A stretch of 64,000 nucleotides of DNA from Nesterenkonia marinintestina (GTDB lineage Bacteria > Actinomycetota > Actinomycetes > Actinomycetales > Micrococcaceae): NCBI RefSeq assembly GCF_025420485.1, contig NZ_JAOEFD010000003.1, forward strand, positions 1 to 64,000, read 5' to 3'. Under the pieces are notes generated by a model, which saw only the letters and a list, made by a program, of their open reading frames with translations, had not been told where the DNA came from and made no database searches. The translations under genes and the position numbers were made by a program. Shown piece by piece: positions 1 through 64,000 of this stretch (position 1 is its first letter; every line of letters starts with the position of its first letter).

Positions 1-1
1 A

Positions 2-1294
2 CTGCTGCAGGCCCTGGGCCAGGACCTCGACGGTCGCGCCCACCGACTGGCCACCCTGGACGCCTACTACGCCGGGGACACCCCGCTGAGCTTCATGAGC
101 CCCGAGGCCCGGGAGGCCCTGTCCAACCGGCTGACCCGGATGAGCGCGAACTACTGCCGGCTGGCAGTGACCTCCATCGCCGAGCGGCTGCGCGTCACCG
201 GCTTCACCCGCGACGGAGCCCCCGACCCCGCCCTGTGGGAGACCTGGGCCGCGAGCGACCTCGACCAGCTCTCCGCGACCCTGCACCGGGAGGCGCTGAT
301 CCTGGGCTCCGCGTTCGTCATCGTCTGGGCCGATGAGACCGGCCGGCCCTCGATCTCGGTGGAATCCGCGCACCAGATGATCGCCCGACGTGACCCCGGC
401 ACACGGCAGATCACCGCCGCGGTGAAGAAGTGGGAGACCCCCACCGGCACCGCAGCCGTGGTCTACGAGCCGGAGAGGATCACCCGGTACACCTCGAAGT
501 CTCACGGGGCGACCGCGGCCTCACAGTTCACCGCCGCCGAGACCGTGGCCAACCCCCTCGGAGTGGTCCCGGTGGTGGAGTTCCGAAACTCCGACCGGCT
601 GCTGGAATCCGGGGTCTCCGAGCTGCGGGATATCGTCCCGCTGCAGGACTCGCTGAACAAGCTTCTGGCGGACCTGATGGTGGGCTCCGAGAACTACGCC
701 CGCCCGCGCCGCTGGGCCACCGGAATCGAGCTGGAAGAGGACGAGGACGGCGAGGTCACCAACCCCTATCCGGAGTCGGACAAGATGATGATCTCCGAGG
801 CTCCGGACTCGAAGTTCGGGCAGCTGCCGGCCTCTGACCTGAACAGCTACGAGACCGCGATTCGCTCCATCGTCTCCCAGATCATGGCCGTCTCCAGCCT
901 GCCGGCGCATTACGTGGGAGTGACCGGGAACCAGCCGCCGAGCGCGGACGGTCTGCGGGCCGCTGAGGCCTCTCTGACCGCCCGGTGCGAGGCCCGACAG
1001 GCCACGTTCGGACGGGCCTGGGAGAAGGTCATGGACCTGGCCCACGCGGTGGCCACCGGCACCGACCCGCGGGCCGCGAACGTGAGCATCACCTGGGCCG
1101 ACCCTGCCACCCGCTCCGCGGCACAGGAGGCCGATGCGGTGGTCAAGCTCTACACCGCCGGATTGCTGCCTGCCACGACCGCCCTGGAACGGCTTGGCTA
1201 CACCGAGGACGAGATCACCCGGATCAGGGCACAGCGTCGCGGTGAAGCCCTCGACCGGGCCGGGACCGAGATCGGGGCGGTGATGACCTCGTGA
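2..1294 (+). CDS. Phage portal protein, SPP1 gp6-like (5' partial)
   Basis: This is the dodecameric ring at the capsid vertex through which DNA is packaged. The frame is open to the left edge, and the residues before the first ATG (at 95) read LDAYYAGDTPLSFMSPE, a typical actinophage portal N-terminus, so the true start lies upstream. About 430 residues are visible, close to full length for the SPP1-type family (440-500). The stop overlaps the next gene by four bases (GTGA), which implies translational coupling. Terminase genes would be expected just to the left. No frameshift or internal stop is seen. Confidence 0.9.
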   Translation: MLQALGQDLDGRAHRLATLDAYYAGDTPLSFMSPEAREALSNRLTRMSANYCRLAVTSIAERLRVTGFTRDGAPDPALWETWAASDLDQLSATLHREALILGSAFVIVWADETGRPSISVESAHQMIARRDPGTRQITAAVKKWETPTGTAAVVYEPERITRYTSKSHGATAASQFTAAETVANPLGVVPVVEFRNSDRLLESGVSELRDIVPLQDSLNKLLADLMVGSENYARPRRWATGIELEEDEDGEVTNPYPESDKMMISEAPDSKFGQLPASDLNSYETAIRSIVSQIMAVSSLPAHYVGVTGNQPPSADGLRAAEASLTARCEARQATFGRAWEKVMDLAHAVATGTDPRAANVSITWADPATRSAAQEADAVVKLYTAGLLPATTALERLGYTEDEITRIRAQRRGEALDRAGTEIGAVMTS

Positions 1295-1869
1295 AGCTCT
1301 ACGAGGAGGTCGTGGACGCCCTAGGAGCCCAGGCGTCGAAGTCCCTGCTCGGCCTGCACCAGCTGATGGAGGCCGGGACCATCACCCGGGAGGAGTTCAT
1401 CGACACCGCGGCCACCGTGGTGGACGTGGCCCGACAGCGCGGCACCGCAGCCGGGGAAGCCTACTTCCGGGCCTACGCCGAGCAGGCCACCGGCCGGCCC
1501 TACACCCTGGCGGCGACCCTGCCGGAATCCCAGGCCGACCGGCTCTCCACAGCCCTGGCGACGATCCTCGCGGCCTCCCAAGACACGCACATGCAGTTGG
1601 ACCGGCTGGCCACTGCGGAACCGATGGAGGCCGCATCGGACGGGTTCCAGCAGGCCATGCAGAGGGAGAAGACCGTCACCGGGTGGACCCGCGGCCTCGA
1701 CACCGGAGCTTGTCAGTTGTGCACCTGGTGGTGGCGCGAGGGACGGGTCTTCCAGCCCACGCACCGGATGCCGCGTCACACCGGCTGCAGGTGCCACCCC
1801 GTTCCGCAGATCAACGTCCGAAGCCGGAACTACCAGACCGAAGCCCAGGCACAACGCCTGGCCCGATGA
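1291..1869 (+). CDS. MuF-like phage minor head protein
   Basis: A 192-residue protein with a helical N-terminal part and a cysteine/histidine-rich C-terminus: C141, C144, H163, C166, C168 and H169, in the order CxxC...HTGCRCH. This pattern is characteristic of the C-terminal part of Mu gpF / SPP1 gp7 head proteins, which associate with the portal and are injected or help DNA exit. It starts on GTG overlapping the portal stop. No protease or toxin domain is fused to it, unlike some longer MuF proteins. Its position between portal and scaffold is the canonical one. Confidence 0.85.
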   Translation: MKLYEEVVDALGAQASKSLLGLHQLMEAGTITREEFIDTAATVVDVARQRGTAAGEAYFRAYAEQATGRPYTLAATLPESQADRLSTALATILAASQDTHMQLDRLATAEPMEAASDGFQQAMQREKTVTGWTRGLDTGACQLCTWWWREGRVFQPTHRMPRHTGCRCHPVPQINVRSRNYQTEAQAQRLAR

Positions 1870-1880
1870 GAGGAGACACC

Positions 1881-2438
1881 ATGACCGACCACGACACCAC
1901 CGAGCAGGAGCAGGCAGGTCAGATCTCAGATCCGACCACGCCGAACCGCATTTCAGATGCGGATGGGGGAGGTCACGTTTCGAACGCGACCTCCGAGAAG
2001 GGTGTCATTTCAAATGAGACCCCCGAGGGCACGGACAGTACCCGCCCCCTCAGTTCAGATGAGGGTACGCGTTCAGCGAGTACCCCTGAGGAGGACTCGC
2101 AGGAGCCCGACACCTTCCCCCGCGACTACGTGGAGAAACTGCGCGATGAGAGCGCCCGCTACCGCCAGCGCGCCCAGCAGGCCGACGAGTACGCCCACCG
2201 GCTGCACACGGCCCTGACAGCGGCCACCAGACGCCTGGCCGACCCCACCGACCTCCCGTTCGATCCCGAGCACCTGGAGGACCAGGACGCGCTCACAGCG
2301 GCCCTGGACGACCTGGTGGCCCGCAAACCCCACCTCGCCGCCCGCAAGCCCCACGGCTCCATCGGACAGGGAGCACAGCCGCATGATCCGTCATCTGTGG
2401 ACCTGGCGGGCCTGCTGCGGGCGGGAGCGGGAGGATGA
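1881..2438 (+). CDS. Phage capsid scaffolding protein
   Basis: The ATG at 1881 is preceded by AGGAGA and gives 185 residues; a longer open frame upstream has no ribosome site and overlaps the MuF gene. The first 75 residues are a low-complexity acidic/serine-rich stretch with repeated I/V-S-D/N motifs. Residues about 80-115 form a charged helix (YVEKLRDESARYRQRAQQAD) typical of scaffolding proteins, and the C-terminus is basic then disordered. Its position between MuF and the major capsid gene supports the role. The repeat-coding part contains a remarkable run of six hairpins, described separately. The function is inferred from position and helical composition. Confidence 0.75.
   Translation: MTDHDTTEQEQAGQISDPTTPNRISDADGGGHVSNATSEKGVISNETPEGTDSTRPLSSDEGTRSASTPEEDSQEPDTFPRDYVEKLRDESARYRQRAQQADEYAHRLHTALTAATRRLADPTDLPFDPEHLEDQDALTAALDDLVARKPHLAARKPHGSIGQGAQPHDPSSVDLAGLLRAGAGG
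1917..2085 (+). repeat. Array of six short inverted repeats inside the scaffold gene
   Basis: Six successive hairpins have apexes near 1927, 1954, 1981, 2011, 2056 and 2074. Their stems are GGTC-a-GATC/GATC-c-GACC (1917-1937), CCGCAT/ATGCGG (1946-1962), GAGGTC-a-CGTT/AACG-c-GACCTC (1969-1993), GGGT-g-TCATT/AATGA-g-ACCC (2000-2022), CCCTCA/TGAGGG (2047-2065) and GGGTAC-g-CG/CG-a-GTACCC (2063-2085). The stems differ in sequence but each is self-complementary. Every loop is centred on an in-frame serine codon (TCA five times, TCG once). The last two share three bases. Confidence 0.85.
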
Positions 2439-2617
2439 GCGCACGGGACCGCCTCGCGGCGACCTTGTACGAGGCGCTGGAGAAGCTGATCGCCGCGGAG
2501 ATGGACTATCGGACGCGTAAGGGGTTCGACACCCCGTTGTCCCGCGAGTCCGCGATCCGCTACACCCGGGCGTTCGCACAGATCGCCAGGGGCACCCCCG
2601 ACACGGATGCAAAGTAA
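2435..2617 (+). CDS. Small phage protein of unknown function
   Basis: A 60-residue protein whose ATG overlaps the scaffold stop (ATGA), so it is probably translationally coupled to it. It is mostly helical and basic (motif RDRLAATLYEALEKLIAAEM) with no cysteine and no membrane segment. I do not recognise a family. Its position between scaffold and major capsid protein suggests a head-assembly accessory or decoration role, but that is inference only. Confidence 0.65.
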   Translation: MSARDRLAATLYEALEKLIAAEMDYRTRKGFDTPLSRESAIRYTRAFAQIARGTPDTDAK

Positions 2618-2665
2618 TACCCCGGTAGGGTATCCTGGGAGGGTCGGTCCTGGAGGCCGGCCCTC
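2617..2665 (+). other. Two hairpins between the small gene and the major capsid gene
   Basis: ATACCC/GGGTAT (2617-2633, loop CGGTA) begins on the last base of the preceding stop codon. A 9-bp stem GAGGGTCGG/CCGGCCCTC (2639-2665) with one G-T pair follows six bases later. There is no T-run, so these may be RNA processing or partial termination signals that set capsid-gene expression rather than true terminators. The rest of the 131-base gap up to 2748 shows only the ribosome site TTAGGAG before the capsid start. Confidence 0.5.
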
Positions 2666-2748
2666 TCTAGGCTCCTGGCGGGCCGAGGTCACACCAGCAG
2701 GTGCGTGATGACCACGTATCTCGAACCTCAACCGTTAGGAGCTTTCTC

Positions 2749-3591
2749 ATGGCAATGAACCGCGCTGACGCCCCAGAGCTCCTGCAGGAGCAGGTTTCCT
2801 CCATGCTCTTGCAGCCCCTCGAAGCCCAGTCCGTGGTGCTCGCCGCAGGCCCCAAGATCTTCGATTCCGCCTCTCCGCTGCGGATCCCCACCCTGGTCGG
2901 ATCGGGCACCCCCGCGGTGGTCGGTGAGTCCGAGCAGATCCCCGACGACTTCTCCGCCGAGTTCGGAGAGATCCGGCTGATGCCCGAGTCCCGGAAGTCG
3001 ATCAAGTCGATCACCCGGTACAGCAACGAGCTGGCCCGGCAGGCCATCGTCGGCCTCGACGCGGTGCTCAAAGCCCGGATGGTCAACGACATCTCACAGA
3101 TGCTGGATGACCAGCTGCTGGCCGGCGACGGGACCAACGACAGCATCACCGGCATCCTGCACCAGGATGGGACACAGTCGGCGGCGTTCGACGCCTCCGA
3201 GCCCGACGCCTTCCTCGACGCCCAGGCGCTGCTCTCCGCCGCTGAGGTGACCGCGAACCGGCTGCTGGTCAACGGCGGGGACTTCATCACCCTGCGCAAG
3301 GCCAAGGATGGAAACGGACGCTACCTGCTGGAGTCGGACCTGACCCGCGACGCCACCTATCGGCTGTTCGGGGTCCCGGTGACCGTTTCGAACAAAATCC
3401 CCGCGGGCACGGCGATCCTCGCGGACTTCTCCACCATCGCGGTGGTCCGCGACACCGCGCCGTCGGTCAAGATCCTGGACCAGCGTTACGCGGAGTTCGA
3501 CCAGCAGGCCATCCGAGTCACCACCCGGTGGGATCTCGGTCTGCTGCGCCCGGAGGCCGTGGTGGTCATGGGCGGCGACGGCGGCGAGTGA
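2749..3591 (+). CDS. Phage major capsid protein, HK97 fold
   Basis: The 280-residue shell subunit. The ATG at 2749 follows TAGGAG at good spacing; the in-frame GTG at 2701 has no such site. The C-terminal part (AVVRDTAPSVKILDQRYAEF, then QQAIRVTTRWDLGLLRPEAVVVM) is a clear match to HK97-type capsids of the phage_capsid family. The N-terminus lacks a long delta domain, which agrees with a separate scaffold gene upstream. The stop is shared with the next start (TGATG). The gene is full length and shows no decay. Confidence 0.9.
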   Translation: MAMNRADAPELLQEQVSSMLLQPLEAQSVVLAAGPKIFDSASPLRIPTLVGSGTPAVVGESEQIPDDFSAEFGEIRLMPESRKSIKSITRYSNELARQAIVGLDAVLKARMVNDISQMLDDQLLAGDGTNDSITGILHQDGTQSAAFDASEPDAFLDAQALLSAAEVTANRLLVNGGDFITLRKAKDGNGRYLLESDLTRDATYRLFGVPVTVSNKIPAGTAILADFSTIAVVRDTAPSVKILDQRYAEFDQQAIRVTTRWDLGLLRPEAVVVMGGDGGE

Positions 3592-3920
3592 TGAACACCT
3601 ACGTCGCACTGCCCACCGGGCAGGACGTGGCAGATTTCCTGGGCCAGGGCGGGGAACACACGGGCGTGTCCACCCTGGCCCAGGAGCACGTCCCCATCGT
3701 CACCGCGATGGCCCGGGCCTACACCCGCGGCAACGGATTCACCGCCGATGGTGTGGCCGAGGACGTCGCAGCGGTCATCACCACCGCCGCAGCACGGCTG
3801 GTCGCCAACCCCGAGCAGATCCACTACTCCGTCGGCGCGGTCCGCTACTCCGGTGGGTTCAAGGGCTGGTCCCTGGCCGAGACGATGGTCCTCAACCGGT
3901 ACCGGAAACGGGCGTCATGA
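3591..3920 (+). CDS. Phage head-tail connector (gp15-like adaptor)
   Basis: A 109-residue protein directly after the capsid gene, with an ATG overlapping the capsid stop. The helical composition, the size, and the C-terminal segment with GGFKGWSLAETMVLNRYRKR resemble the SPP1 gp15 / HK97 gp6 family of proteins that dock on the portal after packaging. The assignment rests on position, size and this C-terminal pattern (compare VGAVRYSGG...LAE.MVLNRYR in actinophage head-tail proteins). Confidence 0.75.
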   Translation: MNTYVALPTGQDVADFLGQGGEHTGVSTLAQEHVPIVTAMARAYTRGNGFTADGVAEDVAAVITTAAARLVANPEQIHYSVGAVRYSGGFKGWSLAETMVLNRYRKRAS

Positions 3921-4234
3921 TCCTCAAAGACACCATCACCGTGCGGGTGGCCGCCACCACGCATGACAGGTGGGGACAGCCGATCACCACCTACGAGGAC
4001 ACCGACATCCCCGCCCAGGTGTTCCCGGCCGGCTCAGAGGACCCGGACAGGCTCTCCCTGGTCCTGACAGGCCGCTACCGGATCATCGTGCCCGCGGCCG
4101 CCCCGGAGTTCTCCAACAGCTCCAGGATCGTCTGGGGCGACGCGGAGATGGAGATAGAGGGCAAGGTCCAGACCCACACCGCCCAAGGGCGACCGCATCA
4201 CAGAGAGTTCACCGCGGTGTACCGCGGCGCTTAG
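3917..4234 (+). CDS. Phage head closure / head-tail stopper protein (gp16-like)
   Basis: A 105-residue, mainly beta protein (DTITVRVAATTHDRWGQPIT at the start) whose ATG overlaps the previous stop (ATGA). The fold pattern and position match the head-tail stopper family, which seals the portal channel and forms the platform for a tail. In a complete siphophage the minor tail, major tail and tape-measure genes would follow here. Instead the coding strand ends at a hairpin cluster. This is therefore the last structural gene visible in the element. Confidence 0.75.
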   Translation: MILKDTITVRVAATTHDRWGQPITTYEDTDIPAQVFPAGSEDPDRLSLVLTGRYRIIVPAAAPEFSNSSRIVWGDAEMEIEGKVQTHTAQGRPHHREFTAVYRGA

Positions 4235-4244
4235 ACCCCCGGGT

Positions 4245-4359
4245 GACCTGCTCTGCCAGGTCCGGTGTCGCCCGGGACCGTCGGCTGGGGGTTCTGCTTC
4301 CCCCTCTCTCATCAGCCGACGGAGAGACCCCCCGTGAATCAACGAGCACGGGGGGTCTC
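4245..4359 (+). terminator. Three stacked hairpins closing the phage head operon
   Basis: In succession: GACCTG/CAGGTC (4245-4262); a 10-bp perfect stem CCGTCGGCTG/CAGCCGACGG (4278-4322) with an internal GGGGG/CCCCC pair; and a 13-bp perfect stem GAGACCCCCCGTG/CACGGGGGGTCTC (4324-4359, ten-base loop). They start 11 bases after the last head gene. There is no T-tract, as is common in high-GC hosts. They mark the end of the structural operon. Confidence 0.8.
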
Positions 4360-4426
4360 ACTCTGTGCGGGTCCACCCGCCATAGTGACGGATCCGTCAT
4401 CATGGGGACCACCGGACTCACGGGTG

Positions 4427-4456
4427 CGGGGTAATCCAAACGTTTGGATTACCCCG
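4427..4456. promoter_or_regulatory. 30-bp perfect palindrome
   Basis: CGGGGTAATCCAAAC is followed with no spacer by its exact reverse complement. A perfect palindrome without a loop favours a protein-binding site or a cruciform over an ordinary terminator. The AACGTT centre recalls LacI-family operators, but the length is greater. It lies between the head-operon terminators and the AT-rich regulatory stretch. No gene starts within 300 bases on either strand. Confidence 0.7.
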
Positions 4457-4494
4457 TCTTGCTCGGTGTCAGTTAGGTCCGGATCTGAAATCAA

Positions 4495-4775
4495 TGACAA
4501 TGTGCAAAGTTCCCCCACGCCTGCCCTGAGAAACCTGGCAGGATCCTGTCAGGTTTAGGCCCCACCCTCGGCAGGTTCAAGCGTGACAATGTCACGGCTG
4601 ATCTGGGAATTGTTGACAATGTACACAATTCCGCCTGCTACTTGCATGGGAGTGGCGCGATGTTAGCGGCACCGTCGTCTTAGATTGGGTTCTATTAGAA
4701 GCCGTTCCCGCCGTGCTCCTATTGGTAACAATGTACCCAATACGGGACGACCGGAAACTGTGTCTAATAGACACG
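4495..4775. promoter_or_regulatory. Cluster of operator-like repeats around an ACAATGT motif
   Basis: ACAATGT occurs at 4497, 4586, 4616 and 4728, all in one orientation. Two copies sit inside matched inverted repeats with the same 11-base centre type (T-R-ACAATGTAC): GGAATTGT/ACAATTCC at 4606-4632 and ATTGG/CCAAT at 4721-4741. Two other repeats share a 6-3-6 design with an AAT centre: CGTGAC/GTCACG at 4582-4596 and GTGTCT/AGACAC at 4760-4774. TTCTATTAGAA at 4690-4700 is a further palindrome. TTGACA at 4613 could be a -35 box. No convincing gene is present between 4235 and 4763; the base composition is visibly less GC-rich than elsewhere. Confidence 0.6.
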
Positions 4776-4988
4776 ATTGACGGGAGGCTGGGAACGTGGC
4801 GGATCTGCCATTTTCTGCTCCATCCGATCTGCCTCCGCAAGCAGCTCTGCGGCGATCCGCCGCAGACGGGCTGCGCTGGTGTCCGCCTCGGTCGAGGGCT
4901 GGGGGTTACCCAGGGCCATGATCTCGTGAGCCTCGACTCCGAGCAGCTGGGCGATCTGTTCAACGTGCGCGACGGTTGCCGTAGTCAT
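4764..4988 (-). CDS. Small element-encoded protein, possible DNA-binding regulator
   Basis: The ATG at 4988 is preceded by GGAGAG at ideal spacing and gives 74 residues; a longer frame has no start signal. The N-terminal part (HVEQIAQLLGVEAHEIMAL) looks like a helix-turn-helix core and residues 37-58 form a charged amphipathic helix. I do not recognise the family. It is the only gene between the phage head operon and the attachment side, oriented opposite to it. A perfect palindrome sits 22 bases upstream. This suggests a small repressor or directionality factor, but no function is assigned. Confidence 0.6.
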   Translation of the reverse strand: MTTATVAHVEQIAQLLGVEAHEIMALGNPQPSTEADTSAARLRRIAAELLAEADRMEQKMADPPRSQPPVNRVY

Positions 4989-5010
4989 TGTTCTCTCCTC
5001 TGGTGGATTC

Positions 5011-5022
5011 GACAGATCTGTC
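5011..5022. promoter_or_regulatory. 12-bp palindrome upstream of the small minus-strand gene
   Basis: GACAGATCTGTC is a perfect palindrome 22 bases upstream of the start at 4988, placed where an operator over the transcription start would lie. It may be an autoregulatory site. From 5023 to 5354 I see no convincing gene; plus-strand frames there lack ribosome sites and recognisable composition. Confidence 0.5.
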
Positions 5023-5354
5023 AGATTGAAGCGGTCCCGGCTGACGCCGGGGCTGGATTCTCTCGGTCCCCTTCCCCATGAAAGCCCGCCGCCCCCGTCC
5101 ACGCTCTGCGACATTCGCTCACGACTCCTAGACCCCCCGGAGACCGGAGCGTCGAGCAGCTGTGACCTAGCCTGTAGACGGCCGTCTGAGGCTCCCTGGT
5201 CCGGTTCCCCAGGGTTCGGGTGGATATCACCGGCATTCATCGGTTTGAGGCTGAGAATCGAGAAGAGCGCCCGGAGCACTGCTCAACGGGACTACCGCAG
5301 GAGTACAGCCCTGGATAGACTGACCCTGACGGACCGCCCGTGTTGCGGTCCTCC

Positions 5355-5387
5355 AGACCCCCGGGGATTGCAGTCCTGCGGGGGTCT
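5355..5387. terminator. Hairpin next to the element boundary
   Basis: AGACCCCCG and CGGGGGTCT form a 9-bp perfect stem with a 15-base loop, followed by TTCCTATGTT. It lies 25 bases before the first tadB-derived codon, so it could insulate the element from the host operon or be part of an attachment arm. The GAGACCCCC core resembles that of the head-operon terminator at 4324. Confidence 0.6.
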
Positions 5388-5425
5388 TCCTATGTTGCTA
5401 CGTCTCTAAGACTTGCTGATTCAGC
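5388..5425. other. Probable right attachment boundary inside tadB
   Basis: Left of about 5410 the frame is closed (TAA at 5407) and the sequence is unlike TadB. From 5413 the reading LIQLGTSGPEPLREPF is immediately recognisable TadB sequence. The integration core should lie in this interval. The matching left boundary, carrying the first half of tadB, is outside the window, so the duplicated core cannot be defined here. Confidence 0.6.
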
Positions 5426-5886
5426 TGGGGACCTCCGGCCCCGAGCCTCTTCGTGAGCCGTTCGTCGAGTTCGCCAAGGACTACCGCTCAGGACAGAACA
5501 TGGAGACGGCGCTGGACCGGCTGAAGCAGCGTCTCGCCGATCCGGTGGGGGACCGCATCGTCATCTCCCTGACCATCACCCGTGAGGTCGGGGGCTCGGA
5601 CCTCGGTCGACTGCTCGGAACTCTTGCGGAGTTTCTTCGGGAGTCCGCAAGGACCCGCAGCGAGCTCGAAGCCAGGCAGTCATGGACCGTGAACGCGGCG
5701 AAGCTCGCCGTAGCCGCCCCGTGGATCGTGGTGCTGCTGATCTCGACGCAGCCTGATGCCGCCGAGGCCTACCGCACGATGACCGGCCTGATGGTCCTCA
5801 CCGTCGGACTGTGCGTCTCCGTGGTGTGCTACCGCCTGATGCTCCGCATGGGTGCCCTCCCGACGGAAGCGAGGGTGCTGCTGTGA
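5413..5886 (+). pseudogene. tadB: tadB, 3' fragment (Flp pilus inner-membrane platform protein)
   Basis: TadB is a type II secretion F-domain membrane protein of the Tad pilus, usually about 290-320 residues. Only about 157 residues remain here. They hold the conserved DPVGDRIV, GGSDLGRLLGTLAEFLRES and ELEARQSWTVNAAKLAVAAPW segments plus the last two membrane helices. The N-terminal half is absent and the frame begins at the element boundary with no ribosome site. Insertion of the phage-like element is the simplest cause. The downstream part is intact and its stop overlaps tadC (GTGA). It could be restored by precise excision. Confidence 0.85.
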
Positions 5887-6824
5887 CTACGTCGATCGCG
5901 TGGGCGCTCGTGGCCGGGGTCGGCCTCGGTGTGGGGCTGCTGGTGGTCCTCACTTCCCTCCCCGTGCTCAATGAGCCGCGACTCGTCGACCGTGTGGCGC
6001 CTCACCTGCGCTCCTCGACCACGGCCACGGATCTGTTCGGCGGCATTGAGCCGCGCGCCGTCCCCTTCGGTGCGGCAGGACGACTGTTCGTTCCGGTCCT
6101 GGACACGGCGCGACAGAAGATCGAGCGGGTCGTCTCAGATTCGGACCAGCTCAGATCACGGTTGGAGCAGGCCGATTCTGCGCTGACCGTCGCGGACTAC
6201 AGGCTGCAGCAGGTCGTCCTCTCGGCGGCGGTCTGCGTCGTCGCCGTGGCGGGAAACATCATGGCGCTGGTGGCAGACACCTTCCATCCTGCTCTGGCCG
6301 TCGTCAGCGTACTGGCCGCGGGAGTGCTCGGATACGGGTTGCGCGACTCCCTTCTCTCTGCGCGCATCCGCCGCCGACATACGCGCATGCTGTCGGAGTT
6401 TCCGACTGTGGCCGAGATGATCGCCCTGGCGGTCAGCGCGGGAGAGAGCGCTCCGGGAGCCTTCGAACGGGTCAGCCGCATCTCCCGAGGCGAGCTGAAC
6501 ACGGAGTTCCGACGGGTGCAGCGTCACATGCAGGCCGGCGCCAGCTTCGCCGAGGCGCTGAAGCGCATGTCGGTGCGCGTGAGCTCGGCACCGATCACCC
6601 GATTCCTCGAGGGCATCATCGTGGCGATGGAGCGTGGGACTCCGCTGGCCGAGGTGATTCGCGCCCAGGCCCAGGACGTCCGGGACCTGTCGAAGCGTGA
6701 ACTGATGGAGATCGCCGGGAAGAAGGAGATCTCGATGATGGTACCGCTCGTCTTCGGCGTCCTGCCGCTGACCGTGGTGTTCGCCGTCTATCCCGGAGTC
6801 GAACTGCTGTCGATCGGCGTATGA
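5883..6824 (+). CDS. tadC: TadC, type II secretion system F-family protein
   Basis: The 313-residue partner of TadB in the inner-membrane platform of the Tad/Flp pilus. The GTG at 5883 overlaps the tadB stop. A membrane helix lies at about residues 3-25, two more near 115-160, then the cytoplasmic F domain (EFPTVAEMIALAVSAGESA; RMSVRVSSAPITRFLEGIIV), and a C-terminal helix (MVPLVFGVLPLTVVFAVYPG). The length is normal. With tadB broken upstream, its expression may depend on promoters within or beyond the element. Confidence 0.9.
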   Translation: MTTSIAWALVAGVGLGVGLLVVLTSLPVLNEPRLVDRVAPHLRSSTTATDLFGGIEPRAVPFGAAGRLFVPVLDTARQKIERVVSDSDQLRSRLEQADSALTVADYRLQQVVLSAAVCVVAVAGNIMALVADTFHPALAVVSVLAAGVLGYGLRDSLLSARIRRRHTRMLSEFPTVAEMIALAVSAGESAPGAFERVSRISRGELNTEFRRVQRHMQAGASFAEALKRMSVRVSSAPITRFLEGIIVAMERGTPLAEVIRAQAQDVRDLSKRELMEIAGKKEISMMVPLVFGVLPLTVVFAVYPGVELLSIGV

Positions 6825-6933
6825 GATCAGAAGGGCCGAAGAGGCTCGACGGGGGTCACCCGCCCGGCACTGCCGTCGATCCTCAGAACGCTGAGAGTTC
6901 CACATATGAGAGGTACGAAAGAAGGGAAGATCA

Positions 6934-7152
6934 ATGCAGCACATCGATGCGAACGACCGACCGGACTCCTCCGAGCCGACGGCCGGGTTCCTCAGCACTC
7001 TCATGGTGCGAGTCCGTGACGAGCAGGGGGATGTCCCCGGCTGGGTCATGATCACGCTGATGAGCGCCGTGCTGGTGGCCGGCCTCCTGGCCGTCGCGCA
7101 GCCTGCGCTGGAGGGGCTCTTCAACGATGCCATCAGCAACGTCTCCCAGTGA
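6934..7152 (+). CDS. Flp-type pilin-like small membrane protein
   Basis: A 72-residue protein with a hydrophilic leader of about 35 residues, then GDVPGWVMITLMSAVLVAG and a single membrane helix ending in VAQPALEGLF. This pattern is found in the pilin-like gene between tadC and tadE in actinobacterial tad loci. The ribosome site GAAGGGAAG is good. The 109-base gap after tadC is the largest in the cluster and may hold a promoter for high pilin expression. The GTG of the next gene overlaps its stop. Confidence 0.75.
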   Translation: MQHIDANDRPDSSEPTAGFLSTLMVRVRDEQGDVPGWVMITLMSAVLVAGLLAVAQPALEGLFNDAISNVSQ

Positions 7153-7544
7153 CCCGGTCATCACCGGGCGCCGCACGCAGTGAGTCCGGGGCGGCCACGG
7201 CGGAGTTCACGATGGTCGCCGCCCTCCTCGTCCTCCTCACCGTGACGATCATCCAACTGGCGGTGTTCGTCCACGTCCGCAATACGCTGACCGACGCCGC
7301 GTCGACCGGGGCGCGGTTCGGCGCGCTCCAGGACCGTGATCCGGAGGACGGGGTGCAGCGGACCCGAGACCTGATCGACGCCACGATCAGCGCCGATCAC
7401 GCCGAAGACGTCACCTACGAGTACATCGACGGCGACGACGGGCGGACGCTTCGGGTGAGCGTGCGCTCCGCGGTCCCCGTGCTCGGCCTCGGTCCCGGAG
7501 TCGGTGAGGTGGAGGTGAGCGGCAGCGCCTATGAGTATGACTGA
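7149..7544 (+). CDS. TadE-like pseudopilin
   Basis: A 131-residue protein. After a short basic leader it reads ESGAATAEFTMVAALLVLL, the TadE signature with a conserved glutamate at +5 of the prepilin-type cleavage region, followed by one membrane helix and an extracellular domain. It begins on GTG overlapping the pilin stop. TadE-type proteins are minor pilins needed for Flp pilus assembly. Confidence 0.85.
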   Translation: MTRSSPGAARSESGAATAEFTMVAALLVLLTVTIIQLAVFVHVRNTLTDAASTGARFGALQDRDPEDGVQRTRDLIDATISADHAEDVTYEYIDGDDGRTLRVSVRSAVPVLGLGPGVGEVEVSGSAYEYD

Positions 7545-7992
7545 CGTTCGAACTGCTCTGAGGCGCCGCCTCGGATCCGTCCGTGACGACGCAGGATCCT
7601 CCATCATCGAGTTCGTGGTGCTGGCCACCGTGGTCATGGTTCCGGTCGTGTATCTCATCGTCGCCCTGTCCGGACTGCAGTCCGCCTCGTACGCCTCCGT
7701 CGGCGCAGCAGACCAGGCGGCGAAGATGCAGGCCGGCGGCGAGGCGACCGACGACGAGGCCGATGCCCGGGCTGAGGCCGCGGTCGCCGCGGTGCTCGAG
7801 GACTTCGACATCGACAGGTCGCAGGCAGAGGTCAGCATCGAGTGCCCGAGCGGCGGCTGCGAGCAGGACGGTGATCTCATCATGGTGACTGTGGACATCA
7901 CGGTTCCGGTGCCCGTGCTGTCTTCGATCGGGGGTTGGGACCCGACGCTCGCGACCGTGTCATCCACCTCGGCACAGGTGCGGACACGATGA
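7531..7992 (+). CDS. Second TadE-like minor pilin
   Basis: A 153-residue protein with DDAGSSIIEFVVLATVVMVP at residues about 19-38, the TadE/TadF motif with glutamate, followed by a membrane helix and an exported domain with a cysteine pair (IECPSGGCEQ) that could form a disulfide. Its start overlaps the end of the previous gene; a second in-frame ATG two codons later is also possible. It is arranged in one operon with the other tad genes. Confidence 0.8.
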   Translation: MSMTDVRTALRRRLGSVRDDAGSSIIEFVVLATVVMVPVVYLIVALSGLQSASYASVGAADQAAKMQAGGEATDDEADARAEAAVAAVLEDFDIDRSQAEVSIECPSGGCEQDGDLIMVTVDITVPVPVLSSIGGWDPTLATVSSTSAQVRTR

Positions 7993-8429
7993 GTGAGCGG
8001 GAGATGATCGCGCCGGAGGATGAGGAGGGCCAGAGCACCGTGCTCTTCCTCGGAATGATGCTGCTCGTGCTCAGCGTCGTCGCCGTCGTCGTGGGCGCCA
8101 CCTCGGTGAACCTCGAGTCCCGCCGCCTCCTCGCCGCGGCCGACGGTGCGGCCTCGGCCGCCTCACTCAGCGCGACGGCCTCCGGCGACGCCCGTCCGAC
8201 CGTCTCCGAAGGTCAGGCACTGGCCGCGGCCGAGGAGTACCTCTACACCTCTGGTGCCGACGATCGCTTCGACGGGGTCGAGATCACCGGGGTCCGGGTC
8301 ACCGACGGCGGGCGGACGGCGCACATCGAACTTGCGACCTCCGCAGAGCTGCCGATGGTCTCAGCCGTGCTGCCTGCCGAGGTCACCGTCACGGCGGAAT
8401 CGCATGCACGGGTCACACTGCGGCGCTGA
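7989..8429 (+). CDS. TadG-like Flp pilus assembly protein
   Basis: 146 residues from the ATG at 7989, which overlaps the previous stop (ATGA); a longer upstream frame lacks a ribosome site. The N-terminus reads EEGQSTVLFLGMMLLVLSVV, as in the TadE/TadG-like N-terminal membrane domain, and residues 45-146 form an exported domain. It is much shorter than proteobacterial TadG but normal for actinobacteria. It is the last gene of the tad operon; prfB follows after 67 bases. Confidence 0.75.
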   Translation: MSEREMIAPEDEEGQSTVLFLGMMLLVLSVVAVVVGATSVNLESRRLLAAADGAASAASLSATASGDARPTVSEGQALAAAEEYLYTSGADDRFDGVEITGVRVTDGGRTAHIELATSAELPMVSAVLPAEVTVTAESHARVTLRR

Positions 8430-8496
8430 CGAGGTCCGGGTCGACGGGTCGAGCCTCCGCAGACGCCGCACCCCGAGCCGGTAGTGTGTACACGTT

Positions 8497-9606
8497 ATGG
8501 CAGAGACTGATTTCCCGGCCGAGCTGCGCAGCCTGCGCGCCACCATGGACCGCATCACCGAGGTCACCGACGTCGACAGACTCCGGGCCGACGTGGACGA
8601 GCTCTCCGAGCAGGCCGCGGCCCCGGACCTCTGGGACGACCAGGAGAACGCCCAGAAGGTCACCTCCCAGCTCTCCCACCGCCAGGGTGAGCTCCGCCGG
8701 ATCACCGACCTCACCCAGCGGATCGACGACGTAGAAGTCATGGTCGAGATGGCCGAGGAGGAGGGCGACGAGGACACCCGGCGGGAGGCCGTCACCGAGG
8801 TCGCCTCGATCTCCAAGGCGCTCGAGTCCCTCGAAGTCGTCACCCTGCTCTCCGGCGAGTACGACGAGCGCGAAGCCGTGGTCACCATCCGCGCCGGAGC
8901 CGGGGGCGTCGACGCCGCAGACTTCGCCGAGATGCTGCTGCGGATGTACAGCCGATGGGCCGAGACCCGAGACTGGACGGTCGCCGTGCTGGACACCTCC
9001 TACGCCGAAGAGGCGGGCCTGAAGTCCGCCACCTTCGAGGTCAAGGCGCCCTACGCCTTCGGCACCCTCTCCGTCGAAGCCGGAACCCATCGCCTGGTCC
9101 GCATCAGCCCCTTCGACAACCAAGGGCGCCGACAGACCAGCTTCGCCGCCGTGGAGGTCATCCCCCTGATCGAAGGCACCGACCACGTCGAGATCGACGA
9201 GAACGACCTGAAGGTCGACGTCTTCCGCTCATCCGGGCCCGGCGGCCAGTCGGTGAACACCACCGACTCCGCGGTCCGCCTGACCCACCTGCCCACCGGC
9301 ACCGTGGTCTCCATGCAGAACGAGAAGTCCCAGATCCAGAACCGCGCCGCCGCCATGCGTGTGCTCGAATCCCGGCTGCTGCTGCTCAAGCAGGAGGAGG
9401 AGAGCGCGGAGAAGAAGGCCCTGGCCGGAGACATCAAGGCCTCCTGGGGAGACCAGATCCGGTCCTACGTCCTGCACCCGTACCAGATGGTCAAGGACCT
9501 GCGCACCGAGCACGAGACCGGTCAGGCCCAGGCGGTGCTCGACGGAGACCTCGACGGCTTCATCGACGCCGGCATCCGTTGGCGCGCCCAGGGCGACGAC
9601 GACTGA
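8497..9606 (+). CDS. prfB: Peptide chain release factor 2
   Basis: 369 residues. RF2 recognises UGA/UAA stop codons through the SPF tripeptide (residues 204-206) and triggers peptide release with the GGQ motif (249-251). Both are present, as is the coiled N-terminal domain. The gene is one continuous frame, with no in-frame UGA near codon 25, so it lacks the programmed frameshift known from enterobacteria. The start lies 10 bases downstream of a TAGTGT -10-like box with no ribosome site, suggesting a leaderless or near-leaderless transcript. ftsEX and ssrA follow. Confidence 0.97.
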
Positions 9607-9629
9607 GCCGCCCGGAGGACCGGTAGTCG

Positions 9630-10724
9630 ATGATCCGCTTCGAACACGTCACCCGGCGCTATGAGCGCGACGGGCGCCCAGCCCTCGACGACGTCAGCAT
9701 CGAGTTCGACCGCGGAGACTTCGTCTTCCTGATCGGCGCCTCCGGGTCCGGCAAGTCCACCCTGCTGCGCATGATCCTGCGCGAAGGCCTGCCCCAGCGG
9801 GGACGGCTCACCGTCGCCGGCCAGAACCTCGGCCTCATGCTCGAACGCCGGGTGCCCGGGTATCGACGCACCATCGGCATGGTCTTCCAGGACTTCCGCC
9901 TGCTGCCGGACAAGACCGTCTACGACAACGTGGCCTTCGCGATGAGCGTCATCGGCGCCCGCCGCGCAGACACCCGGGCACGGGTCACCGAGGTCCTCGA
10001 GAAGGTGGGCCTGGACCACCTCGGGCGACGCTACCCCCACGAGATCTCCGGCGGGGAGCAGCAGCGTGCGGCCATCGCCCGGGCCATCGTCAACGAACCC
10101 GCAGTCCTGCTCGCCGACGAACCGACGGGGAACCTGGACCCGCGGGCCTCGGCCGAAGTCATGAAGATCCTTCGCTGGATCAACGCCTCCGGCACCACGG
10201 TGATCATGGCCACCCACGACCGACCCATCGTCGACCAGATGCGTCGCCGAGTCGTCCAGCTGCACCACGGAGTCCTCGTACGCGACGACGCCCAGGGCAC
10301 CTACGACCCCCCGCGCGGATCAGAAGCCTCCAAGCTGCTCGACGAGCAGGAGGCCGGCCCCGGGCTGCGCGCCATCGATCCGCGCCCGGCCGGCGCCGAG
10401 GACTACACCGACCTGCCTGACCGCGAGCGTGGCGACCCCGGCGAGGAGGAGCCGTCAGAGGAGTCGGCCGCCGACCGCGGCGCCGAGGCCGCCCAGGCGT
10501 ACCGAGTCACCTGGCCAGAGGAGCGACGGCCGGGCGCCGCCGACCCGGACGAGGCCACGCCGGCACCGGCGGGAGTCGACGGCGCCGAGCTGACCGGCGT
10601 CGCGCAGGAGGGCCACCTCGAACGGGACGACGCCGCCGGAGAGGCGGACGAGGCGGAGCTCGATGAGCTCGACTCCCTGGACCGTGACGAGGACGAGGTC
10701 AGCTTCGAGGAGAGGGGGCGCTGA
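9630..10724 (+). CDS. ftsE: Cell division ATP-binding protein FtsE with long acidic C-terminal tail
   Basis: ABC ATPase that, with FtsX, couples ATP hydrolysis to peptidoglycan hydrolase activation at the septum. Walker A is GASGSGKST (36-44), the signature is ISGGEQQRA, and Walker B is LLADEPTGNLD. The ATPase core ends at about residue 229, the usual length. A further 135 residues are highly acidic and disordered (many E/D and A, few hydrophobics). The stop overlaps ftsX by one base. The extension is not required by the fold and may be a partner-binding tail. Confidence 0.95.
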   Translation: MIRFEHVTRRYERDGRPALDDVSIEFDRGDFVFLIGASGSGKSTLLRMILREGLPQRGRLTVAGQNLGLMLERRVPGYRRTIGMVFQDFRLLPDKTVYDNVAFAMSVIGARRADTRARVTEVLEKVGLDHLGRRYPHEISGGEQQRAAIARAIVNEPAVLLADEPTGNLDPRASAEVMKILRWINASGTTVIMATHDRPIVDQMRRRVVQLHHGVLVRDDAQGTYDPPRGSEASKLLDEQEAGPGLRAIDPRPAGAEDYTDLPDRERGDPGEEEPSEESAADRGAEAAQAYRVTWPEERRPGAADPDEATPAPAGVDGAELTGVAQEGHLERDDAAGEADEAELDELDSLDRDEDEVSFEERGR

Positions 10725-11635
10725 TGCTGCTGCACATGCTCGGAGAGACGTTCACCTCCCTGCGACGCAACGTCGCAATGGTCTCGGCGCTGATCCTGGT
10801 CACCTTCATCTCACTCACGTTCGTCGGCGCGGCGGCCCTGATGCAGACCCAGGTCGACCGGATGACCGACGACTTCCACGAACGGCTCGAGGTCTCGGTG
10901 TTCCTCTGCACCGAGGACTCACCCCCCTCGGCGTGTCCCGCCGGAGCCGTCACCGACGACCAGCGCGACGCCGTCGAAGCCTCTCTGGAGGACGGAGCCG
11001 CCAGCCAGTACGTCGACTCCTTCCGCTACGAGTCCCAGGACGAGGCGCTGGAGAACTTCCTGGACCAGCGCGGACAGGACGCCGAGTCCTCGGCCGTCGA
11101 GGCCTCCGACATGCCCGAATCCTTCCGCATCCTCCTTCAGGACCCCGAACAGTACGAGGTCGTGACCGAACTGTTCGCCTCCGCTCCGGGGGTCGAGAGT
11201 GTGGCCGACCAGCAGGAGATCCTGGACCAGGTGTTCGGCATCCTCAACGGGATGACCATGGTCGCGCTGATCATCGCCGCAGTCATGATCGTGTGTGCGG
11301 TCCTCCTGGTCTCCACCACCATCCGGCTGTCGGCCTTCTCCCGGCGTCGTGAGACCGGGATCAAGCGTCTCGTCGGGGCCTCGAAGTCCATGATCCGCCT
11401 GCCGTTCATCCTCGAAGGGTCCCTGGCCGCACTCATCGGCGCTCTGCTCGCCTGTGCCGCCACGTGGGTGATCGCCGAGTTCGTCCTCGGTCAGTGGCTG
11501 GCCCGACAGGTCCCGGGGATCAGCTTCGTCGACTCCTCCGCCTCCTGGGTCATCATGCCGATCCTGGTGCTCATCGCCCTGGTGCTCGCGGCTCTGGCCT
11601 CCTGGCTCACCGTGCGGCGATACCTGCGCGTCTGA
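10724..11635 (+). CDS. ftsX: Cell division protein FtsX
   Basis: 303-residue permease-like partner of FtsE. One membrane helix lies at about residues 20-42, then an extracellular domain (45-185) with a cysteine pair (FLCTEDSPPSACPAG), then three helices (about 183-210, 230-258, 275-297). This topology is canonical for FtsX. It starts directly at the ftsE stop. FtsX passes the ATPase signal to RipC/PcsB-type hydrolases outside the cell. Confidence 0.95.
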   Translation: MLLHMLGETFTSLRRNVAMVSALILVTFISLTFVGAAALMQTQVDRMTDDFHERLEVSVFLCTEDSPPSACPAGAVTDDQRDAVEASLEDGAASQYVDSFRYESQDEALENFLDQRGQDAESSAVEASDMPESFRILLQDPEQYEVVTELFASAPGVESVADQQEILDQVFGILNGMTMVALIIAAVMIVCAVLLVSTTIRLSAFSRRRETGIKRLVGASKSMIRLPFILEGSLAALIGALLACAATWVIAEFVLGQWLARQVPGISFVDSSASWVIMPILVLIALVLAALASWLTVRRYLRV

Positions 11636-11655
11636 CGGGGAGCGTGCCGCGTCGC

Positions 11656-11685
11656 TTCACACCCTCCGGATCGGTGACCTATACT
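11656..11685 (+). promoter_or_regulatory. Candidate sigma-70-type promoter for ssrA
   Basis: TTCACA (11656-11661) and TATACT (11680-11685) are separated by 18 bases, about 57 bases upstream of the mature tmRNA 5' end. The hexamers are good matches for the main sigma factor. Transcription would start near 11692 and the leader would be removed by RNase P. Confidence 0.6.
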
Positions 11686-11742
11686 TGGTTACCTGCCCGG
11701 AACAGAGAATCCGGGCGGGACGGTCTTTTGAGAACCGCATAA

Positions 11743-12121
11743 GGGGACGATCGGTTTCGACGATGTGAGTTGATCATGGGGAAGCGGGTCGAGGAAGCAA
11801 GAGGATCTCGTAAATACCCTCTGCAACCCAATAAGTGCCGATTCTAAGCGCACTGACTTCGCCCTGGCTGCCTGATAAACCAGCCAGCGCAAGTCTGTCA
11901 GCCTGAGGTCGCTGTCGCCTCAGTGTCTGGCATCAGCTAGACAGCCACTGGTGATGCTCCCTTTTCCGTGGGGGAGTATCACGACAATGACACGGATGGG
12001 CCCGGGACAGCCACTCGTCTGCATGATGGCTGGGGCCGAGCAACACCCTGCTGCAGACTGCACCCGGAGAAGCCCATGAGAATCCACATCGGACGCGGGT
12101 TCGATTCCCGCCGTCTCCACC
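11743..12121 (+). ncRNA. ssrA: Transfer-messenger RNA (tmRNA)
   Basis: tmRNA rescues stalled ribosomes and tags the incomplete protein. The 5' end GGGGACG pairs with CGTCTCC near 12112-12118 to make the tRNA-like acceptor, and the T arm GGGTTCGATTCCC is present. The tag reading frame at 11837-11875 encodes ADSKRTDFALAA then TGA; the ALAA end is the normal protease signal. Pseudoknot stems follow the tag. The sequence after the discriminator is CCCA, so the terminal CCA is not cleanly encoded and the exact 3' end is approximate. Confidence 0.97.
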
Positions 12122-12128
12122 CATTCCG

Positions 12129-12160
12129 AAGGCGCCTTCCCGATTCTGGGGAGGCGCCTT
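12129..12160. terminator. Shared terminator between ssrA and smpB
   Basis: AAGGCGCCTTCCC and GGGGAGGCGCCTT form a stem of about 13 pairs with one wobble and a six-base loop (GATTCT). It lies in the 66 bases between the convergent tmRNA and smpB genes and can serve both strands. Confidence 0.85.
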
Positions 12161-12187
12161 CTGTGTGTGTGCGGACTGTACGGCCTG

Positions 12188-12691
12188 TCAGGCGGCGCCG
12201 CGGTTGCGCTGACGCATCGCGCGCTGGGCCTCACGGTCGTCCTGCTTCCGACGCAGCGTCTCCCGCTTGTCGAACTCCCGCTTACCCTTGGCGATGGCGA
12301 TCTCGACCTTCGCCCGACCATCCTTGAAGTACAGCTGCAGGGGCACCACCGTGTAGCCCTTGCCCTCGATCTGACGCTGGATCTTGTCCAACTCCCGGTG
12401 GTTCAGCAGGAGCTTGCGCTTCCGGCGGGCCGAATGGTTGGTCCACGTGCCGTTGAGGTACTCGGGGATGTGGACCTGCTCCAACCACATCTCCGTCGGA
12501 TTGGAGAACGAGGCGAAGCCGTCGGTCAGGGCGGCCTGGCCCTCACGCAGAGACTTCACCTCGGTGCCGGTCAGCACCAGGCCCGCCTCATAGCGGTCCA
12601 GGATCTCGTAGTCATGACGTGCCCGCCGGTTGGTGGCGACCACATGGTTGTTCGGGTCCTTGGGACCCTTCTTCTGCTTCTTCGCAGCCAC
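12188..12691 (-). CDS. smpB: SsrA-binding protein SmpB
   Basis: A 167-residue partner of tmRNA that delivers it to the ribosomal A site. The GTG at 12691 follows GGAGG at good spacing; the longer upstream frame is not conserved. The body has [20 protein letters not shown] and [10 protein letters not shown], and the C-terminal basic tail ([20 protein letters not shown]) that enters the mRNA channel. It is convergent with ssrA rather than co-directional, and shares its terminator. Confidence 0.97.
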
Positions 12692-12788
12692 GCCGCCACC
12701 TCCTCCGTACGGTCTGACGCCTCGGCTCCGGGCGCGGAGCCGACTCACCATGATACATGCGAGGCCCCGGCCCGACGGGGGAGCGGCG

Positions 12789-13463
12789 TCAGTCGGCGCC
12801 GAAGACCACGGCACGCACCGGAGCGCCGTCGACCCCGTGCAGCGGCAGAGGGAACATCCCCACCCGGTGGACGCCCGGACGCAGCGACCGCAGCCGGGTC
12901 AGGTTCTCCACGATCAGTCCGTCGCGGCCGAGGACCAGATCGTGCACCGGGAAGCCGTCCGCCCCCTGGACCCCGGTGGGGTCCGGGCTCAGCGCATCGG
13001 TGCCCAGCACGCGCATGCCTGTGTCCCAGAGCAGTTCGGCCGCCTGACCCGACACCGCCGGGTGCCGCAGGGCCTCCCCGGTGCCGAAGCGCGTGTCCCA
13101 GCCGAAGCTCAGCAGCACCCGGGGAGGCAGGCGGTCCCCGGCGTCGCCGCAGCCGGCCCGCGCCAGCGCGCCCCGGACGTCGTCGACGTCTGCCAGACAG
13201 TCGCGCCCCGCATCCAGGTGCAGCACCAGCGTCGGACCGCACAGCTCCTCGAGCCCCACCTCAGAGACGGTGCGACCGCCGGGCACGGTGTGGCATGGCG
13301 CGTCCAGATGGGTCCCGGTCTGCACACCGCAGCTGAGCCGGGCCACCGCGACGCCGTCGTCCTGCAGCGTCAGGGCCGGCTCCAGGCGCACCTCGGGGTC
13401 TCCGGGGTAGACCATCATTGCATCGGTGATCGGGCGAGTGAGGTCCTCGGTGATCTGCGGCAT
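12789..13463 (-). CDS. Cyclase-family metal-dependent hydrolase (kynurenine formamidase-like)
   Basis: 224 residues with the zinc motif [11 protein letters not shown] near residues 49-59 and [11 protein letters not shown], as in the cyclase / arylformamidase (KynB-like) family. The substrate is not clear: no other kynurenine gene is nearby, so a tryptophan pathway role is unsupported. The ATG at 13463 overlaps the stop of the fluoride channel gene upstream, so it is probably co-transcribed with it. Confidence 0.75.
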
Positions 13464-13867
13464 CAGCCCAACGCCTGCATCCCGGAGACCGCCACGCCCA
13501 GCACCCCGGCGGTGATCCCGCAGAGCACGTGGCTGGTCCAGGTGAACAGCGCACGCCCGCGGCGCCCGTCCATCCACAGCTGGGCGACACGCAGCGAGAC
13601 GGTCGAGAACGTCGACAGAGCCCCGACCAGACCGATCGCCACCACCGCGAGGACCGGTTCGCTTGGGATCCAGAGGTCCATCGTCGCGTCCTCCGCCTGG
13701 AGGACGGAGAACTCTCCGAACAGGAATCCGAGCACGAAGCACCCCAGGGTGTTGGCGATCAGCACTCCGCCGCGCAGATATCTGTCCAGCAGCAGGCGCA
13801 TCGCCGCACCGAAGGCGCCGCCGAGGGCGATGCCCAGCACCACGGCCAGGGAGACGGTGGTGGTCAT
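13463..13867 (-). CDS. crcB: Fluoride ion channel CrcB/Fluc, subunit 2
   Basis: A 134-residue protein with four membrane helices. Family motifs GGAFGAAMRL, ANTLGCFVLGF and GLVGALSTFSTVS are present. Fluc channels export fluoride as antiparallel dimers. It overlaps the preceding crcB homologue by five bases and the following cyclase gene, so the pair is coupled. In Gram-positive bacteria two tandem homologues usually make a heterodimer. Confidence 0.9.
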   Translation of the reverse strand: MTTTVSLAVVLGIALGGAFGAAMRLLLDRYLRGGVLIANTLGCFVLGFLFGEFSVLQAEDATMDLWIPSEPVLAVVAIGLVGALSTFSTVSLRVAQLWMDGRRGRALFTWTSHVLCGITAGVLGVAVSGMQALG

Positions 13868-14400
13868 GAGGGTCCCCCCGTCCCGCCGCGGCCGGCGGCC
13901 CGTCGCTCGGCGTCCTGCCCCAGGTACCCGAAGATGCCGCGGGCGCACACCAGTCCGGCCGCCGCCGCCATCGTGCCGAAGATCAGGCTGATCATCAGGT
14001 AGGCCCCGGCCTCCAGGATGCCGGGGGAGACGTAGGTGACCGTGGTCAGCGAGTCCAGCGCCGCCCCGGGCACCGAGGGGAGCAGCACGATGATGATCGT
14101 GGAGAACGTCGTATAGGCGCCCAGCAGCCCGGTGCCCAGCGTCGGCACCACCCACGCGGGGGTCTTCGTGCGCACCGCCGCCACACCGACCAGCAGCCCG
14201 AGGGCGGCGGAGCCGGAGATGTTCACCAGCAGGGTCGTCCAGGGGAACTTCATGCCCTGTTCGGGGAGGAGCTCGCCGAGCCCGAACCGCAGCAGCGCAC
14301 CCACCGCGCCGCCGAGGGCCACCAGGGGCAGCAGGGTGCGCAGGGGGATGCGGCGGTGGTCCAGAGTCTGGGGCTGAGGATCGGCGGGAGCGGGCACCAT
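13864..14400 (-). CDS. crcB: Fluoride ion channel CrcB/Fluc, subunit 1
   Basis: 178 residues, longer than its partner owing to a 20-residue N-terminal extension, a longer loop before the last helix, and a C-terminal basic tail. Motifs: GGAVGALLRFGLGEL, NISGSAALGLL and GTGLLGAYTTFSTI. It is the first gene of the crcB-crcB-cyclase operon. The region just upstream (14401-14409) is too short for a separate promoter, so transcription may continue from the metal-importer operon. Confidence 0.88.
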   Translation of the reverse strand: MVPAPADPQPQTLDHRRIPLRTLLPLVALGGAVGALLRFGLGELLPEQGMKFPWTTLLVNISGSAALGLLVGVAAVRTKTPAWVVPTLGTGLLGAYTTFSTIIIVLLPSVPGAALDSLTTVTYVSPGILEAGAYLMISLIFGTMAAAAGLVCARGIFGYLGQDAERRAAGRGGTGGPS

Positions 14401-14409
14401 CTCAGGGTA

Positions 14410-15111
14410 TTACCGATCCGCCACGGAGACGCGCACGGCATGCGCCACCTCGTGGCTGAGCCGCAGGTCTCCGTCGGGGGCCGCGACCAGCACGTCCCGA
14501 CCCTCGGTGCGCATCACCTCGACGGCGGCGCCGATCGTCAGTCGCCGATCCTCGAGCAGCCGCAGGGCCTCCGGCACGGAGTCGTCGACCTGCTCCAGCC
14601 GCACCCTCGCCCCGGACTCGGTCCGGCAGAGCAGCACCGTCTGGGGATGCTCCATCACCAGGTCCGGAGTCGGGATGGGGTCACCGTGCGGGTCCACGCC
14701 GGGATGACCCAGACGCTCGTCGAGGCGTTCGACGAACCGGTCGGTCACAGCATGCTCCAGCCGCTCCGCCTCGTCGTGGACCTCGTCCCATCCGTAGCCC
14801 ATCTCACGGACCAGCCAGGTCTCGATCAGCCGGTGCCGACGCACCATCGCCAGCGCGAGCCGCCGCCCCTCCGCCGTCAGGCGCAGGGGAGCGTACGGGC
14901 GGTGGTCGACCAGCCCGAGCTCCGACATCTTCCGCACCATGGTCGACACCGAGGGGTTCGACACCCCCAGCGCCTTGGCCAGGTCCGAGGCGGTCACCGC
15001 GGTGCCGTCCCATTCGCTCAGACCGTAGATCGCCTTGGCGTAGTCCTCCACGGAGGTGGTGGCGGAGGAGGTGCGCGTCGAGCGGCCCTGGTGGGAGGTC
15101 CGCGGGCTCAT
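14410..15111 (-). CDS. DtxR/MntR-family metal-dependent transcriptional regulator
   Basis: 233 residues. An N-terminal winged helix (residues about 20-80: VEDYAKAIYGLSE, SVSTMVRKMSELGLV) binds DNA. The metal-binding dimerisation domain has RRHRLIETWLVREMGY and EVHDEAERLEHAVT, with the conserved H, E and EH ligand positions. A FeoA/SH3-like domain occupies the C-terminus. It overlaps the permease gene of the metal importer, so it is its last operon gene. A DtxR-type box lies at the operon promoter. Mn(II) is the likeliest co-repressor, but Fe or Zn cannot be excluded. Confidence 0.9.
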   Translation of the reverse strand: MSPRTSHQGRSTRTSSATTSVEDYAKAIYGLSEWDGTAVTASDLAKALGVSNPSVSTMVRKMSELGLVDHRPYAPLRLTAEGRRLALAMVRRHRLIETWLVREMGYGWDEVHDEAERLEHAVTDRFVERLDERLGHPGVDPHGDPIPTPDLVMEHPQTVLLCRTESGARVRLEQVDDSVPEALRLLEDRRLTIGAAVEVMRTEGRDVLVAAPDGDLRLSHEVAHAVRVSVADR

Positions 15112-16022
15112 GATGTCCTCTCGGCGGCGATGCGGTCGGGGTCCAGTGTAGAGGCGATCCCGGAGGCCCCCGAGCGGCGATGCCGTCGGCCCTCGGTCAG
15201 CCGCGCGAGCAGGCCGCGGCCGGGGGCGAAGAGATAGGCCAGGGTGAACAGCACCGACTGGGTGAGGACCACGGCCGCGCCGGAGGCCACGTCGAACCAA
15301 TAGCTGGAGTAGAGGCCCACCACGGCCGATCCCGCCGCACCGACGGAGGAGACCACCAGCATCCGACCGAAGGTCCGGCACAGCAGAAGTGCGGTGGCAC
15401 CGGGGATCACGAGCATGGCCACCACCAGGATGACTCCCAGCGTCTGCAGCGCGGTGACGGTGGTCAGCGCCAGCAGCGCCAGCAGCAGGGCCGCCAACCC
15501 CCGGGTCGACAGGCCCACCGTATGGGCGTAGGTCCGGTCGAAGGCGAACAGGACGAGGTCCCGGCGCCTGATCAGCAGTGCGGCGGCGGTGCCCAGACCC
15601 AGGACCACCACCGTGATGACGTCGCTGCGGGAGGTGCCCAGGACGTCGCCGAAGAGGATGTGCTGCAGCTGGGTCTCGGTGGGTGTGACCGAGATGAGCA
15701 CCAGGCCCACGGCGAACAGTGAGGTGAACACGACCCCGATGGCGGTGTCACGCCTCAGCGCAGGGGCCGAACCCACCGCCCCGATGAGCAGCACCGCGCC
15801 CATCCCGAAGACGAACGCACCTACGGCCAAGGGCGCACCGAACAGTGAGGCCAGCACCACGCCGGGCAGGATCGAGTGGGCCACCGCCTCACCCATCAGC
15901 GACCAGCCCATGAGCACCAGCCAGCAGGACAGCAGGCCGCACACGGCGGCGGCGACGACGGCGACGATCATCGCGTGCTGCATGAACGGGAACTCCAGCG
16001 GGGCGACGAACAGCTCGATCAC
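15108..16022 (-). CDS. Metal ABC transporter permease (MntB/ZnuB family)
   Basis: 304 residues with eight to nine membrane helices and the ABC-3 family segments MGWSLMGEAVAHSILPGVVL and TLGVILVVAMLVIPGATALL. It forms the channel for Mn(II)/Zn(II) import with the adjacent ATPase and binding lipoprotein. Start and stop overlap neighbouring genes by four bases. The C-terminus is a short basic cytoplasmic tail. Confidence 0.93.
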   Translation of the reverse strand: MIELFVAPLEFPFMQHAMIVAVVAAAVCGLLSCWLVLMGWSLMGEAVAHSILPGVVLASLFGAPLAVGAFVFGMGAVLLIGAVGSAPALRRDTAIGVVFTSLFAVGLVLISVTPTETQLQHILFGDVLGTSRSDVITVVVLGLGTAAALLIRRRDLVLFAFDRTYAHTVGLSTRGLAALLLALLALTTVTALQTLGVILVVAMLVIPGATALLLCRTFGRMLVVSSVGAAGSAVVGLYSSYWFDVASGAAVVLTQSVLFTLAYLFAPGRGLLARLTEGRRHRRSGASGIASTLDPDRIAAERTS

Positions 16023-16828
16023 GGTGCGGTCCTCTCCGTCGGATCGTCGGCCCCGTCGCCCGAGGCGTCGGTCTCAGGCTCCGGACGGGGATCGGTGTCC
16101 GAGGCCAGCACGGCGCCGAAGGCACGGGCCAGCTGCTGCTCGGTGAGCACCTCCGCGGGACGTCCGGAGGCCAGCACACGTCGGTGGAGCAGCACGACCT
16201 CGTCGGCCAGCGAGTCCACCCCCTCGAGGTGGTGGGTCGAGACGAGCAGCGAGGTGCCGGCGTCCCGCAGCGTGTGCAGCACCTCGACGATGAGGTCCTC
16301 GGAGGCCCGGTCGACGCCGGCGAAGGGTTCGTCCAGCAGCATCAGCGGTGCCTGTTGGGCGATGGATCGGGCCAGCAGTGCCCGGCGCCGCTGACCGCCG
16401 GAGAGCTCTCCGACCGTCCGATGACGCAGCTCCAGCAGGTCGACCTGGTCCAGGGCCGCGTCCACCACGCGACGATCCTCGGCACGGACACGACGGGTGA
16501 GCCCCTGATGCGGATGCCGCCCCATCATGACCAGCTGTCCGACGGAGAGCGGAAAGGAATGGTCGACGGCGTCGAGCTGCGGCAGATAGCTGACCAGATT
16601 CGTGCGTCGGGCCTTCGACGGGCTGCGCCCGAAGATCGACACCCGCCCGGAGAAGGGGCGCCGCAGGCCCAGCAGGGCGGCGAACAGGGTCGACTTCCCC
16701 GAACCGTTGGCCCCCAGCAGCGCGCAGAGGCTGCCCGAGTCCACGGTCAGCCCGACGTCCTCCAGTGCCAGCACGCCGGGATAGCCGGCGCTGAGGTGCT
16801 GGACCCGCAGTGCGGCCAGGGAACTCAT
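16019..16828 (-). CDS. Metal ABC transporter ATP-binding protein
   Basis: 269 residues: Walker A GANGSGKST, signature LSGGQRRRALLARS, Walker B LMLLDEPFAGVD and the switch histidine in LVSTHH. The last 30 residues are acidic and likely disordered. It is the ATPase of the manganese/zinc importer encoded by the same four-gene operon, overlapping both neighbours. Confidence 0.95.
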   Translation of the reverse strand: MSSLAALRVQHLSAGYPGVLALEDVGLTVDSGSLCALLGANGSGKSTLFAALLGLRRPFSGRVSIFGRSPSKARRTNLVSYLPQLDAVDHSFPLSVGQLVMMGRHPHQGLTRRVRAEDRRVVDAALDQVDLLELRHRTVGELSGGQRRRALLARSIAQQAPLMLLDEPFAGVDRASEDLIVEVLHTLRDAGTSLLVSTHHLEGVDSLADEVVLLHRRVLASGRPAEVLTEQQLARAFGAVLASDTDPRPEPETDASGDGADDPTERTAP

Positions 16829-17823
16829 GCGTCGTCTCCGTCCTCGGTCTCGTCCTCGGTCTCGTCCTCGGCGTCGTCGGCCTCCTCAACAGACTCCGCT
16901 CCGGAGATGATCCTGTGGATGTCGTAGCGGAGCATATCCAGGAACGTCGGGGCCGGGCCGTCCTCCTCGGTCAGCGAGTCGACGTGGAGCGGATCGCCCA
17001 TCTCGACTTCCGCCGCCTCCGCGACCTGCCGCTGCGCGGCGTCGTTGACGGTGGACTCGCAGAAGATGGTGGGCACGTCGTGGCTTCTGACGTACTCGAT
17101 CTGGGCTTCGACCTGCTGCGGGGTGCCCTCCGTGCCCGCATTGACCGGCCACAGGTAGTGCTCCTCGAGGCCGAGGTCCTCGGCCAGATAGCTGAATGCG
17201 CCCTCACAGGTGACCAGGTGCGCCGGACCGTCGAGTGCGTCGAGCCGGGTGCGGGCCTCGTCGTGGATCTGCCGCAGCTGCCCCCGATAGTCCTCCGCCC
17301 GAGAGGAGAAGTGGTCGGCGTCCTCGGGGGAGAGGTCGGTGAGCGCCCGTTCGATGGTCGAGACGTACTCCTGGGCCAGGGAGGGGGACATCCAGGCGTG
17401 GGGGTTGGCCGGGAGGTCCTCGGCCGTCTCCGGATGACCGGGCAGACGGGTGACCGGAATCGGGTCGACGTCCCGGCTGACCGTGACGTTCTCGGCCTCG
17501 ACCTGGTCGAGGAACCTGTCGTACCAGGCCTCGAGACCGAGCCCGTTGGAGAGGATGAGGTCCGCTTCGGCGGCGGTGCGCAGATCTGAGGGCTTGGGAT
17601 CGTATTCGTGGATCTCAGCGCCCCGCGGTGCGATCGTTCGGACGTCGATGCGGTCGCCGGCGACCTCCGACGTCATATCCTCCAGCACGCTGAAGGTGGT
17701 GAGGACCAGCGGCGGGTCGCCCTCGTCGGAGCTGTCAGACTCCGGCGCCTGATGGGTGCAGGCGGCGAGCAGCATCACCGTCGCGAGGAGGAGGCCGCAT
17801 CGACGGACAGGGGGGAGCGGCAT
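16825..17823 (-). CDS. Metal ABC transporter substrate-binding lipoprotein
   Basis: 332 residues of the ZnuA/MntC cluster A-I family. A lipoprotein signal (LLATVMLLAAC, lipid-bearing Cys22) anchors it outside the membrane. Ligand-bearing motifs are GAEIHEYDPKPSD, NPHAWMSP and ESTVNDAAQ. No histidine-rich loop is present, which favours Mn over Zn. The C-terminal 20 residues are strongly acidic. It is the first gene of the operon, and a DtxR-type operator lies just 15 bases before the start. Confidence 0.92.
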   Translation of the reverse strand: MPLPPVRRCGLLLATVMLLAACTHQAPESDSSDEGDPPLVLTTFSVLEDMTSEVAGDRIDVRTIAPRGAEIHEYDPKPSDLRTAAEADLILSNGLGLEAWYDRFLDQVEAENVTVSRDVDPIPVTRLPGHPETAEDLPANPHAWMSPSLAQEYVSTIERALTDLSPEDADHFSSRAEDYRGQLRQIHDEARTRLDALDGPAHLVTCEGAFSYLAEDLGLEEHYLWPVNAGTEGTPQQVEAQIEYVRSHDVPTIFCESTVNDAAQRQVAEAAEVEMGDPLHVDSLTEEDGPAPTFLDMLRYDIHRIISGAESVEEADDAEDETEDETEDGDDA

Positions 17824-17837
17824 GGCGTCAGCCTAGA

Positions 17838-17853
17838 TTTAGGCATGACTAAA
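17838..17853. promoter_or_regulatory. DtxR/MntR-type operator
   Basis: TTTAGGCATGACTAAA is a near-perfect palindrome (TTTAG/CTAAA arms) matching the actinobacterial DtxR/MntR box pattern. It lies 15 bases upstream of the binding-lipoprotein start and 27 bases downstream of the MFS gene stop. It would let the operon-encoded regulator shut off metal import when metal is plentiful. Confidence 0.8.
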
Positions 17854-17879
17854 ACGCAAACGATGACATGTGACCGGCC

Positions 17880-19121
17880 TCAGCGTCCGGCCGCACGGCG
17901 TCTCGTCCGTCCCGAGGCCTCGTCGGAGTAGCGCGGCAGCCACCGGGCCAGGGCGGCGGAGGCCAGTGGGCCCATCGCGGCGGCAGTCAGCACGCCGGCG
18001 GCCAGCGAGCCCAGCGCCGCTCCGCCGGCGAGCATCAGCGGCCCCACGGCAAGCCCGCTGTCCTGCAGCAGGCGCCACAGACCCAGGAACTGCGGTCTGG
18101 CGTCCGCCGGTGCGACGTCGGCGCCCACCGTCATCAGGATCCCGGATCCCAGTCCGTTGCCCAGTCCGATCAGCATCGCCACAGCCGTCATCTGCCCCGC
18201 GGACGATGTCAGCGGCAGGGTCGCCGTCGCGGCACCGAGCATCAGCATGGCTGGCACCCCGATCCACAGGCGGCCGAATCGGTCCATCACCTTTCCCGCC
18301 GGATAGAACATCAGCACATCGAGACCGCCGGCGAGACCGAAGATCAGGGAGATCGTCGTCGCATCGAGGCCGAGGTGCTCACCCCACAGGGGGATGACCT
18401 GCTGACGCGCACCGCGAAGACAGCCGATCAGGACCACGGCGGTCCCCAGGGTCGCGAAGAGGCGCCGCCGGGCCAGGAAGACCTCACGCAGACTGACGCG
18501 GACGGCGGCGGTCGAAGATCCGGGTCCGGCAGGGTCGTCGGTCTTCGCCGCCCCTGCGAGCGCGACCACCAGTCCGGCCAGCACCGCCGTGGTGCAGGCG
18601 ACCACGAACACCAGTCGCAGTTCGCCTCCGTGGATGACCAGTGCACCGACGAACGGACCGAGGAACTGACCCATCCGCATGGCACCGCCGAGCGTGGAGA
18701 GCACACGGGCCCGATGTCCGACCGGCGTCACTGCGGTCAGATAGGAGTGCCGAGCCAGCTGGAAGACCGAGTTCGCCGCCCCGACCAGCAGCACGGCCGC
18801 CGCCAGCGTCGCCGCAGACGGTGCCCACGCCGCGACCAGGAACCCCACTGCGGCCGCCGCCGCGGCGATGAGCATCGCCGCCCGGTCGCCGATCCGTGCC
18901 GCCAGTGCTCCTGCGGGCACGTCGGCCAGGATCTGACCGACCGGAAGCATCGCGGCGATCAGGCCGGCCGTCGCCAGGGACGCCCCCTGGTCCACCGCGG
19001 CGGGCGCGATGATCGGCAGCATCGCCCCGACCCCCAGGCTGAACACGAAGGAGGGGACGAGCCCTCCGAACACCACCGTGCGCAGCGGGAACAGCTGGGC
19101 GGCGGTGGGGCGGTCGGTCAC
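17880..19121 (-). CDS. MFS transporter
   Basis: 413 residues with 12 predicted membrane helices and the MFS motif-A-like segment ADVPAGALAARIGDRAAMLI between helices 2 and 3, and GKVMDRFGRLWIGVP between 8 and 9. It resembles drug or metabolite exporters of the DHA1-like group; the substrate cannot be told. Transcribed in the same direction as the metal operon but separated from it by the operator region. Confidence 0.85.
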   Translation of the reverse strand: MTDRPTAAQLFPLRTVVFGGLVPSFVFSLGVGAMLPIIAPAAVDQGASLATAGLIAAMLPVGQILADVPAGALAARIGDRAAMLIAAAAAAVGFLVAAWAPSAATLAAAVLLVGAANSVFQLARHSYLTAVTPVGHRARVLSTLGGAMRMGQFLGPFVGALVIHGGELRLVFVVACTTAVLAGLVVALAGAAKTDDPAGPGSSTAAVRVSLREVFLARRRLFATLGTAVVLIGCLRGARQQVIPLWGEHLGLDATTISLIFGLAGGLDVLMFYPAGKVMDRFGRLWIGVPAMLMLGAATATLPLTSSAGQMTAVAMLIGLGNGLGSGILMTVGADVAPADARPQFLGLWRLLQDSGLAVGPLMLAGGAALGSLAAGVLTAAAMGPLASAALARWLPRYSDEASGRTRRRAAGR

Positions 19122-19208
19122 AGCCTCACCCTAGGACATGGGTCCGCTCAGTGACGTCGGCGATGGTGGCGGCGCTGACCTCGGCGGTGATGCCATAGGC
19201 TGGAGGCC

Positions 19209-22200
19209 ATGACTTCACCGGCCGAGCGCTATGCCGCAGCGCGACGACGGAACGCCGAGGCCAGGACCGAGCTGGGGGCCTTCCGAAGAGGTCAGGAGTT
19301 CGACCTCGACGAGTTCCAGCTGCAGGCCTGCCGACACCTCGAGGCCGGCCAGACCGTGCTGGTGGCCGCGCCGACCGGGGCGGGCAAGACGATCGTCGGC
19401 GAGTTCGCCGTCCACCTGGGCATCGCCCGGGACCGCAAGACCTTCTACACCACCCCCATCAAGGCGCTGTCCAACCAGAAGTACCACCAGCTGGTCCAGC
19501 AGTACGGATCGGAGCGGGTCGGACTGCTCACCGGTGACACCGCCGTCAACGGGGATGCGCAGATCGTGGTGATGACCACCGAAGTCCTGCGCAACATGCT
19601 CTACGCCGATGCGGAGCCGCTGCGGGACCTCGGATACGTGGTCATGGACGAGGTCCACTACCTGGCCGACCGGTTCCGCGGAGCCGTCTGGGAAGAGGTC
19701 ATCATCCACCTCCCGGTCCACGTGCAGCTCGCCGCCCTGTCGGCCACGGTCTCCAACGCCGAGGAGTTCGGCGCCTGGTTGGACACCGTGCGCGGCGAGA
19801 CCGCCGTGGTGGTCTCCGAGCATCGCCCCGTCCCGCTGTGGCAGCACATGTACGTCGACCGCGACCTCTACGACCTCTTCCTCACCGAGGACGACGCCGC
19901 AGGCGGATCCTCGGCAGACCGTCGCGGGCGGCACATCGACGAGGCAGCCGCGGATCCGAGCACCCTGCTGGTCAACCCGGAGCTGCAGCGTCTGACCCAT
20001 CGGCACCAGGTACCACCCTCGCGACGCTCGGGCGGGCACCGATCGCGGGGCCGCGGTCGGCGCGACGGACGGGGACAGGGACCCCGCAGCGGAGGCGGAG
20101 CCGACGTCTCAGGGATCTCCGGAGCACCGCAGGGGCGTCGGCTCAACCGCCCCCAGCTCATCCGGGGACTGGACCGGGCCGGGCTGCTGCCGTGCATCAC
20201 GTTCATCTTCTCCCGGGCCGGATGCGAGGCCGCGGTGGAGCAGTGCCTGCAGGCCGACCTGCGCCTGACCACGCGGGAGGAGGCCGCAGAGATCGCCTCA
20301 CGGGTCGAGGCCGTCGGCTGGGAGCTGCCGGCCGAGGACCTCTCGGTGCTCGGCTTCGACAGCTTCCGCGAGTCGCTGGTCCACGGAGTCGCCGCCCACC
20401 ATGCGGGACTCCTGCCGCCGTTCAAGGAGCTGGTCGAGGAGCTCTTCGCCGAAGGGCTCCTCAAGGTCGTCTTCGCGACCGAGACTCTGGCGCTGGGCAT
20501 CAACATGCCGGCGCGTACGGTCGTCATGGAGAAGCTGGACAAGTTCAACGGCGAGAAGCACGTCGACATCACCCCCGGCGAGTTCACCCAGCTGACCGGG
20601 CGGGCAGGACGTCGGGGCATCGACGTCGAAGGCCATGCCGTGGTGGTGTGGCACCCGGGGATGGACCCCCGACAGGTCGCCGGCCTCGCCTCCAAGCGCA
20701 CCTATCCGCTGAACTCCAGCTTCCGCCCCAGCTACAACATGGCGGTGAACCTCACCGCGCAGTTCGGCACGGCGCGGGCCCGGACCATCCTCGAGTCCTC
20801 GTTCGCGCAGTTCCAGGCCGACCGCTCCGTGGTGGGACTGGCGCGCGAGGTGGCCGACCGCGAGTCCTCGCTGCGCGGCTATGAGGAGTCGATGCAGTGC
20901 CATCTGGGCGACTTCGCCGAGTACGCCGCGCTCCGACGGCGGGTCAGCGCCCTGCAGAAGGACCGGGCGAAGGCGAAGAACCGGCAGCGTCGTCGAGAGC
21001 TGGTCCGCGTGCTGGCCGCGCTGCGCCCCGGAGACGTCATCGAGGTCACCGGCGGTCGTCGGCGGCTGCGCGAATGCCTGGTGGTCCACAGTGCGCCCGA
21101 GCACGACCCGCGCCCCAGCGTCATCACCGCGGAGGGGCAGCTGCGCAAGCTCACCGTCGAGGACCTCTCACAGCCCCCGGAGGTGCTCAGCACCATCCGC
21201 CTTCCGCGGAAGCCCCAGGTCAAGGTGCCGAAGGTCCGACGCGACCTGGCCTCGACGATGCGCGCCGCGCTGCGGGACCGCACACCTCCGCGGTCCGACG
21301 CCCCGACGGCCGGGTTCGGATTCGTCGAGCAGGGATCCGAGGACCTCCAGGAGCTGGAGTCACAGCTGAGACGCCACCCGTGCCACGGCTGCTCCGACCG
21401 TGAGGACCACGCCCGATGGGCCGAACGATGGTGGAAGCTGCGGCGGGAGACCGATCAGCTCCGCGGCCGCATCGACCGTCGGACCGGGTCGATCGCCAAG
21501 ACCTTCGACAGGATCTGCGCGGTGCTCGGAGATCTGGGACATCTGCGCCGGGTCGAGGACGAAGGCGCTGAGCACGACGGGGGCACGACGGTCACGGACC
21601 AGCCGGTCCTGCCGGGAGAGGGCGACGTGGAGGCCTTCGGCGTGACCGGACGCGGCGAGCGGCTCCGCCGCATCTACGGCGAGCGGGACCTGTTCACCGA
21701 GATCCTCCAGGAACGGGGCGTGTTCACTCGCCTGGAACCCGCCGAACTGGCCGCGTTCAGCACCGCGCTGGTCTATCAGGCCAAACGTGAGGACGAGGGG
21801 GCCATGCCGCAGATGCCCACACGTGCGGTGGCGGAGGGTGTCCGGACCGCCGTGGACGTCCACGCCGACCTCGAGTCCCGCGAAAAGAGCCATCACCTCG
21901 ATCCCACCCCGGCTCCCGAGCTGGGCCTGATCCCCCCGATGTATGCCTGGGCCAGCGGCCGGAGCCTGCGCAGCTCGTTGGAGGATTCGCCGTTGGCGGC
22001 AGGCGACTTCGTCCGATGGGCACGGCAGTGCATCGACGTGCTGGACCAGCTGGGACGGGCACCCCACACCTCGGCCAAGCTCGCCCAGAGGTGTCATGAG
22101 GCCGTGGACCTCATCGGTCGAGGAGTGGTGGCCTACTCCAGCGTCGGCCCGTCGGTCCTGCATGACGCCGACGGTGGCGGCGAGGACGGCCCGAATGATA

Positions 22201-22235
22201 AGGACATCACTGAAGAGGACGACGAAGATGACTGA
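19209..22235 (+). CDS. helY: Ski2/Mtr4-like DEAD/DEAH-box RNA helicase HelY
   Basis: 1008 residues. Walker A APTGAGKT (54-61), DEVH box (147-150), SAT motif (178-180), and motif VI QLTGRAGRRGID are intact. Residues 268-300 are an arginine/glycine-rich insertion between the two RecA domains, probably RNA-binding. An arch-like region with a basic coiled stretch (RAKAKNRQRRRELVRVLAAL) and a DSHCT C-terminal domain follow, as in Mtr4-type helicases. The ATG follows GGAGG and a TAGGCT -10-like box. The end overlaps the next gene by eight bases. Confidence 0.95.
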   Translation: MTSPAERYAAARRRNAEARTELGAFRRGQEFDLDEFQLQACRHLEAGQTVLVAAPTGAGKTIVGEFAVHLGIARDRKTFYTTPIKALSNQKYHQLVQQYGSERVGLLTGDTAVNGDAQIVVMTTEVLRNMLYADAEPLRDLGYVVMDEVHYLADRFRGAVWEEVIIHLPVHVQLAALSATVSNAEEFGAWLDTVRGETAVVVSEHRPVPLWQHMYVDRDLYDLFLTEDDAAGGSSADRRGRHIDEAAADPSTLLVNPELQRLTHRHQVPPSRRSGGHRSRGRGRRDGRGQGPRSGGGADVSGISGAPQGRRLNRPQLIRGLDRAGLLPCITFIFSRAGCEAAVEQCLQADLRLTTREEAAEIASRVEAVGWELPAEDLSVLGFDSFRESLVHGVAAHHAGLLPPFKELVEELFAEGLLKVVFATETLALGINMPARTVVMEKLDKFNGEKHVDITPGEFTQLTGRAGRRGIDVEGHAVVVWHPGMDPRQVAGLASKRTYPLNSSFRPSYNMAVNLTAQFGTARARTILESSFAQFQADRSVVGLAREVADRESSLRGYEESMQCHLGDFAEYAALRRRVSALQKDRAKAKNRQRRRELVRVLAALRPGDVIEVTGGRRRLRECLVVHSAPEHDPRPSVITAEGQLRKLTVEDLSQPPEVLSTIRLPRKPQVKVPKVRRDLASTMRAALRDRTPPRSDAPTAGFGFVEQGSEDLQELESQLRRHPCHGCSDREDHARWAERWWKLRRETDQLRGRIDRRTGSIAKTFDRICAVLGDLGHLRRVEDEGAEHDGGTTVTDQPVLPGEGDVEAFGVTGRGERLRRIYGERDLFTEILQERGVFTRLEPAELAAFSTALVYQAKREDEGAMPQMPTRAVAEGVRTAVDVHADLESREKSHHLDPTPAPELGLIPPMYAWASGRSLRSSLEDSPLAAGDFVRWARQCIDVLDQLGRAPHTSAKLAQRCHEAVDLIGRGVVAYSSVGPSVLHDADGGGEDGPNDKDITEEDDEDD

Positions 22236-23415
22236 CGCAGCAGGTCCGCACCTGATGACGAACGTGACCGTCCATTCGACCGCCGAACCCTACGCCGAGG
22301 CGATGATCGTCGAGGACGGGGTCGTCGCCTGGGTCGGTTCCGAGGAGACCGCGGAGCGGCTACGCGACGAGCGGTCCGTCGTCGAGGACGGCGGGGCGGC
22401 GCTGGCGGCTCCGGCGTTCTTCGGGTGGCTGCGACGTCCGGTCGGCACCTCGGCCGCCGAGCTGGAGGCCGCCCTCGACGCCGCGGCCGAAGGGGGCACG
22501 GCGACCCTCCGCCTGGTGATCGACGGACTCGACGACCAGGACCCGGAAGCTCTGACGGCCGCCGCGACGCTCCTGGGCATCGCCGCCGAGCACCCGGTGA
22601 CGATCCATCCGGTCCTGGAGCTCACCGACGCCGCAGCCCGGCGGGACGGGTCGGCGGCCCGCCTCGCAGACGCCGTGGGGGAGCGCGAGGCCGGCTCCGA
22701 CGCAGTCACGGCGATCGGACTTCCGACCTCACTGTGGTCCGCCGAGGATCCGGGTGCGAGCATCCTGCCCGTGGCCCTCCGGTGCGCCGAGGACGGACGT
22801 CAGCTGGTGCTGTCCCTGCCACAGGGGGCCGCTCCCTCGACGGTGGTCCACGTCGTCACCGGAATGCGTCGCCGCCTGATCGAGGAAGCAGGCAGGCGCC
22901 CGCCTGCCGACCGACCGACGGTGCTGTTCGGGTTCGACTCGCCGGACATCGACGACTGGGAGGCACTGATCGGCACCGGAGTGCACGTCGTCCTCTACGG
23001 ACCGGGACACCTATCGGCCGCGCTGAAGGCGGGCGTCCCCACCAGCGCGGCGCCGGGGGAGGGGCAGTGCCCCTGGGAGCTGGTCTCCGCCCACGTGCAT
23101 CGCGCCGAGGACCCGGTCTCCGTCCGTGCGGCGTTCAACGCCCAGGTCAGAGGTGCGCACCGCATGGTCTCGGGACAGCCGGCCGGTCAGCTGAACCCCG
23201 GCTCGGCGGCGACGTACGCGCTGTGGGACGTCGACTCGCTGGCGGTCCAGACTCCGGACAGCCGGACGGCCGCCTGGAGCACCGACGCCCGAGCCCGCAC
23301 CCCGCTGCTCCCATACCTCGACGGGACCGAGCTGCCCCGTGTCCGGCGCACCGTGATCGCCGGTCACACGGTGGTCCGGGCACCAGCGGCGGAGACCGTC
23401 GGGCACATAGACTGA
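22228..23415 (+). CDS. Amidohydrolase-like protein lacking metal-binding histidines
   Basis: 395 residues from the ATG at 22228. The N-terminus has the composite-domain pattern of amidohydrolases (VEDGVVAWVGSEE) and the C-terminus ends with LNPGSAATYALWDVD and RTVIAGHTVV, both family features. However, the place where the PGFVDxHxH zinc motif should be reads APAFFGWLRRP, and later histidine/aspartate ligands are also not evident. It is therefore probably not a metal-dependent hydrolase any more. It sits between helY and the mannosyl-transferase gene, an order seen in related actinobacteria. Confidence 0.75.
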   Translation: MTDAAGPHLMTNVTVHSTAEPYAEAMIVEDGVVAWVGSEETAERLRDERSVVEDGGAALAAPAFFGWLRRPVGTSAAELEAALDAAAEGGTATLRLVIDGLDDQDPEALTAAATLLGIAAEHPVTIHPVLELTDAAARRDGSAARLADAVGEREAGSDAVTAIGLPTSLWSAEDPGASILPVALRCAEDGRQLVLSLPQGAAPSTVVHVVTGMRRRLIEEAGRRPPADRPTVLFGFDSPDIDDWEALIGTGVHVVLYGPGHLSAALKAGVPTSAAPGEGQCPWELVSAHVHRAEDPVSVRAAFNAQVRGAHRMVSGQPAGQLNPGSAATYALWDVDSLAVQTPDSRTAAWSTDARARTPLLPYLDGTELPRVRRTVIAGHTVVRAPAAETVGHID

Positions 23416-23518
23416 CCTCGGTCGGCACATCGGGACGTCGGCCCCCGAGTGACCCGACACCGACTCGGAGAGCGACTCTCCGGGTGAGACCGTGAGGCGA
23501 AGGGACGGACAGCCGGCT

Positions 23519-24253
23519 GTGAAGATCCTGACGATCATCCCCACCTACGATGAGATCGATGCGCTGCCGGTGACGGTCCGGCGCCTGCGTGCCGCCGTCC
23601 CGGAGTCGGACGTCCTCATCGTCGACGACAACAGCCCCGACGGCACCGGACGCCTCGCCGAGCGGATGCACACCGAGGACCCCCAGATCCACGTGCTGCA
23701 CCGGAGGGTGAAGGACGGGCTCGGCGGCGCCTACATCGCCGGCTTCCGGTGGGGGCTCGAACGGGGATACGACGCCCTGATCGAGCTCGACGCCGACGGC
23801 TCGCACCAGCCCGAACAGCTGCCCGACCTCCTCGCACGCATCGATGAGGCGGACCTGGTCATCGGTTCCCGGTGGGTCCCGGGGGGATCGGTGGTCAATT
23901 GGCCGATCCGCCGCGAGATCATCTCTCGGCTGGGCAGCCTGTACTCCAGGACCATGCTCGGGCTGAAGGTCCGTGACATCACCGCGGGCTTCCGCGTCTT
24001 CCGGGCCGAGACGCTGCGGGAGATCGACTTCTCCACCATCGAGTCGGTGGGCTACGGCTTCCAGGTCGACATGACGTTCCGGGTCGCGCAGAACGGTCGG
24101 GTCATCCGGGAAGTGCCGATCACCTTCAAGGAGCGTGAGGTCGGAGACTCCAAGATGAGTGGGGACATCGTCGTCGAAGCGATGATCAACGTCACCCGAT
24201 GGGGCCTGGGCGCCCGCGCCCGGACGCTGTCCGGTCGTCTCGGACTCGGCTGA
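23519..24253 (+). CDS. Polyprenol monophosphomannose synthase
   Basis: A GT2-family glycosyltransferase that makes polyprenyl-phosphomannose from GDP-mannose for lipoglycan and protein mannosylation. Motifs: LTIIPTYDE at the N-terminus, VDDNSPDGT, ELDADGSHQPEQ (DxD) and GSRWVPGG. It lacks the apolipoprotein acyltransferase domain fused in mycobacterial Ppm1. GTG at 23519 gives the usual length of 244; a GTG at 23492 is an alternative start. It ends one base before the DapA-family gene. Confidence 0.88.
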   Translation: MKILTIIPTYDEIDALPVTVRRLRAAVPESDVLIVDDNSPDGTGRLAERMHTEDPQIHVLHRRVKDGLGGAYIAGFRWGLERGYDALIELDADGSHQPEQLPDLLARIDEADLVIGSRWVPGGSVVNWPIRREIISRLGSLYSRTMLGLKVRDITAGFRVFRAETLREIDFSTIESVGYGFQVDMTFRVAQNGRVIREVPITFKEREVGDSKMSGDIVVEAMINVTRWGLGARARTLSGRLGLG

Positions 24254-24254
24254 C

Positions 24255-25154
24255 ATGCGCATCGGACTCCACGCGTTCCCGCTGACGCCGTTCGTCGACG
24301 GCGCTCCCGACGAACCGCACTTCTCCCGGCTGGTCGAGAGGCTCGCCGGGTCGGGGGTCGACGCCGTCACCGTGCTCGGCTCCACAGGTTCCTACGCCTA
24401 CCTGACGCGGCGGGAGCGCAGCAGACTGGTCCGCACGGCGGTCGAGCACGCCGGCGACATGCCCGTCGGAGCGGGGATCGGGGCGCTGCGGACCACCGAG
24501 GTGCTGGCGCACCTCGAGGACGCCCAGACCGCCGGAGTCGGGGAGGTGCTGCTCGCCCCGGTGTCCTACCAGCCGCTGCGCGACGATGAGGTCGCCGGCC
24601 TGTTCGAGGCCGTGGCGGCCGAGTCCGACGTCCCCGTGGTCCTCTACGACAATCCGACGACCACGGGCTTCAGGTTCAGCGATGAGCTCTATAGAGACAT
24701 CGCCCGCTCCGGCGCCGTGTCGGCGATCAAGATTCCCCCGGCCGGACCCGACCCCCAGCGGGCGCGGGCACGCATGGCCTCCCTGCGGGAGATGCTCCCC
24801 GCCGATGTGCCGATCGGCATCTCCGGCGACCCTTCGGCGGCGGCCGCACTGGCGGCACGCTGCGACGGTTGGTACTCCGTGCTGGCCGGGACGCTGCCGG
24901 AGCTGTGCATGCCCCTCATGCGGGCGGCACGCTCCGGGGACTCCGAGGGCTGTCTCGCCGCATCCGAGACGCTGAACCCGCTCTGGAACCTCTACACCGA
25001 GTGCGGAGGCAGCCTGCGCGCGATCGCAGGCATCGCTGAGCACCTCGGCCTGGTGGCCCCCGACTGCCTGCCCCGTCCTCTGAGGGGACTCTCAGCGGCG
25101 CAGCGGAGCCGGGTCGGGGAGACGCTGGACTCCCTGGGCGTCACGGCACGCTGA
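24255..25154 (+). CDS. Dihydrodipicolinate synthase family protein
   Basis: A 299-residue class I aldolase barrel. The Schiff-base lysine is in AIKIPP, the tyrosine in VVLYDNPTTTGF, and the substrate loop reads GSTGSYAYLT instead of the GTTGE of true DapA. It is thus a family member with probably another 2-oxo acid substrate rather than the lysine-biosynthesis enzyme. It is next to the mannosyltransferase gene with no spacing, and its stop lies within the stem of a strong terminator. Confidence 0.8.
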   Translation: MRIGLHAFPLTPFVDGAPDEPHFSRLVERLAGSGVDAVTVLGSTGSYAYLTRRERSRLVRTAVEHAGDMPVGAGIGALRTTEVLAHLEDAQTAGVGEVLLAPVSYQPLRDDEVAGLFEAVAAESDVPVVLYDNPTTTGFRFSDELYRDIARSGAVSAIKIPPAGPDPQRARARMASLREMLPADVPIGISGDPSAAAALAARCDGWYSVLAGTLPELCMPLMRAARSGDSEGCLAASETLNPLWNLYTECGGSLRAIAGIAEHLGLVAPDCLPRPLRGLSAAQRSRVGETLDSLGVTAR

Positions 25155-25186
25155 ACGGCCGGCGACATCTCGTCGCCGGCCGTTCA
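25152..25186. terminator. Terminator between the DapA-family gene and rbpA
   Basis: A perfect 15-bp stem (TGAACGGCCGGCGAC and its complement) with a five-base loop ATCTC. The stop codon TGA forms the first stem bases. It can terminate both convergent transcripts. Confidence 0.9.
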
Positions 25187-25221
25187 GGGACACAGATCTG
25201 ATGTGGGTGTGGGAGAGCGGG

Positions 25222-25563
25222 TCAGACCGTCTCGCCGCGGCGCTCACGGAGCTTCTTCAGGCGCTCCGTGAGGATCTCCTCGAGCTCCTCCTCCGAGCGG
25301 CGCTCCAGGAGCATGTCCCAGTGCGTGCGCACCGGCTTCTCCGGGGTCTCGTCCGGCTTGGAACCGTCGACGAGAACACCCTCCTTACCGGTCGGGGAGG
25401 TCCAGGTCGCCGGGATGTCCGCCTCCGCGGAGAAGGTGACGGTGATGCGCTCACCGTCCTCACACACATACTCGACGTCCTGACGGGGCGCGGGCTCGAC
25501 GCCCTGCTCGGTCTCCATGGACTGCGCGCCCAGACGCATGCCTCGCAGGCTGCGGTCGCTCAT
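25222..25563 (-). CDS. rbpA: RNA polymerase-binding protein RbpA
   Basis: A 113-residue actinobacterial transcription factor that binds the main sigma factor and RNA polymerase and stabilises open complexes. The N-terminus MSDRSLRGMRLGAQS, the core VEYVCEDGERITVTFSAEAD, and the C-terminal sigma-interaction helix RTHWDMLLERRSEEELEEIL are all present. The ATG at 25563 is chosen because the family starts there. A pair of zinc cysteines is not conserved (only one Cys is visible), as in many members. Confidence 0.95.
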   Translation of the reverse strand: MSDRSLRGMRLGAQSMETEQGVEPAPRQDVEYVCEDGERITVTFSAEADIPATWTSPTGKEGVLVDGSKPDETPEKPVRTHWDMLLERRSEEELEEILTERLKKLRERRGETV

Positions 25564-25604
25564 CGGTGCTCTACCTCCAGCAGATGACAGGTGTACTGAA
25601 GCCC

Positions 25605-25653
25605 CACAACACTGTGGGGCACCCGGATATTCCGGGCGCCCCACAGTGCTGTG
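25605..25653. terminator. Nested cruciform-like terminator
   Basis: An outer 16-bp stem (25605-25620 with 25638-25653, one mismatch) encloses an inner stem CCCGG/CCGGG (25622-25636). The left arm also folds alone (GCCCCACA/TGTGGGGC, 25601-25620), so alternative structures compete. It terminates the SPFH gene on the minus strand, and lies in the rbpA leader region, 42 bases before the rbpA start. Confidence 0.75.
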
Positions 25654-25669
25654 GTCGGACGGCGGCGGC

Positions 25670-27097
25670 TCAGCCCCGGGGCTGACCGTGCGGCGGCTGC
25701 TGCTGCCACTGCTGGTCGGGCCGCCAGTACTGCTGCTGGGCCTGGGCGTCGTCCTGCGGTGCGGAGGGCTCAGCGCCCTGCCCATCGGAGTGGTGGTCAC
25801 CGGCCTGCGGCTGACCGGACTGGTGCTCGCCCGAGCCGATCTGGCCCTGACCGATGTCCCGACCGCTGCCCACCGAGTGCTGCGCCTCCGGCGGAGCGGA
25901 CTCGGCCACCCGCTTCAGCGCATCTGAACTCGATTCGTCGGAGACCGAGGACTCCCGACCCCCGCTGCGGTTGCGACTCTCGGCCCGCCGGGTCTCCTCC
26001 TCGAGCTGCTCCGAGAACTCGTAGTGGGGGTTCTCGTCGGTGACCGACGTCGACCGAGCGGACTCGGCGAGGTCGGCGATGGCGTTGGAGATCGCCGGCT
26101 TACCCTTCTTGCGGGCCTCCGACTCCAGCTTCTCCTTCTCCTCCTTGCGGCGCTTCAGCCTCTCGGCACGAGCCTCCCGCTCCTGCTCCCGCTCCTCAGT
26201 GGTGCGGGTGTCCTCCGGGTGGGAGTCCTTGCCGGCGAATCCCGAGGAGAACGTCTTCAGCGCTTCGCCGAACTCGCCGGGGATGACCCACATGGTGTTG
26301 GAGTCGCCCTTGGCCAGCTCCGGCAGGGTCTGCAGGTACTGGTAGGAGAGCAGCTCCGGGCCGGGCTCGGCGTCGTGGACGGCGTGGAAGACGGTCTCGA
26401 TGGCCTGCGCCTCGGCGTTCGCACCGAGGATCCGCGCCTGCGCCTCACCTTCGGCGGCGAGGATCGCGGCCTGGCGCTCACCCTCGGCGGTCAGGATGGC
26501 GGACTGCTTGGTCCCCTCCGCGGTGAGGATGGCCGCGCGACGGTCGCGCTCGGCGCGCATCTGCTTCTCCATGGAGTCCTGGATGGACATCGGCGGTTCG
26601 ATGGCCTTCAGCTCCACCCGGGCCACACGGATGCCCCACCGGCCGGTGACCTTGTCGAGCTCCCCGCGCAGCTGTCCGTTGATGGTGTCTCGCGAGGTCA
26701 GCGCGGCCTCCAGGTGCATCCCGCCGACCACGTTACGCAGGGTGGTGGTGGTCAGCTCCTGCACCGCGTGGAGGTAGTTGCCGATCTCGTAGGTCGCGGC
26801 CTTCGGGTCGGTGATCTGGAAGTAGACGACCGTGTCGATGGACACCACCAGGTTGTCCTCGGTGATGACCGGCTGCGGGGGGAAGGAGACGACCTGCTCG
26901 CGCATGTCCAGCAGCGGGAGCAGACGGTCGACGAAGGGGACCAGAAGCGTCAGCCCGGGGGGCTGGACCCGCTGAAACTTGCCGAGCCGTTCGACGATCC
27001 CGGTGCGGGCCTGGGGGATGATGCGGACGCTGCGGGCCACGATCACGACCACCAGCACCAACAGGGTGATGAGCACGATGAGGATTGCGATATCCAT
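25670..27097 (-). CDS. SPFH/stomatin-family membrane protein with long disordered tail
   Basis: 475 residues: an N-terminal membrane helix (4-22), the SPFH (band 7) domain at about 25-215 (PQARTGIVERLGKFQRVQPP; SIDTVVYFQITDP), a coiled-coil region with repeats of ILTAEGxxQ/AILAAEGE, then a highly charged segment (EEREQEREARAERLKRRKEE) and a Q/G/P/S-rich C-terminus of about 120 residues. The SPFH core organises membrane microdomains. The tail is much longer than in the E. coli QmcA type. The NfeD gene upstream is its usual partner. Confidence 0.9.
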   Translation of the reverse strand: MDIAILIVLITLLVLVVVIVARSVRIIPQARTGIVERLGKFQRVQPPGLTLLVPFVDRLLPLLDMREQVVSFPPQPVITEDNLVVSIDTVVYFQITDPKAATYEIGNYLHAVQELTTTTLRNVVGGMHLEAALTSRDTINGQLRGELDKVTGRWGIRVARVELKAIEPPMSIQDSMEKQMRAERDRRAAILTAEGTKQSAILTAEGERQAAILAAEGEAQARILGANAEAQAIETVFHAVHDAEPGPELLSYQYLQTLPELAKGDSNTMWVIPGEFGEALKTFSSGFAGKDSHPEDTRTTEEREQEREARAERLKRRKEEKEKLESEARKKGKPAISNAIADLAESARSTSVTDENPHYEFSEQLEEETRRAESRNRSGGRESSVSDESSSDALKRVAESAPPEAQHSVGSGRDIGQGQIGSGEHQSGQPQAGDHHSDGQGAEPSAPQDDAQAQQQYWRPDQQWQQQPPHGQPRG

Positions 27098-27170
27098 GGG
27101 GGTCCGTTCTGTTCGGGTGAGCTGTCTCGGCGGCGGTGTTCGTGCCGGCGGCCGGCCGGGGGAGGGGCGG

Positions 27171-27656
27171 CTACGCCTCCCGCGTGTCGGGTTCGTGCCA
27201 GCTGATCGCTCGGGCCGCCTTGAGGTAGACGGTCGCACCGTCCACCGAGTCGACGACTGCGGCGGCCCCGGGCTCGAGCGGTTCGTCTCCGACGGATCGG
27301 GCCGTCCAGGTCTCGCCGTCGACCTCGGCCAGTCCGGATTCGCGCGTGACCGTCTCAAGGGGTTCGGCGTCCATGCCGGTGACACGGTCGATGTTCGTCA
27401 GCTCCTCGGGCGTTCCGCCGCGCAGGTGCCGCAGCGCCACGGGCCGCACGGCGCCGAGCATGAGCAGCGCGGTCCCGGAGCCCACCACGACCTGCAGCCA
27501 GGGATCACCGCCGGCCAGCGCCACCGTCGTCGCCGCCCCGGCACCTGCGGCGAGCATCAGGAAAAGCATGTCGAGCATGAGCAGTTCGATCACCAGGAGC
27601 GTGAGGGTCAGTGCCAGCCACGCGGCCCAGAGGTTCTCCGTGATCCATTCGATCAT
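27171..27656 (-). CDS. NfeD-family membrane protein
   Basis: 161 residues: three membrane helices (about 9-90) followed by a C-terminal OB-fold (GLAEVDGETWTARSVGDEPL, AAAVVDSVDGATVYLKA). NfeD short forms pair with SPFH proteins and are encoded next to them, as here. The ribosome site GGAGG is good. It is likely in one operon with the SPFH gene 73 bases downstream. Confidence 0.9.
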   Translation of the reverse strand: MIEWITENLWAAWLALTLTLLVIELLMLDMLFLMLAAGAGAATTVALAGGDPWLQVVVGSGTALLMLGAVRPVALRHLRGGTPEELTNIDRVTGMDAEPLETVTRESGLAEVDGETWTARSVGDEPLEPGAAAVVDSVDGATVYLKAARAISWHEPDTREA

Positions 27657-27722
27657 GGGGGCTCCCTCCTTCGACGCCGAAGATCGTGCTCCCCATCATA
27701 CTCACTCGGTGAAGTCCCGTTC

Positions 27723-28583
27723 TCACGGGGCGAACACCGAGATCCGCAGGTCGATGGTCAGTGTGACGGCATCGTCGTCGACCAAACCCCTGGTCAGGGG
27801 CTCGACCGCGTCGCGCGTCCGGTGGTGGCCCGCCGGTCCCATCATCACCAGGTCGACCGCCGTCGTCGGTGTCACCCTCACCGATCGACGCAGGTCGCGG
27901 GAGTCGACGGCCGTCCCGAGATGCGGCTCCATCGCAGCGGCGAGCGCCTCGGCCTTGTCCTCCTGCTGAGACAGCAGTCCCGCGTCGGCGAGCTCTGCGA
28001 GGTGCTCAGCTCCCGGCGTCACCACGACCGCCGCCCCTCCGTCCCGCAGCACTCGACGGAACTCGGAGGGGTGACGGGGTGCGAAGATGTCCAGGATGAG
28101 GTCGACGGATCCGTCGGCCAGCGGCAGCCCGCGCCAGATGTCCCAGGTCACCGCCAGGACGCCGGGGATCTTCGCCGCCCGGCGCAGCGCGGCGGGGGAG
28201 AGGTCGAGGGCGACGGCGGCAGCTCCGGGACGTTCAGCGATCAGGGGCCGCAGATAGTGCCCGGTGCCGGCTCCGCAGTCCACGATCACCGGCCGGTCGA
28301 CGGCATCCAACCAGGGGGCCGTCACCTCATGGAGGGTGCGGCTGAGTGCTGAGAACACGCCGGCGTCCTGAACCCGCTCACGGGCGAGGATCATCTCTGT
28401 GCCGTCCGGCGTGGCGCGGCTGCCCCGTCCGACCAGGAGATTGACATAACCCTGACGTGCCGCGTCGAATCGGTGACCGGCGGGGCAGCGGAGCCCGGTG
28501 ACGCCCCGCTCATCCCGCACGACCGTGACGTCGGCTCGGCAGTGCACGCACAGCACTGCGGGGTCCGACGTCAGGAGCTCCAC
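27723..28583 (-). CDS. RlmA-type 23S rRNA guanine-N1 methyltransferase
   Basis: 286 residues. A zinc-binding N-terminus (C12, C15, C33, H37, then RFDAARQGYVNLL) and a SAM domain with IVDCGAGTGHYLRPL and DLSPAALRRAAK match the RlmA family, which methylates G745 or G748 in 23S rRNA hairpin 35. In Gram-positive actinomycetes the homologue (TlrB) gives tylosin resistance, but the specificity of this one cannot be told. It overlaps the upstream gene by 13 bases. Confidence 0.85.
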   Translation of the reverse strand: MELLTSDPAVLCVHCRADVTVVRDERGVTGLRCPAGHRFDAARQGYVNLLVGRGSRATPDGTEMILARERVQDAGVFSALSRTLHEVTAPWLDAVDRPVIVDCGAGTGHYLRPLIAERPGAAAVALDLSPAALRRAAKIPGVLAVTWDIWRGLPLADGSVDLILDIFAPRHPSEFRRVLRDGGAAVVVTPGAEHLAELADAGLLSQQEDKAEALAAAMEPHLGTAVDSRDLRRSVRVTPTTAVDLVMMGPAGHHRTRDAVEPLTRGLVDDDAVTLTIDLRISVFAP

Positions 28584-29047
28584 GCGGCCACCATCACCTC
28601 ATAGGGTCCCGCGGTGACCGGCGGAGAGTCCGGCGGTGCCGTCGCGAGGGCGGATTCGGGGATCACGTTGCTCATCGTCATACCTGACGGGGCTGCACCG
28701 TCTGCGGAGAGGTCGAGGGCGATGAGCCAGCCCCATTCCTCGGCGTAGGTGCCGCTGAGGCTGATGCCGGCATCAGTGTGCGTCCCGTGCAGACGCATGA
28801 GGGCGGGCTGGTGGTGCCACGTGTCGAACCACGCGGCCTCCACGGTTCCGTCGTCATCCGGTGCGCCGATCAGCAGTCCGCCGTGTTGGGGGCCGTCGTC
28901 AGGGTGGTTCCAGGTGTACGTCACCGAGACGGCCGAGGGTCCGATGCTCTGCAGGGCCACCTGAGAGGGACCCTCGACGAGCCGGTCGAAGGGCATCAGG
29001 CGGAAGCTGCAGGTGCCGGCCGCACTGCGGCTGTGGTCGTGCTCCAT
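28571..29047 (-). CDS. Conserved hypothetical protein (heme-binding/DUF1579-like beta protein)
   Basis: 158 residues, mostly beta, with tryptophans at regular places (YTWNHPDDGPQHGGLLIG; AAWFDTWHHQPALM; GTYAEEWGWLIALD). The pattern suggests a beta-barrel related to DUF1579-type proteins that measure residual signal, but I do not recognise a definite family. A GTG six bases upstream is an alternative start. It probably shares its message with the rRNA methyltransferase downstream. Confidence 0.55.
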   Translation of the reverse strand: MEHDHSRSAAGTCSFRLMPFDRLVEGPSQVALQSIGPSAVSVTYTWNHPDDGPQHGGLLIGAPDDDGTVEAAWFDTWHHQPALMRLHGTHTDAGISLSGTYAEEWGWLIALDLSADGAAPSGMTMSNVIPESALATAPPDSPPVTAGPYEVMVAAWSS

Positions 29048-29115
29048 GGTCACACTCTGCCAGTACTCGGCCGTCGGGACGAGCCTCGCCGTCGCGCCCG
29101 TGTCAGGCTGGAGCT

Positions 29116-29505
29116 ATGGAGGACCGAGAGATCCGCCGGGTCGTCGCCGCGACGCCGGACGCCGTCTATGAGTTCGCGCGCGATCCGTCGAATCTGCCGC
29201 TCTGGGCATCGGGCCTGGCTCAGGCCGAGGTCGACCGTCGCGGCGATGATCTGATCGTGGAGTCGCCGATTGGTCGGGTACTCGTCAGGTTCGTCCCACA
29301 CAACGCATCGGGCGTGCTGGACCACGAGGTGACTCTGCCGTCCGGTGAGACCGTCACCAATCCGATGCGGGTGGTCGCCCATCCCGAGGGCGCTGAGGTC
29401 ATCTTCACCCTGAGGCGGCGCGACCTCAGTGACGAGGAGTTCGCCCGCGACGCCGACGCGGTGTCCGAGGACCTGGATCGCCTGGCGCACCTAGTTACCC
29501 TATAA
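29116..29505 (+). CDS. SRPBCC-family protein
   Basis: 129 residues with the START-like pattern: EIRRVVAATPDAVYEFARDP at the N-terminus, a beta sheet, and a long C-terminal helix (EDLDRLAHLVTL). Members bind hydrophobic ligands or act as cyclases or toxin-like regulators; the ligand here is unknown. The start at 29116 is chosen for its GGAG site; the longer frame overlaps a minus-strand gene. Divergent from the minus-strand hypothetical gene. Confidence 0.7.
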   Translation: MEDREIRRVVAATPDAVYEFARDPSNLPLWASGLAQAEVDRRGDDLIVESPIGRVLVRFVPHNASGVLDHEVTLPSGETVTNPMRVVAHPEGAEVIFTLRRRDLSDEEFARDADAVSEDLDRLAHLVTL

Positions 29506-29515
29506 TCTATATTAT
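29501..29515. promoter_or_regulatory. AT-rich promoter-like element before the sulfurtransferase gene
   Basis: TATAATCTATATTAT contains a perfect -10 hexamer (TATAAT, 29501-29506) and an inverted repeat ATAAT/ATTAT. It overlaps the end of the SRPBCC gene and lies about 130 bases before the rhodanese start. Such an AT-rich stretch is exceptional in this window. No clear -35 is seen. Confidence 0.45.
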
Positions 29516-29639
29516 GTCAGTTCAGTCCTGGCGCGTCTCCAACTGGTCCTCCCCTGTGCACCGGGCCGGGTCTCTGGCAGGATCGATCATCAGGATCGCG
29601 TGGCTCATCGATTCACCACGTCGTCGGAAGGACGGCTCC

Positions 29640-30554
29640 ATGACAGAGAAACCCTCCGCCTCCCGCAGCGCCGACTCCGGCCCGCTGATCGACGTCGATG
29701 AGCTGGAACGATCCCTGCGCGACCCGGATGTGCCGACACCGACCCTGCTGGACGTCCGGTGGAGCCTCGGCACCCCGTCGGACGAATCGTATGAGCAGTA
29801 TCTGACGGCCCATGTTCCCGGCGCCGTCTTCGTCGACCTGACGACCGCACTCTCCGGCCCGGCCCGCGAGGACGGTTCAGGAGGACGGCACCCGATGCCC
29901 GATGCGGAGCGGTTCCAGGCCGCCATGCGCAGACTCGGAGTCTCCGAGGATCATCCCGTCGTGGTCTATGACGCCGGGCCGGGTCTCGCCGCCGCGCGGG
30001 CCTGGTGGATGCTCGGCCACTTCGGCGCAGATGACGTCCGCGTTCTGGACGGGGGCCTGGCCGCCTGGCAGGGGGCGGGCTCGGCCGTCGAATCCGGCGA
30101 GCACTCCCCGACTCCCGGTGACTTCACGGCCGAGGCCGGGGGCCGACCGTCGGTGACGGCGCAGGACATCGCCCGACGCCTCTCCGACTCCTCATCCGCG
30201 GAGGCCGCAGGCACCGTCCTCATCGACGCGCGCCCGCACGAGCGCTTCATCGGTCGTGACGAGTCCGTCGACCCCGTCGCCGGCCACATCCCCGGCGCGG
30301 TGAACCTTCCTGCACTCGACCTCATCGATGACGGCGGCGGGCTGCTATCCGGTGACGAGGTCGTCGCGGCCTTCTCCGAGCGGGGCGCCCACCCGTCGAC
30401 TCCGCCGACGGTGTCCTGCGGCTCCGGCGTCCAGGCGTGCCACCTCGCCCTCGCCTGGGAGGCCGCGCATCCCGAGGCCCCTCCGGCCGCTGTGTACATC
30501 GGTTCGTGGAGCGACTGGATCTCCGCCGGGGACCGCCCCGTGGCCCGCGGCTGA
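29640..30554 (+). CDS. Thiosulfate/3-mercaptopyruvate sulfurtransferase (two-domain rhodanese)
   Basis: 304 residues with two rhodanese domains; the second carries the catalytic cysteine (C260) in the loop CGSGVQA, which is the thiosulfate/mercaptopyruvate type. The first domain (VVVYDAGPGLAAARAWWML) has aspartate at that place and is inactive, as is normal. AAGGA precedes the ATG at 29640; a longer frame upstream is not conserved. Convergent with the PstS-like gene 30 bases away. Confidence 0.88.
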   Translation: MTEKPSASRSADSGPLIDVDELERSLRDPDVPTPTLLDVRWSLGTPSDESYEQYLTAHVPGAVFVDLTTALSGPAREDGSGGRHPMPDAERFQAAMRRLGVSEDHPVVVYDAGPGLAAARAWWMLGHFGADDVRVLDGGLAAWQGAGSAVESGEHSPTPGDFTAEAGGRPSVTAQDIARRLSDSSSAEAAGTVLIDARPHERFIGRDESVDPVAGHIPGAVNLPALDLIDDGGGLLSGDEVVAAFSERGAHPSTPPTVSCGSGVQACHLALAWEAAHPEAPPAAVYIGSWSDWISAGDRPVARG

Positions 30555-30584
30555 CCCGCGCGCGACCGCCGAACCCTCAGGACC

Positions 30585-31556
30585 TCACTCGTCGACGCCC
30601 GTCTCCCGCGACTCGAGGCGCTCCTGGGCGTCCTCATAGTCCTCGGGCGACAACGGATAGAAGAAGGCCCTCGGCAGGATCGAGCGGCCGTCGGACAGGA
30701 GTCGTTCGGCGTAGGCCTCGACGTCGCCGTCCTCCTCCAGGCTTTCCACAGCGATGTAGGTGTAGAGGGTCCGCACCAGGGGGTACTCCCCCTCGGCCGA
30801 GCTGAGGGCGTCCGGTGGGACGTCGTCCACGGCCACCGTCTTGATGTCGGGCTGGACCTCCTCCGGTGCCGCGAGGTAGTTGCCCACGCCCATGAAGGCC
30901 ATCGAGTAGTCGTCCTCGGAGACGAGCTCGGCGAGTTCGTCGAGTCCGTCCTCCTCCAGATAGTCGTCGCTGAACTCCTCGGGATCCCCGAAGAGCTCCT
31001 CGGCGAAGTGGGTGTAGGTGCCCGAGTCCTCGCTGCGCCCGTACAGGGCGATCTCCTCGTCGGGCCAGTCGTCGCGGAGATCGGACCAGGTCTCCACCGA
31101 CGAGTCCTGCGTCCAGATCTCGCCGAGCTCGTCCATCGTCACGTCGGTGACATCTTCGTTGGCGGTGTTGACGATGACGGAGAGTGCGTCGTACCCGATG
31201 GGGAGCTCGACGAACTCGACTCCGGAGTCCTCGCAGGCGGCCCGGAGATCCTCGACCCCCTCGGGGGCGTCGGAGCCCGGCATGCGGATCGACGCGTTGG
31301 CGATGTCCGCCTCCCCCGCACAGAAGTCCTCCAGCCCTGCGAGCGTCCCCCGTCCCGAGACGTCGGCCTCCACACCGCTCTCCCGCACAGCGATGCGTGA
31401 GATGGGTTCGATCGTGGCGGATCCCACGATGCGGACGTCCTCTTCGGAGTCCGCCGCAGCCCCGCTGTCACAGGCGGCGGTGAGCAGGAGTCCGAACGGC
31501 AGCGCGGCTGCGGGCCACCGTCGATGGATGCTGATCTCGCTCTTCCGTCCCGTCAT
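30585..31556 (-). CDS. PstS-like phosphate-binding lipoprotein (orphan)
   Basis: 323 residues. Lipoprotein signal LLLTAAC (Cys29), then a periplasmic-binding fold of the PstS/SphX type: VGSATIEPISRIAV, AGEADIANASIRMP, GRSEDSGTYTHF and GVGNYLAAPEEVQ. The protein is very acidic, typical of exposed proteins in salt-tolerant actinobacteria. No pstC, pstA or pstB gene is nearby. Two genes upstream lies a Na/Pi cotransporter homologue, so a role in phosphate capture is plausible. Confidence 0.82.
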   Translation of the reverse strand: MTGRKSEISIHRRWPAAALPFGLLLTAACDSGAAADSEEDVRIVGSATIEPISRIAVRESGVEADVSGRGTLAGLEDFCAGEADIANASIRMPGSDAPEGVEDLRAACEDSGVEFVELPIGYDALSVIVNTANEDVTDVTMDELGEIWTQDSSVETWSDLRDDWPDEEIALYGRSEDSGTYTHFAEELFGDPEEFSDDYLEEDGLDELAELVSEDDYSMAFMGVGNYLAAPEEVQPDIKTVAVDDVPPDALSSAEGEYPLVRTLYTYIAVESLEEDGDVEAYAERLLSDGRSILPRAFFYPLSPEDYEDAQERLESRETGVDE

Positions 31557-31582
31557 GGTTCTGCCCTCCGGCCGTGTGCGCC

Positions 31583-31918
31583 TCAGGCGCCGGGACGCCC
31601 GCTCCCCCAGGCGTCGTCGGCGCGATACTCTTCGATGGCCGACTGGAAGAACTTCCGCACGGCCTGCCAGTTGATCTGAGCCTGTTCGAGGTACTCGCTG
31701 AGCCGCTCGACCTCCTCATCGGTCCCCTCGTGGGCCTCGTCGGCCCGCATCTGCCGTCGGAACTCCCGACGGCGGTCGAGCTCGACACGCAGCTGCTCCA
31801 CCTTGGCCTCGGCCTCCTGGAGCATCTCGAGCAGCTCGCGGTCAGGATGATCCTGATGTTCGATGCTGTCCATAGACGTGTCGTCCGGCGTCTGACGCCC
31901 TCGGTGCGAAGTGTCCAT
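31583..31918 (-). CDS. Small coiled-coil protein between pstS-like and nptA-like genes
   Basis: 111 residues. Residues about 23-100 form a charged helical region (ELLEMLQEAEAKVEQLRVEL; EEVERLSEYLEQAQINWQAV) that is likely a coiled coil, without a membrane segment or signal. The ATG at 31918 has AGGA close upstream; an ATG at codon 16 is an alternative. I do not recognise the family. Its place in a phosphate-related gene set suggests a cytoplasmic accessory, but this is a guess. Confidence 0.6.
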   Translation of the reverse strand: MDTSHRGRQTPDDTSMDSIEHQDHPDRELLEMLQEAEAKVEQLRVELDRRREFRRQMRADEAHEGTDEEVERLSEYLEQAQINWQAVRKFFQSAIEEYRADDAWGSGRPGA

Positions 31919-31973
31919 ACTTCCTTCCCGGACCTCGGCGGTCCTCCGGTCGGTGGGCAGCTGCCCGGATCGT

Positions 31974-33230
31974 CTAGAACACCCAGGTGCTGACACCGAT
32001 CAGCACCGCCGGCAGCACGATGAAGAGACCGCCCAGCCAGAACAGGACGTACATCTTGTTCTTCGCTCCCAGATCCCCCAGCCACTTCGCTCCCTTCACG
32101 GGGAGGGGCCGCAGGAAGGGGACGGCGAAGATGATCGTGGCGGAGAAGAGGTTGTAGATCAGGTGGACCGCTGCGGCGGTCATGGCGGCAGTTCCCTCCA
32201 CGCCGGAGAAGCCGAAGGCCGCGATCATGGCGGTCATCGTCGTACCGATGTTGGCTCCGACGGTGAACGGATAGATCTGCCACAGCGAGAACTTACCCGA
32301 GGCGGCCATCGGCACGGTGAGTGAGGTGGTCGTCGAGGACGACTGCACCATCACCGTGATCAGGGCCCCGGAGCCGATTCCCGAGATGGGCCCTCGGCCG
32401 ATGGCGGCGTGGAAGATCCGCTCGGCGCGTCCCACCAGCAGGGACTTGAGCATGTTGGCGATGAACTTGATGATGAGCAGGATGAGCGCGATGCCCAGCA
32501 GGATCATCAGCACCCCGCCGATGACCTCCGGCAGGATCCCCATGACGGCGGCCTCGATGAGGTCGGCACCGGGAGAGGTCACCGCGGAGACGGCATCGCC
32601 GAAGGCCGTGAAGATCGTGGTGACGATTCCCCCGTCGGTGCCGGTCGTCAGCTGTGCGAACCAGTCGGCGATCGTGCCCAGCACGCCGAAGATCAGCTCG
32701 ATGGGAAGCAGGATCGCCACCGCGAGGAGGTTGAACATGTCATGCACGGACGCGGCGGAGAAGGCTCGGCGGAACTGCTCGCGATCCGACGCGGCTCCCA
32801 GCGACACCAGGGTCGACGTCATCGTGGTGCCCACGTTGGCGCCCATGAGCATCGGGATGGCGATCTCGATCGGGAGTCCGCCCGCGACCATACCCACGAC
32901 GATGGACGTCGTCGTCGAGGACGACTGGGTCAGAGCGGTGGCGAGGATGCCGATCACCAGTGCGACGAAGGGATTCGAGGCGAAGCTGAACAGCTCCTCG
33001 GCCTGTCCGCCGGTCGCGGCCTCGAATCCGGAGCCGATGGCGCCCACGGCGGTGATCATCACGTAGATGGCCGCGACGACTGCGAGCCATTCGACGATAC
33101 GGAGCGGACGACCGGTCAGCGGAAGACGTCGGAGCGGACTGGCAGGCGCCGCCGTATCGGCACCGTCGACCTCGATCTGTCGAACTCCGTGCTCGGAGTC
33201 GGTCGACTCGTCCCTGATCGTCTGTGACAT
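31974..33230 (-). CDS. Na/Pi-cotransporter family protein (NptA-like)
   Basis: 418 residues with two inverted copies of the Na/Pi cotransporter domain, each carrying the signature QSSSTTTS (first copy at residues 102-109), followed by GANVGTTMTS and GANIGTTMTA. Eight or more membrane helices are visible. It should import phosphate with sodium. There is no C-terminal PhoU domain, unlike the E. coli YjbB form. The ATG at 33230 starts the conserved protein; the longer open frame upstream is not protein-like. Confidence 0.9.
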   Translation of the reverse strand: MSQTIRDESTDSEHGVRQIEVDGADTAAPASPLRRLPLTGRPLRIVEWLAVVAAIYVMITAVGAIGSGFEAATGGQAEELFSFASNPFVALVIGILATALTQSSSTTTSIVVGMVAGGLPIEIAIPMLMGANVGTTMTSTLVSLGAASDREQFRRAFSAASVHDMFNLLAVAILLPIELIFGVLGTIADWFAQLTTGTDGGIVTTIFTAFGDAVSAVTSPGADLIEAAVMGILPEVIGGVLMILLGIALILLIIKFIANMLKSLLVGRAERIFHAAIGRGPISGIGSGALITVMVQSSSTTTSLTVPMAASGKFSLWQIYPFTVGANIGTTMTAMIAAFGFSGVEGTAAMTAAAVHLIYNLFSATIIFAVPFLRPLPVKGAKWLGDLGAKNKMYVLFWLGGLFIVLPAVLIGVSTWVF

Positions 33231-33392
33231 GGGCGGACTGCTCCCTGCCTCGAGGTGACCTGAGTGTGCGCCCCTCTCCCCCGGGGCGCGGATCAATCCC
33301 ACCAGACCGAGGTGAACGACGGATGAACTGGAACGAAGTCTCAGATGTGACATCCGGCACCCGAGCGGACGACGGACAGGTAGTGTGCGAGT

Positions 33393-33827
33393 ATGCCGCC
33401 TGCACCACCGGAGCAACGGTCCGTACGAGACGCTCGACTCCGATCGTCGCACGTCGCCTCCGGCCCGGTGCGCTGGTCCCTGCTGCTGATCGACGGCGGA
33501 CTGGTCGTCCTCTTCGCCGTGCTGGGCAATCGCAGCCACGACACCGGCCTCGGGATCGGCGACGTCCTCGGCACGGCGGGGCCGTTCCTGGTCGCCCTCA
33601 TCCTCACCACGCTCCTGCTGCGCGGCCACCGCAGGCCGTCACGGATGGTGCCCGACGGGCTGGTCGTCTGGACGGGCACCGTGGCCGGCGGCATGCTGCT
33701 GCGGGCGGCGACCGATCTGGGCGGCGTCCAGGTATCCTTCGTGCTGGTCGCGGCGGGGGTCCTGGGCGTGCTGCTGTGCGGTCGTCGACTGCTCACCGGT
33801 CTGCTCCTACCGGCCACCCGCGGCTGA
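33393..33827 (+). CDS. DUF3054-family membrane protein
   Basis: 144 residues with four membrane helices; the pattern LFAVLGNRSHDTG, then WTGTVAGGMLLRA and GGVQVSFVLVAAG is that of DUF3054, a conserved actinobacterial membrane family of unknown role. It begins 12 bases after a TAGTGT -10-like box, so it may be leaderless. Confidence 0.8.
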   Translation: MPPAPPEQRSVRDARLRSSHVASGPVRWSLLLIDGGLVVLFAVLGNRSHDTGLGIGDVLGTAGPFLVALILTTLLLRGHRRPSRMVPDGLVVWTGTVAGGMLLRAATDLGGVQVSFVLVAAGVLGVLLCGRRLLTGLLLPATRG

Positions 33828-33903
33828 GACCGTCCGGCGAAATGTCCCGCCGGGAGCATCGTCGCACCCACGCTCCCCGCCAGTCGTCGAAAGGACCGAT
33901 GCC

Positions 33904-34992
33904 GTGCCCGAACTGTTCTCTCCCCTGCGTCTGCGTGCCCTGGAGATCCCGAACCGGCTCTGGATGTCACCGATGTGCATGTACTCGGCGGACGATGCGG
34001 CCGAGGCGGGACGGCCGACCGACTTCCACCTGGCCCACTACGCCTCCCACGCCTTCGGCGGGGCGGGACTGGTCATGGTCGAAGCCACGGCCGTGCAGGC
34101 TCGCGGACGCATCTCACCCTGGGACCTCGGGCTGTGGGACGACGGGCAGATCCCCGACTTCGCCCGTCTGGCAGCCGGGATCCGGCACGGCGGAGCTGTG
34201 CCGGGAGTGCAGCTGGCCCATGCCGGGCGGAAGGCCTCGGCTGACTCTCCCGCACGCGGCGGCGGGGCCCTGACCGCGGCGCAGGGCGGGTGGCCCACCG
34301 TCGGACCGAGCCCGATCCCGTTCCCCGGCTATCCCGTGCCGGAGCAGATGAGCGTCGACGACATCGCCGAACTCGTCGATGAGTTCGCCGCCGCCGCGCG
34401 ACGGGCTCGGGAGGCGGGGTTCGAGGTCGTGGAGATCCACGCAGCCCACGGCTACCTGCTGCACAGCTTCCTCTCCCCGGTGGCCAACCGACGGACCGAC
34501 CGCTGGGGAGGCGACTTCGCCGGTCGGACCCGACTGCTGAAGGAGGTCGTCGCGGCGGTGCGCAGCACCTGGCCCGACACCCTGCCGGTGATGCTGCGCA
34601 TCTCCAGCACCGACTGGATCGAGGAGGATCCCACCCGTTCCGAGGAGTCCTGGACGGTCGAGGACTCGATCCGCCTGGCAGCCGAGGTCTGTGACCTCGG
34701 GGTCGACCTCGTCGACGTCTCGTCCGGCGGGCTCGTGCCGGCCCGGATCAGCAGGGACCGGGACTATCAGACCTCCAAGGCGGCACGTCTGCGACGTGAG
34801 TCCGGTGTGCCTGTCGCCGGAGTCGGACGGATCAGCGAGCCTGTCGTCGCATCCGGCCTCGTCGCCTCCGGAGACGTCGACGCGGTGTTCGTGGCACGCC
34901 AGCTGCTGCGCGAGATCTCCTGGCCCAACCGAGTCGCTCAGGAGCTCGGCGCTGCGCCCCGGCACATCCCGCAGTACTCCTACGCCGTGTGA
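33904..34992 (+). CDS. Old yellow enzyme family NADH:flavin oxidoreductase (YqjM/NamA-like)
   Basis: 362 residues forming an FMN barrel. Motifs: [18 protein letters not shown] (the YqjM-type active-site cysteine is in PMCMYSA), [37 protein letters not shown] and GVGRISEP. Enzymes of this class reduce activated C=C bonds using NAD(P)H. GTG at 33904. The end overlaps by 13 bases with the convergent lactate permease gene. Confidence 0.9.
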
Positions 34993-36773
34993 GACGTGCC
35001 CCGGTGGTCCCTGCGGATCATCCAGCCGACGATCCCGGCCAGGGCACCCAGCACCACGACGAGGGCGACGGCTCCGAGATCGGCTCCCAGACCGTTGACC
35101 CAGAGGTAGGTCACCGTCCCGCCCACTGCGCAGTAGTAGGCCGTGATCATGGCCGTCTTGCGGATCAGGTCGCCCTCACGTCCCAGCAGCCCCACCGTGG
35201 CCGAGGCCGCGACGATGTTGTGGATGGCCACAGCGTTGCCTCCGGCTCCGCCGACGGCCTGTGCCGCGACGATGGTCTCCGGCGGGGCGCCGATGTGTCC
35301 GGCCGCTGAGAACTGGAAGTGCGAGAAGGTCAGGTTGCTCACCGTGTTGGAGCCGGCCACGAAGGCACCCAGCGCCCCGATCCAGGGGGCGAGCAGAGGC
35401 CAGCTTCCGCCGGACACGGCCGCGGCCCCCTCGGCCAGGGTCACCGGCATCGAGGCCAGGTCGGAGGCGGTGAACTCCGGGCCGGAGTTGATCAGCACTC
35501 GGACCAGGGGGACGGCGAAGAGGAGGGCCACGGCCGCACCGAGGATCTGCCGACCCGCGGTCGTCCAGGTCTGACGGATCTGCTGCGCCGTCATCCGGTG
35601 GAGCACATAGGTGATCAGGCAGGTGACGATGAACACGGTGCCGGGACTGTAGAGCCACTCCCAGGATGTGGTGATGCCGGTGCCGAACAGGTCGGCGAAG
35701 GTCAGTGTGATCGCCGGGGCGTCGGAGCGCAGGAACTCCTCGAGCGGGCCGATCAGCCGTGTGGCGAGCAGCAGCACGGCGACGAGGATGTACGGGAGCC
35801 AGGCGACGGTGATCCGCATGCGCCGGGTTCCGAGCTCCTGCAGGTGGTCGGTGTCCACCGAACCCATCCACCGCTCCTCCCACTGCGCGCGGGGGCCGAA
35901 GTCGAAGGTGTCCTCGGGCATGAGGAATCCCCGGCTGGAGGTGAACATCACCAGGGCCAGACCGATGAGACCGCCGATCAGGGACGGGAACTCCGGTCCG
36001 GCGAAGTGGGCGACGAGCACGTAGGGCACAGTCATGGCCACCGAGGCGTAGAGCGCGAAGGGCCAGATGCGCAGCCCGTCGAGGAAGCTGCGGCGCGGTC
36101 CGAAGAACCCGGTGAGGAAGACGGCCAGGGCCAGCGGAATCAGCAGTCCGACCACCGCGTGGATCACAGCGGTCTGGAACCCGATCTCATGGATCAGTCC
36201 CTCCTGCCCGCCGAAGGCCGCGGCCGTCGCGGCCACACCTTCTCCGCCCTCCAGTCCCCCGCCGACGCCGACCAGGATCGGCGTGCCGACGGCGCCGAAG
36301 GACACAGGGGTGGTCTGGATGATCAGACCCACCATGACGGCCGCCATCGCGGGGAAGCCGAGGGCCAGCAGCAGCGGGGCGACCACGGCTGCGGGAGTCC
36401 CGAAGCCCGAGGTGCCCTCGATGAACGAGCCGAAGAGCCACCCGATGATGATCGCCTGCACCCGCCGGTCGGGAGAGATCGCGGTGAAGCCGGCACGGAT
36501 GGTGCTCATCGCCCCGGAGGCGATGACGGTTGCGAGCAGCAGGAGGGCACCGAAGACGATGTAGAGCAGCGTCACCGCGACGATGAGCCCTTCCACGGTG
36601 GCGGCGATCAGGGCGTCCGGCCGCATCTGCCAGACGAGCGCGGCGATGAGCACCGTGACGACGTATCCCACCGGCATCGCGTACTTCGCCGGCCATCGGA
36701 ATCCTGCCAGAAGGACGCCGACCACCACGATCGGGCTGAGCGCCAGAAGACTCAGCACACCCAGATGATCCAC
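34980..36773 (-). CDS. L-lactate permease family transporter
   Basis: 597 residues with about 14 membrane helices. Conserved segments [40 protein letters not shown] and [19 protein letters not shown] identify the LctP family, which imports lactate (or glycolate) with protons. The GTG at 36773 has AGGTGG upstream. A GntR-type operator-like repeat lies 46 bases before the start. No lactate dehydrogenase gene is adjacent. Confidence 0.93.
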
Positions 36774-36818
36774 ACTGCCACCTCGTTCTCGGAGCGAGAG
36801 TCCGCTCCCCCTGCGGAG

Positions 36819-36835
36819 GAATGGACTGACCATTC
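36819..36835. promoter_or_regulatory. Candidate GntR/FadR-family operator for the lactate permease
   Basis: GAATGG and CCATTC are perfect inverted arms around ACTGA, located 46 bases upstream of the permease start. On the coding strand it reads GAATGGTCAGTCCATTC, close to the TGGT-N3-ACCA form of lactate (LldR) operators. The remaining sequence up to the tRNA (36836-36987) holds no gene that I can support. Confidence 0.5.
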
Positions 36836-36987
36836 AATTCGCACATCAGTGTGCCCCGGTTCACAGTGTGAGGTCAAGCACTGATTCGGCGAGTGAGGTG
36901 CCCGTGTCGTCGTCTCCACAGGAGGAGTCCGACCGAGCCGGTACGGCTCCCCGAGGCAGAAGCCAGCAGAGCACGCACGACGAAAAG

Positions 36988-37025
36988 AGGGTCCGGCCCG
37001 GGTGAGAACACCCGGGCCGGACCCT
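36988..37025 (-). terminator. Strong terminator of tRNA-Ala
   Basis: A perfect 17-bp GC-rich stem with a four-base loop (AGAA) six bases beyond the tRNA 3' end, followed on the minus strand by CTTTTCG. It is a textbook intrinsic terminator. Confidence 0.92.
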
Positions 37026-37031
37026 CGTCGG

Positions 37032-37104
37032 TGGAGGTAACGGGACTCGAACCCGTGACCTTCTGCATGCCATGCAGACGCGCTACCAGCTGCGCCATAC
37101 CCCC
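37032..37104 (-). tRNA. tRNA-Ala (anticodon GGC)
   Basis: A 73-base cloverleaf on the minus strand: acceptor GGGGGTA pairing with TACCTCC (one G-T), D arm GCGC/GCGC, anticodon stem TCTGC/GCAGA with loop ATGGCAT (anticodon GGC), T arm with GGTTCGAGTCC. CCA is not encoded. No integrase or att-like duplication is seen beside it. Confidence 0.96.
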
Positions 37105-37155
37105 ATATTCTGCTGTCGCCGCCTCGGCAACTCCTACACTGTAGTAGGCCGCTTC

Positions 37156-37515
37156 TCAGCTGTGCAAATCGAGCCGAGGGACGTCCGCATAGAGCCTGTC
37201 CAGCCCGTACAGGACGCGTTCCTGCTCGTGCTGGACGTGGATGACCATGTGTCCGTAGTCCAGCAGAACCCACGTGCCGGAGTGCCGGCCCTCCCGTCGC
37301 AGCGGCACCGATCCGTGCTCCTCCTTCAGCCGAAGCTCGACCTCCTCCACGACTGATCCGATCTGCCGCTCCGAGGGAGCCGAGCAGATGAGGAACGCGT
37401 CGGTGATGCCCAGGCGCTCCTGCACGTCGAGGCCCAGGATCTCGGTGGCCATCTTGTCCTCAGCGGCGGCAGCGGCGGTGCGCAGCTCAGCCATCACGGA
37501 CTCGGGGACTGTCAT
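37156..37515 (-). CDS. rsfS: Ribosome silencing factor RsfS
   Basis: 119 residues of the Iojap/RsfS family that binds uL14 and blocks subunit joining in starvation. Motifs: VQERLGITDAFLICSAPSER and GTWVLLDYGHMVIHV. The ATG at 37515 gives the normal length. It follows nadD and a membrane-anchored gene in the usual nadD-X-rsfS order. Confidence 0.95.
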   Translation of the reverse strand: MTVPESVMAELRTAAAAAEDKMATEILGLDVQERLGITDAFLICSAPSERQIGSVVEEVELRLKEEHGSVPLRREGRHSGTWVLLDYGHMVIHVQHEQERVLYGLDRLYADVPRLDLHS

Positions 37516-37576
37516 GGGGCGGATACTCCTGGTCTGTGGGACGGTCGGTGGTCGATGACCTCGTGCTCCTGACGGG

Positions 37577-38089
37577 TCAGGCCGGGACGAACAGAGCCAG
37601 CCCGACGGCGACGACGAGCACGACGATGACGACGAGCAGCAGGATGATGAGTCGGTTACGCCGCGCGGCGGATCGAGAGGTCTCCTCAGCCATCGGCCCG
37701 AGGTCGAGCCCATGAGCTCCGGAGGCCTCGACCGGTGCGATCGGACCGGCGACGTCCTCGGCGCCGTCTGGGGCCTCCTCCTCCGGAGGCAGCCCACGCC
37801 GTGCCCGGTTCTCCCGGCGGGCGCGCTCGGCCATTGCCTCCTGCCGTCGCTTCAGGTCGGCATCAACATCCGTCGGGTCACCGCTCGAGACGGCTGCGAT
37901 CTCCGACGTCAACGTCCGGAGATCCTCCGAGTACTCCGGCGCCTCGACCGACTCCCCAGCCTGGTCGGAGCGAGCCGCCGTCGGCTCCTCCGACGCGTCC
38001 GAGGCGGACTCGACGGCCTCGCGGCGTCGCCGCAGCTCCCGGCGTGAGGGCAGCTGCTCGGCGGGCCGATGGTCGGTCGTCTCACTCAT
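37577..38089 (-). CDS. Membrane-anchored hypothetical protein between nadD and rsfS
   Basis: 170 residues: a long charged, disordered N-terminal part with basic helix segments ([34 protein letters not shown]) and one C-terminal membrane helix ([20 protein letters not shown]). Genes of this kind lie between nadD and rsfS in many Micrococcales. The cytoplasmic part has no recognisable domain. Its ATG overlaps the nadD stop. Confidence 0.75.
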
Positions 38090-38745
38090 GTGGGGACCTC
38101 CATCGGGCTCTGACTGGGCCGGGACCTGTCCGATTCGCCTCGGTAGAGACGATGTTTGGCGATGTACTGGACGACGCCGTCCGGGACGAGGTACCAGACC
38201 GGCTTGCCGGCGCGCACCCGGGTGCGGCAGTCGGTGGAGGAGATCGCCATCGCTGGAATCTCCTTGAGCGAGATCTGCTGGGTGCGGCCGTAGTCCTCCG
38301 AGGAGTAGCCGGGACGGGTCACCGAGACGAAGTGGGCCAGCGTCCAGAGCTCCTCGACGGACTTCCAGGACATGATCTGCGCCATCGCGTCGGCACCGGT
38401 GATGAAGAAGAGCTCAGCGGTGGGTCGGAGACGGCGGAAGTCATGGAGGGTGTCGATGGTGAAGGTCGGGCCGCCGCGCTCGATGTCGACCCGAGAGACC
38501 GTGAACCGGGGGTTCGAAGCGGTGGCGATCACAGTCATGAGGTAACGATGTTCGGCCTCGGTGACCTCGCGTCCGGCCTTCTGCCAGGGCTCTCCCGTCG
38601 GCACGAAGACGACCTCGTCGAGGTCGAACTCCGCGGCGACCTCGCTGGCCGCGACCAGATGTCCGTGATGGACCGGGTCGAAGGTGCCGCCCATGATGCC
38701 GACCCGAGGACGGCGACCGGCGGCGCGGGCATCGGCGGGAGTCAC
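38086..38745 (-). CDS. nadD: Nicotinate-nucleotide adenylyltransferase
   Basis: 219 residues. Makes deamido-NAD from nicotinate mononucleotide and ATP. The nucleotidyl-transfer motif [12 protein letters not shown] and the C-terminal [13 protein letters not shown] (normally ISSTxIR) are present. Length is normal for actinobacteria. It is followed without spacing by the membrane-anchored gene and rsfS. Confidence 0.95.
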
Positions 38746-38750
38746 TGGGC

Positions 38751-38939
38751 TCAGTGGTCCTCGTGCTCCCTAGGGGGCAGCTGCTTGCCCTTGCTGGAGA
38801 ACATCACGGTCACCAGGAGCATGAGCATCAGCACGATGAACATGATGATGCCGAACCACTTGGTCGGCATGAACAGCTCATTGACGACGTGGGCGTCGTC
38901 GGCTGCGAGCAGCAGTGCGGCGAAAGTCAGGTCGGACAT
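38751..38939 (-). CDS. Small single-helix membrane protein
   Basis: 62 residues with one membrane helix ([20 protein letters not shown]) and a short charged C-terminus (PPREHEDH). Similar small membrane proteins precede nadD in Arthrobacter-like genomes. GAGGGAGAG-like ribosome site precedes the ATG. Function unknown. The 141 bases up to proA (38940-39080) hold no other feature that I can support. Confidence 0.7.
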
Positions 38940-39080
38940 GCCTCTCCCTCATCGGCGGATGCGTCACCGACCGTTCTGACGTGGTCCGTGCCCGCACCGA
39001 GGACGTCAGATGGTCGTTCGACGGACAGTCTACGGTAAAGCGACGGCCCTGCGCCCGGCGGCGGCACACATGTCCGGCGG

Positions 39081-40400
39081 TCAGGCCCGGACCTGGCCCT
39101 CCCCCCGGAGGACCCACTTGGTCGTGGTCAGCTCACCCATGCCCATCGGACCCCGAGCATGCATCTTCTGGGTCGAGATCCCGACCTCGGCGCCGAGGCC
39201 GAACTCACCTCCGTCGGTGAACCGGGTGGACGCGTTGACGATCACCGCTGCGGCGTCGACCTCGGCCAGGAACCGTTCGGAGGCGCTCAGAGATTCGGTC
39301 ACGATCGCTTCGGTGTGCGCGGTGCTCCACCGACGGATGTGGGTGAGCGCCCCGTCGAGGTCGTCGACCACGCAGACGGCGATCTCGAGGTCCAGGTACT
39401 CGCGCCCCAGATCATCATCGGTGAGCGCCTCGACCCGGACGGGGCTCGACTCCTCCGCAGGGTTACCGAGCTTCTCGTCGGGCAGCCACGCACGGGCCCG
39501 GTCGTCCACGTGCAGCGCGACTCCGGCGTGCTGCAGTGCGCGCAGACACTCCCGCCCCGCGTCCTCAGCCTCCTGGTGGATCAGCAGGGTCTCGGCGGCG
39601 TTGCACACGCTCGGGCGGTGCGTCTTCGCATTGAGCACGATGTCTGTGGCCATGTCCGGATCGGCGGAGGCGTCCACGTACACGTGGACGTTGCCCTCAC
39701 CGGTCTCGATGACCGGTACGCGTGAATTCTGCACCACGTGCTGGATCAGCTCCCGCCCCCCTCGCGGGATCAGCACGTCCACCGAGCCGCGGGTCTCCAT
39801 CAGAGCGGTCGCACCCTCGCGGCCGAAGCGATCGATCGACTGGACCGCGTCGACGGGGGCGGAGGTGGTCCTCAGCGCCTGTCGGATGATCGCCAGCAGC
39901 GTCTCGTTGGTCGTCTTGGCCGCCGAGCCCCCGCGCAGCACGACCGCATTGCCGGACTTCAGGGCCAGAGCGGCGATGTCCACGGTCACGTTGGGACGAG
40001 CCTCATAGATGACGCCGAGAACCCCCAGGGGCACCGCCACCTGGCTCAGTCGGATCCCGTTGGGCAGCGTGCGCCCCTGCAGGACTCGGCCGGTGGGGTC
40101 GTCGAAGGAGATGACCTCCTCCACGGCCCGGGCGAGGGCCTCGATCCGGGACTCGTCGAGGGTCAGGCGGTCCAGAAGGGCACGGCTCAGCCCGGCTGTG
40201 CGACCGCGTTCGAGGTCCTTCTCGTTGGCTTCGATCAGCGCGGCGGCAGACTCGCGCAGTCCGCCGGCCACCGCCCCCAACGTGCGGTCCTTCTGCTCGC
40301 GGTCCAGCCGAGCGAGCCGGCGTGATGCGTCCCGCGCACGGTCGGTGACCTCGGCGAGGTCGTCGATCAGAGTCTCATCGGTCTCCACCGTCTCCACCAT
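39081..40400 (-). CDS. proA: Gamma-glutamyl phosphate reductase
   Basis: 439 residues. Reduces glutamyl-5-phosphate to the semialdehyde with NADPH in proline synthesis. It belongs to the aldehyde dehydrogenase superfamily; the catalytic cysteine is in RPSVCNAAETLL, and LPNGIRLSQVAVPLGVLGVI and FTDGGEFGLGAEVGIST are typical. A GTG two codons upstream is an alternative start. It follows proB after 50 bases, so the two are probably co-transcribed. Confidence 0.95.
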   Translation of the reverse strand: MVETVETDETLIDDLAEVTDRARDASRRLARLDREQKDRTLGAVAGGLRESAAALIEANEKDLERGRTAGLSRALLDRLTLDESRIEALARAVEEVISFDDPTGRVLQGRTLPNGIRLSQVAVPLGVLGVIYEARPNVTVDIAALALKSGNAVVLRGGSAAKTTNETLLAIIRQALRTTSAPVDAVQSIDRFGREGATALMETRGSVDVLIPRGGRELIQHVVQNSRVPVIETGEGNVHVYVDASADPDMATDIVLNAKTHRPSVCNAAETLLIHQEAEDAGRECLRALQHAGVALHVDDRARAWLPDEKLGNPAEESSPVRVEALTDDDLGREYLDLEIAVCVVDDLDGALTHIRRWSTAHTEAIVTESLSASERFLAEVDAAAVIVNASTRFTDGGEFGLGAEVGISTQKMHARGPMGMGELTTTKWVLRGEGQVRA

Positions 40401-40450
40401 GGGCACAGCCTATCGCGGGTGCCGCGACGCAGTCAGCGCCGAGCCGAGGA

Positions 40451-41602
40451 TCACCGGCCGGGCAGACGAACCATGACGTCGGTATGGATGACCGGACGGT
40501 CATAGTCGGGGCCCATCTCCTCCGCCAGCTGAGCCGTGGTCCGGCCCAACATCCTCGGGAGCTCCGTCGAGGAGTACGAGGCGATCCCTCGGGCCACGAC
40601 GACGCCGTCGGGTCCGACCACGTCCACCGGATCGGACGCCTCGAAGATCCCCTCGCACCCGGTGATGCCGGCGGGCAGCAGCGATCGGCGACCCTGGACC
40701 ACCGCACGGACGGCCCCAGCATCGATGACCAGCCGCCCCTCCGTATGGGCCAGGTGCGTCAGCCACGCCGAACGGGCGCCGCGGCGGCGGCCGCGGGATG
40801 CGAAGAATGTGCCGACGGGTCGACCGGCGAAGAGCTCGACGGCCCGCTCGGCAGAGGTCAGCATCGCCGGGATCCCGTTGGCCGTACTGATCTCGGCGGC
40901 ACCGACCTTGGTGACCATCCCTCCGGTGCCCAGACCGGCGCCCCCGGTGCCGCCGAGTCTGACGTCGGCGAGATCCTGCGGTCCGTCGACGCGGGCGATG
41001 GGCCGACCGCCCTCCTGGGGAGGCCCGTCGTAGAGGGCGTCGACGTCGGACAGGAGGATGAGACCGTCGGCATGGATCAGGTTGGCCGTCAGGGCGGCCA
41101 GGCGGTCGTTGTCGCCGAAGCGGATCTCATGGGTGGCCACCGCGTCGTTCTCATTGATGATCGGCACGGCTCCCATGCTGAGGAGCCGTTCGATGCTGCG
41201 CAGCGCGTTCGTGTACTGGGTACGGCGGATCAGGTCCTCCACGGTCAGCAGCAGCTGCGCGACCACCGCTCCGTACTCACCGAACGTCCTGGAGTAGTGG
41301 GCCAGCAGAAGCCCCTGTCCGACCGCGGCGGCCGCCTGCTTGCCGGAGAGGTCCTGGGGCCGGCCGTTCAGGGCCAACGGAGACAGGCCGGCCGCGACGG
41401 CGCCGCTGGAGACCAGCACGACGTCGGTCCCCCTGGCACGCAGCACCTGCAGCGCATCGACCAGACGCTCCAGCGCCGGCACGGAGATGCCCCCGTCCAG
41501 GGTCGTCAGGGAGGATGAGCCGATCTTGACGACCAGTCGGCGGGCCCGGACGACGTCCTCCGCCGACGAGATCACCGACCCGGTCAGTCGCGGGGTGCTC
41601 AT
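40451..41602 (-). CDS. proB: Glutamate 5-kinase
   Basis: 383 residues: an amino-acid kinase domain ([45 protein letters not shown]) and a C-terminal PUA domain (about 290-370). Commits glutamate to proline synthesis; it is the usual target of proline feedback. The start overlaps the obgE stop by four bases. Confidence 0.96.
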
Positions 41603-43173
41603 CGGCCGTCTCCGACGCCTTCGGCACCGTCGGTGTCCGGACCGTCGACCCCGCGGTCCTGCCGCGTGTACTCCAGGTCCATCTCGGCACGGGTCCGGGC
41701 CCGGGCGTCACGACGTGCGCGCTGGTCGGCACGCTTCTGCTCCCGGGTCGGACGCGCGGTCTCCTCGAAGCGGACGTCGCTGCCGCGCGGTGCCGCCAGG
41801 TGCTCGGCTCCGGTGGACATGGTGGGCTCCCATTCGAACACGACGCCGTCGTCGCCTCCGATCACGACGTCGTCGCCGGGGGTCGCTCCGACGGCGTAGA
41901 GCTCGTCCTCGATGCCGATCTTCGCCAGACGGTCGGCCAGATAGCCCACGGCCTCATCGTTGGAGAAGTCGGTCTGCAGGATCCACCGTTCGGGCTTGGC
42001 CCCACGCACGCGGAACAGCGGCTCTCCCCCGCGCTCCTCCCGGACGATGGTGAATCCGCGCTCGTCGACCGGTGCCGGTCGGATCGTGACGGGCACCGTC
42101 GCGGTGCGGGTCTCACGCTCGCGTCGGGCCTGATCGACGATCTCCGCCATGGCGAAGCCCAACCGACGCAGGCCCTCGCGATTGAGGGCCGACACGTCGA
42201 AGACCTGGTGGCCGCGAGCGGTGAGCTGGTCCCGCACCATGTCCGCCATCTCGGCCCCGTCGGGGAGGTCGGTCTTGTTCAGGGCGATCAGCTGCGGGCG
42301 ACGATGCAGCGGCACGACGTCGCTCTCCTCGTCGCCCTCGGAGCCGCCCGCCACGGCGTCGGGGGCGTAGGCGGCGAGCTCGGCCTCGATGGCCTCGAGG
42401 TCGCTGACCGGATCCCGGTCGGTCTCCAGCGACGCGCAGTCCAGCACATGCACCAGGGCGGCGCAGCGCTCCACGTGGCGGAGGAACTCGTGGCCCAGCC
42501 CCCTGCCTTCGGCGGCCCCGGGGATGAGCCCGGGGACGTCGGCGACGGTGAAGCGGGACCCTCCGGCCTCGACGACGCCGAGATTGGGGATCAGCGTGGT
42601 GAAGGGATAGTCGGCGATCTTCGGCCGGGCCGCGCTCATCGCCGCGATCAGCGAGGACTTCCCGGAGGAGGGGAAGCCCACCAGTGCGACGTCTGCGACG
42701 CTCTTGAGCTCGAGCACCACCTCGCGCCGCTCCCCCGGGATGCCGAGGAGCGCGAAACCGGGCGCCTTGCGCCGCTTCGAGGCCAGCGACGCGTTCCCCA
42801 GTCCGCCCTGTCCGCCGGCGGCGACGACGAACTCCGCGCCGACGCCGACGAGGTCGGCGAGCACCTCGCCCTCGCGGGTCTTGACCACCGTCCCGTCGGG
42901 GACCGGGAGCCTCAGCGGTGCTCCGCGGCGGCCCTTCCGCAGACCGCCCTCTCCCACGCCGCCGCTCTCGGCGGTGCGGTGCGGACGGTGGTGGTAGTCC
43001 AGCAGGGTGGCCTCCTGGGGGTCCACCACGAGCAGCACGTCTCCCCCGTCGCCGCCGTCGGCGCCGTCGGGACCGCCCAGGGGCTTGAACTTCTCACGGT
43101 GCACGGAGACGCAGCCGTGGCCCCCGTCGCCGCCTGCTGCGTGGAGGACGACGCGGTCGACGAAGTGTGCCAT
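41599..43173 (-). CDS. obgE: GTPase ObgE/CgtA
   Basis: 524 residues: glycine-rich Obg domain (1-157), G domain with G1 GFPSSGKSS (166-174), G3 DVPG (212-215) and NKTD, then the OCT domain (about 350-440) and a basic/acidic tail of about 80 residues. It acts in 50S ribosome assembly and stress control. The ATG at 43173 opens MAHFVDRV, the family start. The order rplU-rpmA-obgE-proB-proA is conserved in actinobacteria. Confidence 0.97.
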
Positions 43174-43237
43174 CGGCGGAACTCCTCTGAGCGGGACGGC
43201 TCGGCCGTCCGGAACGGGACTGACGGGGCTGTTAAGA

Positions 43238-43277
43238 CACCTCGAGGACGGACCGCGGGCGGTCCGTCCTCGAGGTG
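43238..43277 (-). terminator. Terminator or attenuator after rpmA
   Basis: A perfect 18-bp stem (CACCTCGAGGACGGACCG and complement) with loop CGGG lies 15 bases after the rpmA stop and 65 bases before obgE. It should separate abundant ribosomal protein transcripts from obgE, with partial read-through. Confidence 0.88.
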
Positions 43278-43291
43278 ATCTCCGACGCCTG

Positions 43292-43549
43292 TTACTGGGC
43301 GGCGGGGACGATGTTGACGACCTTGCGGCCGCGGCGGCTGCCGAACTCCACGGCACCGGCCGACAGGGCGAACAGCGTGTCGTCGCCGCCCCGCCCGACG
43401 TTGGTGCCGGGGTGGAACTTGGTGCCGCGCTGGCGGACCAGGATCTCACCGGCGTTGACGGACTGGCCGCCGAAGCGCTTCACGCCGAGGAAGTTCGCGT
43501 TCGAGTCGCGACCGTTCTTGGTCGAGCTCGCACCCTTCTTAGTTGCCAT
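43292..43549 (-). CDS. rpmA: 50S ribosomal protein bL27
   Basis: 85 residues; N-terminus [18 protein letters not shown] and [19 protein letters not shown] are invariant in bL27. There is no N-terminal cleavable extension as found in Firmicutes. It lies 53 bases after rplU. Confidence 0.98.
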
Positions 43550-43602
43550 GGCTCTGCCTGCCTCTCAGCTGGATGGGAATGGGGGTCTGCGGGGGATCCC
43601 GA

Positions 43603-43911
43603 TCAGGCGATCGAGGTCACCTTCACGCGGGTCAGCTCAGAACGGTGACCCTGGCGCTTGTGGTAGCCGGTCTTGTTCTTGAACTTGTGAATGACGATCT
43701 TCGGACCGCGGAGGTTCTCCTGCACCTCGGCGGTGACCTTGACCTCGGCCAGGTCCTCTGCCTTGGTGGTGACCTGGTCCCCGTCCACCAGCATCACTGC
43801 CGGCAGCTCGATGGTGCTGCCTGCCTCGGCGGAGGCGCGGTCGAGGGTCACGAGGTCTCCGACGGAAACCTTCTCCTGGCGGCCGCCTGCGCGGACAATC
43901 GCGTACACCAC
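43603..43911 (-). CDS. rplU: 50S ribosomal protein bL21
   Basis: 102 residues from the GTG at 43911 (start [15 protein letters not shown], with an ATG equivalent in most species). [20 protein letters not shown] and [10 protein letters not shown] are family signatures. First gene of the rplU-rpmA unit. Confidence 0.97.
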
Positions 43912-44037
43912 TTGGGACTCACTTCTCTCGATGACGATTACTGACGATCTCGGATCCGGCCCGGACTGCGACGACCCTCTCGGGACGGCGGTCAGCGGGC
44001 GCAGAAGACGTAGGGGTGCCGATGACACCAGGGATCT

Positions 44038-44067
44038 ACTTTACGGGATCCCCGGCATCGTCGGCAA
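44038..44067 (-). promoter_or_regulatory. Candidate promoter for rplU-rpmA
   Basis: On the minus strand TTGCCG (44062-44067) and TAAAGT (44038-44043) are 18 bases apart. The transcript would carry a leader of about 120 bases before rplU, long enough for a ribosomal-protein leader structure. Confidence 0.5.
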
Positions 44068-44102
44068 CTGTCGTCGACACGGCCGCGTCGCCTCGACGCG
44101 GT

Positions 44103-44786
44103 TCAGGCCAGCGGAACCCCTGTGGACTCCCGCACCAGCTCCTCGGTGACGCCCGGCGCGGTCTCCGCCAGGCGCAGGCACGGGCGGTCCCCGGTTCGGT
44201 CCACGTCGATCACCGCCAGATCCGTGATGATGCGGTCGACCACCCTGCGGCCGGTGAGCGGGAGCGTGCACTCCGGAACGATCTTGGCCGAGCCGTCCTT
44301 GGCGGTGTGGTCCATGATGATCACCACGCGGCGGGCACCGTGGACCAGATCCATCGCCCCACCCATGCCCTTGACCATCTTCCCCGGCACCATCCAGTTC
44401 GCCAGGTCGCCGTTCTCGGCGACCTGCATGGCACCCAGCACGGCGACGTCGATCTTACCGCCGCGGATCATGCCGAAGCTGACGGCCGAATCGAAGAACG
44501 ACGCCCCGGGGCGCACGGTCACGGTCTCCTTGCCGGCGTTGATCAGGTCGGGGTCGACCTCCCGCTCATCGGGGTAGGGTCCGACGCCGAGGATCCCGTT
44601 CTCCGACTGCAGGACCACGGTCCGCCCCTCGGGGATGTGGTTCGGAATCAGTGTGGGCATCCCGATGCCCAGATTCACATAGGCCCCGTCGGGCAGCTCC
44701 TGGGCGGCTCGGGCCGCCATCCCGTCCCGGGTGAGTCCCGGACGCGGGTCTGCAGGGGTCTCTCGTGTGGTGTGCCGTCCGCTCAT
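44103..44786 (-). CDS. 3-oxoacid CoA-transferase subunit B
   Basis: 227 residues. The catalytic glutamate is E62 in SENGILGVG, which forms the glutamyl-CoA intermediate. [19 protein letters not shown] and [18 protein letters not shown]-like segments fit the succinyl-CoA:acetoacetate type. It works with subunit A encoded just upstream to activate acetoacetate. The whole cluster is for 3-hydroxybutyrate/acetoacetate use. Confidence 0.93.
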
Positions 44787-44809
44787 CTGTGCCTTCCTCT
44801 CCGCCCCGG

Positions 44810-45595
44810 TCAGCGGTCCGACGCGGAGCCTGTGCTCACCGTGCGCTTCTCGATGGGCTTCTCGACGTCGGTGCCGACCTCGACCACCCGGTGCACATAG
44901 ACCCCGGGCAGGTGCACCTGGTCGGGGTCGATCTCGCCGGGCTCCACGAGCTCCTCGACCTCTGCGACGCACACCCGTCCTGCCATGGCCGCCGGCGGGC
45001 CGAACTGACGGGAGGCCTTGTTGAACACCAGATTCCCGTGACGGTCCCCTCGGGCGGCATGCACCAGGGAGAAGTCTGCGGCGATCGACTCCTCCAGGAC
45101 GTAGTCGAGCTCCTCTCCGAGGCCCGCGAAGCGACGGACCTCCTTCGGCGGAGACTGCTCCCGAACCTGCCCGTCGGAGGTGTACCGGGTGGGGATGCCG
45201 CCGTCGGCCACCTGGGACCCGACTCCGGTGCGGGTGTAGAAGGCCGGAATTCCGGCTCCGGCGGCACGCAGCTTCTCCGCCAGCGTGCCCTGCGGCACCA
45301 GTTCGAGCTCCAACTCACCCTCCAGGTACTGGCGGGCGAACTCTCGGTTCTCACCGACGTAGGAGGAGGTCATCTTCGCGATCCGGCGGGCATGCAGCAG
45401 CACTCCCAGACCGAAGTCGTCGGTCCCGCAGTTGTTCGACACCACGGAGAGTCCCCCCGCGCCCTGCTCCAACAGCGCATCGATGAGGCGGACCGGATTG
45501 CCCGAGAGCCCGAACCCGCCCACGGCGATCCGTGCTCCGTCGGGGATGTCGGCCACAGCTTCTGCCGCAGTGGTCACCGTCTTGTCCATAGTCAT
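44810..45595 (-). CDS. 3-oxoacid CoA-transferase subunit A
   Basis: 261 residues; glycine-rich [18 protein letters not shown] near the N-terminus and [13 protein letters not shown] identify subunit A of the family I CoA-transferases. Several starts are possible between 45589 and 45604; the ATG at 45595 has AGG at suitable distance. It is followed by subunit B after 23 bases. Confidence 0.93.
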
Positions 45596-45632
45596 GATCA
45601 GCACCTGCCTGGTGTCTCGTCGTGCCGGCGGC

Positions 45633-46439
45633 TCACGAGGCGGTCCATCCGCCGTCGAGGGTGTAGGAGGCCCCGGTGACCATGCCCGCGGCGTCGGAGG
45701 CCAGCCACACGGCGAGGGAGGCGACCTCCTCCGGAGTGATCAGTCGCTTGACCGCGGCTTCGGTCAGCATGATCTGCTCGACGACCTCGTCCTCCCCGAT
45801 GCCGTGGATTCGCGCCTGGTCGGCGATCTGCTTCTCGACGAGGGGCGTGCGTACGTAGGCCGGATTGATGCAGTTCGACGTCACTCCGTGGGGTGCACCC
45901 TCGAGCGCGGTCACCTTGGAGAGTCCCTCGAGGGCGTGCTTCGCGGAGACGTAGGCGGACTTGTACGCGCTGGCGCGCAGCCCATGGACCGACGAGAGGT
46001 TGATGATCCGACCGAAGCCGCGCTCGTACATCCCCGCCAGGGCGGCACGGGTCAGCAGGAAGGGCGACTCCACCATGAGTCGGTGGATGAACCGCCAGGT
46101 CTCCGGCTCGTACTCATGGATGGGGGCCACCCGTTGTATCCCGGCGTTGTGCACCAGGATGTCGGTGTCCAGGGAGAGGTCCTCCAGGGCCGCGGTGTCG
46201 GCCAGGTCCACCGACCAGGCGGCTCCCCCGACCTCCCCGGCCAGGGCCTCCGCCCCGTCCGCGTCCCGGTCGCATACGGTCACCTGAGCCCCGGAGGCCG
46301 CCAAGGCGCGCACGCAGGCGGCGCCGATTCCGGAGGCCCCGCCGGTGACCAGGGCACGGCGGCCCACCAGGGCGTCGGGGCCCATCGATGCGGCGCGGCG
46401 GCGCGCGGCCTGCTCTGCGGCGTCGTGGTGTGGATCCAT
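45633..46439 (-). CDS. 3-hydroxybutyrate dehydrogenase (SDR family)
   Basis: 268 residues. NAD-binding VTGGASGIG (31-39), NAG (98-100), and catalytic Y163-x3-K167 are intact, and the sequence around NLSSVHGLRASAYKSAYVSA matches D-3-hydroxybutyrate dehydrogenases. It oxidises hydroxybutyrate to acetoacetate, the substrate of the CoA-transferase. A strong GGAGGA site precedes the ATG. Confidence 0.88.
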   Translation of the reverse strand: MDPHHDAAEQAARRRAASMGPDALVGRRALVTGGASGIGAACVRALAASGAQVTVCDRDADGAEALAGEVGGAAWSVDLADTAALEDLSLDTDILVHNAGIQRVAPIHEYEPETWRFIHRLMVESPFLLTRAALAGMYERGFGRIINLSSVHGLRASAYKSAYVSAKHALEGLSKVTALEGAPHGVTSNCINPAYVRTPLVEKQIADQARIHGIGEDEVVEQIMLTEAAVKRLITPEEVASLAVWLASDAAGMVTGASYTLDGGWTAS

Positions 46440-46498
46440 GGATGCTCCTCCTTCGAAGCGTGCCCCGAGTTCGGGGCGTCGTCACGGACGGATGGGGA

Positions 46499-47908
46499 TC
46501 AGGCGAATACCGAGACGCCGGTCACCAGCAGGGCGACGACGAAGACCGGGACGACCAGGGTCACCATGCCGATGTCCTTATAGGCCTGTCGGTGGGTCAG
46601 GCCGCAGACGATGAGCAGGGTGACCACGGCGCCCGAGTGCGGCAGGGTGTCGATGCCTCCGGCCGCAATGGCGGTCAGTCGGTGCATGATCTCCATGCTC
46701 ATGCCTTCGTTCTCGGCCATGGCCCGCAGGTCACCGCCGAGGGCGTTGAGGGCGATGGTCATGCCGCCCGACGAGGATCCGGTGAGGCCCGCGGTGATCG
46801 AGGTGGTGACCACCGAGGTGACCAGAGCGTTGGCGCCCATGTTGAACACCGAGTCGCGGATGATCGCGAAGGCCGCCACCGAGGCCACCACGGCTCCGTA
46901 TCCGACCTCCGAGGCGGTGGAGAAGATGGGGAACATCGAGCGCTTCGCGCCGTCGTAGAAGCCGATGCGCAGATCACCGAAGTGTCGGAAGTTCATCAGC
47001 ACGATCAGCAGGATCGCGGCGAGGATCGCCAGCAGCACGGCCCACAGGGCGGCTCTGTCGTCGATGGTGATGCCGCCGAACTGCTCCTCCTCCAGATATC
47101 CCCAGTCCATGGCCGGGAAGATGAAGAGGGTGCAGGCGAAGTTGACCACGGCCACGGTCAGCAGAGGGAGGAACGGCACCAGCCGGTTGGGCGGAGCGAG
47201 TGTGACGGGGGCCTGGCCTCCGCCGTCGTCGGCCGATCCTCCGAGGATCTGGCGGCTCTCGGAGCTGTCGAAGTGCTCACCCCGGGCGATCAGGCTGCGG
47301 CGACGATACTCCAGCCAGAGCATGCCGAGGACGAAGATCATGGCTCCGCCGACGATGCCCAGCACCGGTCCGGCGTACGACCCGGTGCCGAAGAACTGCC
47401 CCGGGATGACGTTCTGCACCTGAGGCGAGCCGGGCAGCGCGGTCATGGTGAAGGTGAAGATGCCCAGCGCGATCGTACCGGGGACCAGGCGTCGTGGGAT
47501 GTCCGCCACTCGGAAGAGCTCGCGCGCGAGCGGATACATCACGAAGGCGACCACGAAGAGGCTGATGCCGCCGTAGGTCATCAGCGCCGAGGTGATGACG
47601 GTGGCGGCGATGGCGCTGCGGCTGCCGATCCACGAGGTGATGGTCCGTGCGATGGACTCCGCGTATCCGGTCACCGTCATGAGGATCCCGAAGATGGCGC
47701 CGACCAGGAACACCGGGAAGAAGTTCCGGACGAAGTCCGCCATCGCCGGCATGAAGACCTCGGTGTAGGAGGCCAGGATCGGCGCGCCCGAGAAGATCAG
47801 GCAGACCGCGGAGGCGATGGGGGCGGCGATGATCACGGGGACGCCGCGATAGGCCAGGGTGATGAGCAGCAGCAGGGATACGACGATGCCGATGATGCCC
47901 AGGATCAT
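46499..47908 (-). CDS. GntP-family permease, probable hydroxybutyrate/acetoacetate importer
   Basis: 469 residues with about 12-14 membrane helices. MTYGGISLFVVAFVMYPLAR and GLTGSSSGGMTIALNALGGD with LPHSGAVVTLL are GntP-family features. GntP proteins carry gluconate or other acids; the neighbourhood of hydroxybutyrate dehydrogenase and CoA-transferase suggests a C4 ketone-body acid. ATG at 47908 follows GGAG. Confidence 0.88.
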   Translation of the reverse strand: MILGIIGIVVSLLLLITLAYRGVPVIIAAPIASAVCLIFSGAPILASYTEVFMPAMADFVRNFFPVFLVGAIFGILMTVTGYAESIARTITSWIGSRSAIAATVITSALMTYGGISLFVVAFVMYPLARELFRVADIPRRLVPGTIALGIFTFTMTALPGSPQVQNVIPGQFFGTGSYAGPVLGIVGGAMIFVLGMLWLEYRRRSLIARGEHFDSSESRQILGGSADDGGGQAPVTLAPPNRLVPFLPLLTVAVVNFACTLFIFPAMDWGYLEEEQFGGITIDDRAALWAVLLAILAAILLIVLMNFRHFGDLRIGFYDGAKRSMFPIFSTASEVGYGAVVASVAAFAIIRDSVFNMGANALVTSVVTTSITAGLTGSSSGGMTIALNALGGDLRAMAENEGMSMEIMHRLTAIAAGGIDTLPHSGAVVTLLIVCGLTHRQAYKDIGMVTLVVPVFVVALLVTGVSVFA

Positions 47909-48032
47909 GGATGTCTCCTCGGACGGTGATGCGGCGGCCGGTGCCGCCGAGGTCGTAGACCAGCATGCTCGGCGGAACGTGACGTACGCTACATCCGCCT
48001 GTCCAAGGCTCAGGGTGTGATCTTGTGCACGT

Positions 48033-49250
48033 CTACGAAGACGCGCCGTCTCGCTGACCTGTCGACACACCGGTGCGATGCGGGCCCCGTCCGCTCCGCG
48101 CGGCCAGCACCCACGAGAGTTCGACGAGCGTGTCCACGTCGCCGAGGTCCGCACCGGTGAGCTCTCCGAAGCGCTTGAGCCGATAGCGCAGGGTGTTCAC
48201 ATGGACGGGGATGCTGCGGGCCGCGAGCGGGATGCTCAGACGGTGCCTCAGGTAGGCGTCGACGGCCTCCAGGACGTGGTCGCCGAAGACTCCGGAGTCC
48301 TCCAGCGGCGTCAGGTGCCGCTCCGAGAGCATCCGCGTGGTCTCGGGACTGGCATGGATCCCCACCCGCCAGGAGAGTCCCTCGACGTCGACGACGCCGC
48401 TCTCCCCCACGTCTTCGGCCGCTTCGAGCGCCAGGGACGCCGACTCGAAGGAGCGCGGGAGATCATGCAGCGGAGTCGGTCGCCCCAGTCCGACCGTCAG
48501 TCCGGGCAGTTCGGTCCCGCAGGCGGGCTCCCCGACGACGATCCCGAGCAGGCTGGAGGCTCGCACGGTCGCCAGCACACGGACACCTGCGCGCTCCGCC
48601 CAGTCCCGGATCCTCTGAAGACGCTCCACATCCGATCCGGGGCACGACGCCGCGACCAGGGCGCGCACCGGGTCGGCGGTGGGCACGTCGTAGAGTGCGG
48701 CACCGCGGCGCAGTTCGGCCGGGTCCATCCGGGTCGTGGTCGCGTCTCCGATCCACTCGGCCTGTCGCGCCGAGTCTGCGACGGCTCGGGCGGCCTCGTT
48801 CGCCTGATACACGACCACCGCCCGCGCGGAGAACGCATCGCCCAGGGCCCAGAGGATCGTGGAGCATTCGAGCACCTTCGCCGCGGGGATCCCCCACTCG
48901 ACGGCACGAGCCAGCAGTCGGTCCAGGATCACCGACATGCAGATGCGGAACCCGGCCAGGACGCTGCCCATCGGCACGCCCTGCCCGTGCCTCTCGACGG
49001 CCAGCTCGTCCGCCTCGGGGACGTCCTCCGGTGCTGGGGTCCGGCCCTCACGCACCGTGCGGATGCTCAGTGCGATGTTCCTGCGAGCCGAAGCCTCCAG
49101 CGCCTCGGTCGGGACGCTCTCGTAGCCGGGCACGCCTGCCCGCAGTCCGCGGATCGTCTGCTCCAGGATCGATGCGTCGCGCGACAGCTCGTCGAGCACC
49201 GCGTCCAGGAGCTCCTCCGGCACAGGGGCCTTCCCCTCCGAGCGATCCAT
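48033..49250 (-). CDS. PucR/CdaR-family transcriptional regulator
   Basis: 405 residues. The C-terminal helix-turn-helix (YLRHRLSIPLAARSIPVHVN then TLRYRLKRFGELTG) is the PucR type; the middle has a GGDEF-like ligand domain and the N-terminus a helical sensor. It is transcribed toward the ketone-body genes and likely activates them in response to a pathway acid. No obvious operator was found in the 124 bases between it and the permease. Confidence 0.85.
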   Translation of the reverse strand: MDRSEGKAPVPEELLDAVLDELSRDASILEQTIRGLRAGVPGYESVPTEALEASARRNIALSIRTVREGRTPAPEDVPEADELAVERHGQGVPMGSVLAGFRICMSVILDRLLARAVEWGIPAAKVLECSTILWALGDAFSARAVVVYQANEAARAVADSARQAEWIGDATTTRMDPAELRRGAALYDVPTADPVRALVAASCPGSDVERLQRIRDWAERAGVRVLATVRASSLLGIVVGEPACGTELPGLTVGLGRPTPLHDLPRSFESASLALEAAEDVGESGVVDVEGLSWRVGIHASPETTRMLSERHLTPLEDSGVFGDHVLEAVDAYLRHRLSIPLAARSIPVHVNTLRYRLKRFGELTGADLGDVDTLVELSWVLAARSGRGPHRTGVSTGQRDGASS

Positions 49251-49259
49251 GGAACCGAG

Positions 49260-52034
49260 TCAGGCGGACTCGTCGGTCGAGCCCCCGCCGCGGGCGGCAC
49301 GGCTCTTCGCCAACTCCTCAGCGCTGACTCCGACTCCGAGCATGACGGGCTGCGACCCGCCGGCCCCTCCGCCGGAGGCCTCCGCAGCCGCGTCCGCTCC
49401 TGAGCCCGTCGGGGTGCCGGACTCCGCCGCGGCGGTGAAGGTCGCCGTGGTCGCCGAGGCCGCCTCGTCATCGGTGTCGACCCGGTCCACCCGTCCTCCC
49501 GCGCCCTGCGCCGAGCCGGCCGCGCGTCGGCGGCGCGGCCTCGGCGACGGTCCGCCGGAGCCGGTCCTCGACGAGGAGCCGGAAGTGCGGGAGGCGACCG
49601 CCGCGTCGAGGTTGTCCAGAGTGACGGCGGCATCCTCACCGCGCCCGCCGGGCTGCGGTTCGGCACTCGGCACGGCTACCTCCTCACCACCGATGGTCAG
49701 CGTGGAAGGTGCTTCCGAGGGGTCGTCCGACTTCTTGGCGTCATGGTCGCCGGAGCTCGCCGCGGCCACCTGCGTCATGGCCTGCCGCGCCTTCTCGGCC
49801 TTCTCACGCTGCTGCCGCTGCTGATCCGGGGACTGCTGATCCGCCCCGTCAGAGCGACCGCCGCGTCCGGAGTCCTGACCGCCCGAAGAGCTCGAGCCGT
49901 CGGTCTGGCCGCCGCCCTGTCCCCGGCCGCGGCCCTTGTTCCTGCGCTTCTTGCCGCGACCCGGGCGCGCCTCGCCCGAGGCCGTGTACGAGGGTGCGCC
50001 GCCGACCGGTTCGGAATGGGTGATCAGGCCGCGGCCGGCGCAGTGCTCGCAGTTCTCCGAGAAGGCCTCGACGAGGCCCGTGCCCATCCGCTTGCGGGTC
50101 ATCTGCACCAGGCCCAGCGAGGTGACCTCGGCGACCTGATGTTTGGTCCTGTCGCGTCCGAGGCACTCGACCACACGGCGCAGCACCAGGTCTCGGTTGG
50201 ATTCGAGCACCATGTCGATGAAGTCGATGACGATGATGCCGCCGATGTCCCGCAGCCGGAGCTGTCGCACCAGCTCCTCCGCGGCCTCGAGGTTGTTCTT
50301 CGTGACCGTCTCCTCCAGATTGCCTCCGGAGCCGGTGAACTTGCCGGTGTTGACGTCCACCACCGTCATGGCCTCGGTGCGGTCGAAGACCAGCGAACCG
50401 CCGGAGGGCAGGTTGACCTTGCGTTCGAGCGCCTTGGACAGCTGTTCATCGATGCGGTGGTGGGCGAAGACGTCCGCCGACGGCCTGTTCCCCTCGGCGT
50501 CCTCGACGTCCCAGCGGGAGAGGCGGTCGAGGAGGTGCGGCGCCACATAGGTGACGTAGGCCTCCACACTGTCCCAGGTCTCCTCCCCCTCGACCTCCAT
50601 GGAGGAGAAGTCCTCGTTGAAGACGTCCCGGACCACCTTGATGGTCAGGTCCGGTTCGCTGTAGAGGAGCTCCGGAGGCAGGACCTTGCGGTCCTTCTGA
50701 CGGTCCAGGATGGACTCCCAGAGGGAGCGGAGACGGTTGATGTCGTTGGTGAGCTCCTGCTCCGAGGCTCCCTCGGCGGCGGTCCGGACGATCACGCCGG
50801 CGTTCTCCGGCATGTTCTCCTTGAGCACCTTCTTCAGTCGGGAGCGCTCCGTGTCCGGCAGCTTCCGGGAGATTCCCGTCATGGAGCCGCCCGGGACGAA
50901 TACCAGGTAGCGGCCGGGCAGCGACACCTGGCTGGTGAGTCGGGCGCCCTTGTGTCCGACGGGGTCCTTGGTGACCTGGACCAGGACGGAGTCCCCGGAC
51001 TTCAGTGCGTTCTCGATCTTCCGGGGTGCTCCGCCGAGGTTGGCCGCGTCCCAATCGACCTCTCCGGCGTAGAGCACTGCATTGCGCCCGCGGCCGATGT
51101 CCACGAAGGCCGCCTCCATCGACGGGAGCACGTTCTGGACCTTGCCCAGGTACACGTTGCCGATCAGCGACTCCTGGTTGGTGTCGGAGACGTAGTGCTC
51201 GGCGAGCACGCCGTCCTCGAGCACTCCGATCTGGACCCGACGCCCCTTCTGCCGGACGACCATCTTCCGGTCCACCGATTCGCGGCGTGCGAGGAACTCG
51301 GCCTCCGTGATCACCTGTCGGCGGCGGCCCCCGCTGCGTGAGGCCCGGCGTCGCTGACGCTTCGCCTCCAGACGGGTGGAGCCCTTCACACCGGTCACCT
51401 TCGTCGGAGCGGCGGACTCGGCGTTCTCGCGCGGCGCCCGGACACGGGTCACGGTGTGCTCGGGGTCGTCTCCGTCACCACCGGTGACCTCCATGTCCAC
51501 CGAACCACGACGACGCCGGCGGCGCCTGCGCACCACCTGACCGTCCTCGTCCGAACCGTCGTCCTCGCCCCCGTCCTGGGAACCGTCCTGGGAACCGTCG
51601 GCGCCGGAGTCGGCCTCGCGCTCCGAATCGTCGCCGCCGGTGCCTGAGTCATCGCCGGGACCGGACTGCCCCGGCTGGTCCGACTGCCCCCGACCACGGT
51701 TGCGTCCGCCGCCGCGGCGACGCTTCCGCCGCCCGCGGCGGCCCGCGTCACCGCCCTCGTCGGAGTCGTCGGAGTCGTCGCCTGAGGACTCCTTCGACGA
51801 GCTCCCGGACGACTCGTCGGACGACTCCGCAGACGAGTCCCTGCGTGCGGAGTCCCGGGAGTCCCGAGAGTCCCCGTCGGAGGACGACTCCTGCTCGGGA
51901 CGGGAGACCTTGACCGGCTCCACCTCCGAGAGGTCCGGGGCCTGGAAGAGGACGTCGAACGGGTCGGCGCCTGAGGGGCTGCCCGCACCCTCCGAGTCCG
52001 ATGCGGATGAGGGTGTGTTGTCCTGCTGAGTCAT
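49260..52034 (-). CDS. rne: Ribonuclease E/G family protein
   Basis: 924 residues. The central catalytic part has an S1 domain (NVYLGKVQNVLPSMEAAFVD), catalytic aspartates D560 (VVDVNTGKF) and D604 (IIVIDFIDM), and the zinc-link CEHC. It is flanked by disordered parts: the first 290 residues are rich in S/D/E and R/G (RRGRRKRRRGGGRNRGRGQ), and the last 220 rich in G/S/A. This layout is the actinobacterial RNase E type, where the flanks bind RNA and partners. GGAG precedes the ATG at 52034. It ends 10 bases before the PucR gene. Confidence 0.95.
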   Translation of the reverse strand: MTQQDNTPSSASDSEGAGSPSGADPFDVLFQAPDLSEVEPVKVSRPEQESSSDGDSRDSRDSARRDSSAESSDESSGSSSKESSGDDSDDSDEGGDAGRRGRRKRRRGGGRNRGRGQSDQPGQSGPGDDSGTGGDDSEREADSGADGSQDGSQDGGEDDGSDEDGQVVRRRRRRRRGSVDMEVTGGDGDDPEHTVTRVRAPRENAESAAPTKVTGVKGSTRLEAKRQRRRASRSGGRRRQVITEAEFLARRESVDRKMVVRQKGRRVQIGVLEDGVLAEHYVSDTNQESLIGNVYLGKVQNVLPSMEAAFVDIGRGRNAVLYAGEVDWDAANLGGAPRKIENALKSGDSVLVQVTKDPVGHKGARLTSQVSLPGRYLVFVPGGSMTGISRKLPDTERSRLKKVLKENMPENAGVIVRTAAEGASEQELTNDINRLRSLWESILDRQKDRKVLPPELLYSEPDLTIKVVRDVFNEDFSSMEVEGEETWDSVEAYVTYVAPHLLDRLSRWDVEDAEGNRPSADVFAHHRIDEQLSKALERKVNLPSGGSLVFDRTEAMTVVDVNTGKFTGSGGNLEETVTKNNLEAAEELVRQLRLRDIGGIIVIDFIDMVLESNRDLVLRRVVECLGRDRTKHQVAEVTSLGLVQMTRKRMGTGLVEAFSENCEHCAGRGLITHSEPVGGAPSYTASGEARPGRGKKRRNKGRGRGQGGGQTDGSSSSGGQDSGRGGRSDGADQQSPDQQRQQREKAEKARQAMTQVAAASSGDHDAKKSDDPSEAPSTLTIGGEEVAVPSAEPQPGGRGEDAAVTLDNLDAAVASRTSGSSSRTGSGGPSPRPRRRRAAGSAQGAGGRVDRVDTDDEAASATTATFTAAAESGTPTGSGADAAAEASGGGAGGSQPVMLGVGVSAEELAKSRAARGGGSTDESA

Positions 52035-52511
52035 GGGAAAGCTGCTCCTGCCGACGCGGCGACGCCACACTCGCCGACGCGGCGGCTGCTCGTGCGGTCA
52101 CCTCCGCGCCGCTCGATCCTCTCCCCTGAGGCGGGGTGGGAGCGGTGCGAGGGGAATCCTTCTGTCGGTCGAAAACCTGTCTCGCAGCCTCGTCGTCGGC
52201 ACCGGGCGCTGACGCCTCTGTGGGCGTGCGCTCGTCACGGTGCCCTGCGACGATCACTCGTCGCATCGGACTTCGGCGGCGGCAGCTTCTGTCGTCGTTC
52301 TCCAGCCGTGCGGACTCGGGCAGTCTCTTCGCCCTCGCCCACGACGGGTGCCGGCCTCGCCGAACCGACCGATGCGGCGGCTGAGTCTTCACGGCAGCCG
52401 GGTGTGGTCCGCCTGCCGATGCTCCCAAGTATCGCACACTGCACCCCGCCCGGGCCCATCCGCACGCGGCTCCGGCGGGTCGGGAGCCGACCCCCGACGT
52501 AGACTCTCAGC
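52035..52511 (-). other. Long leader region upstream of rne
   Basis: The 477 bases between rne and the divergent VKOR-family gene contain no supportable gene on either strand. A minus-strand -10-like GATACT near 52428-52433 would give an rne leader of nearly 400 bases. Long structured leaders that mediate autoregulation by RNase E are known for rne in several bacteria. Minus-strand open frames here have no ribosome sites. Confidence 0.45.
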
Positions 52512-53129
52512 ATGAGCACAGACACCGCTGCGCGGTCCGAGACCGATCGCGCATGGATCGCCCGGCGTGTGCCGCTGGGCCTCTGGACGGTGCTGACCGG
52601 CGCCGTCGGCGTCGTCGGATCGTTCATGCTCCTGTACGAGCGCGTGCTGCTGTGGCAGGACCCCGACCACGCCACGGCATGCGACGTGAATCCATGGGTG
52701 TCCTGCGGGGAGGTCATGCAGTCCTGGCAGGCGGCGACCTTCGGCTTCCCCAACATCTTCCTGGGAGTGGTGGGCTTTCCCCTGGTGGTCCTCGCCGGTC
52801 TGACGATCCTCTCCGGGGCGCGGACTCCGCGCGCCTGGTGGTGGGGCCTTCAGGCCGGAGTCACGTTCGCCCTCGGATTCTGCGTCTGGCTCTGGTATTC
52901 GGCCGTCTACAGCATCGGCGTGCTGTGCCCCTACTGCATGGTCGTCTGGGCCGGCACGATCCCTCTGGCACTGGGTGTGACGGCGGGCAGCGTGCTCAAC
53001 GGCGTCATCCCCTCCACAGCTCGGGTCAGACGTCTCACCTCCGACTGGTGGTGGGTCGCCGTGATCCTCGTCTTCCTCCTGGTCCTGGCCAGCATCGTCC
53101 TCGAGAAGCCGGAGGCGTTCGGGGTCTGA
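52512..53129 (+). CDS. Vitamin K epoxide reductase (VKOR) family protein
   Basis: 205 residues with five membrane helices. Redox cysteines are C57 and C65 in the first loop and the active-site CPYC (C139, C142). Actinobacterial VKOR homologues reoxidise DsbA-like proteins with menaquinone for disulfide formation. No thioredoxin domain is fused. The ATG lies about 10 bases after TAGACT, without a ribosome site, so the mRNA is probably leaderless. The stop codon sits in a 16-bp tandem repeat. Confidence 0.93.
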   Translation: MSTDTAARSETDRAWIARRVPLGLWTVLTGAVGVVGSFMLLYERVLLWQDPDHATACDVNPWVSCGEVMQSWQAATFGFPNIFLGVVGFPLVVLAGLTILSGARTPRAWWWGLQAGVTFALGFCVWLWYSAVYSIGVLCPYCMVVWAGTIPLALGVTAGSVLNGVIPSTARVRRLTSDWWWVAVILVFLLVLASIVLEKPEAFGV

Positions 53130-53170
53130 GGCGGTCGGGGTCTGAGGCGGTCGGGGTCTGAGGCGGTCGG
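53114..53170. repeat. 16-bp tandem repeat at the end of the VKOR gene
   Basis: Unit GGCGGTCGGGGTCTGA occurs at 53130-53145 and 53146-53161, preceded by a one-mismatch copy (53114-53129) that encodes the last residues and stop codon, and followed by nine bases of a fourth. As 16 is not a multiple of three, a change in copy number does not alter the protein because the stop is in the first unit. Confidence 0.9.
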
Positions 53171-53284
53171 CGCCCCGGCCGGACGACCGCCGGACATCGG
53201 GGTCCGCCGCGGTGCCGCACATCGGTTTACTCGCCCAAGTCCCGGTGACAGGATGGTCGCAGAGTCCCGATCGAGGAGGATGTC

Positions 53285-54385
53285 ATGCCCCAGACCGTCC
53301 GCGCCGTCGTGGTCCGCAGCAAGGACGCACCGGCTGAGGTGGAAGAGATCATCGTTCCCGATCCCGGTCCCGGCGAGGTCGTCGTGGACGTCCTGACCTG
53401 CGGAGTGTGTCAGACGGACCAGCACTTCCAGAAGGGTGAGGTGGGAGACGACTTCCCGTACCTCCTCGGCCATGAGGCCACTGCTCGCGTATCCGTGGTC
53501 GGAGACGGGGTGACCCATGTCGACGTCGGCGACAAGGTGATCCTGAACTGGCGGGCGGTCTGCGGGGAATGCCGCGCCTGCAGGAAGGGTCAGGCGCAGT
53601 ACTGCTTCGACACCGCGAACGCCCGACAGAGGATGACCCTGACCGACGGCACGGAGCTCGAACCCGCCCTCGGCATCGGCGCCTTCGCCGAGAAGACCCT
53701 GGTGGCCGCGGGGCAGTGCACACGCATCGACGACGTCGGCCCGGAGTCCGACGCCGCCGTGGGACTGTTGGGATGCGGCGTGATGGCCGGCATCGGTGCG
53801 GCGATCAACACCGGCGAGGTCCGGCGGGGCGAGTCTGTGGCCGTGATCGGATGCGGCGGTGTGGGGGCCGCGGCCGTCGCCGGCGCCGTCCTGGCCGGGG
53901 CGGTGCGGATCGTCGCGGTGGACATCGACCCTCGGAAGCTCGAGCGGGCGCGGGAGCTGGGGGCCACCGACATCATCGACTCCTCCGCGACCGACCCCGT
54001 CGAGGCGATCCGGGAGCTGACCGGAGGCTTCGGCGCCGACGTAGTCATCGACGCCGTCGGGCGCCCCGAGACCTACCGCCAGGCGTTCTACGCCCGGGAC
54101 CTGGCCGGACGCGTCGTGCTGGTCGGCGTGCCGGACCCGAGCCACATGCTCGAGCTGCCGCTGATCGACGTCTTCGGCCGAGGCGGGTCCCTGAAGTCGT
54201 CCTGGTACGGTGACTGCCTGCCCAGCCGCGACTTCCCCATGCTCGTCTCCCACTACAGGCAGGGCCGCCTGGACCTCGACGCCTTCGTGACCGAACGGGT
54301 GACCCTCGACGACGTCCAGCAGGCCTTCGAGACGATGAACCGCGGCGAGGTGCTGCGCTCCGTCGTGGAGCTCGACGCCCGCTGA
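53285..54385 (+). CDS. mscR: S-(hydroxymethyl)mycothiol dehydrogenase
   Basis: 366 residues. Zinc alcohol dehydrogenase superfamily: catalytic C42 region ([11 protein letters not shown]), H63/E64, structural zinc cysteines C93, C96, C99 and C107, and NAD site [10 protein letters not shown]. The sequence pattern ([37 protein letters not shown]) is that of MscR/AdhE2, which oxidises the mycothiol-formaldehyde adduct. GAGGA precedes the ATG. Coupled with the metallo-hydrolase downstream. Confidence 0.95.
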
Positions 54386-54448
54386 GGACAGCGCCTCCGC
54401 CGTGGGGGTGAACTGAGGACGACGATTCGGAAGGACGTGTGACGTTCC

Positions 54449-55090
54449 ATGACCGCGAGGATCGAACACCTGGAGACCGCCGGGACCTTCTCACTCGACG
54501 GAGGCACCTGGGAGGTTGAGAACAACGTCTGGATCGTCGGTGACGACCAGGAGGTGGTCGTCATCGACCCCGCCCACGACGCCGAAGCCGTCGCCGCCGC
54601 CGTGGGCGACCGGAAGGTCGGTGCGATACTGCTCACCCACGCCCACGACGACCACGTCTCCGAAGTCTTCGACGTGCAGAAGCTGGTCGGAGGCCGCATC
54701 CACCTGCACCCGGAGGACCACGTGCTCTGGGAGCAGACCCACGGATCGGCCCGGCCGGAGGTGGAGATCTCCGACGGCGACGTGGTCACGGTGGCGGGCA
54801 CGACGCTGACCGCTCTGCATACGCCCGGCCACTCCCCCGGTTCCACCTGCTTCTACGCGGACGACCTCGACGGGGCTCCCGCGCTCTTCTCGGGCGACAC
54901 GCTGTTCGAGGGCGGTCCCGGCGCCACCGGCAAGTCGTACAGCAGCTTCGACACGATCATCGAGTCCATCCGCACCCGGCTCTTCGACGAGCTGCCGGAC
55001 ACCACAGTGGTCCACACCGGACACGGGCCGAAGACCACCATCGGTCAGGAACGTCCACATCTGCAGGAGTGGATCGACCGGGGCGAGTGA
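54449..55090 (+). CDS. MBL-fold metallo-hydrolase, mscR partner
   Basis: 213 residues with the metal motif THAHDDH (H64, H66, D68, H69), later HTPGHSPGS and FSGDTLFEGGPG, and HTGHGP. This is the glyoxalase II-like fold. Its constant pairing with mscR suggests it hydrolyses S-formylmycothiol or a related mycothiol thioester to complete formaldehyde detoxification. It starts 63 bases after mscR. Confidence 0.88.
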   Translation: MTARIEHLETAGTFSLDGGTWEVENNVWIVGDDQEVVVIDPAHDAEAVAAAVGDRKVGAILLTHAHDDHVSEVFDVQKLVGGRIHLHPEDHVLWEQTHGSARPEVEISDGDVVTVAGTTLTALHTPGHSPGSTCFYADDLDGAPALFSGDTLFEGGPGATGKSYSSFDTIIESIRTRLFDELPDTTVVHTGHGPKTTIGQERPHLQEWIDRGE

Positions 55091-55105
55091 CCGCCCGTCC
55101 GGTCC

Positions 55106-55663
55106 CTAGGCCGTCCGGCGGCGCAGTGTGAGCCCGGCCAGGGCCACAGCGGCCGTGGTGAAGCCGAGGACGATCACCAGGTCCGCCGTGTGATCCCCGG
55201 TCCATCCCGCGACGGTGCCGGAGCGTCCCAGTGCGTCGGTCGCGTAGCTCAGCGGCAGGACGTCGGAGATCCGCGTCAGCGGAGCCGCCATAGACTCTCG
55301 CGGCGCGAGCAGACCGCCCAGCAGGATCTGTGGGATCACGATCAGCGGCATGAACTGAACGGCCTGGAACTCCGTCCGTGCGAACGCCGAGGCCAGCAGC
55401 CCCAGGACACCGACCGCCAGCACGGACGTCACCGCGGCCTGGACGAGTCCTACCGTCCCGAAGGTCAGCACGAACATGATCACGAACGGGAACAGGCCGA
55501 GCAGCATCGGGCCGACGCGGTCGTACACGTCGGGCTGCCCGTCGAAGACGTACTTGGTCAGCCACATGAGCATCGACGGAAGCACGAGGATCATCACCAG
55601 GCTTCGACGGTCGTGCAGAAGCTGCTGCGCCGTGCGCCGCGCCGTGGCCAGCACGCCGATCAC
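55106..55663 (-). pseudogene. ABC-2 type permease with internal deletion
   Basis: 185 residues; normal members have about 240. The N-terminal part (LATARRTAQQLLHDRRSLVM; LLGLFPFVIMFVLTFGTV) joins directly to GLVQAAVTSVLAVGVLGLLA. The central block conserved in the family (the RERTSGTLERL segment and the helix entry after it) is missing, apparently by an in-frame loss of roughly 35-50 codons. The C-terminal half looks normal. It is next to a 5'-truncated ATPase, so the exporter is probably dead. Confidence 0.65.
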
Positions 55664-56274
55664 GGGAGGCTCTCTCGGGCCAGAGCCAGGAACGCCGCAT
55701 CGAGGTCCTGCTCACCGGTCATCCGCCGCAGACCGTGCGGTGAGGCGTCGGCGAGGAGCGCTCCGTCCCGAAGCAGGAGGACCCGGTCGCAGCGTGCCGC
55801 TTCGTCCATCACGTGGCTCGAGATCAGCAGGGTCCGCCCGGCGTCGGCCAGGCGCCGGAACATGACCCACAGATCGAGCCGCAGCACCGGATCGAGTCCC
55901 ACCGTCGGTTCGTCCAGCAGCAGCACCTCCGGCGCGGCCAGCAGCGCCGCGGCCAGTGATACCCGTGCACGCTGGCCTCCAGAGAGGTCCCGTGCGAGCC
56001 GCCCCTCCGTGCCGGTGAGGCCGACGGTGGTCATCGCCTCGTCGACCGAGGCCGCATCGGCGCGGCTGACGGAGGCGAAGTATCGGAGGTTCTGGACCAC
56101 GGTCAGATCGGGGTAGACCGAGCTGGCCTGGGTCACGTAGCCGACTCGCCGACGGGCCTCCGCCGCACCGGCGTCGATCCCCAGGACCGTGACCTGTCCT
56201 CGGACGTGGGCCTGCACTCCTGCGACGGCCCGGATGAGGGTCGACTTTCCGCTGCCGCTGGGACCTCCATACTG
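55660..56274 (-). pseudogene. ABC transporter ATP-binding protein, 5'-truncated
   Basis: The sequence runs from the Walker A motif GPSGSGKST through RRVGYVTQASSVYPDLTVVQ, the signature LSGGQRARVS, Walker B and the H-switch to a normal C-terminus. The first 35-40 residues, the start codon and a ribosome site are absent. In-frame codons before the P-loop (LLCQYG) do not belong to the family and lead into the terminator of the DUF779 gene. A deletion removed the promoter and 5' end. It may not be translated. Confidence 0.8.
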
Positions 56275-56282
56275 ACAAAGTA

Positions 56283-56322
56283 GGCCTGCCTCCCCACCCG
56301 AGCAAGGGTGGGGAGGCAGGCC
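56283..56322 (-). terminator. Terminator after the DUF779 gene
   Basis: A perfect 17-bp stem (GGCCTGCCTCCCCACCC and complement) with loop GAGCAA, followed on the minus strand by TACTTTGTC. It closes the aldehyde dehydrogenase-DUF779 unit and lies 9-15 bases from the truncated ATPase. Confidence 0.9.
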
Positions 56323-56393
56323 CCTCTCTGCGTCCGGTGCTGCCCGGAGCCGGCGGCGGCCCGGCGACGGATCGGCGGGGGGCGCCGAGGGCG

Positions 56394-56780
56394 TCAGCCG
56401 GTGGTCACCGGCTCCAGGGCCTCGGTCTCCTCGTCGGAGAACAGCCTCGACCGGATGACGAAACGGTTGCCGGTCGGCCCCTCGATCGAGAATCCGGCCC
56501 CGCGTCCCTCCACCACGTCGATCGTGATGTGGGTGTGGGACCAGTACTCGAACTGGGCCTTGGAGATCCAGACCGGAACCGGTTCGGGAGTTCCGGGCTC
56601 GAGCTCTCCGAGGAGCACATCCGCCGGGCCGGTCATGAACGTGCCCTGCGTGTAGCACATCGGCGCCGAACCGTCGCAGCAGCCCCCGGACTGGTGGAAC
56701 ATCAGGGGCTGTCCATGGTCCTCCCGGAGCCGGCGCAGCAGGGCTGCGGCGTCCTCACTCACATCGACACGCTGTGCCAT
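56394..56780 (-). CDS. DUF779-family protein associated with aldehyde dehydrogenase
   Basis: 128 residues with FHQSGGCCDGSAPMCY, the cysteine-rich DUF779 signature, and FEYWSHTHITIDVV. Genes of this family occur beside acetaldehyde dehydrogenase genes; the role is unknown, but metal or thiol chemistry is plausible. The ATG at 56780 is chosen because AGGAGGA stands 9 bases away; the one at 56789 abuts it. Downstream of the dehydrogenase by 66 bases. Confidence 0.88.
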   Translation of the reverse strand: MAQRVDVSEDAAALLRRLREDHGQPLMFHQSGGCCDGSAPMCYTQGTFMTGPADVLLGELEPGTPEPVPVWISKAQFEYWSHTHITIDVVEGRGAGFSIEGPTGNRFVIRSRLFSDEETEALEPVTTG

Positions 56781-56846
56781 GGCGATCATTCCTCCTCCGC
56801 GATGTGGTCAGCGGCCCATGGGTCCGATCGACCCCGCCGTGCCGGA

Positions 56847-58370
56847 TCAGAACAGCCCCATCGGGTCCTCAGAGTAGCTGACCAGCAGGTTCTTCGTCTG
56901 CTGATAGTGGTCCAGCATCATCTTGTGGTTCTCACGGCCGATGCCGGAGTTCTTGTAGCCGCCGAACGCCGCATGCGCCGGGTACTGGTGGTAGCAGTTC
57001 GTCCACACGCGCCCGGCCTGGATCTCGCGTCCCGCACGGTAGGCAGTGTTGCCGTTCCTCGACCACACGCCGGAGCCGAGGCCGTAGAGGGTGTCGTTGG
57101 CGATCTCCATCGCCTGGTCGAAGCCGGAGAACTCGGCGACCGAGACCACGGGGCCGAAGATCTCCTCCTGGAAGACACGCATCGAGTTGCTGCCCCGGAA
57201 GATCGTCGGAGTCACGTAGTAGCCGCCGGAGAGGTCGCCTCCGAGGTCGATCTGCTCACCGCCGGTGAGGATCTCGGCACCCTCCTGACGTCCGATGTCC
57301 AGGTAGGACAGGATCTTCTGCAGCTGGTCGTTGGAGGCCTGGGCGCCGATCATGGTGTCGGTATCGAGCGGGTTGCCCTGCACGATCTTCTCCGTCCGAG
57401 CCACGGCGTCCTCCAGGAAGCCGTCGATGATGGACGACTCGACGAGCGCGCGCGACGGACAGGTGCAGACCTCCCCCTGATTGAGGGCGAACATGGTGAA
57501 CCCTTCGAGCGCCTTCTGGTAGAAGGAGTCCTTCTCCTGTGCCACGTCGGCGAAGAAGATGTTGGGACTCTTGCCCCCGAGCTCGAGCGTGACCGGGATC
57601 AGGTTCTGTGACGCGTACTGCATGATCAGGCGCCCGGTCGTCGTCTCCCCGGTGAAGGCGATCTTCTTGATCCGCGGGCTGGAGGCCAGGGGCGCGCCGG
57701 CTTCGGCGCCGAACCCGTTGACCACGTTCACCACGCCCTCCGGCAGCAGGTCGGCGATCAGCTCGACCAGGACCATGATCGAGGTCGGGGTCTGCTCCGC
57801 GGGCTTGATGACGATGGCGTTGCCCGCCGCCAGCGCGGGAGCCAGCTTCCACGTGGCCATCAGCAGCGGGAAGTTCCAGGGGATGATCTGACCCACCACG
57901 CCCAGCGGCTCGTGGAAGTGGTATGCGACGGTGTCGCCGTCGATCTCGGAGATGCCGCCCTCCTGCGTCCGGATCGCACCGGCGAAGTAGCGGAAGTGGT
58001 CCACGGCCAGCGGCAGATCGGCCGCCAGGCATTCACGGATCGGCTTCCCGTTCTCCCAGCTCTCCGCGACCGCGAGGGTCTCCAGGTTCTCCTCGAGCCG
58101 GTCCGCGATACGGGTCAGGACGAGGGCGCGCTCGGTCGCCGAGGTCCGACCCCAGGCCGGGGCGGCCTTGTGCGCGGCGTCCAGGGCCAGCTCGACGTCC
58201 TCCGCCGTGGACTGCGCGACCTCGGTGAACGCGCGACCGTTGACGGGTGAGGGGTTCTCGAAGTATTGGCCCTTGACCGGTGCGACCCACTCGCCGCCGA
58301 TCCAGTTGTCGTAGCGTGACTTGAAGGTGACCTTCGCACCTTCGGTGCCGGGCTGTGCGTAGACGGTCAT
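56847..58370 (-). CDS. Acetaldehyde/aldehyde dehydrogenase (NAD+)
   Basis: 507 residues. Catalytic cysteine C302 (with C304, GEVCTCPSR) and the glutamate in ELGGKSPN are intact; [18 protein letters not shown] and [21 protein letters not shown] are characteristic of the ExaC/AldA acetaldehyde group. It oxidises acetaldehyde to acetate, the step after the alcohol dehydrogenase at 60021. GGGAG precedes the ATG. Its upstream region has a CRP/GlxR-like site and tandem boxes. Confidence 0.95.
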
Positions 58371-58446
58371 CGTGACTCCCTTCCTGGGGTCAGCACTCCA
58401 TGGGTGTCCGGGTGCTGCCGCGGCTGGCGGTGTTCTCGGCTGTGCG

Positions 58447-58466
58447 AGAGTGATGCACATCACTCT
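58447..58466. promoter_or_regulatory. CRP/GlxR-like site upstream of aldehyde dehydrogenase
   Basis: AGAGTGAT and ATCACTCT are perfect arms around GCAC. The core AGTGA-N6-TCACT matches the GTGA-N6-TCAC pattern of actinobacterial CRP/GlxR cAMP-type regulators. It is 77 bases upstream of the dehydrogenase start. An equivalent site precedes adhP. Confidence 0.65.
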
Positions 58467-58489
58467 ACCGTCACGAGCCTAGACCCACG

Positions 58490-58510
58490 GACGTTGCACC
58501 GACGTTGCAC
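58490..58510. promoter_or_regulatory. Tandem 10-bp boxes upstream of aldehyde dehydrogenase
   Basis: GACGTTGCAC occurs twice (58490-58499 and 58501-58510), exactly 11 bases apart, one DNA turn. Read toward the dehydrogenase gene the box is GTGCAACGTC. A similar pair with the same 11-base phase and orientation precedes the alcohol dehydrogenase at 59920. Confidence 0.7.
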
Positions 58511-58658
58511 TCGGGTGACACGGGTGAGGTGCCGACGACCGACGACGTGGGCCTAAGCCTCTGAGAAGTCGACCTTTCCGCCCCTCGTCATCCGCCCTAT
58601 GCTGGTGATCCCGGACACGACGGCGTCCGAGGACGGTTTCTCGGGAGTGACGGACACT

Positions 58659-59951
58659 GTGAGCACCACCGGCGAGGGCACCGGGTCCCACTGGTCAGCG
58701 GTGAACCCTCTCCTGCGCGACTCTTGGAGCCGGTCTCGGCGCTACGTCACCGATCCCTTCGACGCCCTCGCACCGATCGCGCTGGACGACGCCCACCTGC
58801 GGGAGGCTCGTCGAGATCACCCACTGTCCGCCGTCATGCCCGTGTTCGGGCGTATGCTCACCCAGCCGGCCGCCGACGCCGGGCTGATCGTCGCCGTCGG
58901 CGACGCCCGCGGAAGGCTCCTCTGGGTCGACGGGGCCCGATCCACCCTCCGACGGGCCGAGTCCGTGGCGTTCCAACCGGGAGCGGACTGGTCCGAGCGG
59001 GCCATCGGGACCTCCGCGCCCGGGACGGCTCTCGTCACCGGCCACGGCGTCCAGGTTCACCGCTCCGAGCACTACGCCCACCCGGTGCAGGGCTTCTCCT
59101 GCACCGCGGCACCCATCCGCTGCCCGCTGACCGGTGAGGTCCTGGGAGTCGTCGACGTCACCGGCGGCGCAGACGCCGTGTCCAGACACTCCCTTCCGCT
59201 GATCCTCGCCGCCGTGGACGCCGCACAGACGGAGCTGCGTCGGATCCGAGAGGTCGGACCGGCCCCGAGCTCGGCGGCCCGGCGCGCCGTACGGCCTCAC
59301 AGGGGCCCGGCGCCCCTCCCGGTGCCGCCTGCGGCGGAGCTGACGATCCTCGGAGCCGACCGACCGCATCTGCGCGCCGGAGTACGCTCGGCGGAGCTGA
59401 GCCTGCGCCACGCCGAGATCCTGACGCTGCTCCTCGAGGACCGAGGCGCATCCTCCGCCGTCGGCACGCACGGCATGACCGCCGAGGAGTTGGCCGAGGC
59501 CCTCTACGGCTCACGGGGGCATGCCGTGACGCTGCGCGCCGAACTGGTCCGGCTGCGGCGTCGCCTGGCGGATCTGGCCTCTCCCGAGCACCTGGGGATC
59601 GCCTCTCGGCCCTATCGGCTGATCGGTCGCGTCACCTCTGATGCGGAGCAGATGCTCGAGGCCCTCGCGGACGGCGACCGCGACACCGCACTCACCCTGT
59701 GGTCCGGCCCGCCGCTGCCGACCTCGGAGTCCCCCGGGGTGGAGGCCCTCAGGACCCGGACGGAGTCCGTGCTGCGCGAGGCCATGCTCCAGGACGCCGA
59801 CGCCGACCAGCTCTGGCGATACCTGGAGGCCGGCACGGACGCGAGCGACGAGGAGCTCCTGCGCACAGCCCTGCGGATCCTCCCCGCCGACTCACCTCGT
59901 CGCGCCGTGCTGCTCGGACGTGCAACTGCCGCGCAACGTGCCTGTGACTAG
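58659..59951 (+). CDS. GAF-domain transcriptional regulator of alcohol/aldehyde catabolism
   Basis: About 430 residues. The N-terminus (NPLLRDSWSRSRRYVTDPFD) is the AcoR-type signal segment, followed by a GAF domain (GLIVAVGDARGRLLWVDGAR; FQPGADWSERAIGTSAPGTA; YAHPVQGFSCTAAPI). The AAA+ domain and the sigma-54 helix of true AcoR are absent; instead residues about 250-330 form a winged-helix-like region (LRHAEILTLLLED; AVTLRAELVRLRRRLADL). It lies between divergently placed aldehyde and alcohol dehydrogenases. The GTG at 58659 has GGGAG upstream; ATG at 58599 is less likely. Confidence 0.8.
   Translation: MSTTGEGTGSHWSAVNPLLRDSWSRSRRYVTDPFDALAPIALDDAHLREARRDHPLSAVMPVFGRMLTQPAADAGLIVAVGDARGRLLWVDGARSTLRRAESVAFQPGADWSERAIGTSAPGTALVTGHGVQVHRSEHYAHPVQGFSCTAAPIRCPLTGEVLGVVDVTGGADAVSRHSLPLILAAVDAAQTELRRIREVGPAPSSAARRAVRPHRGPAPLPVPPAAELTILGADRPHLRAGVRSAELSLRHAEILTLLLEDRGASSAVGTHGMTAEELAEALYGSRGHAVTLRAELVRLRRRLADLASPEHLGIASRPYRLIGRVTSDAEQMLEALADGDRDTALTLWSGPPLPTSESPGVEALRTRTESVLREAMLQDADADQLWRYLEAGTDASDEELLRTALRILPADSPRRAVLLGRATAAQRACD
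59920..59940. promoter_or_regulatory. Tandem boxes upstream of adhP
   Basis: GTGCAACTGC (59920-59929) and GCGCAACGTG (59931-59940) are 11 bases apart and match the GTGCAACGTC box before the aldehyde dehydrogenase at 7-8 of 10 positions. They overlap the 3' end of the regulator gene and point toward adhP. Confidence 0.55.
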
Positions 59952-59960
59952 AGTCACAGG
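59941..59960. promoter_or_regulatory. CRP/GlxR-like site upstream of adhP
   Basis: CCTGTGAC and GTCACAGG are perfect arms around TAGA. The core TGTGA-N6-TCACA (59943-59958) is a perfect CRP/GlxR consensus. The TAG stop codon of the regulator gene lies in its centre. The adhP start is 60 bases downstream. Confidence 0.75.
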
Positions 59961-60020
59961 TGCTGCGACAGGCGGTGCAGGCCGGCACCGTCGTAGAGAC
60001 AGCGGACTGAGGAGATTCCC

Positions 60021-61052
60021 ATGAAGAGCATGAGAGCAGCGGTCGTCGAGAGCTTCGGCGCAGACCTCAACGTGACCGACCGCCGGGTCCCGACGCCGGA
60101 ACGGGGCCAGGCCCTGGTGAAGCTGATCGCCTCCGGCGTCTGCCATACCGACCTGCACGCCGCCCAGGGCGACTGGCCGGTGAGACCGACTCCGCCGTTC
60201 GTCCCCGGTCACGAGGGGGTGGGCATCGTCGAAGAGATCGGCGAGGGGGTCGAGGACCTCGAGGTCGGCGACATGGTCGGCAACGCCTGGCTGTGGTCGG
60301 CCTGCGGGACCTGCCAGCACTGCCGCACTGGGTGGGAGACGCTGTGCGAATCTCAGGTCAACGGGGGCTACAGCACCGACGGGTCCTTCGGCGAGTACAT
60401 GATCGTCGACGCCGCCTACGCACCCCGCATCCCGGAGGGCTCGGACCCCCACGAGATCGCGCCGGTGCTCTGCGCCGGGGTCACGGTCTACAAGGGACTG
60501 AAGATGACCGGCGTCCGCCCCGGCCAGTGGGTCGTGATCTCCGGGGTCGGAGGATTGGGGCACATCGCCGTGCAGTACGCCGTGGCGATGGGGATGCGGG
60601 TGATCGCTGTCGACGTCGCCGACGACAAGCTGGCGCTGGCCGAACGGCACGGTGCCGAACTGACCTACAACGCCATGGGACGCGATCCGGCCCAGGAGAT
60701 CCAGGAGGCCGTCGGCGGCACCCACGGCGTGCTGGTCACCGCGGTGCATCCCTCGGCGTTCGGCCAGGCCATCGGCATGACCCGACGCGGCGGCACCATC
60801 GTCTTCAACGGCCTGCCCCCGGGCGACTTCCCCGCGCCGATCTTCGAGATCGTGCTCAAGGGGCTGACCATCCGCGGGTCGATCGTCGGCACCCGTCAGG
60901 ACATGGTCGAGGCGCTCGACTTCTACGCCCGCGGCACGATCCGCCCGACCTTCACCCGTCGTCGGCTCGACGACGTCAACGCGGTCCTCGACGAGATGGA
61001 GCACGGAAAGATCGAGGGCCGTGTGGTGATCGACTACACGGAGGAGGCCTGA
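60021..61052 (+). CDS. adhP: Zinc-dependent alcohol dehydrogenase AdhP
   Basis: 343 residues. Catalytic zinc ligands C41 and H64, structural zinc cysteines C95, C98, C101 and C109, and the NAD site GVGGLGHIAVQYA. VCHTDLHAAQGDWPV is typical of AdhP ethanol dehydrogenases. It turns ethanol into acetaldehyde for the divergent aldehyde dehydrogenase. GAGGAG precedes the ATG. Its TGA overlaps the next ATG (TGATG). Confidence 0.95.
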   Translation: MKSMRAAVVESFGADLNVTDRRVPTPERGQALVKLIASGVCHTDLHAAQGDWPVRPTPPFVPGHEGVGIVEEIGEGVEDLEVGDMVGNAWLWSACGTCQHCRTGWETLCESQVNGGYSTDGSFGEYMIVDAAYAPRIPEGSDPHEIAPVLCAGVTVYKGLKMTGVRPGQWVVISGVGGLGHIAVQYAVAMGMRVIAVDVADDKLALAERHGAELTYNAMGRDPAQEIQEAVGGTHGVLVTAVHPSAFGQAIGMTRRGGTIVFNGLPPGDFPAPIFEIVLKGLTIRGSIVGTRQDMVEALDFYARGTIRPTFTRRRLDDVNAVLDEMEHGKIEGRVVIDYTEEA

Positions 61053-62869
61053 TGACCATGACCGCCGAGGCCGGACACACCCATGAGCCGAGAGCCGTCG
61101 CTCAGCGTTGGCTCGACGGATTCGCCGCAGCATTGGACTCGAAGGCTGGGGACTCCGTGGCGGCCTGCTTCGAGCCGGACGGGTTCTGGCGCGACTTCGT
61201 CGCCTTCACGTGGAACCTCTACACGGCTGAGGGCCGCGGCGAGATCGCCCGGCTCGTCGAGTCCACGGCCGAACCGACCGCGGCGACCGACTGGCACCTG
61301 GCCGAGGAGCCGACCGTCGAGGACGACGGCGTCGTCCTGGCGTGGCTGTCCTTCCGCACCGGGGCGGGAGTCGGTCAGGCTGTGGTCCGCCTGCGCGGCG
61401 GTCATGCCTGGACCCTTCTGACCATGCTCAATGAGCTGACGGGGCATGAGGAGCCCGTCGGACGTCGTCGCCCTCGGGGCGTCACCCACAGGATCACCGG
61501 AGACCGCGCCACGTGGCTGGAGGAGCGGACGGCCCGGGAGGCCGCGCTCGGCCGCACCGAGCAGCCGTACGTCCTCATCGTCGGGGGCGGCCAGGGCGGC
61601 ATCGGTCTCGCGTCACGCCTGCACCACCTGCAGGTGCCCACGCTCGTCGTCGACCGGTACGACGCGCCCGGAGACGCCTGGCGGAACCGATACAGGTCTC
61701 TGCACCTGCACGACCCCGTCTGGTACGACCATCTGCCCTATCTGAAGTTCCCCGACACCTGGCCGATCTTCCCGTCGAAGGACAAGGTCGCAGACTGGCT
61801 GAACCACTACGTCGACATCATGGAGATCCCCTACTGGTCGAAGACCGAGTGCGTGGGGGCGTCCTGGGACTCCGCGCATGGTCGCTGGGAGGTCCGAACG
61901 GTCAGGGACGGCACGACGGTCACACTGCATCCGCAGCATCTGGTGTTCGCCCTCGGCGTGTCCGGATATCCGCAGACGCCGGAGCTCCCCGGACAGGACG
62001 TCTTCTCGGGCGAGCAGCACCACTCCTCGGATCACCGAGGCGCCGAGGGGTACCGCGGCCGGCGGGCCGTGGTCATCGGTTCGAACAACTCTGCCCACGA
62101 CATCTGTGCGGCCCTCTGGGAGGACGGGGCTGAGGTGACGATGGTCCAGCGCTCGTCCACCCATATCTCGCGCAGCGAGTCCCTCATGGACCTGGTGCTG
62201 GGCCCGCTCTATTCGGAGGACGCCGTGGAGGCCGGCGTGGACACCGACCGGGCGGATCGGCTCTTCGCCTCCTGGCCGTACCGCCTGCTCCCCGAGGTCC
62301 AGCGGCCCGCGTTCGACGCCATGCGCGAACGGGACTCGGAGTTCTACCGCGCCCTGGAGGACGCGGGCTTCCGACTGGACTTCGGGGAGGACGGCTCGGG
62401 GCTGTTCATGAAGTATCTGCGCCGCGGCTCGGGGTACTACATCGACGTCGGGGCCTCACAGCTGGTCATCGACGGCGAGATTGCGTTGGCGTCCGGCCAG
62501 GTCGACCACCTCACCGAGGATGCCGTCGTCCTGGAGGACGGCACCCGACTGCCGGCCGACCTCGTCGTGTATGCGACCGGCTACGGTTCGATGAACCAGT
62601 GGCTCGCAGACATCGTCTCCCCCGAGGTCGCCGACGCCGTGGGCAGGTGCTGGGGATACGGATCCGACACCACGCGTGACCCCGGCCCCTGGGAGGGTGA
62701 GCTGCGTAACATGTGGAAGCCCACCAACGTGGAGACCCTCTGGATCCACGGCGGCAACCTGCACCAGTCCCGGCACTACTCGAAATATCTGGCGCTGCAG
62801 CTCAAAGCGCGCTATGAGGGGCTCGACACTCCGGTGTACGCGCTGCAGCAGTCACACCACACCTCGTAG
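61052..62869 (+). CDS. Flavin-containing monooxygenase with N-terminal NTF2-like domain
   Basis: 605 residues. Residues 1-135 form an SnoaL/NTF2-like domain (QRWLDGFAAALDSKAGDSVA; FWRDFVAFTWNLYTAEG). Residues 170-600 are an FAD/NADPH monooxygenase: GGGQGG (178-183), FSGEQHHSSDH (318-328, the FxGxxxH class B motif), VIGSNNSAHD (341-350) and ATGY. Two Rossmann folds are complete. The start at 61052 overlaps the adhP stop and has GGAGG. The substrate is unknown; it may oxidise a carbonyl or amine derived from an alcohol. Confidence 0.88.
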   Translation: MTMTAEAGHTHEPRAVAQRWLDGFAAALDSKAGDSVAACFEPDGFWRDFVAFTWNLYTAEGRGEIARLVESTAEPTAATDWHLAEEPTVEDDGVVLAWLSFRTGAGVGQAVVRLRGGHAWTLLTMLNELTGHEEPVGRRRPRGVTHRITGDRATWLEERTAREAALGRTEQPYVLIVGGGQGGIGLASRLHHLQVPTLVVDRYDAPGDAWRNRYRSLHLHDPVWYDHLPYLKFPDTWPIFPSKDKVADWLNHYVDIMEIPYWSKTECVGASWDSAHGRWEVRTVRDGTTVTLHPQHLVFALGVSGYPQTPELPGQDVFSGEQHHSSDHRGAEGYRGRRAVVIGSNNSAHDICAALWEDGAEVTMVQRSSTHISRSESLMDLVLGPLYSEDAVEAGVDTDRADRLFASWPYRLLPEVQRPAFDAMRERDSEFYRALEDAGFRLDFGEDGSGLFMKYLRRGSGYYIDVGASQLVIDGEIALASGQVDHLTEDAVVLEDGTRLPADLVVYATGYGSMNQWLADIVSPEVADAVGRCWGYGSDTTRDPGPWEGELRNMWKPTNVETLWIHGGNLHQSRHYSKYLALQLKARYEGLDTPVYALQQSHHTS

Positions 62870-62908
62870 TCGGCGGGCCGCCCACGGGCCGGATCCCCGC
62901 CGCAGCCC

Positions 62909-62959
62909 CATCGACCCGTTCGTCAGCCCATGAGGGGTGAGCCGACGAACGGGTCGATG
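62909..62959. terminator. Terminator overlapping the 3' end of ctaB
   Basis: A perfect 16-bp stem (CATCGACCCGTTCGTC and complement) with a 19-base loop. The right arm and the loop encode the last residues and stop of heme O synthase on the minus strand. It also lies 40 bases after the monooxygenase stop and can serve both convergent genes. Confidence 0.8.
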
Positions 62960-63924
62960 GCCAGCCCGACGAAGAGCAGGGTGAGGTACATGATGGACAG
63001 GTGGAAGACCCTCATGGCCTTCTTGTCGGTCAGCGTGCCGTCCTGCGCCTGTCGGTGCAGCACGTGGGACTCATAGACGAACCACACTCCGGCCACCGCG
63101 GCGAAGGCGGTGTAGGTGATGCCCGCCCATCCCATGGGGATCAGCAGCAGCGAGCACACCACGGTGGCCCAGGCGTACAGGACGACCTGGACCGAGACCG
63201 TCTGAGCGGTGGCCACCGCCCCCAGCATCGGCACGGAGGCCGTCTGGTAGTCGGTGCGGTACTTCATCGACAGCGGCCAGTAGTGCGGCGGGGTCCACAG
63301 GAAGATGATGAAGAAGAGGACCACCGCGGGCCATTCGACGGTCTCACGCACCGCCGCCCACGCGATGAGCACGGGGAAGCAGCCGGCGAGCCCGCCCCAG
63401 ATGATGTTCTGCTCGGTCCGACGCTTCAGCACCATCGTGTACACCACGACGTAGAAGAACATCGCCGCGGCCCCGAGGGCGGAGGCCAGCGGGTTCGCAC
63501 CCAGCCACAGGATCACCAGCGCGGCGACCCCGAGCAGCGAGGCGAAGACCAGCGCCTGCCGGGGAGTGACCTCTCCGGTCACCAGCGGCCGCCGCTTGGT
63601 CCGGTTCATCAGTCGGTCCATGTCCCGATCGATGTAGCAGTTGAACGCCCCTGCTGAGCCCGCGGCGAAGGCACCGCCGACCATCGTCGCCAGCACCAGC
63701 CAGAAGTCCGGGAAGCCGCGCTGGGCGAACATCATCGTCGGCAGCGTGGTGACCAGCAGCAGCTCCACGACGCGCGGCTTGGTCAGCGCGAACAGCGCCG
63801 AAGCCTTCTGCCGCCACCGAGGGGCACGGTCGGCGTCGCTCACAGGATGGTCCGCGGCGTCGACGGCGGCCCGGGGCGCCGCATCTGCGGCCGCGCCGGT
63901 GGGGGCGGAGGGGTTCTCAGTCAC
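62923..63924 (-). CDS. ctaB: Protoheme IX farnesyltransferase (heme O synthase)
   Basis: 333 residues with eight to nine membrane helices. The UbiA-family motif [20 protein letters not shown] binds Mg-prenyl diphosphate, and VVTGEVTP-type and [20 protein letters not shown] segments are specific to CtaB. It attaches farnesyl to heme B for cytochrome aa3 oxidase. The first 35 residues are alanine/aspartate rich and disordered. The last 76 bases of the window, upstream of it, contain no recognisable feature. Confidence 0.95.
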
Positions 63925-64000
63925 GTCTGGGCTCGCTCAGAGGGGTCGAGGTGCAGGGCGATCATCGTCATTCTAGCGCCCCGATCGGACGACCGTCGGA

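Follow-up and report, generated by a model that had tools for sequence, protein, structure and literature searches.

The scaffold gene near the start of the window (the whole stretch of 64,000 nucleotides of Nesterenkonia marinintestina DNA analysed here) holds an array of in-frame hairpins in its disordered tail, and hairpins in the tails of this and related scaffold genes occur beyond chance. The complementarity of their arms is maintained at the DNA level, the arms of relatives being different in sequence but complementary to each other. Whole hairpin units are present in some elements and absent from their close relatives, nearly always in frame. These hairpins prefer disordered tails, and the elements show a similar excess in disordered linkers outside the scaffold. 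The explanation that we prefer, to which we give about an even chance of being correct, is that the array consists of short (17–27 bp) in-frame palindromic units that are swapped as cassettes within the disordered tail, with no role specific to the scaffold-to-capsid ratio.

The array and the element that carries it

An integrated element that carries a phage-type head module occupies the start of the window, which opens within its portal gene.

2..1294, + strand: portal protein gene, truncated by the contig start (Pfam PF05133 SPP1_portal, E=2e-45; PHROG 104 portal)
1291..1869, + strand: VG15-like minor head protein or possible maturation protease (PF25310, E=2e-6; PHROG 1522, E=2e-5)
1881..2438, + strand: scaffold gene, 185 aa (PHROG 233 head scaffolding protein, E=1.6e-5)
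2701..3591, + strand: HK97-type major capsid protein (PF05065, E=1.6e-38)
3528..4234, + strand: head-tail adaptor (Ad1) and head closure (Hc1) genes (PHROG 137, weak, E=0.0045; PHROG 501)
4390..5393, no strand assigned: variable right-hand part of the element, as seen when the sequences of both copies are read side by side

The sequence-only reading had taken the gene at 1881..2438 for a scaffold gene, an assignment borne out by its PHROG match and by the portal and HK97-fold capsid genes on either side. In the AlphaFold2 model, residues 1–74 of the scaffold are disordered (pLDDT ~43 over residues 1–70), and a helix starts at residue 81 (pLDDT ~90 over residues 81–116). The element is visible only from the portal onward, its left half being missing from the contig. 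Direct searches of IMG/VR and of GenBank phages returned no close homologues of the full scaffold, and it took the conserved C-terminal domain to find related scaffolds, in elements mostly on contigs of 9–12 kb. Four of them, with names given by eye from the translations and not all genes present in each, comprise an integrase, repressor, excisionase, replication protein, HNH nuclease, large terminase, portal, scaffold, capsid, and connectors; no tail genes were seen in the translations of these four. The Nesterenkonia element appears to be a tailless head-gene element, probably a capsid-forming satellite. The scaffold tails of two relatives from Nesterenkonia genomes, L010 and L011, are those of the same-genus genomes G941 and G940.

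Positions 1917–2085 of the scaffold gene hold four strong in-frame hairpins (H1–H4) and two weaker ones (H5 and H6), with serine codons in their loops. Some of them are shared with C12, the contig that carries a second copy of the element.

1917–1937, + strand: hairpin H1, GGTCAGATC-TCA-GATCCGACC (ggtcagatc[TCA]gatccgacc), 8/9 pairs, codes GQISDPT, also in C12
1946–1962, + strand: hairpin H2, CCGCATTTCAGATGCGG (ccgcat[TTCAG]atgcgg), 6 pairs and a T.G closing pair, codes RISDAD, absent from C12
1968–1994, + strand: hairpin H3, GGAGGTCACGTT-TCG-AACGCGACCTCC (ggaggtcacgtt[TCG]aacgcgacctcc), 11/12 pairs, codes GGHVSNATS, absent from C12
2000–2022, + strand: hairpin H4, GGGTGTCATT-TCA-AATGAGACCC (gggtgtcatt[TCA]aatgagaccc), 9/10 pairs, codes KGVISNETP, also in C12
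2047–2065, + strand: weaker hairpin H5, CCCTCAGT-TCA-GATGAGGG, 6 pairs, then G.A and T.G beside the loop, absent from C12
2063–2085, + strand: weaker hairpin H6, GGGTACGCGTTCAGCGAGTACCC (gggtacgcg[TTCAG]cgagtaccc), 8/9 pairs, codes GTRSASTP, absent from C12

Six consecutive hairpins had been described here from the sequence alone. The description stands for H1–H4 as strong hairpins and for the frame and loop serine codon of all six, but H5 and H6 are weaker and overlap each other by 3 nt; similarly, the proposed I/V-S-D/N loop rule is followed by H1–H4, whereas H5 reads L-S-S-D and H6 reads R-S-A-S. The loop serine codons are centred at 1927, 1954, 1981, 2011, 2056, and 2074, every spacing being a multiple of 3, and the first three apexes lie 27 nt apart, as had been stated. 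TCA is indeed uncommon, representing 8% of the serine codons in the eight long ORFs of the window versus 5/11 in the scaffold tail. The word TTTCA occurs only twice on the + strand of the 64 kb, both times within the array.

Five hairpins score at least 7, compared to 0.84 when codons are shuffled within the region and 0.30 when they are drawn from neighbouring genes, and 0 of 1,500 shuffles reached this number with either control. The summed hairpin score is also exceptional (P=0.0013 for the within-region shuffle; 0/1,500 for codons from neighbouring genes). The structure therefore survives a synonymous shuffle, which had been put forward as one way of refuting it. Against dinucleotide shuffles, the folding of the array gives z = -4.7 for the RNA MFE and z = -6.2 for the complementary DNA strand. 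No paper on the palindrome sequence of the array was found in the open literature.

The scaffold of the second copy, on contig C12 of the same genome, retains H1 and H4 exactly. The 54 nt comprising H2 and H3 are gone from between GACC repeats, and ~63 nt comprising H5 and H6 are gone from between CCYGAGG repeats, in both cases in frame. The loss of hairpins in C12 is recent, since both copies are ~97% identical over 1401–2000 compared to ~88% overall. Their shared sequence ends at ~5393, the likely end of the element. Both copies also start at the same point in the portal gene (window position 1 and G000:C12:1), and a terminase resembling that of L010 was not found in the genome assembly, which together suggest a collapsed repeat; the left halves of both copies are probably identical and were merged during assembly.

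Other palindromes lie in the variable region to the right of the head genes, including a perfect 30-base palindrome at window positions 4427–4456 (cggggtaatccaaACGTttggattaccccg) and more near 4380 and 4531. In C12 (L252 4306–4440), an rha-like remnant (NNQADLEEFGLVGFEIQARPEGQHGGGD) with the core GGGTCNSATTTSAAATSNGACCC adjoins the head genes and is followed by a perfect hairpin, AGGTGACAC-CGAAT-GTGTCACCT.

Hairpins in related scaffold tails and in other disordered regions

A total of 45 strong hairpins were counted in 108 distinct related scaffold tails, compared to 12.0 ± 2.8 under synonymous resampling, these relatives sharing kinship and thus not being independent samples, and gene starts, ORFs, and disorder being assigned by simple rules in this and the other comparative counts. 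Symmetric scoring with within-region shuffles, window included, yielded 62 hairpins versus 21.7 ± 4.2, and the overall excess in these tails is 3-fold. In approximately two thirds of the related scaffolds, the strong-hairpin search found none. The tail hairpins of relatives are mostly different sequences, many of them with unrelated arms at the same place in the gene. There are, nonetheless, some direct counterparts: L097 holds a perfect relative of H5 (tgccctcat-TTCAG-atgagggca), L042 holds a counterpart of H6 (GGTACGCAGAATGCGCGTACC), and the core GGTGACATTTCARATGCGACC is common to several tails. Along 37 whole elements, and among well-sampled bins, hairpins are densest in the scaffold tail, with 0.46 hairpins per 250 nt versus 0.03–0.14 in the terminase-portal stretch just upstream.

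The clearest case of maintained pairing is a recurring 21-nt site, GGT...ACC, which codes for the peptide EG-xx-S-xx-TPE. In a scan of all GGT...ACC pairs with spacings of 14 to 33 nt, this spacing is the commonest (27 sites) and the only one with strong inner complementarity (3.37/6 versus 1.78 ± 0.22); the four sites at 20 nt lend it weak support (P=0.04), whereas P values of 0.02–0.03 at a few other spacings are no more than twenty tests would be expected to give. Covariation at the in-frame 21-nt sites is 0.256, compared to 0.118 in shuffled sites (0/500 shuffles) and at most 0.115 in slid pairings, in agreement with the earlier suggestion of structure over simple duplication. In-frame T-TC[AG] sites are complementary even when the window is left out (P<1/5000), although some share ancestry, and compensatory changes between homologues exceed shuffled and slid controls, with whole-arm replacement accounting for part of them. 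Homologues without complementarity had been named as another way of refuting the structure, and the comparison did not refute it. At the 21-nt site, the constant spacing and the outer arms are as compatible with selection as with descent.

Regarding the strand on which pairing might matter, GT:AC mismatches on the coding strand are 10:18 versus 92:286 in the null, with no significant G.U preference beyond it. The raw excess of A.C over G.T mismatches was considered as evidence against RNA and rejected, because the synonymous null is equally biased; neither strand is favoured by the mismatch types once this null is considered.

The excess extends to other disordered coding segments, which in 45 whole elements hold 71 hairpins versus 43.6 ± 6.6, and 41 versus 19.0 ± 4.1 under a stricter threshold, while their ordered coding regions stay at 1.07–1.17 times the expectation. 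The scaffold tail, with an excess of 3.4–4.7-fold versus 1.6–2.2-fold in other disordered linkers, is the richest class, and therefore something may favour it. In ~420 kb of coding sequence sampled from the own host, the ratios are 1.09–1.39 for disordered and 1.12–1.14 for ordered segments.

Individual hairpins were also observed in other genes of related elements. Tandem in-frame hairpins in the linkers of putative replication proteins of L345, L247, and L364 (e.g., TCGGACACCTTCAAGGCGTCCGA, and CAGGTGTCCCAGAGCGGGACACCTG with a similar second one) are possibly origin iterons. A small ORF on the reverse strand of L249 (~7817–7965; same element as L004) contains the palindromes AAAGTGCGGAATTTCCGCACTTT and AAAGTTCGGAAATTCCGAACTTT, with compensatory changes between them, and a BRO-N-like antirepressor gene in L165 holds GGGTGTAATTTCAAATGACACCC, which codes EKGVISNDTPGG, almost identical to the H4 peptide in the window (EKGVISNETPE).

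Turnover of whole units and rival explanations

Close relatives differ by entire units. In L015 and L077, with flanks ~93% identical, the sequences ...GGTG-GAAGAAATCTTC-CACC... and ...GGTG-TCGCAAACGCGA-CACC... have the same outer arms, whereas the inner arms are GAAG/CTTC in the former and TCGC/GCGA in the latter, so that 9 of 12 inner bases have changed with all four pairs kept. Compared to L072, L079 holds an extra 36-nt hairpin bounded by 8-bp direct repeats, CGACGAGG. Whole-unit differences of 60, 42, and 21 nt distinguish L099 from L090, L328 from L026, and L010 from L011, respectively, and a similar one is found in L042. Among pairs at least 78% identical, 25 of the 26 indels are multiples of three, and 12 of the 26 contain hairpins versus 6.9 ± 2.2 in random windows, a modest excess of ~2.3 sd.

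According to the explanation preferred here, these units would be gained, lost, and swapped as cassettes, presumably through recombination or template-switching errors, for which short repeats and the outer arms that units share (GGT...ACC, AGGTG...CACCT) would provide the places of exchange. They may be tolerated because the scaffold tail does not fold, and their palindromy might persist through the mode of origin or repair, or through a weak usefulness of the folded DNA or RNA. Second copies of scaffold hairpins elsewhere in the same related element were not found (32 hairpins, 6% at P<0.05), and templating of the arms from flanking DNA is unsupported (7.44 versus 7.32 ± 0.10); because the arms are copied neither from the flanks nor from elsewhere, neither simple template switching nor within-element transposition is demonstrated. 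The array would have no role specific to the scaffold-to-capsid ratio, the tuning of which had been proposed as its function, since other disordered linkers show the excess, about two thirds of the scaffolds lack a strong hairpin, and C12 has lost four of the six with its frame intact.

A selected nucleic-acid structure is a possible but doubtful alternative. It could operate in the scaffold mRNA, through decay, polarity, or the pace of the ribosome, or as DNA cruciforms, with the shape and not the sequence being recognised. Covariation at a homologous site of constant spacing, the density peak along the 37 elements, and the strong folding z-scores all fit such a structure, but they have to be weighed against the many related scaffolds in which the strong-hairpin search found none, the losses in C12, the excess in other linkers, the lack of any sequence common to loops and stems, and the replacement of inner arms en bloc between L015 and L077. 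In addition, no known or conserved form of the RNA signal that had also been suggested is seen: Rfam gave no match up to E=1 for window positions 1–5000, and the preference for G.U over A.C on the coding strand is non-significant. The folded nucleic acid might still have some weak function.

That the hairpins are operators, iterons, or packaging sites bound by a dimeric protein, and placed in the coding sequence much as lambda ori lies within gene O, is unlikely. The hairpins have dyad symmetry, and the core GGTGACATTTCARATGCGACC shared by several relatives would be consistent with such sites, as would phage rha regulator genes, in which a palindrome has the same ATTTSAAAT core. In these genes (L105–L224, L253–L275, L386–L465), the palindrome is located at an FGRVxFExRP motif, where base 2 of the x codon covaries with base 3 of the Met/Ile codon (41/47 complementary versus 19.9 ± 3.2), which at the amino-acid level pairs Gly/Arg with Ile, and Ala/Ser/Thr with Met. 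The core GGGTCNSATTTSAAATSNGACCC is also present inside phage rha genes, and rha-like genes from phages of Salmonella and satellites of Streptococcus contain near matches. The rha palindrome resembles the array in this core and in its GGGT...ACCC arms; however, it has the opposite reading strand, lies in a conserved protein stretch, and occurs once per gene. A dimeric protein reading a specific sequence, as had been envisaged for the array, is improbable because arms and loops differ within the one gene, whose six copies have different half-sites, and the related elements tested hold no second copy; many relatives, moreover, hold unrelated arms.

Short REP-like or RPE-like repeats mobilised by a transposase are a very unlikely explanation, even though whole units come and go in frame within a disordered protein and one of them is flanked by the 8-bp direct repeats mentioned above. 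The array has no conserved sequence, and the own genome contains three matches to the strict core pattern, always within the two scaffold genes. In 118 related genomes, palindromes with AGGTGTC...GACACCT arms do not outnumber those of the reversed-pattern control, and inspection of the ends of H1–H6 revealed no GTAG or CGTC tetranucleotide. A host-wide repeat was rejected on account of the confined core and of these control-level palindromes; the TTTCNAA core shows no clear enrichment in the own genome (49 versus 44 for the control).

Selection of a peptide motif ([IV]S[ND]xT or EGxxSxxTPE, e.g., for capsid binding or cleavage), with the palindrome as a codon by-product, is scarcely plausible: several genera share recurrent [IV]S[ND]xT peptides, but at the homologous site the pairing persists with an unconserved peptide (GVRNRT, GGRNLP, GVANAT, GTQNART, GVGQTDT), the codons include rare ones (ATT and TCA among them), and most hairpins vanish in synonymous controls.

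Likeness to known palindromic elements

More broadly, and only tentatively, phage satellites might carry self-renewing palindromic coding units with no fixed sequence, inserted, lost, or rewritten arm-and-arm in disordered tails by a process not yet described. If this were true, disordered protein regions of mobile elements could change by whole palindromes, with complementarity persisting while the palindrome sequence turns over, and covariation should be taken with caution as proof of a functional RNA. A genome with two prophages, one holding six hairpins and the other two, would offer a clean system to separate replication errors from selection.

The related elements of ~10 kb, in which no tail genes were seen, fit the gene set described for capsid-forming satellites (capsid-forming phage-inducible chromosomal islands, cf-PICIs), as defined in PMC10690885; the element in the window likewise holds its own capsid, portal, and connectors. 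Regarding the array itself, repeated copies of one binding sequence in a coding linker, as in iterons, were not found among the six hairpins or in the related elements tested.

The closest known phenomena are the Rickettsia palindromic elements (RPEs) and intragenic REP elements, both of which, unlike the array, have conserved sequences. RPEs and protein-coding palindromes are palindromic DNA in frame within protein genes and tolerated by the protein (PMC2229807). The array resembles them in holding in-frame palindromes in a protein gene, six in this case and beyond synonymous chance. However, RPE units have 105–146 bp and a sequence shared across many genes, whereas those of the array have 17–27 bp, share no sequence, and reside in a phage-satellite gene; a unit of ~100–150 bp conserved in several genes is not what the array contains. 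REP elements of the GTAG and CGTC families have stems of 5–13 bp, with stems and loops that vary between families, and some are intragenic (PMC3733652). The likeness here lies in short hairpins, some of them within genes, although the array lacks the GTAG/CGTC tag and any dispersal in the host chromosome, and no partner transposase was seen in the four related elements annotated. The array is best read as a variant of protein-coding palindromes, similar to RPE and REP elements, whose units are kept palindromic without a conserved sequence.
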